A stretch of DNA of 64,000 nt from an uncultured Pseudomonadota bacterium (lineage in GTDB: Bacteria > Pseudomonadota > Gammaproteobacteria > CAJXQU01): positions 1 to 64,000 of the forward strand of contig CAJXQU010000007.1 in assembly GCA_913058255.1 (NCBI GenBank). Reading direction: 5' to 3'. The notes under the pieces are model-generated. The model saw nothing but the letters and a program-made list of their open reading frames with translations. It had not been told where the DNA came from and searched no databases. This document shows, piece after piece, positions 1-64,000 of the stretch (its first letter is position 1; each line of letters starts with the position of its first letter). A program made the translations under genes and the position numbers.

Positions 1-48
1 TCTACACAGAGTAGATCGTCGGCAGCGTCAGATGTGTATAAGAGACAG
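1..48 (+). other. Illumina Nextera adapter remnant (i5 tail + index AGAGTAGA + Read 1 transposase sequence)
   Basis: Bases 1-7 TCTACAC, 8-15 AGAGTAGA, 16-48 TCGTCGGCAGCGTCAGATGTGTATAAGAGACAG match the Nextera Read-1 adapter with the mosaic end AGATGTGTATAAGAGACAG. Confidence 0.97.
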
Positions 49-572
49 TCATTACCTTGTTGTGACTGTGTGGCGAGGTAGTTTTTGACTTCGCGCTCAG
101 AAACAAAAACGCGACTATCAACTTTGCGTTGACGTAGACGTGATAAGGTTATTTCTTCACGAATATCTTCACGAAACTGATCAAAATCGTAACCTTCACT
201 TTCAATCGTTTTACGAAAATCCTCAAGCGAAATTTTATTTTCAGCAACAATATTACTCAAAGCATGGTTCAACATAGTATCGTCAACTTTAATACCACCG
301 CGCTCTGCTGATTGAAGCTGAATATTCATCATGATTAAGCGTTCTAGAACTTGTTTTTCTAGTTCGGCACGAGGAGGGAGTTTCGCTCCACGCTGAGTAG
401 ACTCTTTGCTAATACGATCTGTTTTTCGTTTTAACTCGCTGGCCATAATGACACTATCATCAACGACAACGACGATAGTATCGAGCACTTCGGCTTTGAC
501 TGGGTTATTGAGCAATATCAATCCTACGAAAAGGAGAGGCATTATTTTTTTTATATTGGTATTTGAATTCAT
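49..572 (-). CDS. surA: Periplasmic chaperone/peptidyl-prolyl isomerase SurA, N-terminal part (truncated by contig end)
   Basis: Reverse strand reads MNSNTNIKKIMPLLFVGLILLNNPVKAEVLDTIVVVVDDSVIMASELKRKTDRI...; signal peptide, SurA N-domain and position next to lptD; absent from the ORF track because it is partial. Confidence 0.92.
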
Positions 573-627
573 AATATTTTAGTAAAGTTAATGGCCATGT
601 TGCTGTGTTATTTTTAAAGAACAGGTC

Positions 628-2910
628 TTAAAATTCGTGATGATACCCTGGAATATTTTGTTGGAGGAAGTCTCTTGTCTTCCGACCAAATCCGGCTAGG
701 CCTTTCATTTCAAACTGTAAGAAAATGGCATTATCAAAATCTCCTTCCGTGTTACGTAAAAAATGTCTCCCGACAATCCTTGTTGCCCAACAGCAACTAT
801 TATATTCAAGCCCGACTAAGCTCTCGATAGCCCGATCATTTTGTAATGAATAGTTATAACGGCCGACGATACTCCAGTTTGGATTGACTGGCCAACGCAT
901 TGAAAAATCAACCTGTTCGATATCAACAATATCTTTACGCATGCGATAGGCGGCATTGAAAACCGTATCGCGGCCGGGTTGATAGCGAATGTTTAATGAC
1001 GAAAGTTCTGTTCTATCATCATGCGGGTTCCATTGCATATCATATCGTGTTGACCAGTGGTCACTTATTTGAACACTGGCTTGTGCGACGATATCTGAGG
1101 AGTTATTTTTTCCAATGACTGTGCCGGGCAATATGACTTCTCGATCTCTAAAGTATTGAATTTGACCTAAACTGAGACTCATTCGTTCCCGTCCCGTGTT
1201 TTTATCGATTAACCGGCTGGTAAGAGCGATAGTGAGTTGGTTAGCATCTCCTATTCTATCGGCCGAATTAAATCGGTCATCTCTAAATAGTTGCGCAAAA
1301 GAGGTATCGTATTGGCCCGTATCAAAGATAGGAATATCGGATTGTTCTGATTTAGGAATATACAAATAGAACAAACGTGGTTCTAACGTATGTAAAAATT
1401 CTGTTTGACCAAACGCTAAATCACCTTCAAAGAATAAGCCACTGTCTAAGCTCAAGATAGGCAAGGTTCGAGAAGGAGAGTCATTTAACCCATCATTTCG
1501 ATCTAGAAAATACTGTGTGTGACGTAGTTTCAAACGAGGAACGATAAACGAGCCCGCATTTCTGATCGGATAACTCATTTCTGGAATAAGATCGACGCGT
1601 CCACCATTAGTACTGTCGTCACGATCGAAATACACCGCTTCGCTGTAAAACTGATAGTTTAAACTTTTATTGTGTTGTGGAAAATGCGTGCGGAAGAAAA
1701 ATTGGGGTAAGCGATCATAGGGTTGCTGGTTCGGCAACAAGCTGTTATCAACCGATTGATAACTCTGTAATCGACCCAAGACACTCCATAAACCGCCACT
1801 CCAGCTAATATCCGCGCGACGATCAAGTAAGCGCTGACTGGTAATGTCGATACTTGTACTCAGATCCTCAAAATATTCTTTATCAGAGACCTGATTAAAG
1901 TCGATGGAAAGCAAGCCGCGATCAGAAAAACCTTGTTTGACTTCCATATCAAAAAAGTAACGGTCATCATCTTCGAACCTTTTATCAGAAGGTAGATATT
2001 CTAATTCAACAATACCTTTCCCCGTTGGGTGCAGATAACGGAACTGTGTGCCTACCATGACACCGCGGTCACCTAAAATTCTTGGTGTGATTGTCGCATC
2101 TTTATCTTCTGATATATTCCAATAATAAGGTGTCCGAATATCAAAGCCAGAATCTTTTGTCGTTCCAATGGTCATCGGCAAGAAGCCAGACATGCGTTCA
2201 TCGGTTAGCGGAAAGCTAATATAGGGCAGATAGAAGACAGGAACATCTTTTATCCGTAATACGGAATGTAGTGCCTGCCCCCAGTTTGCATCATGATCAA
2301 GTTTGAGGTTTTTAGCTTTTAGTCGCCAAGGAGCATCATCGTCAGGCCCGCCAGGACACGTGGTGTATTCAACATTTTTTAGCCGAGTAATATCTTCATT
2401 AGATTGATCAACGATCCTTTCTGCTTTGCCATGGCCACGTCGATCTAATAGGCGGTAATCACCACGTTCAAAAGTAGATACGTTTTGCTCTCGATCAACG
2501 GTGGCTTCTTCACCATGCCAGTAAAGTCCTTCTGTCCAGAACCTAACGTTATCTTTAACGTTGAGGTTCGATTTAGTTTCGTCATAAATAGCATGATTAG
2601 AAAATACGGTATTGGCATTGTGCCTAACTTCAACCTGCCCCGAGAGTGTCGTAACTCCTTCTTGGGTTACTTCCATTTCGTTAGCGTCGATAGAAGTAGC
2701 ACCGAAATCCAAGACTTGAGTTGGTTTTTCTAAACGCCATTCTGCGTCGAGAGGTTCGTCGCCACAAAGTTTCCATAACGTTTGATCAGAAATACCATCA
2801 GCTAAAGAGGTATTTGAAAGGAATGCGAATGCTGGAATAAGGAGTAGCGTTCGGTAAAAATGCGTTGGTGTTATTGTTTTTTTCAAGAGTATGAAGGCTT
2901 TTGACGCCAC
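628..2910 (-). CDS. lptD: LPS-assembly outer membrane protein LptD
   Basis: 760 aa with OstA-like N-terminal domain (LSGQVEVRHNANTVFSNHAIYDE) and LptD beta-barrel motifs (YLPYISFPLTDERMSGFL); adjacent to surA; GTG start. Confidence 0.95.
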   Translation of the reverse strand: MASKAFILLKKTITPTHFYRTLLLIPAFAFLSNTSLADGISDQTLWKLCGDEPLDAEWRLEKPTQVLDFGATSIDANEMEVTQEGVTTLSGQVEVRHNANTVFSNHAIYDETKSNLNVKDNVRFWTEGLYWHGEEATVDREQNVSTFERGDYRLLDRRGHGKAERIVDQSNEDITRLKNVEYTTCPGGPDDDAPWRLKAKNLKLDHDANWGQALHSVLRIKDVPVFYLPYISFPLTDERMSGFLPMTIGTTKDSGFDIRTPYYWNISEDKDATITPRILGDRGVMVGTQFRYLHPTGKGIVELEYLPSDKRFEDDDRYFFDMEVKQGFSDRGLLSIDFNQVSDKEYFEDLSTSIDITSQRLLDRRADISWSGGLWSVLGRLQSYQSVDNSLLPNQQPYDRLPQFFFRTHFPQHNKSLNYQFYSEAVYFDRDDSTNGGRVDLIPEMSYPIRNAGSFIVPRLKLRHTQYFLDRNDGLNDSPSRTLPILSLDSGLFFEGDLAFGQTEFLHTLEPRLFYLYIPKSEQSDIPIFDTGQYDTSFAQLFRDDRFNSADRIGDANQLTIALTSRLIDKNTGRERMSLSLGQIQYFRDREVILPGTVIGKNNSSDIVAQASVQISDHWSTRYDMQWNPHDDRTELSSLNIRYQPGRDTVFNAAYRMRKDIVDIEQVDFSMRWPVNPNWSIVGRYNYSLQNDRAIESLVGLEYNSCCWATRIVGRHFLRNTEGDFDNAIFLQFEMKGLAGFGRKTRDFLQQNIPGYHHEF

Positions 2911-2992
2911 TTATTTGAATAATAAGTTACTATTCTACCCCCTGTGTCTCATACTATAAAGGTTACAGATCGTTTATCTGGGGGAGCTAAGC

Positions 2993-4150
2993 TTGAAGTC
3001 CATCTTTTCATTTTTCACATTCGTTCTTTTGATCACCGTTATGGCTGGAGCTTGGTGGTGGTTGGAGAAAAATCAACCTGAAACTAAAACAGAACTTAGA
3101 GAAGCCCCTGCTGTTCATGTGGTTACTACAGAAGTTGAACAGGGCGATATTCAACCTTTGACTAAGGTAACTGGACGCTTGATTCCAGCGCGTCGCACGA
3201 AACTGCATTTTGAAGTGTCTGGGCAAGTGGCTAAACGCACGATAGAAGCCGGTCAAAAAGTTAGCGTCGGTGACACCTTGGTTCAAATCGATGGCGGTGA
3301 TTTTGACGATGCTTTAACCGAGATGCATATCCAATTAGCACAAGAGCAGAACGTGATCGAACGAGATAAGAAGCTACTTTCTTTAGTGAATAGACAAGCA
3401 ACCTTATTGCAACGTGAAGTTAATCGTTTGGAAACGTTAAAAAAACAATCATTGACTTCACAATCTAAAATTGATGAAACTCGCCGTGCAGTTTTGCGTG
3501 AACGCTCTGAACAAGAACAACTAAAACATAGTGTCCAAACTGCAGAAAGTCGATTGAAAATGCGTGATGTAGCGTTAAAAAAAGCGCGACGCAATGTTGA
3601 ACGAACGACGCTTGTAGCCCCTTTCTCAGGAACCGTGAATGTGGTTGATGTCTCTGTGGGCGATTATGTCTCTCCTGGACAATCCGTTGTCGAACTTGTG
3701 CAAATTGAAGAGCTGGATCTGCTTGTTGATGTGGCCGGCAAGGAAATGGCTGCACTTGAGGTAGGGCAATCCGTTGTGGTTGTCATCGATGCGACGGAGC
3801 ATCAAGGACAATTGATTTCAGCTCAATATGATCCCGATCCTAGCACCCATACTCATGCCTTGAAGATTCGATTAAACGGCGAAGGATTATTACCGGGACA
3901 GTTGGGGCAAGTCCAATTAAGAGGTCAGAAAATGGTCAATGCTCTCTTAGTACCGACTACGTCTGTATTAAGAGAGGATGGCAAGAGCTATGTCTTTCGG
4001 ATAGTTGACGAACAGATCTCTCGGATAGTGATAGAAATTACTGGCCGCGACAGCAATATGTTTCTCGTTAAGGGAGTGATTGTCGGTGACAAAATCGTTG
4101 CTCGCGATGTTGCTGCATTGGAAGACGGGCAATATGTGGTGAGCCAATAA
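2993..4150 (+). CDS. RND efflux periplasmic adaptor (membrane fusion protein)
   Basis: Biotinyl-lipoyl/barrel-sandwich and coiled-coil layout (GDIQPLTKVTGRLIPARRTKLHFEVSGQV..., VAPFSGTV); abuts the RND permease; TTG start. Confidence 0.92.
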   Translation: MKSIFSFFTFVLLITVMAGAWWWLEKNQPETKTELREAPAVHVVTTEVEQGDIQPLTKVTGRLIPARRTKLHFEVSGQVAKRTIEAGQKVSVGDTLVQIDGGDFDDALTEMHIQLAQEQNVIERDKKLLSLVNRQATLLQREVNRLETLKKQSLTSQSKIDETRRAVLRERSEQEQLKHSVQTAESRLKMRDVALKKARRNVERTTLVAPFSGTVNVVDVSVGDYVSPGQSVVELVQIEELDLLVDVAGKEMAALEVGQSVVVVIDATEHQGQLISAQYDPDPSTHTHALKIRLNGEGLLPGQLGQVQLRGQKMVNALLVPTTSVLREDGKSYVFRIVDEQISRIVIEITGRDSNMFLVKGVIVGDKIVARDVAALEDGQYVVSQ

Positions 4151-7100
4151 ATGGGACTTATCCGCTATTCCATTCGTCATCCGCTGATCATCAATCTCAG
4201 TTTGCTCCTAATTTTGATGATGGGGCTACTGGCTTGGAGTCTCTTGCCGCAAGAGATGTTCCCTGTTGTTGATCTGGACAAGATCAATATTATCACCGAG
4301 TTTGAGGGAGCTTCTCCTGAGGAGGTCGAAAAACAAGTCACTCTCGTGATAGAGGAAGAATTTGATGGGCTGGCAGATATTGATGTGATGACATCAACCA
4401 GTCGGGAAGGGGTTTCTACGATCAATATTAAGCTCAAGCAGGGTACTGATATTGATAGTTTTTTGCGCGATGCCAGAACCACACTTGATCGGATCACCGA
4501 TCTGCCTGATACCGCAGAACAACCGGAAATGATGCGGATAAAAACGCGTTTTCCAGTAATAACCTTAACGCTCTACGGCGAGCCTGGTCGTGCCTACATC
4601 TATGATCTTGCAGATGATATTAAGCGTCAGTTAATGCAGATTCCGGGCGTTGCCAGCATTGGAGTCGCTGGCGATCGTGATTGGGAATTGTGGGTCGAAG
4701 TTGATCCTCATCGTTTGTCAGCGTTAGGCGTGCCGTTAGATTTGATTATGACAGCCTTGAGGCAGAACATGGTTGATCAGCCGGGTGGTTCAATTCAAGC
4801 GAGTGAAGGAGATATCCTTCTGCGCGGTAAAGGTATAGAGCCTAAACCTGAGTTGATGCAAGGCATTATTCTACGAACCAATGCGACAGGCGGAAGTTTG
4901 AAATTAGGCGACGTTGCTCAGATTTCACGCCGGTTTGAAGAAGCTGAAACGCTAGCTCGTTATAACGGTAAACCAGCGGTTAATTTAACCGTGACAAAAA
5001 CTAGTGATGCCTCAAGTATTTGGCTTTCAGAACAGGTTCATGAGCTTGTCGACAAGCTTGAAAAAGATCTGCCTTCTTCTGTCAGGCTAGGCCTACATTC
5101 GGATACATCAGTTTATCTAAAAACACGTTTAAGTACGGTCAAATCTTCTGGATTAGTCGGCTTAGTTTTGGTGCTACTCTCTCTTTATGTGTTTTTAAAT
5201 TTCCGAGTTGCAGCGATCACCGCGCTGGGTATTCCTGTCTCATTCTTACTCGCTGTGATCTTAATGCTAGTGTTTGGTCATACTATTAATATGGTGTCTT
5301 TATTCGCCTTCCTGATCGCGCTAGGAATGATTGTTGATGATGCGATTATTGTGACTGAGAATATTTATCGCCACATGGAAATGGGTGAATCAGCCGAGAC
5401 TGCTGCCGAGTTAGGTGCAAAAGAAGTCTTCTGGCCCGTCATGGCCTCAACCGCGACAACGATTGCAGCATTCTCCCCAATGTGGGCTGTTACAGGCACG
5501 ATGGGAGAGTTTATCAAGGTGATCCCATTTGTTGTTTGTGCAGCGTTGCTCGGTTCATTATGGGAAGCATTCACTGTTCTACCGGCGCATGCACAGCAGT
5601 TTTTAAAAGCGGATAAACAGCCGAGAAAAACCGGAGGTTGGATTGCATGGCGAGGGTTTTATCGAAAATTTATGGCAGGGTGTTTACGGCATAAATATTT
5701 GGTCAGTGTGCTTGTCATTGGTTTGCTCGTTATAAGTGTCAAATATAGCATGACGAGGTTACCGTATGAACAGTTCGGAGATGTTGAAGTAGGTCAGTTT
5801 TTTGTCAATGTTGAAGCACCTATCACAAGCTCGTTAGAAGATAGTGAACGATTGGCTAAACGTGTTGAAACGGCCGTTATGGAGATTATGCGAGAAGATG
5901 AGCTAGATTCAATGTTGACTAATGTAGGTATTAGTTTTGTAGATTTTAATCTTCTTAATTATGGAAACAATTTGATCCAGTTGATTATCGATCTAGAACA
6001 ACCGAAGTCAGAAGGTTTTATTGAAAGCTGGATTGCGCCAATTATCAGCCTTAAGTTTGAGGCAATAGGTACGCGTGAACGATCGACAGATCTAATTATT
6101 CAGGAAGTACGAAAAGCTGTGGAAGCGCTTTCTGGTGTTAAGCATATGAGTATTATCAGACCTCAAGGTGGCCCAGCTGGAAAAGATTTAGAGGTTGGAA
6201 TTGTTGGTAATGATATCGAAAAATTAACTGAACTTACCGAAGAGCTAAAGTCATATGTGAAACGCATGTCAGGTGTGCATGACGTACAACAAGATCTTGA
6301 AGATGGAAAATTAGAGTATCAATATGAGTTGAATGAACGGGGGCGTTTACTTGGCCTTACGCAAGGTCAACTAGCAAACATAGTGCGCAGTGGTTTCTTA
6401 GGGAATGAAGTTGTACACGTCACTTGGAATGAGAAACGATTGCCAGTACGGGTGATCTTTCCTGAAGCGATCCGTGAACGATCGGAAAGCCTGCTAAACC
6501 TACCGATTGTTTTAACGACGGGTCAAACAGTTTACTTTCACGAGGTTGCCGACTTTAACATTGGCCGAGGTGTGACAAATATCCGACGCCGAAATTCGCA
6601 GCGGTTAATTACAGTGCAAGCAGATGTTGATTCTAATATAACCACACCGATTATTGTCGCAGCTCAGATAGAAGAAAAATTTTCAGAGTATCTCGCCGAT
6701 CAAGGTTTTGAATTACTTTTTCTCGGTGAAAAACGAGAAGCTGATGAATCGATGGAAGGGATGGGTAAGGCAGCTATTATCGCAATAGCAGTGATCTTCT
6801 TTATCCTCGCTGCGCTATTTAATTCGATACTTGATCCATTAATTGTGATGTTCGTTATCCCTTTTGGTTTTATCGGTGTCGTATTTGGTCATGCCTTGTT
6901 TGACTATAACCTGCAATTTTTATCAATGGTTGGTTTTTTGGCTCTTTCAGGCATTGTTGTCAATGATTCTTTGATTCTAGTGGATTTTATAAATAAGCTA
7001 AGAGCGCGTGGTGAAAGCATAGAAGAAGCTATTTTGCATGCAGGCGAAGTACGCTCAAGGCCGATTATCCTGACATCAATAACGACATTTTTAGGTGTAT

Positions 7101-7291
7101 CCCCATTGATCTTTTTTGCAACGGGGCAGACTAAGTTTCTTGCACCAATGGCGGTAAGCTTAGGGTTTGGATTACTGTTTACAACGGTTGTTATTTTAGT
7201 GGCTTTGCCGTGTTTCTATCTAATCTTTCATAACATAGGCAATTTTTTCAGAAAGATGTTCAACAAAAAAATTAAAGTTACCTCAAGTTAA
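4151..7291 (+). CDS. Efflux RND transporter permease (AcrB/MexB-type)
   Basis: 1046 aa, typical RND motifs (GLLAWSLLPQEMFPVVD, EFEGASPEEVEKQV, ALGMIVDDAIIVTENI). Confidence 0.95.
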   Translation: MGLIRYSIRHPLIINLSLLLILMMGLLAWSLLPQEMFPVVDLDKINIITEFEGASPEEVEKQVTLVIEEEFDGLADIDVMTSTSREGVSTINIKLKQGTDIDSFLRDARTTLDRITDLPDTAEQPEMMRIKTRFPVITLTLYGEPGRAYIYDLADDIKRQLMQIPGVASIGVAGDRDWELWVEVDPHRLSALGVPLDLIMTALRQNMVDQPGGSIQASEGDILLRGKGIEPKPELMQGIILRTNATGGSLKLGDVAQISRRFEEAETLARYNGKPAVNLTVTKTSDASSIWLSEQVHELVDKLEKDLPSSVRLGLHSDTSVYLKTRLSTVKSSGLVGLVLVLLSLYVFLNFRVAAITALGIPVSFLLAVILMLVFGHTINMVSLFAFLIALGMIVDDAIIVTENIYRHMEMGESAETAAELGAKEVFWPVMASTATTIAAFSPMWAVTGTMGEFIKVIPFVVCAALLGSLWEAFTVLPAHAQQFLKADKQPRKTGGWIAWRGFYRKFMAGCLRHKYLVSVLVIGLLVISVKYSMTRLPYEQFGDVEVGQFFVNVEAPITSSLEDSERLAKRVETAVMEIMREDELDSMLTNVGISFVDFNLLNYGNNLIQLIIDLEQPKSEGFIESWIAPIISLKFEAIGTRERSTDLIIQEVRKAVEALSGVKHMSIIRPQGGPAGKDLEVGIVGNDIEKLTELTEELKSYVKRMSGVHDVQQDLEDGKLEYQYELNERGRLLGLTQGQLANIVRSGFLGNEVVHVTWNEKRLPVRVIFPEAIRERSESLLNLPIVLTTGQTVYFHEVADFNIGRGVTNIRRRNSQRLITVQADVDSNITTPIIVAAQIEEKFSEYLADQGFELLFLGEKREADESMEGMGKAAIIAIAVIFFILAALFNSILDPLIVMFVIPFGFIGVVFGHALFDYNLQFLSMVGFLALSGIVVNDSLILVDFINKLRARGESIEEAILHAGEVRSRPIILTSITTFLGVSPLIFFATGQTKFLAPMAVSLGFGLLFTTVVILVALPCFYLIFHNIGNFFRKMFNKKIKVTSS

Positions 7292-7376
7292 AGGCGTCAA
7301 GATAAATTTCTAGGAAAAATTTAGATATAAACTTCGGGAGAAGTCTGAGGAAGACATCAAAAAAACATCAGTTAAT

Positions 7377-7410
7377 AAAAAAGCCCAGTAATAAATTACT
7401 GGGCTTTTTC
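7377..7410. terminator. Bidirectional Rho-independent terminator between RND operon and csp gene
   Basis: Palindrome AAAAAGCCCAGTAA-TAAA-TTACTGGGCTTTTT between convergent genes. Confidence 0.88.
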
Positions 7411-7431
7411 TAAGCAATTCTTAAAGCTGAA

Positions 7432-7635
7432 TTAGCCTTTTACAACGTTACTTGCTTGTGGGCCCTTAGGTCCATCTTCAACGTCATAATTCACTTCTTC
7501 ACCTTCTGCTAGGCTTTTGAAACCTTCGCCTTTGATTGCAGAGAAATGTACGAATACATCAGTGCTGCCATCAGCAGGAGAAATAAAGCCGAAGCCTTTA
7601 GAATCGTTAAACCATTTAATAGTACCAGTAGCCAT
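7432..7635 (-). CDS. Cold-shock domain protein (CspA family)
   Basis: 67 aa [34 protein letters not shown], canonical CSD with RNP motifs. Confidence 0.96.
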
Positions 7636-8031
7636 GTAACTTACCTCTTTGTTAAATCATGTAAATATAAATAAACTGCGGTTTATAGAGGTAATATACA
7701 GGAGGTGCCTTTTGGTAGCTTCTGAAACCTATTACAACAACGCGCAATCTTATAGTTATCTGAAGCCCGTTCTTCCAACAGTTGTTGTTAACAGCCTCCC
7801 GACTCATACATTGTAGACCTATTTTCAATAAGATCAAAGTATTGAAGCAACAGAGCGTTTCATCTTAGTTAAAAATCATGAAACTGAAAATGTTGTTATC
7901 CACATATTTAGTCAATATTAGTTTTTGGCGTTTATTTTGTATTTAGCTTCTGAATATAGGGAGCAGCCTTGTTTATTCTCAGGAATACAACGGGTTGCGA
8001 TTATATTGCTTCATTATTAGGGGTGATCTCA

Positions 8032-8792
8032 ATGTTTAAGTTCTTGCTGTTTTTTTATTCTTACCTCAAATTTCTTTCGCTGCTACGACTAACGTATTTT
8101 TCATAGGTGGCCAGTCAAATGCTAAAAGCTCCTGGGCTGATGGTATTGAAGCCTCGCTTGTTAATAGTAATCAATATGAAAATGTACTGATAGTCCATCA
8201 ACAGCATTCTGGCGTATGGTTACAGTTCTGGTTTTCTGAAAATGGAGCTGGGCAGAATTATCGTGAGGATTTTTTCAATGCAGATGGTACGGCAGCATTA
8301 CAAACAGCTCTCAATGATAGCGAGACTGTTTTAAGTGGTTTGTTTTGATTTCAGGGTGAAGGAGATGCGGGTGACTCAACTGCGATGGATAGGTATTCGT
8401 CGCGTTTTACTAATATGATTGGTGAAATTACCGCGAGTACACCTAATCTTGATCCTAACTTCCAGTTTGCTTTGTCCTTGATTGACGCTGATTTTGATCC
8501 ATTAAAAAGACAACTCGGTAATGCCTCTGTTGACGATATTGATAGAATGCGTGATATTCTTAAAGACCTCGCTGGAGATCTGTATTATGACAGTCGAGGT
8601 CTAGAACGAACGGATAAATTTTATTTGACGAGCGAAGCGCTTTACGATGCTGGTTTAGGCTTAGGCGAAACTTTCCTACTAAATTCGGCCGCTACTTCGG
8701 CAGCGGTGCCGGTTCAGGCTGGTTTTCCATTACTATTGTCAGCACTTTTCGGTTTAGGTTATTTTCGTAAGTCGAGTAAAGCGAGATCTTGA
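8032..8792 (+). pseudogene. Disrupted SASA-type (sialate O-acetylesterase-like) secreted esterase with VPLPA-CTERM-like C-terminus
   Basis: Frame of 8385..8792 extends upstream as TTNVFFIGGQSNAKSS...LSGLF*FQGEGDAGD; TGA at 8346-8348 sits where W-x-Q-G-E is expected; signal peptide at 8032 is out of frame by one T in a T7 run (8050-8056). Confidence 0.72.
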
Positions 8793-8955
8793 TCCGTTTG
8801 ATAGTGTGTTGATGGATAAAATGATAACGTCATCCTATACATTTCATAACACCACAAACCACCTTAAAGACATATACAAATAGTAGGTTTCAAGGTAGAT
8901 TTATAGCGGATTAAGATAATTTTTGTAAAGCATACATGACAGATATTTCCAACTG

Positions 8956-10197
8956 ATGCATTCAACTTCAGACAGTGTTCGTACACCATTTTATACTGCG
9001 CATCGTTTAATTTCAGATCTGACATGTTTGAGAGAATCCGAACAGAGGTTTATTAGTTCGAGCACAACTTATCAACTTCAAATTTGTACGTTATCTTCAA
9101 TAACTCCGGAGTGGATAGCTTTTCAAACACGAGGAATTTCCACTCCATTTCAACAGCTTGAGTGGATTTCGGCTTGGTTAAATACATACTCGGGTAAGTA
9201 TAAGATCTATCCTTTTATGCTTGTAGTGCGTAGCAAACAAAGAATAGAGTTATTGTTGCCACTGATGCTCGAGGACTCTATGTCGGCAAGCCGTCTTTTA
9301 TGTTTGGGGCATAAAAGTAATGACTACAATGCTCCTTTATTTGCCGATGCTGAAGCGCTTGCCATGACAGATAAAGACGCCAAAGCAATCATTAATGATG
9401 TCGCAAAATATATAAATGCAGATTGTGTTTATATTATCAAACAGCCGACAAAACTTGTGGGCACAAAGAACCCATTTGCCCAAGTTAACTCTAGGCCTTT
9501 CACAAGCAAAACATATGGGCTTGATTTATCCGATGGTTGGCCATTGGTGTACACACAAGCACGTAGTGGCCGAACACGTCAGCGAGAACGCAATAAATTA
9601 AACAGGTTACGAGGTGGGCAAGCGGTTCAGCTTAGATCTATCGAGGATCCAACAGAACGTGGACAACTACTAGAGCAAGCCATTACTTGGAAGTCTGCCC
9701 AGTTAGATATGGCTGGTACACGTAACCCTTTTCGTGAAAAACATATAAGAGCGCATTTTCGGATGCTACTTGAGCAAGCAGATAAATCGTATTGCCGACT
9801 GTATGTGTTAGAAAAAAATGGTCATCCATTGGCCATTTGTCTTGGCCTGATCCAATCAAAAGTATTCAATTATTACTTTTCGGCCTATAACCCCAATGTG
9901 CCATCATCAACCTCTCCCGGCCGAATGATGATGTTAAAGCTAGTTCAACTCGCTGCCCGTGCAAAACTGAAGTATTTTGATTTCTCATTAGGTGATGAGC
10001 CATACAAGCTAGAGCTTTGTGGCGAGGGCTTGCCTATGACGGTTTCTGGTTTTGCATTGACAGCAAAAGGCTACCTTAGATTGAAAATATCTTGGTTGCG
10101 GCTGAGTTTAAAACATCATGTTAAAAAGTCTGAAGAGGCTATGAAAGTGGTAAAAAGTATGAATCAACTTCAATTATTCTTTCGTAGTAAAAAGTAA
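8956..10197 (+). CDS. GNAT-fold acyltransferase of CelD/BcsL (FemAB-like) type
   Basis: 413 aa; FQQLEWISAWLNTY..., RQRERNKLNRLRGG, C-terminal YYFSAYNPN...GRMMMLKLVQLAARAKLKYFDFSLGDEPYK typical of this superfamily. Confidence 0.75.
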   Translation: MHSTSDSVRTPFYTAHRLISDLTCLRESEQRFISSSTTYQLQICTLSSITPEWIAFQTRGISTPFQQLEWISAWLNTYSGKYKIYPFMLVVRSKQRIELLLPLMLEDSMSASRLLCLGHKSNDYNAPLFADAEALAMTDKDAKAIINDVAKYINADCVYIIKQPTKLVGTKNPFAQVNSRPFTSKTYGLDLSDGWPLVYTQARSGRTRQRERNKLNRLRGGQAVQLRSIEDPTERGQLLEQAITWKSAQLDMAGTRNPFREKHIRAHFRMLLEQADKSYCRLYVLEKNGHPLAICLGLIQSKVFNYYFSAYNPNVPSSTSPGRMMMLKLVQLAARAKLKYFDFSLGDEPYKLELCGEGLPMTVSGFALTAKGYLRLKISWLRLSLKHHVKKSEEAMKVVKSMNQLQLFFRSKK

Positions 10198-10203
10198 TAT
10201 TAG

Positions 10204-10776
10204 ATGAAACATACGCACGGAAAAAAATTGTTAGTTCGTGCTGGACACCTAGATGATCTTGCGACAATACATCAATTATTGATGACTGAAATTGATCAGA
10301 ACCCTTACTATAACCAAATTACTAAAACGACAGAAAAGCAACGTCTTACACCAAGCTATCTCAAGCATCTATATACCATCGATCCTCATCTTTTGATGAT
10401 TGGTATGGTTGAAGGGAAAATAGCAGGTTTTATTATTGCTTGTCCTTCTCAAGGAGCTATTATTATTGATTGGGCTCTTGCATTACATGAGTATAAACCT
10501 TATTTAGTTAGCTCTAATGTTTTACGTAAATTTATAGACTATTTTGATCAGAACCAATGGCATAAAATTTCTGCTTACGTTATAACAAAAAATCGACGAC
10601 CAGCATTATTATTAGCCGGGTATGATTTTAAAAAAACATGTGTACTAAAAGCACACTTTTTTGGCGAGGATTATTCTTTGTGGGAATTACCACTCAATAA
10701 GACAAAACCTGGTTATGAGCTAGGTATCAGAACTGGCCGATGGGGATGTTTTAAACAATGGTTTATGGGAAAGTAG
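10204..10776 (+). CDS. GNAT family N-acetyltransferase
   Basis: 190 aa; VRAGHLDDLATIHQLL...GMVEGKIAGFIIA; starts 6 nt after the preceding gene. Confidence 0.6.
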   Translation: MKHTHGKKLLVRAGHLDDLATIHQLLMTEIDQNPYYNQITKTTEKQRLTPSYLKHLYTIDPHLLMIGMVEGKIAGFIIACPSQGAIIIDWALALHEYKPYLVSSNVLRKFIDYFDQNQWHKISAYVITKNRRPALLLAGYDFKKTCVLKAHFFGEDYSLWELPLNKTKPGYELGIRTGRWGCFKQWFMGK

Positions 10777-10796
10777 AGAATAAATAGAACCGTTTG

Positions 10797-12080
10797 TTAT
10801 TTATGAAAAACTGAAATATTGAGACCTGTTTTACGAATGGTTATAAACCAAAGGCCTATGGACCAAAATGCCAGTGTTGTGAATATTGCTAACGCAGCGC
10901 CTGTAAGTCCAAAGCTGGGGATCAACAGATAATTTGATACTATCATCAATAACAAGCCTAAAAGTAAGATGGGCAGTGAAGCAAAAGGTGACTCATAAAG
11001 CGATAAAACCAGACTCGCAGGCCCCATCATCATACGCAGAATTAAACCGGTGGTCATAATCATTAATGGAATTAACCCAGCTTTAAACTCTGGTCCAAAT
11101 AAAGATAAAGCCCAGTTTCCTAATAAACTTAACCCAACTAATGCTAAGCAACCTATGAGGCAACTTAACCAACTAGCTTGACGGATCTTTGCGAGCATTT
11201 CAGTCGATAAATTCTTATTAAGAGATTCAAAAATGTCCGGTAAGATCAGGGTGTATATTGTCGACATAGCGAAGCCGATCAACATTAAAAATTTCAATGA
11301 AACACCAAAAATAGCAAGTTCATTTTTTTCTAATATTCCGGATAGGGCAATAAGATCCAGATCGATAAAAAAATCACTGATAAGGCCAATAACAATCCAA
11401 GGACCTGCATATTTAAACCAACGTTTTAATTCGCTTTGATTAGTTGAAGGATAGTTTAGTTTTTCGTTCAGTAATTTTTTTAATAAATAAGCTTGGCATA
11501 AAGCCAAACACCAAATAAAAATAACAGCGATCCAAAGCATATTTAATGATGCTGGTTCGGAAAATATATATATCGGAAAACTGACAGAAATAAGAAAAAT
11601 AATTGGCCGTGCCAGAGTGTCAGGTCCTAGACTTAAAAACGGTTGGCGTAGTCCAACTAAAATTCCACTATTGACGAAGGTAAGAGCAATTGCAGGCGCT
11701 AAAGTTAGTGCTAAAAGTAATGCTGTGGAGGTGAAGTTTTGAAACATTGAAACTTGAATTGACTGTAAGCTCCAGAATACTAAAGTTAAGAAAATTGACA
11801 GAGTAACAATAAATAGATAGGCGTGGTTACGAAAACTGATCAGTCGGTTGAATTCATTTTTTGAAGCATAGTCTGCTGCAAAGTAAGAGGCTATTGATTG
11901 GAATCCCAGCGGCAACAACACTGCGCTGACATTAGCTATAGCTATAATGAGTAAAAATTCAGCTAAAAATTCAGCCCCCAAATTTCGTGCAATAATAATT
12001 TGAGTTAGTACGGTTATCGCTGCACCAGAAAGCCGCATTAGAAAAAGAGCGGCGGAAGTGCTAAACAATCTTTTGATCAA
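10797..12080 (-). CDS. Oligosaccharide flippase (Wzx/MATE-like polysaccharide transporter)
   Basis: 427 aa polytopic membrane protein; LSGAAITVLTQIIIARNLGAEFLAEFLLIIAIANV is a typical N-terminus of this family. Confidence 0.82.
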   Translation of the reverse strand: MIKRLFSTSAALFLMRLSGAAITVLTQIIIARNLGAEFLAEFLLIIAIANVSAVLLPLGFQSIASYFAADYASKNEFNRLISFRNHAYLFIVTLSIFLTLVFWSLQSIQVSMFQNFTSTALLLALTLAPAIALTFVNSGILVGLRQPFLSLGPDTLARPIIFLISVSFPIYIFSEPASLNMLWIAVIFIWCLALCQAYLLKKLLNEKLNYPSTNQSELKRWFKYAGPWIVIGLISDFFIDLDLIALSGILEKNELAIFGVSLKFLMLIGFAMSTIYTLILPDIFESLNKNLSTEMLAKIRQASWLSCLIGCLALVGLSLLGNWALSLFGPEFKAGLIPLMIMTTGLILRMMMGPASLVLSLYESPFASLPILLLGLLLMIVSNYLLIPSFGLTGAALAIFTTLAFWSIGLWFITIRKTGLNISVFHK

Positions 12081-13234
12081 GGAAGATCAGCCGTCGCGAG
12101 TTGGCTTCGCCATTTTTCGACACGTTGTTGTAAGGTGGTTTTAATATCTTTGAGTAAAAAAAGTCCACGTCCAATAGTTCTACTCTTAATAGAATGCCCG
12201 TAAGTATAAATAGCGGGTACTTGAGTAATGGAACCATGTTGTCCAACCATGCCTTTTTTAAATTGATGCAAGCCTGAAAATCCATCGTTGCCACCTAGGT
12301 CATACCATTTGGCATGCGTATTTCCTGATAGCCATTGAATGATCCTGTCATGCATAAAATAGCCTGCACGCAGGGGTAGGGCTTCATCAGATGTGGCACC
12401 GTAGAGATAAACGGCGCTGTCACTGGATTTAAAAATAATGGCTGCAGCGACGGTAACCGTAGACTTTGTTATGAGAAATAATTCAGGCCTTAGCTTTTTA
12501 TCTTCAATGGACATTAGAATAGGTAAAGTTTCAATTGCCGAATAATCAGGAAATTGTTTGCGATCAGCCATCACTCGATAAAGATCCATGAAAATTTCAA
12601 GATTTTGATCCGATGTATCATGAACAAAAACTAAATCCTCTTGCTCTGATTTCTTTAGATGGTAGCGCCATTTCGAAGCATAACTTTTTCGTTGACTCTC
12701 AGTATCAATTGTTAGGTTTACATAATAACGGTCAGGAAAAGATAAATCTTTGCCTTGAGAGAATCCCTTTTCGACAAGTGATGTTTCTTGCCACTCCCTA
12801 GGTTCTGCGAAAGTCGATGGAAGTATTGAAAGCAGTAGGTTTTGTTCAACGGCGTAGCGTTGTATAAGTAAATTGATGCAAGCTTGATAATTGGAAAACG
12901 AACTTTCGGGATCTGCACAGTCTTTCAGCATAGGCCCCCATTTTATAATCGCTACCCCTGAACCTAAAAAAGGCACTCGTGCGATCATGACTGCGGCACC
13001 AGCAATAGCTTCTTTGTTGTTTGTATCTAACTTCTTTTCGAAGAGACAATATTGAGTGTCGAGCTTAGGCCATCGATTATTGATAAATATGGCTAATTGT
13101 TCTTGTCGGAGATCACTAAAGTTGGTAATCGTTTTATCCCATTGCTCACTTTGTACCTCTTTGATTGATAAACTTGAGGAAGGTAGAGGCTCATTTTTTT
13201 CATTGAGCTTTGTAGAGGGGCAGGGTTTATTCAT
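12077..13234 (-). CDS. FemAB/FemX-like peptidoglycan-bridge-type aminoacyl/acyltransferase
   Basis: 385 aa; YASKWRYHLKKSEQEDLVFVHD, LYGATSDEALPLRAGYFMHDRIIQWLSGNTHAKWYDLGGNDGFSGLHQFKKGMVG is a FemAB-type C-terminal half; overlaps the flippase start by 4 nt. Confidence 0.82.
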   Translation of the reverse strand: MNKPCPSTKLNEKNEPLPSSSLSIKEVQSEQWDKTITNFSDLRQEQLAIFINNRWPKLDTQYCLFEKKLDTNNKEAIAGAAVMIARVPFLGSGVAIIKWGPMLKDCADPESSFSNYQACINLLIQRYAVEQNLLLSILPSTFAEPREWQETSLVEKGFSQGKDLSFPDRYYVNLTIDTESQRKSYASKWRYHLKKSEQEDLVFVHDTSDQNLEIFMDLYRVMADRKQFPDYSAIETLPILMSIEDKKLRPELFLITKSTVTVAAAIIFKSSDSAVYLYGATSDEALPLRAGYFMHDRIIQWLSGNTHAKWYDLGGNDGFSGLHQFKKGMVGQHGSITQVPAIYTYGHSIKSRTIGRGLFLLKDIKTTLQQRVEKWRSQLATADLP

Positions 13235-13695
13235 AGAAAGCAGTTTTTATTGTTAGTGATATAAAAAACATTTTAAGGTTAGTTTTCCGCTTTGCAAACG
13301 CCTATATGTTTATGATTGATCATAATCTTTGAACTCTCTATCGGTGATATCAGGCTCATTCGTCTCCTTATGCATTGATAAATCCGGTAATTTTTTCATA
13401 TTCTGCAGTTTCAGATGGTTCAAAGCACAAACTCTTTATCTGTATGTAAACGGGAACAGTTTCTTGTCTAACTTGACGAATTAACATGTCGTTCATGTTT
13501 GGAGTATATACTTATCAGTTTTATGTATGATTGAATAACTTCACCAGCTATTTTATGATGGATTTTAATCAAAATAACAGCAGTAGCCTCAAGCATTGTT
13601 TTCTTCTAAGGCATTATAGCTTTTGGAAAGATATCGTTTAAGAAAGAAGACCTGAGCTATTATTATATCTAAATATATCCTAGAGGAGTGGAATT

Positions 13696-14868
13696 ATGAG
13701 CAATACAACCCTTCAATATCTTGATAAAGCGATGAACCAATTACGTGATCTTGGTTTAATGCCAGAGAATGTCGAAGAAGCGCCAATTCTGGCTCTGCTA
13801 GAGCGAATTTCGGATATTGATAGTGATAAATCGTTAGCGATTGCACGAACATTGTCGCAAGCATCTGTTTTTAACGATGTTGTCCGTGAACAAGTTAGTC
13901 AGATGAAAATGGGCGAGCGCTACGAAGAAATTACCACCGCATTCAACAGCATTCGTAATGATGCAAAAAGCATGGTTGAACAAGTTGAAGATGGAAAAAT
14001 AGATACTTTTGAAAGAGTTAGTAATGTCTGGATGAAAGTGACTCGTGGAGATATCGCGAGCCGTTTCGATAAAATTAAAGCGACTTATCTCGAAATAGCT
14101 GGTGATTCGCGTGATCAGATCGAGCGTGAGCGAACCATTCTAAATGCTTATCAAGATTTTCGTGGTGCGATGAAAGAATCAGAAATTCATGCCCTCGATA
14201 TTTTGAAACAAGCTGAAGCCCTCTGGAATGAATCGCAAGGAAGGTTAAAGCAAGCTGCAGAAACAGTAGCATCATTTGCGGGCGAAGATATGGCAGAGCG
14301 AGCGAAGTTAGAACTAGCTCGTGATGAAAAATTACGTGCGCTGCAATTTGCGGAAGATCGTTATCAAATTTCGAAAGATTTGTCTGATAATTTGACGGTC
14401 AGCTACAACACATCAGAAGTCATTATGGCGCGTCTAATGCAAACCACCAGTGCAAAAGATCGCGTCTATAAACAGGCAATAACATTCTTTGGAACTAATG
14501 AAACAGTTCTTACAGCACTTACGGCTTCATTCACTGGGCTATTTGGTTTACATGAAAGCACCCAAGCGCTAGAAGCGATGAAAGACGGTGTTTCACAAAG
14601 CCTTGAAGACTTGGCTGATATTGGTGGTAAGGTGCAAGAAGCAGCCGTTAGAGCAGGTTATGGCCCTACTATCCGAGCTGAGTCGGTGAAAAAGCTGGTC
14701 GATTCTGTCGTGAATTTTCAAGAACGTACAACTGAGATTATTGCTGAAATGCGCATATTATCCACCAAAAATGCTGAAGAAATTCGTGATGTGGTTGAGG
14801 ATGGCAAACGTCGTTTGACGGTGATCATCAACCGAGGCGATTCTTTACCTTTATCCCATAACGTTTAA
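13696..14868 (+). CDS. Uncharacterised long alpha-helical protein (operon gene A)
   Basis: 390 aa, predominantly helical; upstream GAGGAG Shine-Dalgarno; followed by gene B after 11 nt. Confidence 0.85.
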   Translation: MSNTTLQYLDKAMNQLRDLGLMPENVEEAPILALLERISDIDSDKSLAIARTLSQASVFNDVVREQVSQMKMGERYEEITTAFNSIRNDAKSMVEQVEDGKIDTFERVSNVWMKVTRGDIASRFDKIKATYLEIAGDSRDQIERERTILNAYQDFRGAMKESEIHALDILKQAEALWNESQGRLKQAAETVASFAGEDMAERAKLELARDEKLRALQFAEDRYQISKDLSDNLTVSYNTSEVIMARLMQTTSAKDRVYKQAITFFGTNETVLTALTASFTGLFGLHESTQALEAMKDGVSQSLEDLADIGGKVQEAAVRAGYGPTIRAESVKKLVDSVVNFQERTTEIIAEMRILSTKNAEEIRDVVEDGKRRLTVIINRGDSLPLSHNV

Positions 14869-14879
14869 CACGACTTCTT

Positions 14880-15788
14880 ATGGCGAGCATAGAAAAAGCA
14901 GCACCATTAGAAGATCTGATGGTGGCTATGGATGTCGTAGATACCTTGCGACATCGTCAGCAATTAGTTGATCGTGAGCTCGATGCCGATGTTCGCCGAG
15001 AACGCTTGATCGAAAAACTGCGTGATATTTATCAAGCACAAGGAATAGATGTTACGGATCAAGTGCTCGCTGACGGCGTGCGAGCGCTTGAAGAAGATCG
15101 CTTTAAATACACTTCCCCCGCAGATTCTTTCTCGACATGGCTAGCAAAGCTTTATGTCAAACGAGAACAATGGTTAAAACCCTTTCTGCTCGGCTTAGGT
15201 CTTTTAGTGTGTTTGTGTTTTTTCTATTACCTGGCAGCGGTTCGCCCAGTTCAAGTTGCTCACAATGCATTGCCTGAACAGCTTCGGCAATCATATGGAG
15301 AAGTGATTCAACTCGCTGGAGAGCAAGAGGTTTTAGCTCAGGCCTTAGAGCTCCAGTCTTACGGTAAGCAGGCATTGAACAATGAGAGTTTTGATGAAGC
15401 CCAATCTGCTGTTGATGATCTTGAAGTGATGCTTATCAAATTAAAAAGTGCTTACCAGCTTCGTGTTTTACAAGAGCCCGGAGAGCGTTCGGGTGTTTGG
15501 CGAATTCCGGATGCGAATAATGGCGCTCGAAATTACTACATCATTATAGAAGCGGTTGATTCACGCGGTAAGGTTTTATCCATTCCTATAACGAGTGAAG
15601 AGTCTGGTAAAACAACCGTGGTTAGTAAGTGGGGAGTGCGCGTTGATCAGTCAACGTATCAAGCCATTGGAGCGGATAAGAAAGATGATGGGATTATTCA
15701 AGATCGTGCAGTAGGCCAAAAACAACGCGGTAAACTTCATCCTGAGTATAGTATTTCTTCAAGTGGCGCAGCGATAACGGACTGGTAG
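14880..15788 (+). CDS. DUF6384-like single-pass membrane protein (operon gene B)
   Basis: 302 aa; helical N-terminus (LEDLMVAMDVVDTLRHRQQLVDREL), one TM (FLLGLGLLVCLCFFYYLAAV), C-terminal beta-rich domain (NYYIIIEAVDSRGKVLSIPITSEESGKT). Confidence 0.8.
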   Translation: MASIEKAAPLEDLMVAMDVVDTLRHRQQLVDRELDADVRRERLIEKLRDIYQAQGIDVTDQVLADGVRALEEDRFKYTSPADSFSTWLAKLYVKREQWLKPFLLGLGLLVCLCFFYYLAAVRPVQVAHNALPEQLRQSYGEVIQLAGEQEVLAQALELQSYGKQALNNESFDEAQSAVDDLEVMLIKLKSAYQLRVLQEPGERSGVWRIPDANNGARNYYIIIEAVDSRGKVLSIPITSEESGKTTVVSKWGVRVDQSTYQAIGADKKDDGIIQDRAVGQKQRGKLHPEYSISSSGAAITDW

Positions 15789-15799
15789 GAGAGAGTAGT

Positions 15800-17260
15800 A
15801 TGATCAGTGGGACACAAACATTACGTTATCTTGACCAAGGGCTGGGCTCAGTTCGGAAAGATATTAACCGAGTCGATGCAGAATTAAATCATGTCAGTGA
15901 AGCTGTACATGGCAATCGTCGTCAACAAGCTGAATCATTAAAACAGCTTGCAAAAATTCGATTGGATGAAATTAGCCAAGGCTCTTTTTTAGGTGAGCTT
16001 GAAGCCGCTGATCAACGAGCAATTTCACTACTAAAAGAAAGAGGTCGTGCCTATCAACAGTTGGAAGAAAGTATTGATAGTGGTAGTTTGGCTTTAAAAG
16101 GATTAGAAGAAAAACGACAAACAGCTTTAGAGGTGATGAATAAAAAAGCTCAAAGGGTTGTCGATTGTGAACATAAAATTCAAGTGGGTTTAGAGAGTGA
16201 TAGTATCTATCAAGCGCAGCTTCAAGAAGCTCGCAAGATTGATAGCATTGCTGAACAAGCAGAAGGTAAAGCTAAACTTGCAGAAAAAGATCGTCTTGAA
16301 AAAGGTCGGCCTTATGAAAGTAATAAATTGTTTATCTATCTTTGGAATAGACGCTATGGTACACCAGATTATACGGGAAATTCCTTAACTCGTTACCTTG
16401 ATAGCTGGGTGGAAGAACTCTCGGATTATAATAAATATCGTGTTAACTACTGGATGCTTTTAGAGATCCCGAAACGTTTGAAAGCTCATGCTCTAGAAGC
16501 TCGACGGGATTCTGATCTTTCGCTCGAAGTGTTGGTTGCAATAGAAACAGAACAAGCCGAACAGTCCGGTTTGCCACAACTGCAATCTGAGCATGCTCAA
16601 GCTTTAGGGAATGTTGATGGCATTGATGATGAAATTGAACAACAAGAACACTCACTTAACTTACTCTTTAAGCAACGGACAGAGTTTGTTGAAGCAAAAG
16701 ACAGTTACATGGAACAGAGCTTACAAACTTTAAGCACGGCATTAAGTAACAAAAGTGTATATGAATTAAATGATGCGGCTCATCAAACGGTGAGTAATCA
16801 AGATAACTTAATGGTTCGCGAGTTGGCTGAGTTACAAGAACAGAGTCATGATTTAGAAACAGAATTACGTGACCATCGTCGTATGCACGAAGCTAAACTA
16901 AAACGATTAGAACAATTAGAAAATGTGCGTCGGCAATTTAAAAATCATCGTTATGATGACATACGTTCAGGCTTTGGAAATGAGAGTTTGATTACTTCGA
17001 TGTTTAGCCAATTTTTAAATGGATTGATCGGCAGTGGTGAACTTTGGCGAGTATTACAAAGGCATCAACGCCATCGCGATGTTGGGGCTTGGCCTGATTT
17101 TGGTAGTGGTGGTTTAGGTATTCCTACACGTCGACGCAGTCCTTGGCATCTTCCGACTGGTCGAAGAGGCTCAGGTGGAAGCATCTTTCGAATGCCAAGA
17201 TCCGGCGGTTTTAATTCACGCGGTAGCGGTGGTGGTTTTCGAACGGGTGGTGGGTTTTAA
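15800..17260 (+). CDS. Uncharacterised coiled-coil protein with Gly/Arg/Ser-rich C-terminal tail (operon gene C)
   Basis: 486 aa; heptad-rich body, tail TGRRGSGGSIFRMPRSGGFNSRGSGGGFRTGGGF; 11 nt after gene B. Confidence 0.83.
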   Translation: MISGTQTLRYLDQGLGSVRKDINRVDAELNHVSEAVHGNRRQQAESLKQLAKIRLDEISQGSFLGELEAADQRAISLLKERGRAYQQLEESIDSGSLALKGLEEKRQTALEVMNKKAQRVVDCEHKIQVGLESDSIYQAQLQEARKIDSIAEQAEGKAKLAEKDRLEKGRPYESNKLFIYLWNRRYGTPDYTGNSLTRYLDSWVEELSDYNKYRVNYWMLLEIPKRLKAHALEARRDSDLSLEVLVAIETEQAEQSGLPQLQSEHAQALGNVDGIDDEIEQQEHSLNLLFKQRTEFVEAKDSYMEQSLQTLSTALSNKSVYELNDAAHQTVSNQDNLMVRELAELQEQSHDLETELRDHRRMHEAKLKRLEQLENVRRQFKNHRYDDIRSGFGNESLITSMFSQFLNGLIGSGELWRVLQRHQRHRDVGAWPDFGSGGLGIPTRRRSPWHLPTGRRGSGGSIFRMPRSGGFNSRGSGGGFRTGGGF

Positions 17261-17270
17261 ATAAAACAAG

Positions 17271-17308
17271 GGGCTGTCCTAGTTAACTAATCGCTAGGAC
17301 AGCCCTTT
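17271..17308 (+). terminator. Rho-independent terminator after operon A-B-C (may serve both convergent genes)
   Basis: GGGCTGTCCTAG-(11 nt)-CTAGGACAGCCC followed by TTT. Confidence 0.9.
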
Positions 17309-17337
17309 AAATTTTCTTGATCTTAGCGAATAATTTT

Positions 17338-19350
17338 CTACGAAAGAGGTGCAACGTCGCAAGGTTGAGGAGCTACATGTATCACATGATCAGCTGAGCC
17401 TTTATTGCTAGAATTACTTTTAGCATCACTTCTCTCAGTAATACTATAGATACAGTTACGCCCATTTGCTTTAGCTGTATAAACACCAATATCTGCAGCT
17501 TTAAGCAAATCGTTGGTGCTCACATCATGCGGATGACGTGTTGCAACACCAATACTTACCGTCGTAACAAGTTCATTATCGCCAACGAGGGTAGAAAGGT
17601 TCTCAACAGCGGTGCGTAACCTTTCAGCTGCAGCCTCGGCCTCTGCCATGTCTGTATTGGTACAGATCACGAGAAACTCCTCTCCTCCAATCCGACAAAC
17701 TTCATCGCCTAAACGAGAAGCCGTTCGTAAGGCTTGTGCTACTTCGTATAAAACAGCATCACCAGCATCATGACCATACTTATCATTGATCCCTTTAAAT
17801 AGGTCGATATCAATCAACATACAGCTTAACGATACTTGACCACGATTAGACGTCGCCCACTCTTGTTCTAAACGATTCGTTGCATAACGTCGGTTTGGTA
17901 TATTGGTCAATTGATCAGTGAGTGCCGCTTGTTCTAATTGTTTATTGGCTGATGCTAGCTCGGCTAAGATTTTACGGCTTTTATTACGTTCATCTCTAAC
18001 CTTTTTCTGTAATCGGAAAACACGTTGTCCACCACGAATTCTAGCTAAAACAACATTCGGACTAAAAGGCTTTTCGATAAAATCATCCGCACCAGCTTTG
18101 AAGGCACTAATTAATGCTTCTTCACTATTATTGGTTGTCATGGCGATGATATACATTTTTTGCCCAGCAGCTGTTCTACGGAGCGAACGGCATAACTCAA
18201 GGCCATCCATTTCAGGTATTGTGATATCTGTGATTAGAAGTTGTGGATTTATTTCCAATGCAAGCTGTAAAGCTTCTTTGCCTGTTCTTGCTTTTGTAAC
18301 AAGGTGGCCGGCGTTGGTAAGTTGTTGGTAAAGGCTATTGCTTGTCGCAATATCATTATCAGCAATTAAAACCTGCAGCCCGCGATCAATAGTTTGTTCA
18401 AGATTAATCAATTCTGGAGAGATAGGCTCTTGAGATATCGCGTCATTAGATTCTGACGGAGCATCGGCCTGCTCCGGAACATCCAATAATTGGCTCCAGT
18501 TGTTCCAGATATTCTTTGTTTTACCGACGATAGATCGCAGTTCTTCATTATCGATATTTAGTTTTAAGGCTTCTTTTAACAAAGTATTAAACAGAGGGTG
18601 ATCCACAGATAAATCTTGAGTACAGATAGTGGCTACTTTTGCAGAAAGGTTGAGATATTGCGCTAATGATTGAGCTCTATGATTCTGATTAGCAACTTTA
18701 GAAATATCATACATTCCATAAATCGCATTGTAGTGAACCGGTGGCAATCCCCAATCTTTTAACATAGCATGCGCCATTTCAAGATGATCCGTGTAAAAAT
18801 ATTTGACCTCAGCCTCAAGTAACTCGTTTATTGGTTTATCGCCATTTGCTTCGAGAATTTCACTATATTGCTCAGGATAAACATTGGCTAGACCTAACCG
18901 ACCAATATTACTTAATAGACCCACCGTAAAAGCTTCATCCTTAGGGAATAATTTATCACGATTACTGAATAGTTCAGTGCTTACCCCCATTGCTAGTGAA
19001 TAAGACCAAAAATTTTGATAGTCAAATGCAGAACATTCACCATCCATATTACTCGATAAAACCGATAAACCAATGGTGATTTGACGTGTTACGCCAGCAC
19101 CAACACGAGAGATAGTTTCGGCCAAAGAGACAGTAGGTCGGCCACCTTCTTCGCCTTCACCAAACGAATTTGCAAGCTTGATTAAACGGCCTGCTAATGC
19201 AGGGTCAGCTTGAATTGTGCTCGTTATATCGGCAGTAGAAACCTGCTTGTTTTGCATGTGTTCTAAAACAGTTAACGCAACTCCAGTTGGTGAAGGTAGA
19301 TCACCCGTCGCTTTTAATTCTAAGAATCGATGTTCGGATAAATGTGTCAT
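17338..19350 (-). CDS. HDOD-REC-GGDEF three-domain signalling protein (diguanylate cyclase)
   Basis: 670 aa: HDOD N-terminus (LPSPTGVALTVLEHMQ...IQADPALAGRLIKLANS), REC (VLIADND...LLITDITIPEMDG...EKPF), GGDEF with RIGGEEF. Confidence 0.93.
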   Translation of the reverse strand: MTHLSEHRFLELKATGDLPSPTGVALTVLEHMQNKQVSTADITSTIQADPALAGRLIKLANSFGEGEEGGRPTVSLAETISRVGAGVTRQITIGLSVLSSNMDGECSAFDYQNFWSYSLAMGVSTELFSNRDKLFPKDEAFTVGLLSNIGRLGLANVYPEQYSEILEANGDKPINELLEAEVKYFYTDHLEMAHAMLKDWGLPPVHYNAIYGMYDISKVANQNHRAQSLAQYLNLSAKVATICTQDLSVDHPLFNTLLKEALKLNIDNEELRSIVGKTKNIWNNWSQLLDVPEQADAPSESNDAISQEPISPELINLEQTIDRGLQVLIADNDIATSNSLYQQLTNAGHLVTKARTGKEALQLALEINPQLLITDITIPEMDGLELCRSLRRTAAGQKMYIIAMTTNNSEEALISAFKAGADDFIEKPFSPNVVLARIRGGQRVFRLQKKVRDERNKSRKILAELASANKQLEQAALTDQLTNIPNRRYATNRLEQEWATSNRGQVSLSCMLIDIDLFKGINDKYGHDAGDAVLYEVAQALRTASRLGDEVCRIGGEEFLVICTNTDMAEAEAAAERLRTAVENLSTLVGDNELVTTVSIGVATRHPHDVSTNDLLKAADIGVYTAKANGRNCIYSITERSDAKSNSSNKGSADHVIHVAPQPCDVAPLS

Positions 19351-19413
19351 GGCGAATATAGCGGCAAATTGTTACAATTCTGAATAAGAAATTAGAGATT
19401 GAAGGGGGTATTC

Positions 19414-20334
19414 ATGTCGACATCAGGATCAAAGAAGGCAATCTTTGCAGCGTTAGCTGGTAACGCTTTGGTAGCAATAACAAAATTCGTAGCTGCTGGC
19501 ATTACAGGTAGTTCTGCGATGTTCTCTGAAGGCATCCATTCGGTTGTTGATACAGGCAATCAAGGTCTACTGTTGTACGGAATTAAGCGTGCAGAGAAGC
19601 CTGCAGATGATGAATTTCCTTTTGGTCATGGCAAAGAGATCTATTTTTGGAGCTTTGTCGTCTCGATCTTAATCTTTGCTGTTGGTGCGGGTGTTTCCAT
19701 CTACGAAGGTATACACCATATTATTCACCCAGAACCTATGAAAAGCGTCATGATCAATTACATTGTACTTGGCTTGGCCTTTTTGTTTGAAGGAGCTGTT
19801 TTTCTGGTAGCTTTGAAAGAATTTAAAAAGGTTAAAGGGGAACTTGGCTATTTTGAAGCAGTTAGAAGAGGTAAAGATCCTTCCTTATTCGTTGTTTTAT
19901 TTGAAGATTTTGCGGCAACAATTGGTTTGTTGGTTGCGGCATTAGGTATTTATCTATCGCAATCTACCGGTATTTTGCAGTTCGATGGAATTGCATCAGT
20001 AGTCATAGGTCTGATCTTAGGTACAACCGCATTTTGGCTGGCAGTTGAAACGAAAGGATTGTTGATCGGAGAACGGGCGGGCAAGGGCGTCGTTGAAGGC
20101 ATACGAGCGATTGTGACAGAGCATGCCGAAATTGAACATGTTAATGAACTATTAACCATGCACATGGGGCCTGACTTCATCCTACTCAATGTCAGCGCTA
20201 CCTTTCAAGATTCAGCGAAAGCTGATGATATTGAGGAAGCTATCGAACAACTCAGCGTTAAAATTAAAGAGAACTATCCAGAAGTGAAACGTATATTTGT
20301 TGAAGCTGAAGCCAGACATCGACAGACTGCTTAA
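19414..20334 (+). CDS. Cation diffusion facilitator (CDF) family transporter
   Basis: AALAGNALVAITKFVAAGITGSSAMFSEGIHSVVDTGNQ; ATG at 19414 preceded by GAAGGGGG, preferred over the track's TTG at 19399. Confidence 0.93.
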   Translation: MSTSGSKKAIFAALAGNALVAITKFVAAGITGSSAMFSEGIHSVVDTGNQGLLLYGIKRAEKPADDEFPFGHGKEIYFWSFVVSILIFAVGAGVSIYEGIHHIIHPEPMKSVMINYIVLGLAFLFEGAVFLVALKEFKKVKGELGYFEAVRRGKDPSLFVVLFEDFAATIGLLVAALGIYLSQSTGILQFDGIASVVIGLILGTTAFWLAVETKGLLIGERAGKGVVEGIRAIVTEHAEIEHVNELLTMHMGPDFILLNVSATFQDSAKADDIEEAIEQLSVKIKENYPEVKRIFVEAEARHRQTA

Positions 20335-20448
20335 GATAAGATTTTAAAACGTATTAAGGTGAAATGTATTGTTGAGCATCATTAATGGTTATGACTGAAA
20401 GGTTCCAAGGTTTCATTTATTAACTTTCTCTGTTTCAAAGCTTGATAT

Positions 20449-20832
20449 TTAATAACCAGATGGTCTGCTATCAAGCATTATCTTATCAAGCGACTTCTGT
20501 GCTTTTTTGGTTTGAAGTAAATCTCTAGGTTCAAGCATTTCACAATTATCCTTAACCATTTGATCAATCGTTATAGGATAATGCTTACAGTCATCTGGAC
20601 GATCAAAGTAGATATCACATGTATATTTTTCTTCATTAACTACTTTACGCAACCATGGGCAGCGTTGTAATTGCTTGCCCGATTGAGGATCCATCCAAAT
20701 ATTACCATCGCGGACATAATCAAAAATTTTGGGACGAAAAACCTCCCAAAATTCGATTTCGCTTTTCGTTGCTGAAAGGCCACCATCGCTATAATTAACA
20801 CAGCACTTTCCACATTGATTACAGTTTTTCAT
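20449..20832 (-). CDS. YkgJ family cysteine-cluster protein (Zn/Fe-chelating domain)
   Basis: MKNCNQCGKCCVNYSDGG, CX2CX2CC motif. Confidence 0.88.
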   Translation of the reverse strand: MKNCNQCGKCCVNYSDGGLSATKSEIEFWEVFRPKIFDYVRDGNIWMDPQSGKQLQRCPWLRKVVNEEKYTCDIYFDRPDDCKHYPITIDQMVKDNCEMLEPRDLLQTKKAQKSLDKIMLDSRPSGY

Positions 20833-20876
20833 GATGTAACCTTACTTTGTAGATTTTTTGATCAAAATAGTTTTGA

Positions 20877-23495
20877 TTAACCTAAACTTTTTTCAACAAT
20901 TTCATAAACATCGTTGGATAAGCCGGGCTGGTTTTTAATTCTTTCCAATTCTGCTTTCATCAACGTTTGTCGATTTTCATCAAAACGTTTCCAGCGTGTA
21001 AAGACTCGGACTAGTCTTGATGCTACTTGTGGATTCATAGGGTCAAGTTGAATGATTTGATCAGCTATAAACTGATAACCAGAGCCATCTTCCCAATGGA
21101 AACAACGTTGATTCGCCTGTGCAAAAGCACCGATTAAAGAACGAACCTTATTTGGGTTTTTAATACTAAATTTAGGATGTTCCAACAATGATTTAACCGT
21201 TTTCAAAGTGTTTGGAAGGCTTGTGCTAGCTTGAATACTAAACCAGTTATTCAATACTAACGGGTCATCGTTCCAGCGGTCATAAAACTGGCTGAGAGCT
21301 TGTTCTCTCTCATCAGAATTTTGTGCAATAAGGCTGTGTAATGCACCTAAATTGTCAGTCATATTTTCTGATTGTGTGAATTGTTCTATGGCTGTTTGAC
21401 GTGATTTTTTTGTATCTAAGCAGACAAGATAAGCGAGAGTACAGTTTTGTAAACGACGTTTAGCCATGTTAATAGGATCAACTTTGTATTCACCCGTTGA
21501 TCTATTTTTTTCATAAACTGATTTCAGATCAGCGGCTAAATTCTCAGCCAATGTTTTACGTACAAACTGTCTTGCTTGATAGATCGCTTCTGGATCAATG
21601 ATATCCATTTGCTGAGCAATATCACTTTCTGATGGCAGTGTTAGAGATTCAGCAATCAATGCCGGATCATTATCGCTGACTAAGGTTTTATGGAAGGCTT
21701 CAATAAAGCTTTTTTCAAGCGTGAGCTCTGTAGTATTTTTTAACTTATTGACTAGATCTAATAACACACGCATTGCCAATCGTTGGCCCGCTTCCCACCG
21801 ATTAAACTCGTCGCTGTCGCTAGCCATCAAAAAAGCAAGCTGAGCATTTGAATAGTCAAAATGAAGTTTCACTGGTGCGGAGAACCCACGCAACAAGGAT
21901 GGTGTCGGATGTTTTGACAAGCCACTAAACTCAAAACGTTGTTCTTCCTCGGTCATCAGCAAGATGGTTTCTTTGATCATAGCGTTCCCATTATCATCCA
22001 ACAGAGCTGTTCGTATCGGGATAACGAATGGTTGCTTGGTTTCTAACTCTGGAGTTGCAGGGCAGTTCTGACGGCAGTTTAGATAATACTTACCGGTGAC
22101 TTCATCCCATTGTTCGGAGATAAATAATTCGGGTGTACCGGCTTGATCGTACCAGTTTTGAAATTGTTCTAGATCGGCATCATTGGCATCGGCCATGGCT
22201 TTACGGAAATCATCGGTCGTGACGGCCTGACCATCATGACGTTGAAAATAAAGATCCATACCTTTACGAAAACCATCCTTACCTAGTAAAGTCTGGTACA
22301 TACGTACAACTTCAGCACCTTTGTTATAGACCGTGACGGTATAAAAATTATTTATCTCAATATAAGATTGAGGTCGAATTGGGTGAGCCATCGGACCCGC
22401 ATCTTCTGGGAATTGATGCGCACGTAAAACTCTGACATCATCAATTCGTTTGACCGCAGGCGAGTTGAGATCTGCTGTGAAAGATTCATCACGAAACACG
22501 GTTAAACCTTCTTTTAGACTGAGCTGAAACCAATCCCGACAGGTGATGCGATTCCCCGTCCAGTTGTGAAAATATTCATGCCCGATCACAGCTTCAATGC
22601 CGATGTAATCGTTATCAGTAGCAGTCTCTGGGGTGGCTAAAACATATTTTGAATTAAAAATATTTAAACCTTTATTTTCCATCGCGCCCATATTGAAGTC
22701 GTCTACTGCAACGATCATATAAATATCTAAATCGTATTCTAGACCAAAGGTGTCTTCATCCCATTGCATGGATTTTATTAAAGATTGCATCGCATGTTCA
22801 GTTTTATCCGCATTGTGATGCTCGGTAAAAATTTCCAAAGAAACATTTCGACCGAATGTTGTCGTGTAATTGTCTTTCGTTAAGGCAAGATCACCGGCCA
22901 CCAAAGCAAATAAGTAACACGGTTTTTTATGCGGATCATGCCATCGAACCCAATGACGATCGTTTTCCAAATTTCCTTTCTCGATCAAGTTTCCATTTGA
23001 TAGCATGACAGGATATTTATTTTTATCGGCTTCAATCGTTGTCGTAAACTCAGCCATAACATCTGGCCGATCAAGATAATAGGTAATCTTACGAAATCCC
23101 TCAGCTTCACATTGCGTACAATAATTGCCACTGGATTGGTATAAGCCTTCAAGTGAAGTATTCGATGCAGGATCAATTTCTGTATGGATTTCTAAAATAA
23201 ACTGATCTGGCACATCAGAAATGGTCAGCGACATATCATCCACGGTATATTGATCGCTTAATAATTCGGAATCATTCAAGCTGATGGCAGTTAGAGCTAG
23301 TTTTTCACCATTGAGGACGAGGGGTGCGGTTGAGGTATTATTACGCTTGAGTTGTAACTTCGAAATAATCTGAGTTTTACCTTCATTCAAAATAAATGTT
23401 AGATCAACAGAACTGATCAAAAAATCAGCAGGCTGGTAATCTTTCAGGTAGATTGTTTTGGGTGAAGCGTTTGTCTGATCCATGTATTTATCCAA
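20877..23495 (-). CDS. pepN: Aminopeptidase N (M1 family)
   Basis: 872 aa; GAMENKGLNIFNSKYVL and HEYFHNW zinc-binding motif. Confidence 0.96.
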   Translation of the reverse strand: MDKYMDQTNASPKTIYLKDYQPADFLISSVDLTFILNEGKTQIISKLQLKRNNTSTAPLVLNGEKLALTAISLNDSELLSDQYTVDDMSLTISDVPDQFILEIHTEIDPASNTSLEGLYQSSGNYCTQCEAEGFRKITYYLDRPDVMAEFTTTIEADKNKYPVMLSNGNLIEKGNLENDRHWVRWHDPHKKPCYLFALVAGDLALTKDNYTTTFGRNVSLEIFTEHHNADKTEHAMQSLIKSMQWDEDTFGLEYDLDIYMIVAVDDFNMGAMENKGLNIFNSKYVLATPETATDNDYIGIEAVIGHEYFHNWTGNRITCRDWFQLSLKEGLTVFRDESFTADLNSPAVKRIDDVRVLRAHQFPEDAGPMAHPIRPQSYIEINNFYTVTVYNKGAEVVRMYQTLLGKDGFRKGMDLYFQRHDGQAVTTDDFRKAMADANDADLEQFQNWYDQAGTPELFISEQWDEVTGKYYLNCRQNCPATPELETKQPFVIPIRTALLDDNGNAMIKETILLMTEEEQRFEFSGLSKHPTPSLLRGFSAPVKLHFDYSNAQLAFLMASDSDEFNRWEAGQRLAMRVLLDLVNKLKNTTELTLEKSFIEAFHKTLVSDNDPALIAESLTLPSESDIAQQMDIIDPEAIYQARQFVRKTLAENLAADLKSVYEKNRSTGEYKVDPINMAKRRLQNCTLAYLVCLDTKKSRQTAIEQFTQSENMTDNLGALHSLIAQNSDEREQALSQFYDRWNDDPLVLNNWFSIQASTSLPNTLKTVKSLLEHPKFSIKNPNKVRSLIGAFAQANQRCFHWEDGSGYQFIADQIIQLDPMNPQVASRLVRVFTRWKRFDENRQTLMKAELERIKNQPGLSNDVYEIVEKSLG

Positions 23496-23640
23496 GTAGA
23501 AATCTAATAGGGCTAATAATACACGGATTAAGCTAAAACAGGACTGATCAATTATATGAAAAGTTCGTGCTTTGAGTACAGAACAAATTCACGAATAGCG
23601 GCCTATATAATTAGATTGTTATAATCTTTAAAAAGTAGGT

Positions 23641-23940
23641 TTGATCAAAGCATACGAAGGACAGTTGGGAGCAGCTAGACAATATCTTGATGCCGTATTG
23701 ATTTATGAAGTTTTCAGCCGAGAAAATAGCGAGAGTAATATTTTGACCGTTAGAATATTAACGATTATTGGCGGTTATATATTGCCCTCAAAAGCTGTAG
23801 CGATAGAAGGTTTTGCTAATGCGTTGTTGATCGATGTTTTACAAGCGTATCCATATGGAACAGCAAGTGCGACGCTAGATAAAAAGGAAATGACTACGTC
23901 TTTTGGTAAGTTTGAAAAAATGAAAGAATTATCGGGGTGA
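23641..23940 (+). CDS. Hypothetical protein, possibly frameshifted
   Basis: 99 aa open frame with TTG start; open reading continues in another frame past a G4 run at the stop. Confidence 0.3.
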   Translation: MIKAYEGQLGAARQYLDAVLIYEVFSRENSESNILTVRILTIIGGYILPSKAVAIEGFANALLIDVLQAYPYGTASATLDKKEMTTSFGKFEKMKELSG

Positions 23941-24128
23941 GTGAAGTCGCTATAAAGTTGGTGGCAGCAATGGAAGATATGTTTAAGGATTTACGATTAG
24001 AGTTATTACAAAAAAGACTGGACTCATGAGATGAGTCAATCGCTTCAATTGGATCTTGTCATAAAACTCTAGATTGAGAGGATAGGTTAAATAAGACAGT
24101 TATACAGAATTATTTATAATCTTAAGTA

Positions 24129-24548
24129 CTACTGAACAATGAATGTTGTAAAAAGTATTTCTTCAACTTTCAGTTCTTTGTTAAGCAGGCCTAGATGTGT
24201 ATTCATCTTTTCTAATGCTTGCGCTTGTAGTGCTTCACGAGCCTCTGGTGATTGTAATTCTGATTTGGTTTTGCTCGATAGCAACATAACTAATTCATGT
24301 CTAATTGGGGCTTTATGGAAACGAATGAGATCAGCTTCATCTTCACCATTTACGACCAGTTGCACTTCAGTTTTTAGGTAGCTTGATGGTGCTGTTTGAC
24401 CGCCTAGGTTGACGATAAATGCGGGAGGCATATCGACATACATTATTTCAGGAGCTTCTTCTTCCTCTTCATCAGCAGCATGTGCAGGCATAAAAGCGAA
24501 TGAAAGCAGAAGCGTAAATATTAAATATAGTCGTTTTGTGCTGGTCAT
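24129..24548 (-). CDS. FliL-like flagellar basal body-associated protein
   Basis: From ATG at 24548: MTSTKRLYLIFTLLLSFAFMPAHAADEEEEEAPEIMYVDMPPAFIVNLGG...YLKTEVQLVV; FliL-like domain after a signal peptide. Track start 24728 overlaps acnB and its terminator. Confidence 0.78.
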   Translation of the reverse strand: MTSTKRLYLIFTLLLSFAFMPAHAADEEEEEAPEIMYVDMPPAFIVNLGGQTAPSSYLKTEVQLVVNGEDEADLIRFHKAPIRHELVMLLSSKTKSELQSPEAREALQAQALEKMNTHLGLLNKELKVEEILFTTFIVQ

Positions 24549-24601
24549 AACAATCTTCTCTTCGTCGATGTAACGGAATATTCTTAAAGTCGGCAACACA
24601 A

Positions 24602-24626
24602 AAAAGCGGGCACATGGCCCGCTTTT
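24602..24626 (-). terminator. Rho-independent terminator of acnB
   Basis: AAAAGCGGGC-ACATG-GCCCGCTTTT immediately downstream of acnB stop. Confidence 0.85.
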
Positions 24627-24648
24627 CTTATCGATAATAGATAATCTA

Positions 24649-27267
24649 TTAATCGGCCACTGTAATGGGTATAGCGGCCAATTTTGCAGAAGCTTCAGCT
24701 GCTTTTTGAGTATAGTTCGGCATATCATCGAAATTTAGGTAACGATAGATATCATCTGCCATCGGATCAATTTTCGCAGCAAATTCCATGTATTCTTCAA
24801 AGTTAGGAATTCTGCCAAGAATTGACGCTACAGCTGCAACTTCAGCTGAAGACAAGTAAACGTTCGCGCCATCGCCGAGACGATTTGGGAAGTTACGAGT
24901 AGACGTTGAAACAACCGTGGTATTAGCACCAACACGTGCTTGGTTACCCATACACAGCGAGCAACCAGGCATTTCTGTTCGAGCACCTGCGTTTCCGTAT
25001 ATGCTGTAGTAACCTTCAGCCGTTAATTGAGCTTCGTCCATTTTCGTTGGAGGTACAACCCATAAACGCGTTGGTATCGTGCCACCAAAGCCTTCGAGCA
25101 ATTTACCCGCTGCGCGGAAGTGACCGATGTTGGTCATACATGAACCGATGAAAACTTCGTCGATGTCAGTGCCAGCAACGTCAGCCATTGTTTTCACATC
25201 ATCAGGATCGTTCGGGCAAGCTAAGATAGGTTCTTTGATTTCAGCCAGATCAATATCGATCACTGTGTGGTATTCAGCATCTGCATCGGCTTCCATCAAT
25301 TGAGGATCTTTCAACCATTCTTCCATCGCAACAGCACGACGTTCTAAGGTACGAGGATCACCGTAATCATTCGCGATCATCCAACGAAGCATGATGATGT
25401 TAGATTCTAGATATTCGATGATAGGTTCTTTGTTCAGTTTGATTGAACAACCCGCTGCCGAACGCTCAGCAGATGCATCAGATAACTCGAATGCTTGCTC
25501 AACTTTCAGATCAGGTAAACCTTCAATTTCTAAAACTCGTCCAGAGAAGACATTCTTCTTACCTTTCTTCTCAACCGTCAACAAACCCATTTCAATGGCT
25601 TTCAAAGGGATCGCATTAACCAGATCACGTAGCGTGATACCCGCTTGCATTTCACCAGAGAAACGAACTAACACAGACTCAGGCATATCCAACGGCATAA
25701 CACCGGTTGCAGCAGCAAAGGCTACCAAGCCAGAACCTGCTGGGAAAGAAATACCTAATGGGAAACGTGTATGTGAATCACCGCCGGTACCAACAGTATC
25801 AGGAAGCAACATGCGGTTTAACCAAGAGTGGATAACACCATCACCTGGACGTAAAGCAACACCGCCACGTGTCTGAATGAAATCAGGTAGCGTGTGATGG
25901 GTGTTTACATCGATAGGTTTTGGATATGCCGCTGTATGACAGAAAGATTGCATTGTCAGATCAGCTGAGAAGCCTAGACAAGCCAGATCTTTTAGCTCAT
26001 CACGTGTCATAGGCCCCGTGGTATCTTGCGAACCAACCGTTGTCATTTGTGGCTCACAGTAAGTGCCGGGGCGAATACCTTCAACGCCACACGCTTTACC
26101 AACCATTTTTTGAGCTAATGAATAACCTTTGCCCGTGTCTTTCGCAGGTACTGGTGTACGAAACAGATCGGTTGTTTCCAAGCCTAACGCTTCACGTGCA
26201 CGAGTGGTTAAACCACGACCGATGATCAATGGGATACGTCCACCAGCGCGTGCTTCGTCAAGCAGAATATCGGTTTTAAGACCGAACTCACACACTGTTT
26301 CGCCAGTTTCATTATTTTTAACGATACCTTCATAAGGATAGATATCGATAACATCACCCATATTCATATTATCAACATCACATTCAATGGGTAACGCACC
26401 AGCATCTTCCATAGTGTTGAAGAAGATAGGAGCAATTTTGCCACCGAGGCAGTAACCGCCGTCGCGTTTGTTAGGAATGAAAGGAATATCGCGACCCATG
26501 TGCCATAACACCGAGTTCGTCGCAGATTTGCGTGAAGAACCGGTACCCACAACGTCGCCGACGTAGGCTAGGGGATGACCTTTTTCTTTTAAGGCTTCAA
26601 TTTGATTGATCGGACCAATAGTACCGTCTTGATCAGGATTGATGCCTTCACGTGCAATTTTCAACATTGCTAGTGCATGCAGGGGGATATCAGGGCGAGA
26701 CCAAGCATCGGGTGCTGGTGACAAGTCATCAGTATTTGTTTCACCCGTGACTTTAAAGACCGTCACGGTAATTTTTTTAGCTAGCTCCAGTTTGCTAGTA
26801 AACCACTCGCCTGCAGCCCAAGACTCTACGATCTTTTTAGCATGAGCATTGCCAGCATCCATTTTTTCTTTCACATCGTGGAAAGCATCAAACATTAATA
26901 ATGTATGTGAGAGCGCTTCAGCAGCCGTTGTTGCGATCGTTTCATCATCCAGCGCGTCAACCAAAGCTGCAATGTTGTAACCACCTAACATTGTGCCGAG
27001 TAATTGAGTTGCTTTAACCTTATCGATCAATGGTGATGTAGCTTCACCTTTAGTGATAGCAGCTAAGAATCCAGCTTTTACGTAGGCAGCCTGATCAACA
27101 CCAGCAGGGATGCGATTAGTTAGCAGATCAAGTATAAAGTCCTCTTCACCCACAGGTGGATTTTTTAATAATTCAACCAGATCAGCAGTCTGTTCAGGGC
27201 TTAGCGGTTGAGGTACGACACCCTCAGTAGCTCGTTCCTCTACATGTTTGCGATAAGCTTCAAGCAT
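24649..27267 (-). CDS. acnB: Bifunctional aconitate hydratase 2 / 2-methylisocitrate dehydratase
   Basis: 872 aa [38 protein letters not shown]; AcnB architecture. Confidence 0.97.
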
Positions 27268-27707
27268 GATAATTCTCTCCAGAGTTCAATGCCAACATCC
27301 ATGTCGACAATTTTATTGGTATACATATTCGCGAAAGCGATCTTCCCATTATAGCTGATTTTTAAGGAATTTCGTAGATCTCACAGGATGTTGTAGCAAT
27401 GAGAGTTGATCGTATTTAGATGCGGCACGTCAATATAGACTTTAGTCTTAGCGGCAAGTTGTTGAAAAAAATTAGCTATCAATTTGCATTGACTACTGAT
27501 CATGTTTCTAGCAGTTGTTGATGATTTTGGTTATTAAAGACTTGCCATGAGATGAAAGTAAAGATCTCTGTAGCTTGTCCGGAGCTGTCTATCTAGAGCA
27601 GGTCTGTTGTTTAAAAGGAGGTTAAATTTGGATAGTTGGAATGGAAAGGTATTAGGGCAAGCGTTTCTTAGTTTGTAAGTGTTATGAGAAGACTCTGTAA
27701 AGGATAA

Positions 27708-27735
27708 CGTCAGGCTTACAGATACAAGCCTGACG
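27708..27735 (-). terminator. Hairpin (probable terminator) downstream of PEP-CTERM gene
   Basis: CGTCAGGCTT-(8 nt)-AAGCCTGACG, 10-bp perfect stem; weak T tract. Confidence 0.6.
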
Positions 27736-27761
27736 AAAGTGAAAGTTAATTTGTACACATA

Positions 27762-28844
27762 CTAACTATTTGAAATTAGATTCTTACGTCGACGTGAGAA
27801 CCCTAAGCTACCAATCAAGCCTGTTAAGGCCATTAAAATTGTTGTTGGTTCTGGAACTGACGCTGCACTTGAAATTAGAAATGCACGCTCTGTACCTTGG
27901 TAGTTTCCTGTCCCAACGATATCACCATTATCATTAATTCCTTGAGCAGTACTTAGAAAGAGCCAACCTGAATCAGTACAATTAACAACATCACATAGGT
28001 TAAGCATGGTGTTATTTTCATATAAAAAGGCTTTGCCAAAACCAGAGTCACCGACTATTTGACCACTATTGTTAATACCGTAAGCAGATGAAAAGAGGGA
28101 TGTTCCTAAGGTACCAAGATCTTGCATTGTTGTACCATCATGCAAGAAGGCGTGACGGCCAAACTGAGCAGTATCTGCCTCTCCAACTACGAAGCCATAA
28201 TCGTTAACATCATAACCGAAAGAGTTTCTGCCACCTAGGGTGCCCAGATCAGATACAGTAGAGCCATCGTAAAGAAATGCGTGTTGTTCATGATTTGCCG
28301 TGACTGAGTAACCAGTAACATTACCAGACTGGCTTATACCAAACCCAGCTGCACTTTGACCGCCTAGTGTATCTATTGGGACCATTGCTCCTGCTGTGGA
28401 AATAAATGCGCGTGTCGCCCCGTTAGCCAGTAAGCTTTCTCCAGTATATTGACCCGCATCATTAATTGCTGCGTTTTGACCGTAGGAGCTACGTCCACCG
28501 AGCGTACCAATCAGGCTACTAGTGGTTCCATCATGATGAAAGTAGTTTAGAGTATTAGTACTACCTACAACTTCACTTTGGGCATTGATGCCATAACCAC
28601 GGAATGTGCTGAAAGAGTTTGTTGATAGAGACCTTGCTGTTGCGCCGTCATAAATAAAGGCGCCGTAGTGAGCGCCATCTTGGTATAGACCTGTGACTAA
28701 ACCATTAGAGCTTATTCCATAACCAACAGATGAGTTGCCACTTGGTGGAGTAATAGCTGTAATTGTGTAGTTGCTTGAGTAGGCTTGAACACTAGCTGTA
28801 CTAAGCGCGCTTAGTATTGTTAATGAGTATAAAATCTTTTTCAT
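27762..28844 (-). CDS. HAF-repeat extracellular protein with PEP-CTERM sorting signal
   Basis: Signal peptide; repeated HAFLYDGSTVSDLGTLGG-type units; C-terminus VPEPTTILMALTGLIGSLGFSRRRKN. Confidence 0.92.
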   Translation of the reverse strand: MKKILYSLTILSALSTASVQAYSSNYTITAITPPSGNSSVGYGISSNGLVTGLYQDGAHYGAFIYDGATARSLSTNSFSTFRGYGINAQSEVVGSTNTLNYFHHDGTTSSLIGTLGGRSSYGQNAAINDAGQYTGESLLANGATRAFISTAGAMVPIDTLGGQSAAGFGISQSGNVTGYSVTANHEQHAFLYDGSTVSDLGTLGGRNSFGYDVNDYGFVVGEADTAQFGRHAFLHDGTTMQDLGTLGTSLFSSAYGINNSGQIVGDSGFGKAFLYENNTMLNLCDVVNCTDSGWLFLSTAQGINDNGDIVGTGNYQGTERAFLISSAASVPEPTTILMALTGLIGSLGFSRRRKNLISNS

Positions 28845-29054
28845 TCTGATATCTCCTTATATCATTTCCCCGGCTTTTTTATAAAGACGGGCAGTATGAA
28901 AGCTATCCATATAGAGTTTCACAAATCAGAATATACAGTAAAGTTTATAGAGTATTTGTTAACTTTTATAAATGGTGGGTGATGCTTTAATCTTCAGAAT
29001 ATAAAGTTGATAGGGGCATTATGTTTTTGTTGAAGTATCAAAAAATGGAAAGGT

Positions 29055-29120
29055 ATGAGACACATTTTGATTGTTATATTTTTCTTTAGTTTAGCCGGCT
29101 GTGCTGGTTTGTCAGACTAA
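29055..29120 (+). CDS. Predicted 21-aa mini-lipoprotein
   Basis: MRHILIVIFFFSLAGCAGLSD* with lipobox LAGC; GGAAAGG ribosome-binding site just upstream; below the ORF track length cut-off. Confidence 0.45.
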   Translation: MRHILIVIFFFSLAGCAGLSD

Positions 29121-29338
29121 GGGCGGGGCGTTAAAGCGAGCTTCACATTAGAGTTGTTTTTTACAAAAAATTGTAGACGCCACAGGATGTTGTGATAAAG
29201 ATAGACGATTTCTGATGGATTTCAGTAGTAGATTTATCTGGACTTGCACTTGAAGGGTCAGTAAAACAAAAACGAAGTTTTCGTTATACTAAGTAGTATG
29301 AAGCATTTTTATCGTGTGTTTAGTAAGGAGTTATTGGT

Positions 29339-30124
29339 ATCGATACCATCAGTATATTAGGCAGCGGCTGGCTAGGGTTGCCGCTAGCTAAGCGATTTGT
29401 CGACCAAGGATTTATAGTCAAAGCATCAACGCGTTCGAAGGATCGCTTTTCTGATCTTGAGGCTGTCGGTGCTGAGCCTTTTATTGTGGATATTGATCAG
29501 GGTTTTGATAGGTTACAGAATTTTTTGCAGACGAAGGTTTTAGTGATCAACATTACAAGTAAAAACATTCAGGGTTTTTCTGAACTACTCAAACTAATTG
29601 AAACTTCGATAATAGATAAATTAATATTTGTTAGCTCGACGTCGGTTTATGACAATGTTAATAAGGTTATCTCTGAGTCAGATGGACTAGAAGTTAAAAC
29701 AAAGCCTTTGTCTATTATTGAAGATTTACTTCGAAGTAGTGAGCAGTTCGAGACAACGATTGTTAGATTCAGTGGACTGGTTGGAGGAAAAAGAGACCCC
29801 GGTAATTTCTTTCGTCATGGCCGTCCTGTAAAGCTACCAAATGCGCCAGTCAACCTTATCCATCTTGATGACTGTTTAAATATTCTTCAGCAAATTATCG
29901 AAAAAAATATTTGGGGAGAAGTGTTTAATTGTTGTGCTGATACGCATCCGACGAAAAAAGTATTTTATACGCAGGCGGCTCAACGGGCAGGGGTACCATT
30001 ACCCGATTTTAGTTGTAAAGATGACGACTCGTATAAAATTATCAGCAATCAAAAAGTGAAAAAATCTTTAGGTTATGAATTTATTCATCCTGACCTGATG
30101 TTGATTGAGTTTGTTAGGGCTTGA
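29339..30124 (+). CDS. NAD(P)-binding SDR/epimerase-like protein (apparent ATC start)
   Basis: In-frame codons upstream of track start 29378 encode IDTISILGSGWLGLPLAKR, the Rossmann glycine motif; AAGGAG at 29325-29330. Confidence 0.75.
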   Translation: MDTISILGSGWLGLPLAKRFVDQGFIVKASTRSKDRFSDLEAVGAEPFIVDIDQGFDRLQNFLQTKVLVINITSKNIQGFSELLKLIETSIIDKLIFVSSTSVYDNVNKVISESDGLEVKTKPLSIIEDLLRSSEQFETTIVRFSGLVGGKRDPGNFFRHGRPVKLPNAPVNLIHLDDCLNILQQIIEKNIWGEVFNCCADTHPTKKVFYTQAAQRAGVPLPDFSCKDDDSYKIISNQKVKKSLGYEFIHPDLMLIEFVRA

Positions 30125-30209
30125 ATGAGGATTAAAAAGAGGGTGTTATTTTAGGGTTGCCCATGATCAGTGCACAATGTTGTAAGCATTAATGAGGCAA
30201 GGTAAGTTT

Positions 30210-31688
30210 ATGACTTCTACGGCGATTTTTTGGTTCAGACAAGATTTGAGACTTGTTGATAATCCAGCTCTGAATGCAGCGTTTGAACAACACGACTGCA
30301 TCATTCCTGTTTATCTTCACACGCCTAATGATGAAGGGGGTTGGAGTGCTGGTGAGCCGAGTTTATGGTGGCTTGAACGGAGTTTAAAGGCTTTAAAAAA
30401 AGCGTTGAAAAATCGCCATGACCTACTTTTACAGATTAGAAAGGGTGATGCTTTTACTGAGTTAGAAAAAATAATTCATGAAAGTGATGCGGATGCGGTC
30501 TTCTGGAATCGACAATACGAACCTGCCATTGTAAAGCGTGATGAAAAGATCAAAAGTAAACTAAAAGTGATAGGGCTTTATGCGAAAAGTTATAATGGAA
30601 ATTTGTTGTGGGATCCTTGGCAAATAGAAAATAAAAGTGGTGAGCCTTATAAGGTGTTCACCGCATTTCATAAAAACTATCTGACGCAACCTCAACAAGA
30701 TTATCGAGCCATTGTTTCGGCCAAAAAACCTTTGACTAAAGGTCTGAAAAATAATTTAAATGTAAGTGATTTAGGGTTAGTATCGAGCCATCCATGGCAT
30801 AAAAAGCTGAATGGCTTATGGGAACCAGGAGAAGCTTCCGCTCAGGATCAGTTGAACCGGTTTATAACTTCATATCTAGTAAAGTACCCAGAGGAGCGTG
30901 ATGAACCTGCAAAGAATGCAACGTCGATTCTCTCCATACATCTTCACTTTGGTGAAATAAGTGTCAGGCAAATCTTTGCTGTTACACAAGATTTAAAGTT
31001 ACAACATACAAATGATGTCAACTTAATGGCCATCGAGGCATTTGAGAGGCAGCTTATATGGCGAGAATTTGCACATCATTTAATGTTTCACTTTCCGCAT
31101 ACTATTGAACAGGTATTTAATCCTAAATATTCTAACTTCCCGTGGCAGGATGATCCTGAGATACAAAAACTCTGGCAACAGGGGGAAACAGGGATTCCGC
31201 TAGTTGATGCTGGTATGAAAGAACTATGGGCGACCGGCATCATGCATAATCGTGCTCGAATGATTGTCGCCTCATTTTTAATTAAAAATTTAGGCCAACA
31301 TTGGCTGACGGGGGCACGTTGGTTTTGGGATACCTTGCTTGATGCTGATCTGGCTAATAATACGATGGGTTGGCAGTGGGTAGCTGGGAGTGGGGCAGAT
31401 GCTGCACCATATTACCGTATCTTCAGCCCTGTTAGACAAGGTGAGCGGTTTGATCCGCAAGGTGAATATATCCGTCGTTGGTTGCCCGAACTTTCTGGCC
31501 TGCCTGATCGTTATATATACACACCTTGGATGGCAACGGCTGACATATTAGCGGACTCTGGTGTTAAACTAGCTGAGAATTATCCAAGACCAATAGTCGA
31601 TCTAGCTGATTCAAGAAAAGCGGCATTGGATATTTATAAAGCGTGGAAACGTAATCAAACAATCAATATAAAAAAATATGTCGAATAA
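30210..31688 (+). CDS. phrB: Deoxyribodipyrimidine photolyase (cryptochrome/photolyase family)
   Basis: TAIFWFRQDLRLVDNPAL; FAD-binding region WREFAHHLMFHFP...MKELWATGIMHNRARMIVASFLIKNL. Confidence 0.95.
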   Translation: MTSTAIFWFRQDLRLVDNPALNAAFEQHDCIIPVYLHTPNDEGGWSAGEPSLWWLERSLKALKKALKNRHDLLLQIRKGDAFTELEKIIHESDADAVFWNRQYEPAIVKRDEKIKSKLKVIGLYAKSYNGNLLWDPWQIENKSGEPYKVFTAFHKNYLTQPQQDYRAIVSAKKPLTKGLKNNLNVSDLGLVSSHPWHKKLNGLWEPGEASAQDQLNRFITSYLVKYPEERDEPAKNATSILSIHLHFGEISVRQIFAVTQDLKLQHTNDVNLMAIEAFERQLIWREFAHHLMFHFPHTIEQVFNPKYSNFPWQDDPEIQKLWQQGETGIPLVDAGMKELWATGIMHNRARMIVASFLIKNLGQHWLTGARWFWDTLLDADLANNTMGWQWVAGSGADAAPYYRIFSPVRQGERFDPQGEYIRRWLPELSGLPDRYIYTPWMATADILADSGVKLAENYPRPIVDLADSRKAALDIYKAWKRNQTINIKKYVE

Positions 31689-32715
31689 TCACAGCGATCA
31701 CTTACCTAGCACTCATCCTAAAATACGCACGAGCAAAGTTGGCGTCTTATTGGTCAATCTTGGAACACCTGACGGTTGTGATACTCGTTCGGTGAAACGC
31801 TATCTTGCAGAGTTTTTATCTGATCGTCGTGTTATTGAACTAACACCATGGCTCTGGCAGCCGATATTACGAGGCATCATTTTAAACACACGACCAAGCA
31901 AAAGTGCAAAGGCTTATCAGCAGGTCTGGATGAAAGATATTGATGAATCACCATTGCGTTATTATACACGCATGCAAGCTGAAAAGTTGCGTGAAAAAAT
32001 AAACGATACCACTGGAAATTTAAACATTGATTGGGCTATGCGTTATGGAAACCCTTCGATCAAAAAACAACTACTTAATCTTAAAGAACAGGGGTGTGAA
32101 CGAATTCTGATCATGCCTATGTATCCTCAATACAGTGCAACCACTACCGCGAGTGTTAACGATCGCGTTCTTGATGTGTTGAAAACACTTCGTTGGCAGC
32201 CAGCAATACGCACCGTGCCACCTTATTTTCAAGAACCTTCTTACATCAAAGCACTGGGAAAGAGTATTACGGACTACCTTGAAAATTGTGAACAAAAACC
32301 AGATGTTATTTTGTCTTCATATCATGGTTTGCCAAAAGAATATTTTGATAAGGGAGATCCATATTATTGTCACTGTGTAAAAACAAACCGTTTGTTGCGT
32401 GAATCATTAGGGATGGATGAAGATACATTTCAGATGAGCTTTCAATCGCGTTTTGGTCCCAAGAAATGGCTGGAACCGTATACTGTCGAAATACTTAAAA
32501 TTTTAGCTAAAGAAGGTAAAAAAGTAGCTGTAATTATGCCTGGGTTTTCAGTTGATTGTTTAGAAACACTTGAAGAAATGAATATGCAGAATAGAGAAAT
32601 ATTTATTGAACACGGTGGCGAACACTATGATTTTATTCCATGCTTAAATGATTCAACTGAGAGTATTGATATGCTGGATGCTTTAGTGAGGAATGAATTG
32701 CAAGGTTGGGTCTGA
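31678..32715 (+). CDS. hemH: Ferrochelatase
   Basis: KVGVLLVNLGTPDGCDTRSVKRYLAEFLSDRRVIE, SSYHGLPKEYFDKGDPYYCHC. Confidence 0.96.
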   Translation: MSNNHSDHLPSTHPKIRTSKVGVLLVNLGTPDGCDTRSVKRYLAEFLSDRRVIELTPWLWQPILRGIILNTRPSKSAKAYQQVWMKDIDESPLRYYTRMQAEKLREKINDTTGNLNIDWAMRYGNPSIKKQLLNLKEQGCERILIMPMYPQYSATTTASVNDRVLDVLKTLRWQPAIRTVPPYFQEPSYIKALGKSITDYLENCEQKPDVILSSYHGLPKEYFDKGDPYYCHCVKTNRLLRESLGMDEDTFQMSFQSRFGPKKWLEPYTVEILKILAKEGKKVAVIMPGFSVDCLETLEEMNMQNREIFIEHGGEHYDFIPCLNDSTESIDMLDALVRNELQGWV

Positions 32716-32768
32716 TTGAAAATATTAATTTAGATGTTCGAGGCTCTCAGATGTTGAATGGTACTCAA

Positions 32769-33296
32769 TTATTTAAGCCTATCAAAGGTGATTGAAATAC
32801 TATTTTTATCATCACTTAAATAAATTTCCCCGTCCTGAATATTGCATTGTAACGGCATTGAACGTTTGACCATTGCCTCGATGCCTTCAGCATTGATATG
32901 AAAGATACTTAGATTGTTGAAACGTTGACACTTCTCCTGATGCTGTTGCCACCATATGTCAGCTTTTCTTTGATGATAGGTATAAATGGTTACCTGTTTG
33001 GATCGACCACACGCTTTACGAATTCTTTTTTCATCAATTTGGCCTAGATCAACCCACAACTCAATCTCATCAGTTAAAGTCTTTTGCCATAGATCGGGCT
33101 CTTCATCACTTTCTAAACCTTTTGTGAACGTTAATGATTCGCTGGCATTTGCCATAAAAGCAACTAAACGTATCATAAAGCGTAAGTCTGTTTCGGATGG
33201 ATGTTGGGCGACGGTTAGTTCATGGTCTTGATAATAATGTCGATCCATATCGGCAATATTAAGCGTGATTTTATTGATCGTAGCATTGATTGCCAT
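32769..33296 (-). CDS. yaeQ: YaeQ family protein
   Basis: MAINATINKITLNIADMDRHYYQDHELTVAQHPSETDLRFMIRLVAFM, characteristic YaeQ N-terminus. Confidence 0.92.
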   Translation of the reverse strand: MAINATINKITLNIADMDRHYYQDHELTVAQHPSETDLRFMIRLVAFMANASESLTFTKGLESDEEPDLWQKTLTDEIELWVDLGQIDEKRIRKACGRSKQVTIYTYHQRKADIWWQQHQEKCQRFNNLSIFHINAEGIEAMVKRSMPLQCNIQDGEIYLSDDKNSISITFDRLK

Positions 33297-34000
33297 AGGG
33301 GTAAGAGTTCGAGTTAAAAGAGCTGGGCATTGTAGAGGAATAGTGATTGAAAGTACTAGGCTTTAATCTTTCTTGTACACTCCTGTAGATAGAAGTGAAA
33401 CGCTATATTCAGGTGATCAATTAATTTGGCCTAATGTGATGATTTATTTTTTCCATCATAGCTAAATAGTTGCCCTGTTAGAGGCTTGCTGCTGATGAAG
33501 GTTGTAACTTCAGGACAAGGGATTATAAATCAGTCGAGTTGATATTGAACGGTATTAATTATCGGAAAGAACACATGGTTATTGTTACTAGGACTTTCGA
33601 TACTTATACAATGGGTCAAGCTTAATTGGCTAGTAAGGTTGAGGCTTACACTTTGCTGGTTAATATTTCGTTCATAAACAATTCATATTTATTAGTGTAC
33701 AACACACTAGACAGGACCAAATCACGGACTAACTTATTAAGTAAAGAGTTTTGGCTAATTCAAGAACTTTGTCCTTTTGTCGATAATTTAAGTTTGCTTG
33801 AGTATTTTATCTTGGCCGAAAGCTTATAAAAAACAGCAGTATTTACAGCATGTTGCTCATTATGAATGGATAAAAGTTTAGTGAATGTTAACACTTATAT
33901 TAGTGTATAAGCTTTTGTTCTTTAACTAGCTGAGCAACGTTATGACTTACCTTGTTGCTAGGCCCTACTTCCCTTGAACTCACAGACTCAATAGATTGTT

Positions 34001-35635
34001 ATGAAAATATCAAAGATTAAAATAAGCACCTTATTAACTCTAGCTCTTTTACTAAGTGGGCTTTCATTATCAATGCCATCTGTGGCAAAAGATTATTATG
34101 TGCGATCAGATGGTGGTTCAGCACAACAATGTAATGGTCTGTCTAATAAGAGCCTTGCTGAGAAAGGTGAAAATAATGGCTGTGCATGGAATCACCCTTT
34201 TCAAGCCTTGCCACCAGAAGGAAAACCTAAAATATCTGCGGGTGATACGTTATATATAGGTAATGGAAGTTATCAAATGGGACATGGTGCGCCAGGAGCT
34301 GGAAGCTGTAGTTCAGACTATCCTTGGGATTGTTTTATGCCAGCGATTCCTTCCGGCAAAGATAAGCTGCATCCAACACGGATTGTTGGCGAGATGACAG
34401 GTAAACAATGTGTCAATCCTCCCGTGCTTTGGGGAGCTGAAAGATCTTCTCGTATTATCAATCTAAAAGGTGCTTCTAATGTAGAAATATCATGTTTGAA
34501 TATTACTGATCGTGATAATTGTATCGAGTTTTATAACCCTGAAAAATTTCCTTGTGAGGGCTGTGTGAAAGCCTGTCAACGTGATAAGTTTCCTTATGGG
34601 AATTGGGCGGATACAGGGCTTTATGCTGAAGATTCAGATAATGTTGTACTCAATAACCTACGTATTCACGGTATGGCGAGTCAGGGGATTCATGCTGGAC
34701 GGATCTCCAACTGGCAGATTAATAATACTCAGATCGTCGCGAATGGTATGGTCGGTTGGGACGGTGATCTAGCAGGGCCATCGAGTAATTCTGGAACGAT
34801 AGTTTTTCGTAACACTGAAATTGCCTGGAATGGTTGTTCAGAAGATTGGAAGACAGGCCAACCTCTTCCTAAAAGCTGCTGGGGACAAGAGTCAGGCGGT
34901 TATGGTGATGGCATTGGTTTAGCTAATTCAGGTGGGACCTGGAGATTTGAAGATGTGGTCGTTCATCACAATAGCTCTGATGGTATCGACCTTTTATATT
35001 TGGATAAAACCGCAAAAGTTGAAGTGTCAGGACTCAAAGCTTATGCAAATGCGGGTAATCAATTAAAAATTTCTGGCAGTGCAGAGATTGAAAATAGCGT
35101 ATTGAATAGTAATTGCTCTTCATTTAAAGCACCTCTAATGCGAGAAGGTGATCTCTGTCGTGCACAGGGTAACACCTTATCAATTTCATTATTTTCCAAC
35201 AGTAAAGTTAGTCTAAAGCACAGTACGCTGACGGGAGAAGGTGACTGTTTGATGATTGCATCATGTAAAGATGAGTCATGTAATGGATCTGAAAAAATTC
35301 AGATCGATAGCTCTATCTTTGTTGGGCATAAAGATTGGCGCGCGGGCGATCAAACCTGTCTGTACTGGTACGGAGATGGGCTAGTACAAGATCCATTCTC
35401 TATGAAGTATAGCTTGATTAATGATGTGAAAGATCTTAATGCTTGCCCTGGTGAGGAGATGCAATGTGATAAAAAACCAGGTTTGGTTAACGATAGTTTG
35501 GAAAATTTTGATGGCCACTTACTGCCTAATAGTCGAGCTATAAACTCTGGAAACCCTGCTAGTTCCACAAATAGAGATGTGGATGGAAATGAGCGTAAAA
35601 ATATTCCAGACATTGGTGCGTATGAGTCGTTGTAG
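34001..35635 (+). CDS. Secreted right-handed beta-helix protein, cysteine-rich
   Basis: Signal peptide; DYYVRSDGGSAQQCNGL...ISAGDTLYIGNGSYQ; repeated beta-helix-like strands; C-terminal RDVDGNERKNIPDIGAYES. Confidence 0.82.
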   Translation: MKISKIKISTLLTLALLLSGLSLSMPSVAKDYYVRSDGGSAQQCNGLSNKSLAEKGENNGCAWNHPFQALPPEGKPKISAGDTLYIGNGSYQMGHGAPGAGSCSSDYPWDCFMPAIPSGKDKLHPTRIVGEMTGKQCVNPPVLWGAERSSRIINLKGASNVEISCLNITDRDNCIEFYNPEKFPCEGCVKACQRDKFPYGNWADTGLYAEDSDNVVLNNLRIHGMASQGIHAGRISNWQINNTQIVANGMVGWDGDLAGPSSNSGTIVFRNTEIAWNGCSEDWKTGQPLPKSCWGQESGGYGDGIGLANSGGTWRFEDVVVHHNSSDGIDLLYLDKTAKVEVSGLKAYANAGNQLKISGSAEIENSVLNSNCSSFKAPLMREGDLCRAQGNTLSISLFSNSKVSLKHSTLTGEGDCLMIASCKDESCNGSEKIQIDSSIFVGHKDWRAGDQTCLYWYGDGLVQDPFSMKYSLINDVKDLNACPGEEMQCDKKPGLVNDSLENFDGHLLPNSRAINSGNPASSTNRDVDGNERKNIPDIGAYESL

Positions 35636-35701
35636 TAGATATCCTAGAGCTGAAAATAATTATATTTTAAGTATAAGGGCAGAGCGTTAAGGAGAGAGTT
35701 A

Positions 35702-36472
35702 ATGACTATTATTGGTGGGCAATTAGGTTATAAGTTATTGCGTAGAATTAGTGCGAAACACCTAACAACACATGAGCAGAGCTCTGAAGATTACTATCAA
35801 GATTTTGAACGGGCAGGTCAACAGTTGACCGATTACTTTGGTGATAAATTACGAGAACGGGTAAAAGATAAAACAGTCATAGACTTTGGGTGTGGCCCAG
35901 GCTTTGAAGCGATTCATCTGTCCCAAATGGGGGCCGGCAAGGTAATTGGTGTTGATATTCAAGAAAAACTATTGGGTCATGCGCGAGACTTAGCAGCGAA
36001 AAAATCCGTGAGTGACCGTTGTACTTTTACTACCAACACCGATGAGCTCGCTGACGTTGTGATGAGTAAGGATGCATTTGAACATTTTGATGATCCGGCC
36101 TCTATTTTGGAATTAATGGCGGACTTACTTAAACCTGATGGACATATAGAAATTGCATTTGGGCCCATATGGTTACATCCGTACGGAGGGCATTTGTTCT
36201 CTGTTTTCCCTTGGGCACATTTGATTTTTACTGAAGAGGCATTGATTAGATGGCGTGCAGATTTTAAAACTGATGGAGCAACAAAATTTTCTGAAGTAAC
36301 CGGTGGTTTAAATCAAATAACCATCAAGAAGTTTGAAAAAATCGTTGCAAATAGTTCATGTAAAATTGAGTGGTTAGATACTATCCCTATTCGCAAACTC
36401 TCTATTTTTAAACATAAATGGCTTAGGGAGTTTGGTTCGTCGATTGTTTGTTGTCGACTAGTTAAAAAGTAG
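35702..36472 (+). CDS. Class I SAM-dependent methyltransferase
   Basis: VIDFGCGPGFEAIHLSQMGAGKVIGVDIQEKLLGHAR motif I. Confidence 0.88.
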   Translation: MTIIGGQLGYKLLRRISAKHLTTHEQSSEDYYQDFERAGQQLTDYFGDKLRERVKDKTVIDFGCGPGFEAIHLSQMGAGKVIGVDIQEKLLGHARDLAAKKSVSDRCTFTTNTDELADVVMSKDAFEHFDDPASILELMADLLKPDGHIEIAFGPIWLHPYGGHLFSVFPWAHLIFTEEALIRWRADFKTDGATKFSEVTGGLNQITIKKFEKIVANSSCKIEWLDTIPIRKLSIFKHKWLREFGSSIVCCRLVKK

Positions 36473-36611
36473 CTACCAGACGCGATAGCACATCATATTA
36501 AATAGAGAGTAATCATTCGCTTATCTGTCTGGATATTTATAACTTCAATAAGGTTATTGAATAATTCTACTTGTTAAGTCTAAAGGAAAAACTCTCTTTG
36601 AGTTAAAAGTC

Positions 36612-37970
36612 TCATTGAGGCTTTTCGTTTTTAGAGAAATAATCATTCTTCATTTTCTTCACCAAGCCCGCCAAGAAAACTAGAGCAATCAGGTTTGGAA
36701 TTGCCATTAAGATATTCGTAATGTCTGCAAGATTCCAGACGAGTTTTAATGGTATTGCTGCACCAACCATTACGAGTATGGAATAGACAATTCTATAAGG
36801 AAGGACTGCTTTTTCACCAAATAAAAATCGTGCGGCTCTATCACCATAATATGACCAAGCTATTGTGGTTGAAAAAGCAAATAACATGAGTCCAATTCCG
36901 ACGATTTTTGATCCAAATCCACCCAAAGATTGTTCAAAGGCATAAGCCGTGAAAGCTGCCCCTGTTATCTCGGAGGGCCGTGTTTCAATAGCATTGGTTG
37001 TTAGTATAACGAGCCCCGTCAATGTACAAATAATTAAGGTATCAATGAAAGGTTCTAGCATGGCAACCAGCCCTTCTCGAACAGGCTCATTCGTTTTTGC
37101 AGCAGCATGAGCCATTGGAGATGAACCTAGACCTGCTTCGTTGGAGAATAAACCACGTGCAACACCCCAGCGGATAGCCTCGCCGACAGCAGCACCACCA
37201 ACAGCCCAGATGTTAAGGGCATTATTAAAAACCAAACCTATTGCGCGTGGGATTTCTGAAAAGTTTTTGATCAAAACAATCAGGGCCGCTCCGACATATA
37301 TCACAGCCATAAAAGGCACCAGTATACTGGCAACTTTTGCAATTCTCTTAACACCACCGATGATCACTAGTCCGACTATCACCGCCATCACAGCACCTAA
37401 AAGCCAGCGGTGATCTTTGATCGCAGGATTAATAAATGCTAAGCCATCGACGACAGAATTTGCCTGTACCATATTGCCGATCCCGAATGATGCTATGAGT
37501 GCAAAACTCGCAAACATAATGGCTAACGGACGTTGATTCAAACCATGCAACAAGGTGTACATCGGGCCGCCAGCAACCTCACCACTAGGTGAGATTTCTC
37601 TGAACTTTACAGACAAACTACATTCGGCAAACTTCGTCGCCATACCAAAAAAAGCCGTGACCCACATCCAGAATAATGCTCCGGGTCCACCAAGTGTAAT
37701 AGCAGCTGCTACACCCGCAATATTCCCCGTGCCTACGGTGGCTGAAAGCGCTGTTGATAAAGCTTGAAAGTGAGACACCTCACCAACATCATCAGGTTTA
37801 TCATGCTTGCCTTGAATGAGTTGGACAGAATGTTTGAAACCACGAAATTGAATAAAACCCATTTTGACAGTCAGGTAAGCACCAATGCCGAGCAGTGCGG
37901 CTAGGGTAAAGACATTGTTCCAAAGAATTCCTGAAAGCGTGCCGGTAATGCTAGTGAGTTTTTCAATCAT
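36612..37970 (-). CDS. AGCS family sodium:alanine/glycine symporter
   Basis: FQALSTALSATVGTGNIAGVAAAITLGGPGALFWMWVTAFFGMATKFAE. Confidence 0.95.
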   Translation of the reverse strand: MIEKLTSITGTLSGILWNNVFTLAALLGIGAYLTVKMGFIQFRGFKHSVQLIQGKHDKPDDVGEVSHFQALSTALSATVGTGNIAGVAAAITLGGPGALFWMWVTAFFGMATKFAECSLSVKFREISPSGEVAGGPMYTLLHGLNQRPLAIMFASFALIASFGIGNMVQANSVVDGLAFINPAIKDHRWLLGAVMAVIVGLVIIGGVKRIAKVASILVPFMAVIYVGAALIVLIKNFSEIPRAIGLVFNNALNIWAVGGAAVGEAIRWGVARGLFSNEAGLGSSPMAHAAAKTNEPVREGLVAMLEPFIDTLIICTLTGLVILTTNAIETRPSEITGAAFTAYAFEQSLGGFGSKIVGIGLMLFAFSTTIAWSYYGDRAARFLFGEKAVLPYRIVYSILVMVGAAIPLKLVWNLADITNILMAIPNLIALVFLAGLVKKMKNDYFSKNEKPQ

Positions 37971-37976
37971 AACTAT

Positions 37977-38507
37977 TCACTCGTCAAGTTGATATTGTCG
38001 AAGAATTAGAGTGTCGCCACGTTGGATCATTTCTAATTTTTTTAAAAAGCTCATCCCTAATAAAATTTCATCATCTGCATCCATATATGGATTAATTGTA
38101 GCTTTTATATTACGTAAGGAAATAGCGCCAAGATCAACGCGGTCGAGTCGAGACATTCGAGCAGTGATCTCACCATTAGCGGTCGATACTCGAATCTCCG
38201 GTCCAAGTTTTAGATTCATCTTCTCAGCAAGTGTCGCTGGAATAGCAACATCCGTTGCACCGGTATCCAGCATATATTCAACCGCTTGACCGTTGATTGA
38301 TCCAGAGGCGATGTAGTGACCGTAACGATTACGTTGCAACATAACCTCAGGCAGCCCATCAGTATTCATAGAATTTGCGAGCTGCTGATTAGGATTGCGT
38401 AGATCGTTGAGAACATCAGAAAAAAACCATGTTGTCATCGCTAACACAATAATAAATGCGAGAACCAACATACCTCGCCCAAGACTGGAATTATTTTCAT
38501 CATTCAT
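37977..38507 (-). CDS. Retropepsin-like aspartic protease (TIGR02281-type, clan AA)
   Basis: MLDTGATDVAIPATLAEKMNL; N-terminal TM; LLGMSFLKKLE. Confidence 0.9.
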   Translation of the reverse strand: MNDENNSSLGRGMLVLAFIIVLAMTTWFFSDVLNDLRNPNQQLANSMNTDGLPEVMLQRNRYGHYIASGSINGQAVEYMLDTGATDVAIPATLAEKMNLKLGPEIRVSTANGEITARMSRLDRVDLGAISLRNIKATINPYMDADDEILLGMSFLKKLEMIQRGDTLILRQYQLDE

Positions 38508-38555
38508 AAGGTCCTAGTTTGCCGTAATTTGATCGTAGGTGGTAGTCTGTATCGT

Positions 38556-39110
38556 ATGAAATATAACCAACAAACAGGATGGATCGAAGGTATTCGTCAC
38601 TGTGCTTCACCGAATTATGACGCGCGACCCGCTGGTGCATCGATTGATCTCGTCGTGATCCATGGAATCAGCCTGCCACCGGAACAATATGGTAGCAAAC
38701 ACATTGATCAACTGTTTACTAATAAACTTAATTCAGAAGAACATCCTTATTTTAAAGAAATTTGTAATTTGAGAGTTTCGACTCACTTATTGATCAGACG
38801 CACAGGAGAAGTTGTTCAATACGTTTCATTAAACGATCGAGCTTGGCATGCTGGCGTTTCAGAGTTTAATGGCCGCACACGCTGTAATGATTTCTCAATA
38901 GGCATCGAGTTAGAAGGTTCTGATCATGAGCCATATGAAATAGCTCAGTACAATGTACTCGCTAGCATTACAAAACTGCTACAACATACGTGGCCAAAGA
39001 TTACTGAAGAAGAGATTGTTGGTCATTGTCATATAGCACCAGGCCGTAAAACAGATCCTGGGTTAGCATTTGACTGGAAGTGTTATAGAAAACTGATCGA
39101 GAAAAGATAG
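38556..39110 (+). CDS. ampD: 1,6-anhydro-N-acetylmuramyl-L-alanine amidase AmpD
   Basis: GWIEGIRHCASPNYDARPAGASIDLVVIHGISLPPEQYG; GHCHIAPGRKTDPG. Confidence 0.95.
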   Translation: MKYNQQTGWIEGIRHCASPNYDARPAGASIDLVVIHGISLPPEQYGSKHIDQLFTNKLNSEEHPYFKEICNLRVSTHLLIRRTGEVVQYVSLNDRAWHAGVSEFNGRTRCNDFSIGIELEGSDHEPYEIAQYNVLASITKLLQHTWPKITEEEIVGHCHIAPGRKTDPGLAFDWKCYRKLIEKR

Positions 39111-39291
39111 ATAAACCGTCGTCAGATAGAGACGCATTTTAAGGTAAGTTTACGAGGCTGTAGGATTTTAATCGGTATCCTATTGATAATTAAGTATAAA
39201 ATTATCTGGCATGTTTTGTGTAACAAGTTAAAGTTAAGTAGATAGAAGTTATATCACTACAGTAACTGATCCAATGGATGGAGAAGATAAA

Positions 39292-39507
39292 ATGGACTTT
39301 ATTAAAAATCATATCACCGTGTGTTTTCGAAGCATTGCACTAGCGGAAATAGCCACTGCTGTTTTATTGTTATCAGCAGCTCTCACATTTTTTGTTTCAT
39401 CTTTCTTTGTCGAACCAAGTCAAACTTTCACATTCCCACCTGCGATGTTGTTAATGGGTTTAGCCGTACTTTTCCAATTGCGGAAAGGTCGACCATATAA
39501 AGACTAA
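39292..39507 (+). CDS. Small hypothetical membrane protein
   Basis: ATG at 39292 with upstream GGAGAAG; two hydrophobic segments. Confidence 0.5.
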   Translation: MDFIKNHITVCFRSIALAEIATAVLLLSAALTFFVSSFFVEPSQTFTFPPAMLLMGLAVLFQLRKGRPYKD

Positions 39508-39595
39508 TAAAAATAATAAAATAAGTGCTCACAAATAGCCCTGCGGAAGTGGGGTTTTTTTTGAGTGGTTGAAAATCAATCGCTATTTTATAGCT

Positions 39596-39991
39596 TTAAT
39601 AAGCTATAAGTTCTCTTTTAAATATTAGAAAAATAAATAAGATTAGACAGGTTACGGCTAACCCAAGAATAAAGTAAGTCTGTATTTCTGATAAAGAAAT
39701 ACCTATTAAAAGGATATTTCTAAAATCTAAAATGGTTATTAATACAAACATGCTGGATAAGTAGACGGACCAGTTAATACTTCGAAGTCTTTTTACTATT
39801 GAAGGTAAGCAAAATAAAACTATAAGTAGATCGACGATTGAGTACGTAATTAATCGGGTCTCGATATTAATCATCTGATATTCGTTAGTACGAATGAAAT
39901 AATGCAGTGTCGCAAAAGGGATCCATATTGAGACTACCCTTATAATAAATATTTTTCTTGTGAGTTTTCCTTTAAAAGTAAACCATTCCAT
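39596..39991 (-). CDS. DUF805-like membrane protein
   Basis: MEWFTFKGKLTRKIFIIRV...LPSIVKRLRSINWS pattern typical of DUF805. Confidence 0.6.
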   Translation of the reverse strand: MEWFTFKGKLTRKIFIIRVVSIWIPFATLHYFIRTNEYQMINIETRLITYSIVDLLIVLFCLPSIVKRLRSINWSVYLSSMFVLITILDFRNILLIGISLSEIQTYFILGLAVTCLILFIFLIFKRELIAY

Positions 39992-40101
39992 GATAATTAG
40001 TGACTCTTTATTTATTTAGGGAGTGTGATTTCTAAAAACTATCAACTTTTAGAATAATGAAAGTCTTAATAAGGTTAGTTATTTCTAATCGACGATAAAA
40101 A

Positions 40102-40743
40102 CTAAACAAAATAACGTCGAACTAAACTCCAAATTAATAGCGTAAACTCTGGGCAATTAAAACGAGGTTCACCGGGGATGGTGAGTAATAATCTTTTATC
40201 TCCAATATAAATGGGCCAAGTACCGATTCGACTTGAGCCTGATGAGTCCACTGCTCCCCAACCATGTATATTGAGTCCAAAATATTTTTTTAATCGTTTC
40301 TCATGTCGGTCTTGGACGGCGATGAGATCAGTGCTGAAGGCGGAAAGCATTTCTGCAGTCTCATCGTCAAAACCACTGCACGCAATCGTGCAGCCTGATC
40401 CGTCTACTAACAAAGCTTTGCCTGAGTTGGAGAGAGACTCTAGTAGAATTTCTACCATGGTTGCGAAGCCTGAGTCGGGGAGTGTGATGGGTTCTTCCAA
40501 ACCTTCTATCCAAGCGAGTGATTGCGCTTGCTGTACGAGTGAGAGTACACCTTCAATATCATCTACGCCTGTCCACTCTATAAGCTTGTTGGTTATTGGC
40601 TGTTGTGACTCTTCTTGTCTGAGTAGTGCGAGCAAGAGAGTGCGCATGGGTTCTTTGGCTGGGCTGGAGATCGCGTAGAAAGCGCCACTGGGTGTTGGCG
40701 ATAAATAGATATTATCTGCAAATTGAAATTCAGCGATAGCCAT
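40102..40743 (-). CDS. Hypothetical protein with possible Roadblock/LC7-like domain
   Basis: C-terminal half SNSGKALLVDGSGCTIACSGFDDETAEMLSAFSTDLIAVQDR resembles Roadblock/LC7. Confidence 0.55.
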   Translation of the reverse strand: MAIAEFQFADNIYLSPTPSGAFYAISSPAKEPMRTLLLALLRQEESQQPITNKLIEWTGVDDIEGVLSLVQQAQSLAWIEGLEEPITLPDSGFATMVEILLESLSNSGKALLVDGSGCTIACSGFDDETAEMLSAFSTDLIAVQDRHEKRLKKYFGLNIHGWGAVDSSGSSRIGTWPIYIGDKRLLLTIPGEPRFNCPEFTLLIWSLVRRYFV

Positions 40744-40746
40744 GAT

Positions 40747-41469
40747 CTAAGATTTTGATAAACGTTTTTCTGTTTCTAACCATTTTTTTTGTGCGGTTAA
40801 TGTTTTGCCTTGTAAGCGAGTCGTCATTGATGTAAATGCATTGATCATATTCTTATTAAGATAGAGTTCTAATAATTCGTAGGTAATTTCTTCATCATCA
40901 GGATTTTGCTCTAAGGCATTCTCTAAAATTGTTTGTGCGGCCTGATAATCTCCTTTGGTTATTTTTTTACGTGCGGTCGGTAATGGTTGTTTAATATTTT
41001 TTTGATCAGAATTTCCAATGATAACGGATGACGTTGAAGATAATCCTTGTGATAAACGCGACTCTTTTGTGTTGATTGATAGTGTTGGACTGATACCACT
41101 ATGTAGATATTTTTTTATAAATACTCGATGTTCTTTAGTGAGTATCCCATAAGTTGGTCTTAGTATGGATTTTTTTAACTCGATAGCTTTTGGTCCTAGT
41201 GCGATCAACAAATCGATCAAGGCTCCAAAATAGGCTTCTTCATTTTCTAAGTAATAATTTAAGTTGATGCGTTGGGTGTGAATATTGAGATTTTTAGGAT
41301 GACGTTTAACTTTTCGGGCTAAGAATTCAGCATATGCGATCTGTTTGTCTTTTGACTTGAGTTTGGGTAATAAATATTTGATCGCGGGCAATAGGTTTGG
41401 ATCAGATAAATACTCCTCTGTGAGTGGCTGATTATCCGGTGTTGCAGTATTGACGAAGATAGAGCCCAT
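40747..41469 (-). CDS. Hypothetical protein with C-terminal TPR-like region
   Basis: KITKGDYQAAQTILENALEQNPDDEEITYELLELYLNKNMINAF; 3 nt from the downstream gene. Confidence 0.6.
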   Translation of the reverse strand: MGSIFVNTATPDNQPLTEEYLSDPNLLPAIKYLLPKLKSKDKQIAYAEFLARKVKRHPKNLNIHTQRINLNYYLENEEAYFGALIDLLIALGPKAIELKKSILRPTYGILTKEHRVFIKKYLHSGISPTLSINTKESRLSQGLSSTSSVIIGNSDQKNIKQPLPTARKKITKGDYQAAQTILENALEQNPDDEEITYELLELYLNKNMINAFTSMTTRLQGKTLTAQKKWLETEKRLSKS

Positions 41470-41575
41470 GAGTAAACGTTTTTCTTATCCTTGAAATCAA
41501 GATAAATACTATAACAGATATTTAGAAGGGTATATGTAGCAGAGAGTTACCGACGTGTAGTACGTGTAATAAGCT

Positions 41576-42190
41576 TTAATTGGAAGGGATTGTAATATCT
41601 CCAGAAAGAATCTTTTCCAAAGTATCAACATATAAATGCGTTTCAAGTTCCCTAACCTTGTCACGAATGCTATCTAAGGTTTCGTGGTCGGTCAGTGTAA
41701 TTCTTTGTTGATTGAGCACGGGACCTTGATCGTACTCAGCCGTGACTATATGCACGGTTGCACCAGTCTCGTTAGCTTTACTATCTAACACAGCTTGGTG
41801 AACGTGATCTCCATACATGCCTTTCCCACCAAACTTAGGTAACAGAGAAGGGTGGATGTTTAAGATCTTATTTCGAAATGTTTCTAGAGTTTGTGGTCCG
41901 AGTTTTTTCATGTAGCCAGATAAGATGAGTAGATCTATTTTGACATCTTGTAGAGTTGTACAGATAACCTTATCCAGATCAGCCGGATCAGGGTGTGTGG
42001 TTGAGCTGAGATGAAAAGTAGACAAGTCGTATGGCTCGACATTATTAAAGGCATTCGCATTCTTGTTATTACAGATGAGAACAACAGGCTTTACTGCCAA
42101 GCCATTTTTGCTGGCTTCAAGGACAGACATCATGCCACTGCCGTTGTAAGAAGACATAAAACCGACGTTGAGCATTGAGATGTTCTCCAA
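41576..42190 (-). CDS. purN: Phosphoribosylglycinamide formyltransferase-like protein
   Basis: LLILSGYMKKLGPQTLETFRNKILNIHPSLLPKFGGKGMYG. Confidence 0.9.
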   Translation of the reverse strand: MENISMLNVGFMSSYNGSGMMSVLEASKNGLAVKPVVLICNNKNANAFNNVEPYDLSTFHLSSTTHPDPADLDKVICTTLQDVKIDLLILSGYMKKLGPQTLETFRNKILNIHPSLLPKFGGKGMYGDHVHQAVLDSKANETGATVHIVTAEYDQGPVLNQQRITLTDHETLDSIRDKVRELETHLYVDTLEKILSGDITIPSN

Positions 42191-42306
42191 TTGTTAAGAT
42201 ATTTTTCTTTGCAAAGCGAAATTATGACATATAATCCTCGATACTGTAGTTAGAGTTTTAGAAATTCTAACTAACGCCCGTCAAGATTGTCCTTAGGAGA
42301 TCTACA

Positions 42307-43377
42307 TTGTTAAAAACTGCGCTTTTTGAAAAACATCAGCAAGCTGGTGCTCGTCTGGTGGAGTTTGCCGGCTGGGAAATGCCTTTAAATTACGGTTCAC
42401 AAATTGAAGAACATAATCAGGTGCGTAATGCGTCTGGTTTGTTCGATGTCTCTCATATGATGGTGACTGATTTTCAGGGAAAAGAGGCGCACGCTTTTCT
42501 AAGAAAGTTACTCGCCAATGATGTGAGCAAGCTTAAAACAACAGGGCAGGCGCTGTATTCCTGCATGCTCAATGAGAACGGCGGTGTCATTGATGATCTG
42601 ATCGTCTACTTTAGACAACAGAATAACTATCGGATCGTTTCGAATGCGGGAACTCGTCAGAAGGTCAGTGACTGGTTTAAACGGGTGTCGGTCGATTTCG
42701 AGGTGGAGATTACTACACAAAATGAGCTAGCGATCATCGCCGTGCAAGGCCCTGAAACACGAGGTATTCTTTGTGAGGTTCTTGCACAATGTGCTGATCA
42801 ACTACTGATGCTTTCAGCCTTTAATGCCTTTCAATGGCACGATCTATTTATCGCATGTACAGGCTATACTGGAGAAGATGGTTTTGAGATCATCTTGCCC
42901 GCTGAACAGAGTGCAGATTTCTGGCAACAATTAATTGACGTGGGTATCAAGCCTATCGGTTTGGGTGCACGTGACTCGTTGCGGCTGGAAGCTGGAATGA
43001 ATCTTTATGGTTCTGATATGGATGAAGAGATTTCACCACTACAAGCAGGCTTGAGCTGGACGGTCGCCTTGCAAGATGAAACGCGAAATTTTATCGGCCG
43101 AGCCGCTTTACAAGCAGAAAAATCTAACGGTATCAGCCGCCAGCAAATTGGGCTGTTATTGAATGAGAAAGGCGTTTTGCGAGCCCATCAAGAGTTGTTT
43201 ATTGCGGATCAACTTATTGGCGAGATCACCAGTGGTGGTTTTTCTCCAGTGTTAGGGCAGGCAATCGCTTTGGCTAGAGTCGATGCCCATATAGATACTA
43301 AGCAGTTGGCAGATATTGAAGTAGAGATCAGAAACAAACGTCAAGCTGTGGAGGTAACCAAACCACCTTTTATTTAA
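42307..43377 (+). CDS. gcvT: Glycine cleavage system aminomethyltransferase (T protein)
   Basis: LKTALFEKHQQAGARLVEFAGWEMPLNYGSQIEEHNQVRNASGLFDVSHM; TTG start after AGGAGA. Confidence 0.96.
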   Translation: MLKTALFEKHQQAGARLVEFAGWEMPLNYGSQIEEHNQVRNASGLFDVSHMMVTDFQGKEAHAFLRKLLANDVSKLKTTGQALYSCMLNENGGVIDDLIVYFRQQNNYRIVSNAGTRQKVSDWFKRVSVDFEVEITTQNELAIIAVQGPETRGILCEVLAQCADQLLMLSAFNAFQWHDLFIACTGYTGEDGFEIILPAEQSADFWQQLIDVGIKPIGLGARDSLRLEAGMNLYGSDMDEEISPLQAGLSWTVALQDETRNFIGRAALQAEKSNGISRQQIGLLLNEKGVLRAHQELFIADQLIGEITSGGFSPVLGQAIALARVDAHIDTKQLADIEVEIRNKRQAVEVTKPPFI

Positions 43378-43446
43378 TTATACCGATTCGGAACTACACA
43401 CTTTTTTTTAACATAGACTTTAATCTTACAAAGGAAAGGTAACGCT

Positions 43447-46353
43447 ATGAGTGAGAAAGCTAACCAAAGAATCCCTCTAAATGAGTTAGAAATGAGCGGT
43501 GATTTTATCCGCCGGCATATTGGGCCAGATCCCCACCAGTTACGTGAGATGCTAGACGAACTGGAAATAAATGAACTGGATGACATCATCGAAAAAGTCG
43601 TTCCAGAAAATATTTTAAACAAAGAACCGTTGACTCTCACCTCGACGATGAGTGAGCGATCGGTTAGAACTTACATTCGCAAAGTTCGGGCACGTAACAA
43701 GGTTTTTATCTCGATGATTGGGATGGGCTATTACGGCACCGTCATGCCACCGGTGATCAAGCGAAATGTTCTCGAAAATCCAGGCTGGTACACGGCCTAT
43801 ACGCCTTATCAGGCTGAGATAAGTCAAGGCCGCTTGGAAGCGATCTTAAATTTCCAACAAATGGTGATGGATCTTACTGGCATGGAGATGGCGAATGCTT
43901 CCATGCTGGATGAAGCCACTGCTGCGGCAGAGGCGATGGCCATGTCGAAGCGATTATCAAAATCAAAATGTAATGCCTTTTTTGTTGATCAAGACTGTCA
44001 TCCACAAACCATTGCGGTGATCAAGACACGTGCAGAGGGTTTTGGTTATGAGTTGATTATCGGTGATCCCTATAACGATCTCAGCAAGCATGATGTCTTT
44101 GGTGTGATCGTCCAATACCCCGGTTCTAGTGGTGAGGTTCGAGATCTCGAACCTATTGTAACTGCGGCTCATCAACAGTCGGCATTAGTCACCGTCGCAG
44201 CCGATCTTTTGAGCCTCGTGTTATTAAAAACACCGGGTGAAATGGATGCCGATATTGTCATCGGTAATTCACAACGTTTCGGCGTACCAATGGGCTATGG
44301 CGGTCCTCATGCAGCATTCTTTGCGACGCGAGAAGCTTATAAGCGATCTGTTCCGGGCAGGATTATTGGCGTTTCAAATGACGCCTTGGGTCAGCCCGCT
44401 TATCGGCTAGCACTACAGACGCGCGAGCAGCATATTCGACGTGACAAAGCGACCAGTAATATTTGTACATCACAGGCTCTACTGGCGATTTTAGCGAGTT
44501 TCTATGCGGTTTATTATGGCCCCAAAGAGCTGAAAATGATTGCCACTCGTGTACATCGGTTAACCTCAATTTTGGTTGCGGGCCTCCGTCATTTGGGGAT
44601 AGAGGTCATGAACGAGTGTTATTACGACACGATCAAGATTCATACGCCAGGACGAGCGAAGCGTATCGCTGCTCGTGCACGAGAGTCACAAATAAATCTG
44701 CGGGTTTACGATGCTGATCATATTGGTATCGCGATTGATGAAACGATCCGTCGGATAGAAATTAGAAAGGTTTGGAAGCTGTTTTCTAAAACCAAAACAG
44801 AGAAAATGTATGTCGGCCCTTTGGATGAGGATGTTGAAGAATGTATTCCTGATTCATTGTTACGCAAGACTAAATTTCTTACACACCCAGTCTTTAGCCG
44901 CTATCATTCTGAAAGCGAAATTATGCGCTACATGCGTCGTTTAGCACGCAAAGATATTGCCTTAGATCGTTCGATGATTCCGCTTGGCTCTTGCACTATG
45001 AAGCTCAATGCGGCAGCTGAAATGCAGGCAGTTTCGTATCGTGAGTTTAACGCCATGCATCCCTTTGCACCGTTGGATCAGGCGCAGGGTTATTTGCAGT
45101 TGTTTGACGAACTAGAAGACATGCTTTGTGATCTGACAGGGTTTGATGCCTTCTCATTTCAACCCAATGCGGGTTCGCAGGGCGAGTATGCCGGCCTGTT
45201 AGTGATCAAGAAGTATCATCAGTCACAAGGTCAGGGACATCGAAATATCTGTTTGATCCCCGCTTCGGCTCATGGCACCAACCCAGCAAGCGCGATGATG
45301 GCTGGCTTGAAGATTGTGGTCGTCGCCTGTGATGATGCGGGCAATGTTGATCTGGACGATCTTACGGCAAAAGCTAGCGAACATGCAGACGAACTCGCGG
45401 CTTTGATGATCACTTATCCATCAACACATGGTGTGTTTGAAGAGGCTTTTGTTGATATTTGTGCGCTGATCCATGAGCACGGCGGACAGGTTTATATGGA
45501 TGGTGCGAATTTCAATGCCTTGGTTGGAATTAGTCGCCCCGGAAAAATCGGTGCAGATGTTTCACATCTCAACCTTCATAAGACCTTTGCAATTCCACAT
45601 GGCGGTGGTGGTCCTGGTGTTGGACCAATAGGCGTCGGCAGACATCTTGCCGCTTTCTTGCCCGATCATCCGGTCGTCGCGGGTGTTAATCCGGCGGCGG
45701 GCAATCATGACACGATTGGAGCAATCGCTGCTGCACCTTGGGGATCTGCGAGCATTTTGGCCATTTCTTGGGCCTACATCGCGATGATGGGCAGTGATGG
45801 TTTACGCCGCGCGACGCTAGTGGCGATTTTGAGTGCTAACTACATTAAGTCTAGGCTGTCTCAGCATTATCCGATTCTCTATACGGGCAAAAATGGTATG
45901 GTTGCGCATGAATGTATTATTGATCTGCGACCGATCAAAAAAGCCTGCGGCATTACCGTTGATGATATTGCTAAGCGACTAATCGATTATGGTTTCCATG
46001 CCCCAACCATGTCATTTCCTGTACCTGATACGATGATGATCGAGCCAACCGAAAGTGAAAATAAGCGCGAAATTGATCGCTTTATTGATGCGATGATCTC
46101 GATTCGACATGAAATTAAGCAGGTGGAAGACGGCAAAGTTGATGCAGAAAACAATGTATTAACCAATGCGCCGCACCCGGATGTCTTACTCAAGCAGGAA
46201 TGGCCATTTCCTTACACGATGCAAGCCGCTTTTTATCCGCTACCGGAAACGCATGATGATAAATATTGGCCACCTGTGGCACGGATCGACAATAAGGCTG
46301 GAGATAAAAATTTGGTGTGTAGTTGCCCACCAATGAGTGCATATGAAGAGTAA
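43447..46353 (+). CDS. gcvP: Glycine dehydrogenase (decarboxylating), P protein
   Basis: 968 aa; FIRRHIGPDPHQLREML; GSCTMKLNAAAEM; LNLHKTFAIPHGGGGPGVGPIGV PLP site. Confidence 0.97.
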   Translation: MSEKANQRIPLNELEMSGDFIRRHIGPDPHQLREMLDELEINELDDIIEKVVPENILNKEPLTLTSTMSERSVRTYIRKVRARNKVFISMIGMGYYGTVMPPVIKRNVLENPGWYTAYTPYQAEISQGRLEAILNFQQMVMDLTGMEMANASMLDEATAAAEAMAMSKRLSKSKCNAFFVDQDCHPQTIAVIKTRAEGFGYELIIGDPYNDLSKHDVFGVIVQYPGSSGEVRDLEPIVTAAHQQSALVTVAADLLSLVLLKTPGEMDADIVIGNSQRFGVPMGYGGPHAAFFATREAYKRSVPGRIIGVSNDALGQPAYRLALQTREQHIRRDKATSNICTSQALLAILASFYAVYYGPKELKMIATRVHRLTSILVAGLRHLGIEVMNECYYDTIKIHTPGRAKRIAARARESQINLRVYDADHIGIAIDETIRRIEIRKVWKLFSKTKTEKMYVGPLDEDVEECIPDSLLRKTKFLTHPVFSRYHSESEIMRYMRRLARKDIALDRSMIPLGSCTMKLNAAAEMQAVSYREFNAMHPFAPLDQAQGYLQLFDELEDMLCDLTGFDAFSFQPNAGSQGEYAGLLVIKKYHQSQGQGHRNICLIPASAHGTNPASAMMAGLKIVVVACDDAGNVDLDDLTAKASEHADELAALMITYPSTHGVFEEAFVDICALIHEHGGQVYMDGANFNALVGISRPGKIGADVSHLNLHKTFAIPHGGGGPGVGPIGVGRHLAAFLPDHPVVAGVNPAAGNHDTIGAIAAAPWGSASILAISWAYIAMMGSDGLRRATLVAILSANYIKSRLSQHYPILYTGKNGMVAHECIIDLRPIKKACGITVDDIAKRLIDYGFHAPTMSFPVPDTMMIEPTESENKREIDRFIDAMISIRHEIKQVEDGKVDAENNVLTNAPHPDVLLKQEWPFPYTMQAAFYPLPETHDDKYWPPVARIDNKAGDKNLVCSCPPMSAYEE

Positions 46354-46456
46354 GTAATTGGAGTTTAGCTCAACTCCGTTTATAGTGCTGCGGCGCATGA
46401 GAAGGCCTTAGAAATCTAAGAACATGCGCTCCAGCATATTACTGAAGGAATAACGT

Positions 46457-47608
46457 TTGAAACCTACAAAAAAACCAGAAAATCCATTTTTCTCATCTGG
46501 CCCATGCCCGAAACGGCCGGGTTGGTCATTGGAACAGCTTGATCAAGCCTTATTAGGCCGTTCTCATCGTTCCGATTCGGGTAAACAAAAGCTAGAAGAG
46601 GCGATAGAACGTACACGTGAGATTTTACAGGTGCCTGATGATTACCGGATTGGAATTGTCCCTGCTTCTGATACAGGTGCGATGGAAATCGCTATGTGGT
46701 CTTTGCTCGGCGCACGTGCAGTGGACATGTTGGCTTGGGATAGTTTTGGTTCCGGTTGGATCAACGATGTGATCACGCAATTAAAGCTTGCCGATGTCAA
46801 TTTGCTTGAGTCAGATTATGGACGATTACCGGATCTTGAACAGGTCAACTTCGATAATGATGTCGTGTTCACATGGAATGGAACCACCGCTGGTGTCAAG
46901 GTGCCGGATGGAGATTGGATTGCTGCTGATCGACAAGGTTTGACGATCTGTGATGCAACTTCCGCAGCCTTCGCGATGGATCTGCCTTGGAATAAGCTTG
47001 ATGTAGTGACCTACTCCTGGCAAAAGGTTTTGGGCGGCGAAGCAGCACATGGCATGCTGATCTTGAGTCCTCGCGCGGTTGAGCGTTTAGAATCATGGAC
47101 ACCCACTTGGCCGATGCCGAAACTGTTCCGTTTAACCAGCAAAGGAAAGTTGATCGAGGGTATCTTCAGAGGAGCAACGATCAATACACCTTCTATGCTT
47201 TGTGTTGAGGATTATCTTGATGCATTGAAATGGTCTGCCAGTGTCGGTGGTTTGTCTGGTTTAATCAGCCGATCGGAAGCGAATTTCAATGCGATTCAAA
47301 CATGGGTGTCAAAAACAGATTGGATAGGTTTCCTCGCCGAACAGCCCGAAACGCGTTCAAATACTTCGGTATGTTTACAAATTACAGAAGCTTGGTTTAG
47401 GGCAATGTCAGTCGATCAACAGTTAGTCGTGACAAGAAAAATGGTCGCTTTGCTCGAAACTGAAGCGGCAGCATTTGATATAGAAGGTTATCGTGATGCG
47501 CCTCCGGGATTACGGATCTGGTGTGGTGCGACCGTCGAAACCAGTAATGTTGAGAACTTATTACCGTGGTTGGATTGGGCATTTTTACAAGCTAAAGAAT
47601 CACTTTAA
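46457..47608 (+). CDS. serC: Phosphoserine aminotransferase (shorter-known SerC_2-like lineage)
   Basis: [53 protein letters not shown]. Confidence 0.92.
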
Positions 47609-47635
47609 ATTATTTTTGATCAGGTAGTTATTTTT

Positions 47636-48286
47636 ATGAAACAGAATTTTGATATTGTCTTTTTTGATTGTGACAGCACACTTTCGACCATAGAAGGCAT
47701 TGACGAGTTAGCTGTTAAGGCTGGCGTTGCGGAAGAACTTGTACCGCTCACCAACGCAGCGATGGACGGCAAGATGAAACTTGAAGAGATTTATCAAAGG
47801 CGGCTGGATCTGATTAATCCAACAAATGCAGCATTAGATTGGGTAAGCCAGCGATATTTGGAAGAAATGGTAGAAGGTGCTGAGAAAGTTGTGGCAGAGT
47901 TGATCAAGCAGGGTAAAGAAGTTCATATTATCAGTGGTGGTTTACGCCACGCGGTTTTAAAAGTCGGTGAACTGCTTAATATTCCAGAGCAACAGATTCA
48001 CGCGGTTGATATATTCTTTGATGCGGAAGGAAACTACGCAGGCTTTGATCAAGAGTCGCCTTTAGCTAGAGCAGGTGGCAAGGCTAAAGTCTGTCGACAA
48101 GTGTTAGGAAAGGGTGAGCGAACCGCCGCTTTAATAGGTGATGGTATTACTGATCTGGAAGCGGCAGAAGCAGGCGTTTACGTGATCGGGTTTGGTGGTG
48201 TAGCAAGACGCGAAGCCGTCGTTCAAGGCGCATCAGCCTATATAGACGGCCCAGCATTAACGGCTGCGTTAGATCTACTCTTGTAA
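47636..48286 (+). CDS. serB: HAD-IB family phosphatase, SerB-like
   Basis: DIVFFDCDSTLSTIEGIDELA; VHIISGGLRHAVLKV; ALIGDGITDLEA. Confidence 0.88.
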   Translation: MKQNFDIVFFDCDSTLSTIEGIDELAVKAGVAEELVPLTNAAMDGKMKLEEIYQRRLDLINPTNAALDWVSQRYLEEMVEGAEKVVAELIKQGKEVHIISGGLRHAVLKVGELLNIPEQQIHAVDIFFDAEGNYAGFDQESPLARAGGKAKVCRQVLGKGERTAALIGDGITDLEAAEAGVYVIGFGGVARREAVVQGASAYIDGPALTAALDLLL

Positions 48287-48291
48287 TTTAG

Positions 48292-48325
48292 AGCTAGTTA
48301 GTTGATCTAAAAACTAGCTAAAAAA
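48292..48325. terminator. Bidirectional hairpin between serB and RRM gene
   Basis: AGCTAGTT-(12 nt)-AACTAGCT followed by AAAAAAGC; lies between convergent genes. Confidence 0.55.
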
Positions 48326-48679
48326 GCTTTTAATCTTAGACAGCAAACCACCTTTTTTCTCAGTGGATGTTGACGTTTGAGCGGTTGGTTTACGGTTTTG
48401 GTTGTTATTAGAAGGACGATCGTTTTGTTCTCCTTCTTGTTTTGGTCGTGAGAAGTCCACTCGTAAGTTTCGGCCATCCATTTCACTACCATTAAGTGTT
48501 TCAACCGCTGCCTTGGCTTCACCTTCGTTCGGCATAGAAACAAACCCATAACCACGAGAACGTCCCGAGCGACGATCAACAATGATATCTACAGATTCTA
48601 CTTCTCCAAACTCTTCAAATGCATTCTGAAGGTCTTCTTTCACTGTTTTGTAAGGTAAATTTCCAACATAGATGTTCAT
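48314..48679 (-). CDS. RRM-domain RNA-binding protein
   Basis: MNIYVGNLPYKTVKEDLQNAFEEFGEVESVDIIVDRRSGRSRGYGFVSM with RNP1/RNP2. Confidence 0.94.
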   Translation of the reverse strand: MNIYVGNLPYKTVKEDLQNAFEEFGEVESVDIIVDRRSGRSRGYGFVSMPNEGEAKAAVETLNGSEMDGRNLRVDFSRPKQEGEQNDRPSNNNQNRKPTAQTSTSTEKKGGLLSKIKSFFS

Positions 48680-49287
48680 TTAGTGTAATCCTTAATTTAT
48701 TTTCTGTTTATTGATGGTGTGATAGCGGACACATATATTATTAATACTCTGTAGGGTGAACGGTCGTAAATTACAGCTGTATTTCGTGCCAAGCTCAATT
48801 TTGGAGTCTTAAGGTGTGTTCTGTGAAGGTATGTTGAGATCAAAATACTTAAGTTTTTTATAATTTTTAGTTTTTAATTTAGATCTTACACATTATCTCG
48901 CAATTTCTTCTGCTGAGGTCAAAGAGAAATCATAACGGTTTCCTTTCACTAAGATAGAATAAACTGAACAGATCCAGCCCACCCAAAGTCGTTCTTGTTC
49001 TGAGCTAAGGTTAATTCTAGCAGACTTAATTATGGAATTGTAAAACATGGATCTTTTGCGGTTAAATTGAGAAGGGCTCAATGTCAAAATTGTCTCAAAA
49101 TTTCTTTCTTATCAATAAATTAAATGTCTTTAACTAAAACTATTAATATGGGCTCTAAATCTTATTATCTTTATTATATTTAAGACTAACGGGTTGAACT
49201 TTTGATCGAAGTGACATTTTTATCAGCACTGCCTTGCCTGTTCGTATAAAATCGAGGGATTAATTTCTCAATATAGGATCATGAACC

Positions 49288-50325
49288 ATGACTCAAATAG
49301 CTTCAGAAAAGCGTATACCGGCCACCCTAATTCGAGGTGACGGCATTGGTCCTGAGATAGTCGAAGCAACAGTTCGAGTACTTGATGCTGTTGATGCTCC
49401 TTTTGAGTGGGATGACCAAGAGGGTGGAATGGCAGCGATGGATAAAGGTGGTGACCCTATTCCCGATGCGCTTCTTGAATCAATTTCAAAAACTAAACTG
49501 GCATTAAAAGGGCCATTAACAACACCGATTGGTGGTGGTTTTCGCTCCGTTAATGTACGACTAAGAGAAGCTTTCAAGCTGTTTGCGAATGTTCGTCCAG
49601 CTAAGTCTCTTCTGCCCGATGGTCGTTATAATGATGTTAATACTGTCTTGATCAGAGAAAACCTTGAAGGCATGTATGTTGGTGCAGAACATTTTGTTCC
49701 TGTCGATGATGACCCGCATGCAGTTGCTGAGTCTTCAAGTTATATTACACGCGTTGGTTGTCGACGAATCGCTGAATTTGCGTTTGATTACGCAGTAAAA
49801 AATGGGCGTAAAAAAGTGACGATTGTGCATAAAGCCAATATTTTAAAAGCACTGACAGGTTTATTTTTAGAAACGTGTATGGAAGTTGGTGAGAAATTTA
49901 AAGGCCAGCTCGAAATTGATGACAAGATTGTCGATAACACGGCGATGCAGCTTGTCATTAACCCAGCACAATTCGATGTTATATTAACCACGAATATGTT
50001 CGGCGATATTTTATCAGATGAGATTGCTGGTCTGGTCGGAGGCTTAGGTTTGGCACCAGGCGGAAATATTGGTCATGATGCAGCAATATTTGAAGCTGTA
50101 CATGGCTCCGCACCTGATATAGCTGGACAAGGAATTGCAAACCCTTCAGCACTTATTTTAGCAGCAGCGATGATGCTTGATCATGTCAACGAGCAAGATA
50201 AGGCTAATCGTATAAGACGAACCTTAGAAAAGATGATGAGTGAGAAAAAAGGTCTTACAGGGGATTTGGGTGGAACAGCGAAAACCCAAGAATTTGCTGA
50301 TACGATTATCGCAAATCTAGACTAG
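49288..50325 (+). CDS. Isocitrate/isopropylmalate dehydrogenase family, probable NAD-dependent isocitrate dehydrogenase
   Basis: PATLIRGDGIGPEIVEATVRVLDA; RENLEGMYVGAEHFV; NMFGDILSDEIAGLVGGLGLAPGGNIG. Confidence 0.92.
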   Translation: MTQIASEKRIPATLIRGDGIGPEIVEATVRVLDAVDAPFEWDDQEGGMAAMDKGGDPIPDALLESISKTKLALKGPLTTPIGGGFRSVNVRLREAFKLFANVRPAKSLLPDGRYNDVNTVLIRENLEGMYVGAEHFVPVDDDPHAVAESSSYITRVGCRRIAEFAFDYAVKNGRKKVTIVHKANILKALTGLFLETCMEVGEKFKGQLEIDDKIVDNTAMQLVINPAQFDVILTTNMFGDILSDEIAGLVGGLGLAPGGNIGHDAAIFEAVHGSAPDIAGQGIANPSALILAAAMMLDHVNEQDKANRIRRTLEKMMSEKKGLTGDLGGTAKTQEFADTIIANLD

Positions 50326-50470
50326 TGTTGCTCAATAGCCATTAACATGGGTAATTATTATTCGTAGCCAATCTTCTTCTGCTGTTCAGCGGCGTCTCGA
50401 TGATCTTATTCTCGAAGCACGTCGTAATGATGAGCGTTGGCGACGGTTTCAGGCACTCGAATTAAATTTA

Positions 50471-51454
50471 ATGCGTAGTGCTTCACTACCAGAAGTACTA
50501 CGTACGATACTCTATGATAGCCGTGCAGGTTTTGGTTGGGATTTAGTCACATTGACGCTGAACGATCCTGAATATGAGATCCATCGGTTACTTGACTCAA
50601 CCAGCACACCTCGATCAGACTTTCCTGAATTAATGTTTTGTGATGATCTCAACTTGGTTGATCAGCTGTTTGAACAAGGTCGACGGCCAACATTAGGGCC
50701 TTATCGGGTACGCGCTCACACGAGTCTTTTTCCGAAAACAGAACAAAGGATTGCTAGCGTAGCCATTTTACCTTTGATTCGAGATCGTCATTTGATCGGC
50801 TCGCTAAATCTTGCTAGTTATAATCGAGATAAGTTTTCTGTCGAGTCTGCAACCGATTTTATGGATCATCTTTCTACCGTACTTTCAGTGTGTTTAGAGG
50901 CTGCGGAGAATCGTGAGAGGTTACGTTTTATTGGTTTGACTGATGGCTTGACCAATGTTAATAATCGTCGTTTTTTTGATCAGCGGTTGTTAGAAGAGCT
51001 GGAGCGGGCGAGACGTGGCAATGTGCCGCTAGGTTGCTTGTTTATCGATCTGGATTTTTTCAAAACGGTTAATGATGAGCATGGACATCAAGTGGGTGAC
51101 GATGTGTTACGACACGTTGCGCAGTTGATCCGTGAGCAGCTTCGTACCATTGATGTTGTTGCCCGTTATGGTGGTGAGGAATTTTCCGTTTTATTGGCGC
51201 AAGCCGATCTTGAGCTTGCAATAGAGATCGCCGAAAGGATTAGAAAAAGTGTTGAGCAATGGGAGTATGATTTTTCCGAAATTGATCTAGAGGTCTCGGT
51301 TTCTATCGGTGTTGCGACGACAGAGCTGATCGAACCTATTGACGATATAAATGAAGTTGCACATAGATTGGTTGAAGCGGCGGATCAAGCTCTTTATCAA
51401 GCTAAAAGAACCGGAAGGAATCGAGTCGTAAGCTATGAAGCAAGCGGAGAATAA
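50471..51454 (+). CDS. Diguanylate cyclase with N-terminal GAF-like sensor domain; true N-terminus probably further upstream
   Basis: GGDEF domain (ARYGGEEFSVLLAQ); open frame continues upstream to 50339 without a canonical start. Confidence 0.9.
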   Translation: MRSASLPEVLRTILYDSRAGFGWDLVTLTLNDPEYEIHRLLDSTSTPRSDFPELMFCDDLNLVDQLFEQGRRPTLGPYRVRAHTSLFPKTEQRIASVAILPLIRDRHLIGSLNLASYNRDKFSVESATDFMDHLSTVLSVCLEAAENRERLRFIGLTDGLTNVNNRRFFDQRLLEELERARRGNVPLGCLFIDLDFFKTVNDEHGHQVGDDVLRHVAQLIREQLRTIDVVARYGGEEFSVLLAQADLELAIEIAERIRKSVEQWEYDFSEIDLEVSVSIGVATTELIEPIDDINEVAHRLVEAADQALYQAKRTGRNRVVSYEASGE

Positions 51455-53330
51455 ATTGAGCTCACGGAATGCTCTGCAGTCTGGATATGAGCTACTTTGG
51501 TATCAGATCCAGTCCGTACTTGGGCAAGGTGCGTTTGGGATTACGTATTTAGCACAAGATATCAACTTAAACCGTTTGGTTGCGATCAAGGAGTTTCTCC
51601 CCAGTCAATATGCCATGCGCGATATTAACGAAACAGTTCGACCTGTCTCGGTAGATAATGAAGAAAAGTTCTCGATGGGCTTACGCCGCTTTATTGAAGA
51701 GGCACGGATCCTAGATCAACTTGATCATCCAAATATTGTTCGTGTTATGAATATATTTGAGGCGAATAATACAGCCTATATGGTGATGAATTATGAGCAA
51801 GGTGTAAACCTAAAAGAGATTTTATTACGACAAAAACTGCTTGATGAATCAGACTTGTTGAAGATTCTCATTCCTATTCTTAACGGTCTTGAAACCATTC
51901 ACGGATCAGGCTTTATTCATCGAGATATAAAGCCGGCAAACATTTTTATTCGTACAGATGGAACGCCGGTTTTATTAGATTTTGGTTCTGCTCGTCAGTC
52001 CTTAGAAAAAGACACGCATACTTTGACGAGTCTTGTTTCCCCTGGCTACGCACCCATCGAACAGTATGTCAGTAAGAGTGATAAACAAGGTCCGTGGTCA
52101 GATATCTATGGTATGGCTGCAACGTTATATCGAGCGGTTACGGGTGTTCCACCAAGTGATGCTGTCACGCGAGGAGAGTCGTTAACGGGTACCGATAAGG
52201 ACAACCTGGTCAGTTGCCGTGAGCTAGCTGATGCGCGATATTCTGATCAGTTTATTTCAGCGATAGAGCATGGTTTGGCTTTTTTAACGCGAGATAGACC
52301 ACAGACGATCGCAGAATGGAGGCACGCATTTTTAAGTTCTGATCAGTTTCATAAAGGCTTGTCATCATCGGTAGCGTCAGGTGAACAATCGGTTAGTTCG
52401 ATTAAGCAAGTTTCCAGCCAGATTGCTTCGTTAGTTCAAGCGTCATTGACAGAATCTGTGACGAAAATTCATGAAAATGGAGAACTTTCGGATTATTGGG
52501 ATAAAGAAGATGCGACATCAGTCGAACTGGCTCATCGGCAAGGTTTTCGGCGAGGGTTGAAGTTTGCTCTGGTCATTTTAACCTTGCTTATTTTAACCTT
52601 GCTTATTGGAAATTTTTCAAAGATACAACAAGTTGTTAGTCCAGGTTTTGTACCACAGGATATCATTAGTGATAAGCCGGTTGAGTTGGCTGAGGATAAC
52701 CGCCAGCCAATAACACTGAAGGCATCTGAAATAACATCCGATATATTGGCTGAAAATCCACCACCGATTCTTGATGAAGAAACAGCAAATGAACTAGAAG
52801 CTGAGGGCAAAATAATTATCCTCGAAAATAGCTCAGAACCCGCATTAATATCAGAACCTGTTCCTGCAACCTTAGTAGATGAATCAGAACAACTTGATCC
52901 TCTAACAGGTGATGAACTGTTTAATGACTTTTCAGTAGAAGCAAAGTCGGAGCAGCAGCTTATCTTAAAAGATGAAACTGTGCTCGAAACACAAACACAG
53001 TTTCAAGATGAGTCTATCCAAGAAACTATTACGGTGAAGAGTAATGAAAAGCAAGAAGCAAGTTCATCGTTAAAATTAACGGTTATAGATGAACGTAAAT
53101 TCTTGGAAAAAACACCGCTAGAGAATAGCCGTAGCCATGAGGTATATGTTCCAAACCGAAATAAATTTGTCGAAATTGAAGAAGTGCACGTTCCTGCAAA
53201 ACCAAAGCCATCAGAAACGACGGTTACGGAAAAATTTAAAGGCTGGGTAGATTTTATGGTTAATACGGTTGATAACCCTGAACAGGGTAAAGATCAAACT
53301 GGAGGCAAAGTTTTGGAAAACAATGAATAA
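51435..53330 (+). CDS. Transmembrane Ser/Thr protein kinase with acidic C-terminal extension
   Basis: GQGAFGITYLA, VAIKEF, HRDIKPANI, DFGSARQ; TM FALVILTLLILTLLIGNF; 20 nt overlap with upstream gene. Confidence 0.94.
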   Translation: MKQAENKLSSRNALQSGYELLWYQIQSVLGQGAFGITYLAQDINLNRLVAIKEFLPSQYAMRDINETVRPVSVDNEEKFSMGLRRFIEEARILDQLDHPNIVRVMNIFEANNTAYMVMNYEQGVNLKEILLRQKLLDESDLLKILIPILNGLETIHGSGFIHRDIKPANIFIRTDGTPVLLDFGSARQSLEKDTHTLTSLVSPGYAPIEQYVSKSDKQGPWSDIYGMAATLYRAVTGVPPSDAVTRGESLTGTDKDNLVSCRELADARYSDQFISAIEHGLAFLTRDRPQTIAEWRHAFLSSDQFHKGLSSSVASGEQSVSSIKQVSSQIASLVQASLTESVTKIHENGELSDYWDKEDATSVELAHRQGFRRGLKFALVILTLLILTLLIGNFSKIQQVVSPGFVPQDIISDKPVELAEDNRQPITLKASEITSDILAENPPPILDEETANELEAEGKIIILENSSEPALISEPVPATLVDESEQLDPLTGDELFNDFSVEAKSEQQLILKDETVLETQTQFQDESIQETITVKSNEKQEASSSLKLTVIDERKFLEKTPLENSRSHEVYVPNRNKFVEIEEVHVPAKPKPSETTVTEKFKGWVDFMVNTVDNPEQGKDQTGGKVLENNE

Positions 53331-54084
53331 CGGTCAGTCACTTAAGATCTTAACCTATAATATTCATAAAGGTTTCAGTGTCGGAAACTTTCGGTTTGTA
53401 CTACACCAAATCCGAGAAGCGATTGAAACTGCTGATGTTGATCTCGTTTTTCTACAAGAAATTCAAGGTGAGCATAAATTAAAAAATAACCGTGTAAGTG
53501 ATTGGCCATCAGAGGCTCAATTTGAATTTTTAGCGGATAAAATGTGGCCGCATTATGCTTATGGTAAAAATGCGATCTATTATTCAGGTCACCATGGAAA
53601 TGCAATTTTAAGCAAATACCCCATTGTCGAATGGGAAAATATCAACGTCTCAAACCATCGGCGTGCAAGCCGAAGTCTACTGCATGCTGTTATCGATATT
53701 CCTGAATCAGAGGAATATGTACATACTTTTTGTATTCATTTAGGGCTTCGTGCGCCTGAGCGTCGTCGACAATTACAGGTGCTTTCACATCGAATTGAAT
53801 CACATGTTCCTGAGCAATCTCCGTTGATTATAGCTGGGGATTTTAATGATTGGCTAGGGCAGGCAGAAAAAAGCCTCAGTCATCGCTTAGGTCTATCCGA
53901 AGTGTTTAAATCTATGACGGGTAAGCATGCAAAAACATTTCCTGTATGGTGGCCAGTTCTTCCCGTTGATCGTATTTATTATCGAAACCTTGAACCGATT
54001 AACTGTCGTGTTAATGATTCCGCCATTTGGCGGAAATTATCTGATCATGCAGCGCTAGAAGCCGAGTTTGGTTTTGTGACTTAA
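53323..54084 (+). CDS. Endonuclease/exonuclease/phosphatase family protein
   Basis: LKILTYNIHKGFS; FLQEIQGEHK; PLIIAGDFNDW; SDHAALEAEF. Confidence 0.93.
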   Translation: MNNGQSLKILTYNIHKGFSVGNFRFVLHQIREAIETADVDLVFLQEIQGEHKLKNNRVSDWPSEAQFEFLADKMWPHYAYGKNAIYYSGHHGNAILSKYPIVEWENINVSNHRRASRSLLHAVIDIPESEEYVHTFCIHLGLRAPERRRQLQVLSHRIESHVPEQSPLIIAGDFNDWLGQAEKSLSHRLGLSEVFKSMTGKHAKTFPVWWPVLPVDRIYYRNLEPINCRVNDSAIWRKLSDHAALEAEFGFVT

Positions 54085-54090
54085 CAGATC

Positions 54091-54366
54091 ATGAATCATA
54101 CATTACACCTCACATATAAATTTGTTCGACGTATTACGATTTTTATTGTCGGTGTTTCTGTTGTTTTGATTGGTGTTGTTATGTTTGTAACACCGGGACC
54201 TGCGATTGTTGTGATTCCTGCAGGTCTAGCAATCCTCGGGTTAGAGTTTGCATGGGCCCGACACTGGTTAAAACTGATGAAGAAAAAAACAAAAGAGGTT
54301 GCAGAGAAGGTTAATATGTTGAAAAATAAGAAAAAAAACAAGAAAGAAGATAAAGGCGAAAAATGA
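54091..54366 (+). CDS. PGPGW-type small transmembrane protein
   Basis: VMFVTPGPAIVVIPAGLAILGLEFAWARHWL. Confidence 0.85.
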   Translation: MNHTLHLTYKFVRRITIFIVGVSVVLIGVVMFVTPGPAIVVIPAGLAILGLEFAWARHWLKLMKKKTKEVAEKVNMLKNKKKNKKEDKGEK

Positions 54367-54378
54367 TGGGAATAATAA

Positions 54379-54942
54379 ATGAGTCGGTTAACTTACCTTC
54401 CTAACTTTTTAACTCTGCTCAGGCTGGCCCTAGTGCCAGTTCTTATCTTTGTCTCATGGAAAGGTCATGCATTCATTTTTATTGGATTATTGAGTTTTGC
54501 TTTTTTAACAGATGCTTTAGATGGGTTCATCGCACGAACGTTTAACTTAGAGAGCAAGCTTGGAGCAAAGTTGGATAGCTTGGCTGATTTTGTCGTTTAT
54601 ATGGCCATTCCTATTTGTGCTTGGTTGCTATGGCCAGAAGTGATACAAAAAGAAAAGGCTTATGTTATTGCAATAGTGGTTAGTATTTTATTGCCAGTTT
54701 TAGTTGGGATATTTAAGTTTGGAAATTACCCCAGTTACCATACATGGATGACAAAAGTTGCAGCCATTGCGATGGCATTATCATCCATGTTTTTATTCTC
54801 TGGGGGCTCTGCTAACCTGTTCCACATCGCTACCTTTATATGTGTTATAGCAGCTTTAGAAGAGGTTATGATCACGATATTTTTATCAGAGTCTCGTAGT
54901 AATGTGCAGAGTTTATATCATGTGATTCGGCGGCGAGATTAG
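54379..54942 (+). CDS. CDP-alcohol phosphatidyltransferase family protein
   Basis: YLPNFLTLLRLALVPVLIF; DALDGFIARTFNLESKLGAKLDSLAD (D-G-x2-A-R-x8-G-x3-D-x3-D). Confidence 0.95.
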   Translation: MSRLTYLPNFLTLLRLALVPVLIFVSWKGHAFIFIGLLSFAFLTDALDGFIARTFNLESKLGAKLDSLADFVVYMAIPICAWLLWPEVIQKEKAYVIAIVVSILLPVLVGIFKFGNYPSYHTWMTKVAAIAMALSSMFLFSGGSANLFHIATFICVIAALEEVMITIFLSESRSNVQSLYHVIRRRD

Positions 54943-56207
54943 ACCACGTCATAAGCGCGTTTAACTTCTTCGGCAATAATTTCTAAACCTCGCTTGACGG
55001 TGTCGTCTTCTTGAGAATAGGTGATACGTATACATTCACGTGTGTGTTGCCAGTCGCCATTTAAACCCGGAAAAAAGTAATGACCTGAGACCACTAAGAC
55101 ACCCCGATCTTTTATTCTATTGTATAGTTCGTTACTGTTTATCGGTAAGTTACGTAGCCAAAGCCATAAAAACAATGCACCTTCGGCCTTGTGTAAGTGA
55201 TAGTCGTAACCATCAAGTGATGCAGATAAGTGGTTGATCGCTTGTTCAGCTTTTTGTTGGTAATACGGTTTTATTAGTTGCTTACTGAGTGAAATAATGT
55301 CACCACTTTTGACCAAGTCCAAAGTCAACTGTGGGCCGAGACCGCTGGTAGCCAAGTTGAAAACAGCATTGGATCCCGTTATTGCTTCAATGACTTTCGG
55401 ATTCGCAATGACAATCCCAGTACGGGTACCTGGCAAGCCAAGTTTCGACAAGCTCATGCAAAGAATTGTATTGTCATTCCAGACAGACTCAACTTCACTG
55501 AAAATAATATTTGGAAAGGGTAGGCCGTATGCATTATCGATGATCAAAGGGATTTGATGTTGCTTAGATAGACTCATCAAATGTTGAATTTCTTTATCGG
55601 TTAGAACATTTCCTGTCGGATTGGTTGGGCGTGATACGCAAATGGCTCCAATCTCGTCGGTGATCTCTAACGCATCAAAGTCGATATGATATTTAAAGGT
55701 ATGGTCATCGATGTGTTCGATCGAGGGACGTTGGGCAATAAAAGCATTATTTGTTAAACCTAGATCAGAATAGCCTATATATTCTGGCACTAAAGGGAAA
55801 AGAATTTTTTTCTTTTTTCCATCAGAGTATTCACCAGAAAAAAGCTTAAATAGTGTAAAGAAGCTAGATTGACTGCCTAAGGTTAAGGCAATGTTTTCGG
55901 GATGTATATCCCAGTCAAACAACTCTCTTAAGAGATCGGCTAAGGCGGTTGTGAAGGCAAGATCTCCTTGAGGAGGGTCATAGTTCCCAATCATTTTTTC
56001 AAATGAATTATTATCGGCAAGTATACGCTGCATACGTTCACGAAAGATGCGTTGAACTTCTGGAATATGTCCAGGATTGCCACCACCTAACATCAACATA
56101 TCAGAGTCACCTGACATGGCCTGACCAAGATCATCCATCAATTGCAGAATGCCAGATTTGTTAGTGAACTTCTGGCCAAAGTTTGAAAAATTCATTACCG
56201 AACACAT
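54939..56207 (-). CDS. avtA: Valine-pyruvate aminotransferase
   Basis: FGQKFTNKSGILQLMDDLGQAMSGDSDMLMLGGGNPGHIPEVQ; SLSKLGLPGTRTGI. Confidence 0.93.
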   Translation of the reverse strand: MCSVMNFSNFGQKFTNKSGILQLMDDLGQAMSGDSDMLMLGGGNPGHIPEVQRIFRERMQRILADNNSFEKMIGNYDPPQGDLAFTTALADLLRELFDWDIHPENIALTLGSQSSFFTLFKLFSGEYSDGKKKKILFPLVPEYIGYSDLGLTNNAFIAQRPSIEHIDDHTFKYHIDFDALEITDEIGAICVSRPTNPTGNVLTDKEIQHLMSLSKQHQIPLIIDNAYGLPFPNIIFSEVESVWNDNTILCMSLSKLGLPGTRTGIVIANPKVIEAITGSNAVFNLATSGLGPQLTLDLVKSGDIISLSKQLIKPYYQQKAEQAINHLSASLDGYDYHLHKAEGALFLWLWLRNLPINSNELYNRIKDRGVLVVSGHYFFPGLNGDWQHTRECIRITYSQEDDTVKRGLEIIAEEVKRAYDVV

Positions 56208-56238
56208 CCTCTTTAGTAGGATGCAGTATAAGAGAACC

Positions 56239-59142
56239 TTATGATTTTTCCAGAGCTTTGGTTAGTTTGGATTCGATGTGTTTTTTATAGCGGAAGAATT
56301 GGTTTGATTGAAATTGATTTCTATTCTGATCGTTGAGCATCGTCTGCGATAGATCGATGTCAGTAATATGTACAGGATAGGCTTGTCGACTACCTCTAAA
56401 CTGCATCACCTGTTCTGCTACAACATCAAATAGAGACTCTCCATATTCTAATGATGAAAACTCTTTATCTTTGCAGTAAATTGTATATTGCTCGGAATGA
56501 TTTTCATCGCGGTCACAAATGACCTGTAGACTAAGAAAATTCTCAGAGCGATCCATCATCAAGGTCAATGGCTCAATATCAAAACTGATCATTCCATCTA
56601 GCTGTCGATTCTTTTCGATAGAATACATCTCAGTGACACATTCTGTCTCATTTAGAAGACTGGTAAGATCATTATGAACAATACGTTCAATAATGGCATC
56701 AGCAAAAACTTTATAATGACCAAAAAAACTATGCTTGTTTTCTAAAGTACTCAGTTGTGTAAAGAGCGAACCCTTTTCATCTAAAACATGTACTTTTGCT
56801 TGATCATCCTTTAAATAGAAAAATATCTGTACAGCTTCTGGTTTATTCGCAGCATAGATAGCAGGTAGCAAGGTGTCTGAGCAGGTGTATGGGCCGAAAT
56901 GTACTTGCGAAAAATTGCTGGCTGGTTTCGCTAGATATTTTAATAAGCTAGTTTGGTTCTCTATCACTTTATGAGAAATGACATCATTGTCGAACTCGAT
57001 GCTTTGATAACCATCTTCAACTTCTACGATATAACGACCTTCTGTGTAACCGTCGGCAGCAAAAAAATGTTCAACGATATCACTAAACAAAGCATTTAAT
57101 GTTTTTCTGATCTGTGAACCGTAGCCAGGCGAGTAACAGTAGACCTCTAAGATCTCCGGCGGGATTTTTTGTGAAAGAGGTGCCCATGACATGTATTCAG
57201 TAATGCAATCAATTAATGCGTCTGTCCCCGAATAATGCTTAATAAACGTTTCGCCCCAAGAGGTAACAAAAACAAGATCAAACGTTTTTGTTAAGTTCTC
57301 ATGTTGGCCGCCATAACTTAATGCATTACTTCTTTGGCTAGATAACAAGGTATCATTTAAGTTTGAATCGGCCTTTGGCGGTAGCCCAGTATTAACAAAA
57401 ACTGCTCCAGAAATAATTCTTACCGGTTCTGATAAAGCTATATTTTCAGTTTGTTGATCAAGCGTGAATTGTTTAGAAAATGCTTCTAAAATTGTTTTTA
57501 TTTCCTGCTGGTTGATCTTATTGTCGGCAGGCAGATAAAGTGAAACTTTACTATCTTTATCAAGGATCTTATTAAAATAGCACCAAGCCAATATTTCGAT
57601 CAGGCTGGAAGTTCGTTTTAAATGTGTTGTGTCACCGAGGTCTTGCTGAGTGACAATACCGCGATATAAAACCCATGATGGAGGAGCCTGAACTGTTTCA
57701 GATAAACCCCAAGTTGATTCTGGGGTCGGTTGCATTAAATGTAGAGAAACAGTGCCTTCGCTAATATCGGGTGAAATTCCACGGTTAATGATTTCAATCT
57801 TGCCAGATTTTCGTTCAAAGGCAGAAAATAAGCGTCGATTAAGTAGGTGTAGATCGGCTTGTGTAATTAATGGGTTGTTAGTATTTTCATTGGCGAATTT
57901 AGTGAGAATTCGAAAGCATTTAGTTAAAGTATTAATCAGGCCGGTTCGCTCTCGAATGACTGTTTCGAGCTTCCAGTTGTCACGTGCATCAAGTTCTGAA
58001 ACTTGCCCTTCTTCCCATGCCCAGTTTGTAACAAGATCGTTGACCAGCTTTTGACGTGAGTCTCCAAAGCGACTGCTGTTAGAATTTTGCGATAGCTTTT
58101 CGTTAACTTTCAGATAGAAACTACGACGTAAAATTTCCAGCCTTAGCATGTCTCCGCTATCAAGCAGGTACTCTTCAACCTGTTTAAACATCAATAGCCA
58201 GGGATCGAGCAAGTCGATATCGGTTGTGCCTTCATAAACGCGCTTTTTAAATTGATGGCTGATCAAGCTAACGCCACTATTATCAGCGGCGTAAACTTCC
58301 ATCAATAGTAGTTTTAGAACCGATTTATAAGGAGACTTAATGCTTTTGTTGAGTTGCCATATCGCGGCACCAAAGAATTCTTCAGAGGCAATATTGGTTA
58401 ACGGTCCTAGATTAATGCATTTATCTAAGCTCGGATGGTCTGCGTTAGTGACGTTCCTTTGGCTTTGAATATATTCTTCAAACTGCATTTCATGTTGTAA
58501 AGGAACCATCCACCATGTGAGAGGTAAGCCAGCAATTTTAATGCTGGAACGATAAAACTCATCTAACAATAGCCCTTGTTGAGAACTGCCACTGCTTTCA
58601 TTGGAAATCGGTAGCATTTCACCGACGCGAAACCGGTCAGGGTTGATAATGTAGAAATGGACTTCAATTTCTGATTTGGCCGCCCAGTTTTCGATTAATT
58701 GAGCTTTTTGTTGTAATTCTTCTAGCAATTTTTCATTGATACTAGGTTCAACAAAGACCCAGATATCAAAGTCACTTTCGCCGTTATAAGCGATCGTGCC
58801 TGGGCTCCCCATAAAATAAAGACCCAAAATATTGAATTTCTGAGGTGCTTTTTTACCAACCTTATTACTTCGAGCGATGCGTCTTGCTTCAAACAAAGAC
58901 TGTCCAGAGGGATAGTAATCAGCGATTCCAAACGGTGTTTTGTTTGAAACAAACCCGGGGAGATCGTGTTCATTGACATGGAATAATAGCGGCAAAGCAT
59001 CCAAGAAGGCTTGCTTTCTTGGACTGAGAGCTTGTTGAACACGCGACATTCTGCCTTCGTTAATGGCAAGAAAACGATTAATGGGTAAATCAGCCTCCTG
59101 TTCCAGGTTTTCTGGGGGGCTTTTAAATACTGCTTCGGACAT
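56239..59142 (-). CDS. cyaA: Class I adenylate cyclase
   Basis: 967 aa; FLDALPLLFHVNEHDLPGFV, LYFMGSPGTIAYNGESDFDIWVFV nucleotidyltransferase core. Confidence 0.95.
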   Translation of the reverse strand: MSEAVFKSPPENLEQEADLPINRFLAINEGRMSRVQQALSPRKQAFLDALPLLFHVNEHDLPGFVSNKTPFGIADYYPSGQSLFEARRIARSNKVGKKAPQKFNILGLYFMGSPGTIAYNGESDFDIWVFVEPSINEKLLEELQQKAQLIENWAAKSEIEVHFYIINPDRFRVGEMLPISNESSGSSQQGLLLDEFYRSSIKIAGLPLTWWMVPLQHEMQFEEYIQSQRNVTNADHPSLDKCINLGPLTNIASEEFFGAAIWQLNKSIKSPYKSVLKLLLMEVYAADNSGVSLISHQFKKRVYEGTTDIDLLDPWLLMFKQVEEYLLDSGDMLRLEILRRSFYLKVNEKLSQNSNSSRFGDSRQKLVNDLVTNWAWEEGQVSELDARDNWKLETVIRERTGLINTLTKCFRILTKFANENTNNPLITQADLHLLNRRLFSAFERKSGKIEIINRGISPDISEGTVSLHLMQPTPESTWGLSETVQAPPSWVLYRGIVTQQDLGDTTHLKRTSSLIEILAWCYFNKILDKDSKVSLYLPADNKINQQEIKTILEAFSKQFTLDQQTENIALSEPVRIISGAVFVNTGLPPKADSNLNDTLLSSQRSNALSYGGQHENLTKTFDLVFVTSWGETFIKHYSGTDALIDCITEYMSWAPLSQKIPPEILEVYCYSPGYGSQIRKTLNALFSDIVEHFFAADGYTEGRYIVEVEDGYQSIEFDNDVISHKVIENQTSLLKYLAKPASNFSQVHFGPYTCSDTLLPAIYAANKPEAVQIFFYLKDDQAKVHVLDEKGSLFTQLSTLENKHSFFGHYKVFADAIIERIVHNDLTSLLNETECVTEMYSIEKNRQLDGMISFDIEPLTLMMDRSENFLSLQVICDRDENHSEQYTIYCKDKEFSSLEYGESLFDVVAEQVMQFRGSRQAYPVHITDIDLSQTMLNDQNRNQFQSNQFFRYKKHIESKLTKALEKS

Positions 59143-59370
59143 GTTGAAGCTAGCGGCCCTTCATGATAAATCTTGAACAGTATTATTCCCGAATAATGTT
59201 TGTTATTCTTAGGGGTCATACAAAATTCTTAGCTGATCCATCAATATTGATGTCAGCCCTATAGATACAGCAGTTTGTCAATGAATATGAGAGCTGCTAT
59301 CTGAAAATCGGACAAAAATCACTACAATTTTTGACTATAAATTTTGCAATAAAAATGGAGAGAAAGTCCA

Positions 59371-60624
59371 ATGTACACTAAAGATATGACGGTTGAAGGT
59401 TTTGACCCGGAGTTGTTTGCTGCGATGGAAGGCGAGCGTGTTCGTCAAGAAGAAGATATCGAGTTGATCGCTTCTGAAAACATGACCAGCCCTCGGGTAC
59501 TTGAATGCCAAGGTTCTGTTCTTACTAACAAATATGCTGAAGGTTATCCAGGTAAGCGCTACTACGGTGGTTGTGAGTATGTCGATGTTGTTGAGCAATT
59601 AGCCATTGATCGTGCGTGTGAGTTGTTTGGTGCCGATTGGGCCAATGTCCAACCACATTCAGGATCACAAGCAAACGGTGCTGTTTATTTAGCCTTGTTG
59701 GAAGCGGGCGATACGATTATGGGTTTGAGCCTAGCGCACGGTGGTCACTTGACCCATGGCGCGCACGTTAATGTTTCTGGCCGAGTTTTCAACGCGATTC
59801 AGTATGGCTTGGATGAAAATGGTGTTATTGATTATGACGAAGCAGAGCGTTTGGCCTTAGAGCATAAACCTAAAATGATCTGGACAGGCTTCTCAGCTTA
59901 CTCACGTGAGTGGGATTGGCAGCGTTTTCGTGACATCTGCGATAAAGTTGGCGCGATTATGGTTGCTGACATCGCTCACGTTGCAGGTTTGGTTGCGACG
60001 GGTGAATACCCAAGCCCAGTGGGCCTTGCGGATATCACGACTTCTACCACACATAAGACGCTACGTGGCCCACGTTCAGGAATCATCATGGGCAGAGCGA
60101 ATGATGAGATCCAAAAGAAGATCAACTTTATGGTTTTCCCTGCTTACCAAGGTGGCCCTCACATGCACACGATTGCTGCTAAAGCGGTTGCTTTCAAAGA
60201 GTGCATGGAACCGGAGTTCAAAACTTATATCCAGCAGGTTAAATCGAATGCGAATGCCATGGTTGACGTCTTTCTTGAGCGTGGGTTGAAAATCGTTTCT
60301 GGGGGTACAGATAATCACTTGTTCCTTGTTGATATGATCGAGAAAGGTTTAACCGGTAAAGAAGTTGATGCAGCATTGAGTAAAGCCAATATAACGGTGA
60401 ATAAAAATGCTGTGCCTAACGATCCACAATCACCCTTCGTAACCAGTGGTATTCGTATCGGCACGCCTTCGATCACGACACGTGGTTTCGAAGAAGCTGA
60501 GTCATCACAGGTTGCGACTTGGATCTGCGATATCATGGATAATATGGGTGATGATGCAACAATCGCTCGTGTTAAAGGTGAAGTACTTGAGCTTTGCAAA
60601 AAGTTTCCATTATACGAAAGCTAA
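59371..60624 (+). CDS. glyA: Serine hydroxymethyltransferase
   Basis: [58 protein letters not shown]. Confidence 0.98.
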
Positions 60625-60649
60625 GTAAAGTAATACTCTAAAATAAAGT

Positions 60650-60690
60650 AACCGTAAGGATGGCAGTTTGGTGTCCTTGCGGTTTTTTTT
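60650..60690 (+). terminator. Rho-independent terminator after glyA
   Basis: AACCGTAAGGA...TCCTTGCGGTTTTTTTT. Confidence 0.85.
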
Positions 60691-60711
60691 GGTCTAAGTG
60701 AGCCTAATAAT

Positions 60712-61209
60712 ATGCGCTGCCCTTTTTGTAACGAACTCGATACACGAGTCATTGACTCACGTGATGCCAGCGAAGGCGATCAAATACGTCGCCGTCGTGA
60801 ATGCACTGATTGTAAAGAGCGCTTTACCACCTATGAAACGGCAGAGTTAAGCTATCCAAAGATTGTGAAATCTGATGGTCGTCGTGAAATTTTTATTGAA
60901 GAAAAACTCCGCTCAGGCCTTACGCGCGCATTAGAAAAACGTCCTGTAGAAATGGATGCTGTTGAAGTTTCTATTGAGAAGATCAAACGTCAGCTACGCA
61001 AAACGGGTGAGCGTGAAATCGACTCTCAAAAAGTAGGTGATTGGGTCATGGATCAGTTACGCGAACTTGATCAAGTTGCCTATGTCCGTTTTGCTTCTGT
61101 TTACCGTAGTTTTGAAGATGTTCGCGCTTTTCTGGATGAAATCGAGCGACTTGAGGATGAATTGCCTAGTGAAGTCAAAAAAGAAAGGGGCAAATCTAAA
61201 CCTTGCTAA
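60712..61209 (+). CDS. nrdR: Transcriptional regulator NrdR
   Basis: [42 protein letters not shown]. Confidence 0.98.
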
Positions 61210-61564
61210 AAGTTCCAAAAAAGTCATTGGTAAATACCGACTTCAATTTTTTGCAGTCTCCCAAAAGCTTAAAAAATACTCATACCTAACATATTTAAAC
61301 CTGTCGCCTTTTAGAGATAAAATCAATTCGGGAAATAAATTTTCAAATGATGTGAGTTGTATCTAGCTGATATCATTGTTTTTCTGTGGTTTATCCTGTG
61401 TATGCAACCATCTGTTTTTTTTAGAATTTTCACGAAAAAAAACAAATTAACGTTTAATTCTTTACGCTCTCGTAAATTTTGATTTTAAAGAATACTCTCT
61501 GGCTCATCTTTTTGTATCGAGTATCTGGCTTGACCCTTTATACAACTCCCCGCAAACTGCTCGC

Positions 61565-62671
61565 ATGAGCGAATCAACTCCACATACGGATCAGCAATAT
61601 ATGAACCGAGCCATTCAATTGGCGAGGAAAGGTTTATTCACGACTCATCCAAACCCGCGTGTCGGTTGTGTGTTGGTGAAAAATGATCAGATCATCGGTG
61701 AAGGATTTCATCTAAAAGCTGGAGAAGGTCATGCGGAAGTTAATGCCTTAGCCGAAGCTGGTGAAGAGGCAAATAGTGCAAGATGTTACGTGACCTTAGA
61801 ACCATGCTCTCATCAGGGAAAAACTCCACCTTGTGCAGATGCCTTGATTAAGGCAGGTATCAGTGAAGTGTTTATCGCCATGCAAGATCCAAATCCTTTA
61901 GTGGCAGGCAAAGGGATCAATAAGCTCAAAGCAGCAGGCATTAATGTAACCGTTGGCCTTTGTGAGGCACAGGCGGAAGGTCTAAACCCCGGCTTTATAA
62001 AGCGTATGCGGACGGGCTTGCCCTATGTTCGTGTCAAGATCGGTGCAAGTTTAGATGGACGTACGGCAATGGCGTCAGGTGAAAGTCAGTGGATCACGAG
62101 TGGAGCATCGAGAAAAGATGTGCAGCGCTGGCGAGCAAAAAGTTCTGCGATTCTAACGGGAGTCGATACCGTATTAGCCGATGACCCATCGATGAATGTA
62201 CGTGATGCAGATATTGAGATGGCTGGACGTCAACCGTTGAGAGTCGTTTTAGACTCACAATTTCGTTTTCCAAAAAATGCCAAGATGGCGAGATTGGCTG
62301 GCGAAACATTGATTATGACTGGGTTGGAAATCGAACAAGATAATGCCTTGCAAGTTAAGATCAATTCAGACTATAAAATTGATTTAGAAAATGCATTACG
62401 AGAACTGGCAAAAAGAGAAATTAATGAAGTCTTAGTTGAAGCGGGTCCAACCTTATCTGGGGCATTGATTCAGGCGGGTTTAGTGGACGAACTGATCCTC
62501 TATTTAGCGCCGAAGCTTTTGGGTGGAGCAGCTAAGCCACTTGTACACTTGCCGGGGCTGGAAAAGTTGGCAGATTGTGTACAATTAGATATTCAGAGTA
62601 TGAAAACGATCGGACAGGGCGCTGATCAAAATATTCGCGTTATTGCTCACGTTTTAGACATAAAGTCTTAG
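61565..62671 (+). CDS. ribD: Riboflavin biosynthesis bifunctional deaminase/reductase RibD
   Basis: HTDQQYMNRAIQLARKGLFTTHPNPRVGCVLVKNDQIIGEGFH; GHAEVNAL; TLEPCSHQGKTPPCADAL. Confidence 0.97.
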   Translation: MSESTPHTDQQYMNRAIQLARKGLFTTHPNPRVGCVLVKNDQIIGEGFHLKAGEGHAEVNALAEAGEEANSARCYVTLEPCSHQGKTPPCADALIKAGISEVFIAMQDPNPLVAGKGINKLKAAGINVTVGLCEAQAEGLNPGFIKRMRTGLPYVRVKIGASLDGRTAMASGESQWITSGASRKDVQRWRAKSSAILTGVDTVLADDPSMNVRDADIEMAGRQPLRVVLDSQFRFPKNAKMARLAGETLIMTGLEIEQDNALQVKINSDYKIDLENALRELAKREINEVLVEAGPTLSGALIQAGLVDELILYLAPKLLGGAAKPLVHLPGLEKLADCVQLDIQSMKTIGQGADQNIRVIAHVLDIKS

Positions 62672-62710
62672 AGATTTTACATCTCAATTTCAACCGATAT
62701 AGAGAGAAAT

Positions 62711-63355
62711 ATGTTTACAGGAATTATTCAATCCATTGGCAAAATATCAGCGATCAAGACAGGCTCGCTAGATTCTCGTTTAACGGTTAATGTTGGTAAT
62801 ATGCTATTCACGGACGTTGAAATGGGTGAAAGTATTAGTATCAATGGCGCCTGTATGACCGTTGTGGAATTTGATCTGTCGAGTTTTTCTGCTGATGTTT
62901 CTCGTGAATCACTGGCATTGACGACGCTGGGAAGACTGAAAGCAGGATCGGTAGTCAATCTGGAACGAGCGATGCAATTATCTGATCGACTTGGCGGTCA
63001 TCTTGTCTCTGGTCATATTGATGGTTTAGGTCAGGTGACCCAATGCGTAGCGGAGGGGAAATCGACCCGTTATGTGATCAGAGTTCCAGATGAATTAGCC
63101 AAGTATATTGCGCACAAAGGTTCGGTCTGTGTTGATGGTGTTAGCCTGACAGTCAATGAAGTTAATGGCAGTGAATTTAGTTTGCAGATCATTCCTCATA
63201 CGCAACAGGAAACCATTTTTAGCGAATACCTGCTTGGATCTGAAGTAAATATTGAAGTGGATATTATTGCTCGATATCTTGAGAGGCTTTTAGATAAATC
63301 AGATAAACCTTCAGGTTTGACGATGGAACAGATCGTAAAAGCAGGCTTTAAGTAA
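62711..63355 (+). CDS. ribE: Riboflavin synthase alpha subunit
   Basis: MFTGIIQSIGKI and duplicated lumazine-binding repeat. Confidence 0.96.
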   Translation: MFTGIIQSIGKISAIKTGSLDSRLTVNVGNMLFTDVEMGESISINGACMTVVEFDLSSFSADVSRESLALTTLGRLKAGSVVNLERAMQLSDRLGGHLVSGHIDGLGQVTQCVAEGKSTRYVIRVPDELAKYIAHKGSVCVDGVSLTVNEVNGSEFSLQIIPHTQQETIFSEYLLGSEVNIEVDIIARYLERLLDKSDKPSGLTMEQIVKAGFK

Positions 63356-63795
63356 TGGCTGATCAACCCTTTTGGAAAGTAAAAAAATTAGCTGAAATGA
63401 CGCGTCCTGAATGGGAATCTCTGTGTGATGGATGTGCCCGATGTTGTTTGTTTAAACTCGAAGACGAAGACACTCAAGAGCTGTTCTATACAAAAGTTGC
63501 GTGTAAGTTGTTAGATCATAAAACGTGTCAGTGCACTCAATACAAAACCCGATCAACTTTAGTTCCTGATTGTATAACCATGTCGCCGGAGAATCCCGAA
63601 GTATTTTCATGGTTTCCACCGACCTGCGCCTATAAATTACTCGATGAAGGAAAGGATCTGCCTAGTTGGCATCCTTTGATCAGCGGTGATCCAGATAGTG
63701 TTACAAAGGCAGGTATTTCAATTGGCGGTTGGGCAATACCCGAAGGTGAAATAGATGATGTTGAAGACCATATTATAACTTTGGATGTGAAATAA
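63355..63795 (+). CDS. YcgN family (UPF0260) cysteine-cluster protein
   Basis: WESLCDGCARCCLFKLEDEDT; CQYK/CQCTQYKTR; overlaps ribE stop by 1 nt. Confidence 0.92.
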   Translation: MADQPFWKVKKLAEMTRPEWESLCDGCARCCLFKLEDEDTQELFYTKVACKLLDHKTCQCTQYKTRSTLVPDCITMSPENPEVFSWFPPTCAYKLLDEGKDLPSWHPLISGDPDSVTKAGISIGGWAIPEGEIDDVEDHIITLDVK

Positions 63796-63903
63796 ATTCA
63801 CAGTAGACACTGGCGACTACATTTTGCTGCTACAAGATGAGTAACAACAATATACTTAGCGAGCATTTAAGTGAGCCTTTATATCAGACTCACTAATATA
63901 CTT

Positions 63904-64000
63904 TTACCCTTTTCTTCTAAATCTACTTAACCCGATTAACGCCGATCCAAGTAACCATACTGCTGCAGGGACTGGTACTGCTGATGGTGTAGCATCAAAT
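63904..64000 (-). CDS. C-terminal fragment of a VPLPA/VPxxP-CTERM sorted protein (truncated by window end)
   Basis: Reverse strand reads DATPSAVPVPAAVWLLGSALIGLSRFRRKG*; missed by the ORF track because it is partial. Confidence 0.8.
   Translation of the reverse strand, partial: FDATPSAVPVPAAVWLLGSALIGLSRFRRKG

Follow-up and report, generated by a model that had tools for sequence, protein, structure and literature searches.

Genes A, B and C (Table 1), which follow one another on one strand of the window (i.e., of the whole stretch of 64,000 nucleotides that was analysed), represent a real, undescribed, rare and mobile three-gene system, and both their co-occurrence and their fixed order mark them as an obligate unit. 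Of 369 genomes of the class, 16 contain A, and 15 of these contain B and C as well (association of A and B, Fisher P=9e-26); in the remaining one (G198) the contig ends within the locus. When 84,980 species were scanned, relatives of A were met in 198 loci (about 200 species) of Gammaproteobacteria, Alphaproteobacteria, Campylobacterota, Nitrospirota and Planctomycetota. The order of genes was surveyed in 81 loci (80 fetched loci with A and the window): A-B-C follow each other on one strand in 77 of them, one more has B split into two ORFs, and the remaining three end at a contig border. Since homologous triads recur at the amino-acid level across these 81 loci, the genes are not chance ORFs. 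A is the most conserved member (63–87% identity to the window copy in 80 homologues), while the corresponding ranges are 35–66% for B and 28–68% for C. Sampling of 182 genomes across the phylum returned the system from the window's own genome alone, implying that it is rare. The earlier note, made from the letters of this DNA, had proposed an undescribed compact system of three genes; the lack of co-occurrence elsewhere, which would speak against it, was not what the 369 genomes and 81 loci revealed. Thus three orphan families become one testable system, whose carriers include a cultivated phage and tractable bacteria.

Table 1. Features of the A-B-C locus (positions of the window).
Feature	Position	Strand	Description
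Gene A	13696-14868	+	390 aa, soluble, all-helical; no family; possible remote TelA relative
Gene B	14880-15788	+	302 aa, bitopic membrane protein, DUF6384 (PF19911)
Gene C	15800-17260	+	486 aa, coiled-coil protein with Gly/Arg-rich tail
Transmembrane helix of B	15186-15242	+	residues ~103-121, N-terminus predicted cytoplasmic; hydropathy and positive-inside rule
C-terminal beta domain of B	15453-15785	+	residues 192-302, predicted periplasmic, invariant terminal Trp
Disordered Gly/Arg/Ser-rich tail of C	17090-17257	+	from sequence
C-terminal motif FRTGGGF-stop (consensus FxTGGGF)	17237-17260	+	form kept in phage and plasmid copies
Intrinsic terminator	17268-17308	+	16-bp stem, loop 9
Non-coding stretch upstream of A	13235-13695	.	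461 bp, divergent from FemAB-like gene

Among the three products only B falls into a described family. Its likeness to DUF6384, proposed in the earlier note, is borne out by Pfam (PF19911, 377 bits against a cut-off of 25 bits, E=6.9e-113, positions 3–308 of 308), so that by sequence B is a true full-length member of this family, which has no assigned function and for which the literature search returned no paper. Its partners belong to no family: neither A nor C has a match above the curated cut-off in Pfam or NCBIfam, or anything meaningful in PADLOC or PHROGs. No known kind of system matched A-B-C in these tests. Lysines and arginines are more numerous before the transmembrane helix than after it in 71 of the 87 homologues of B, and because of this excess of positive charges on the N-terminal side approximately 95 N-terminal residues are predicted to be cytoplasmic and the rest periplasmic. 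In most homologues a stalk of 60–80 residues separates the membrane from the beta domain; one group has a stalk of about 200, and plasmid copies reach as many as 260. The beta domain itself keeps about 111 residues and the conserved last Trp. AlphaFold2 models this domain with pLDDT of about 82–93, and Foldseek gave no match for it in PDB at E<=0.001. B is therefore predicted to have a single N-in membrane helix and a periplasmic stalk with an orphan beta domain at its end; a cytoplasmic helical N-terminus, one transmembrane segment and a beta-rich domain had been read from the sequence before, and hydropathy, charge bias and AlphaFold2 agree with that reading; the stalk and the orphan character of the beta domain had escaped the earlier note.

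A lacks transmembrane segments and its AlphaFold model is all-helical, in line with the soluble helical protein supposed earlier. The model is poor (pLDDT 59), probably due to too uniform an alignment, and at this low confidence shows two very long helices (119–192 and 199–284); Foldseek matches to ClyA-type proteins and chemoreceptors were set aside as generic helical similarity found with a poor model. C was confirmed as a coiled coil with a disordered Gly/Arg tail, the last 60 residues over homologues being composed of 32% Gly, 13% Arg and 12% Ser. The combination of one membrane-anchored protein with two soluble helical partners, as initially suggested, is thus supported, filaments and a scaffold being putative. 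The earlier note also missed the very end of C, which fits one short pattern in 74 of 85 homologues, with variants like FSSSDSF and FSTSDSF in the copies from phage and plasmids. The search for FxTGGGF followed by a stop in the 369 genomes gave 16 matches, 14 of them being the end of C; they cover all but one of the 15 triad-bearing genomes and are written with differing synonymous codons. The other two were rejected, one having a Trp codon in place of the stop and the other being a chance frame of 26 residues (L179). Since no other real gene in the 369 genomes ends in this way, the motif is specific to the A-B-C system, and most simply it would be read by A or B.

Whether the unit is bound to a particular genomic context may be judged from its flanks. 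The gene upstream of A has the same orientation in 36 loci and the opposite one in 41, and flanking genes differ between loci except within close groups, which argues that A-B-C moves as a cassette. In the tree of A, six sequences from Campylobacterota form one group (support 100) inside Gammaproteobacteria, neighboured by the window's own sequence and Thiomicrorhabdus, and copies from Planctomycetota and Nitrospirota are placed among Proteobacteria. Most copies are chromosomal and lie among housekeeping genes. A is also carried by 11 plasmids, each of at least 320 kb, from Pseudomonas, Bradyrhizobium, Microvirga, Methylorubrum extorquens AM1 and Rhizobium, with B and C downstream in all nine plasmids that were fetched. 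A is annotated on plasmids of Pseudomonas aeruginosa as “merozoite surface protein 3b” and on those of Bradyrhizobium as “cell surface protein”, both probably misnomers originating from coiled-coil similarity.

The full set is present in the Yersinia jumbo phage phiR1-37 (262 kb) as g190-g191-g192. The product of g190 is a homologue of A (39% identity) and that of g191 is B (PF19911, E=4.7e-26); a 440-aa viral protein, which is the length of g191, is matched by the structural model of B with E=2e-15. The third gene was assigned to C by position, coiled-coil make-up and the tail GFSSSDSF, the phage protein being too diverged to be found by the profile of C. These genes, homologous to the bacterial operon, are annotated as hypothetical, and they are unmentioned in the phiR1-37 literature examined. 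No other phage with A-B-C was found in 50,697 records, nor did viral contigs, when scanned for A and B, yield further clear phage carriers. One copy adjoins a phage integrase in a Pseudomonas contig called as provirus; the IMG/VR loci L126–L129 were considered as prophage cargo, and this reading was rejected on account of flanks that look like host Pseudomonas genes.

A may be compared with TelA. The TelA/KlaB family of toxic-anion resistance is found on plasmids, in the kilA operon of RK2, and to our knowledge it is unclear how it works. Like A, TelA (PF05816) is a soluble, all-helical protein of about 390 aa with patchy distribution, met on plasmids and in jumbo phages. The profile built from all A proteins is co-linear with that of TelA over the full length (P=3e-4), and global HHalign of plasmid and phage A with TelA covers 370 co-linear columns with P=1.4e-5, probability 58% and score 29.6. 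The 105 block-shuffled controls did not exceed 15.4, as compared with this score or with 27.5 for the trimmed alignment from which the shuffles came, and reversed controls gave nothing. C is helical but unrelated to A, and comparing these two still gives 20.4 across 243 columns; helical layout alone therefore explains part of the signal between A and TelA. The chromosomal-only profile of A and most subsets of TelA gave null results, and divergent TelAs do not match A. The A protein of the window has no match to PF05816; this family was likewise not among the matches listed, at E<=1, for a set of 12 divergent A proteins; the search of the window's genome with PF05816 came back empty, and no TelA was found by sequence in PDB. 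Judged by profiles, A is thus a possible remote relative of TelA, and the analogy to TelA put forward earlier gains weak full-length co-linear similarity on one side and loses a family match on the other. Given this similarity, TelA is a better analogy than PspA, which was put forward together with it.

The natural history of the two proteins would fit such kinship: the jumbo coliphages slurp01, PBECO4 and 121Q carry TelA (PMC5114366), as phiR1-37 carries A-B-C, and, according to the title of a reference in the same paper, TelA contributes to nisin and cell-wall antibiotic tolerance in Listeria (PMC5114366). If A truly is a remote TelA, A-B-C would be a variant of a TelA-type module and could help to explain the action of TelA. 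The neighbours of TelA in three gammaproteobacterial loci (L104–L106) are not B or C, unlike those of A. A membrane protein adjoins TelA in each of these loci, and two loci have in addition a protein that by eye is SPFH/GYF-like, making this TelA operon an object for comparison with A-B-C.

Recurrent neighbours of the cassette were examined as a further source of functional hints. The K+-binding BON-LysM protein Kbp (PDB 7pvc, E=6e-29) lies within approximately 300 bp of A in six loci, spread over some five distinct lineages in the tree of A and in both orientations, while by a rough estimate 0.04 such cases are expected by chance; in a seventh locus it is 4.4 kb away. A Kbp-like gene is also present in the genome of the window (contig C6:24819-25313), located far from A-B-C; its identity is 71% in one stretch and 46% in another. 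On the megaplasmid pMPPla107, genes for StiP-PELOTA, metallophosphoesterase and PTH2 are found upstream of A, with a similar layout, by annotation, on pBASL58. StiP is described in Pfam as a “tellurite-like stress resistance” protease, and these three genes constitute the likeness to tellurite (Ter) clusters, although A, B and C have no Ter family domain and the adjacency is limited to these two syntenic megaplasmids. Most A-B-C loci have neither Kbp nor StiP nearby. The presence of MoeA near A in four loci was discarded as coming mostly from one syntenic group, i.e., not independent, and DEAD-box and other shared neighbours were discarded because of scattered distances. The EcfG general-stress promoter is absent upstream of seven alphaproteobacterial copies. 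The Kbp and StiP neighbours and the possible TelA kinship of A are hints pointing to envelope or ionic stress.

The reading that we tentatively favour is an envelope-stress module of TelA/tellurite type, with an assembly of A and C that B would tether to the inner membrane, and the evidence for it is circumstantial. B would be anchored by its one inner-membrane helix, with the N-terminal part of about 95 residues in the cytoplasm and, on the periplasmic side, the beta domain at the end of a stalk that varies in length. A, helical and TelA-like in size and layout, may join the coiled-coil C in a cytoplasmic assembly brought to the membrane on the N-terminal domain of B. The FxTGGGF end of C could serve as a docking signal read inside the module, because, among the real proteins of the genomes searched, C alone has it. 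The whole assembly may shield or reorganise the inner membrane when ions, osmotic conditions, oxyanions or damage to the cell wall cause stress, or while a phage replicates; this role is suggested by the Kbp and StiP neighbours and by carriage in a jumbo phage. Concrete experiments can start from the tail motif and from the likeness of A to TelA in layout. Also possible, and next in our estimation, is that A-B-C is an undescribed mobile envelope machine unrelated to known systems, in which the membrane-tethered A-C pair would be controlled by FxTGGGF docking and the periplasm sensed via the orphan beta domain, occurring in at least four phyla, on megaplasmids and in a jumbo phage.

The main rival to the stress module, which we regard as unlikely, is a phage-conflict role, with A-B-C interrupting infection at the inner membrane, be it at entry, lysis or superinfection, as superinfection exclusion in the jumbo phage and as defence in bacteria and on megaplasmids. 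A patchy, horizontally moved cassette carried by phiR1-37 and large plasmids, with one copy beside the integrase in the provirus-called contig, would suit such a role; yet PADLOC-DB gave 0 matches at E<=1 for A, B and C, no recurrent defence gene occurs among the immediate neighbours, as would be seen in defence islands, and the host-like flanks of the provirus contigs and the chromosomal housekeeping setting of most copies speak against it. Lower in probability is a trans-envelope linker comparable to TolA, RodZ or TonB, where an A-C scaffold in the cytoplasm would be joined by B to the outer membrane or to peptidoglycan and would serve division, shape or some surface structure. The predicted build of B, from a cytoplasmic helical domain through one transmembrane segment and a periplasmic stalk of 60–260 residues to a globular end, agrees with this idea, whereas a beta domain without a match to known folds does not, the patchy distribution is unlike that of a core function, and the phage copy is hard to explain.

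Rather improbable is membrane remodelling of PspA/ESCRT type, with A or C polymerising on the membrane and B acting as a receptor. The two very long helices in the low-confidence, all-helical model of A and the single-pass, receptor-like B are compatible with it; the PspA analogy nevertheless found no backing, as neither A nor C matches PF04012 at E<=1 and, with the poor model of A, neither PspA nor ESCRT-III is among its top PDB matches. PspA/IM30 thus resembles the system by analogy only, as soluble helical proteins with a membrane partner and no sequence match, and the window's genome has neither PspA nor TelA. Very improbable is a function in maintenance or segregation of large replicons, i.e., megaplasmids and jumbo phage genomes: the sizes of the carriers (>320 kb for 11 of 11 plasmids, 262 kb for the phage) suit it, but the majority of copies are chromosomal with a patchy distribution, no domain of DNA-binding or NTPase type was found, and large replicons simply hold more genes.

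As for the layout of the locus in the window, the coordinates, lengths, strand and 11-nt gaps given at the outset are exact, and the upstream non-coding region put at about 460 bp exceeds this value by one. The equal spacing is a property of the window and is not conserved, the gap between A and B having a median of 13 and that between B and C a median of 4, both with wide ranges. The best sigma-70-like match near A occupies positions 13638–13666; promoter-like matches are at chance level (12 observed versus 9.6 expected), and the upstream promoter has no visible conservation across relatives. The strong terminator suspected after C is real (−27.7 kcal/mol, z = −6.6, with 0 of 200 shuffles equally stable), a simple scanner passing over it because of the loop longer than 8 nt, and it probably serves also the convergent gene with its stop at 17338. 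The latter (17338-19350, minus strand) encodes a protein of 670 aa that combines HDOD, response-regulator receiver and GGDEF domains. On the other side, the minus strand encodes a FemAB/GNAT-type protein (12077-13234; PF02388, PF13480) adjoined by the gene (10797-12080) of a multi-pass membrane protein, 427 aa long and resembling a polysaccharide flippase, and this pair (10797-13234) may belong to a cell-surface polymer locus.
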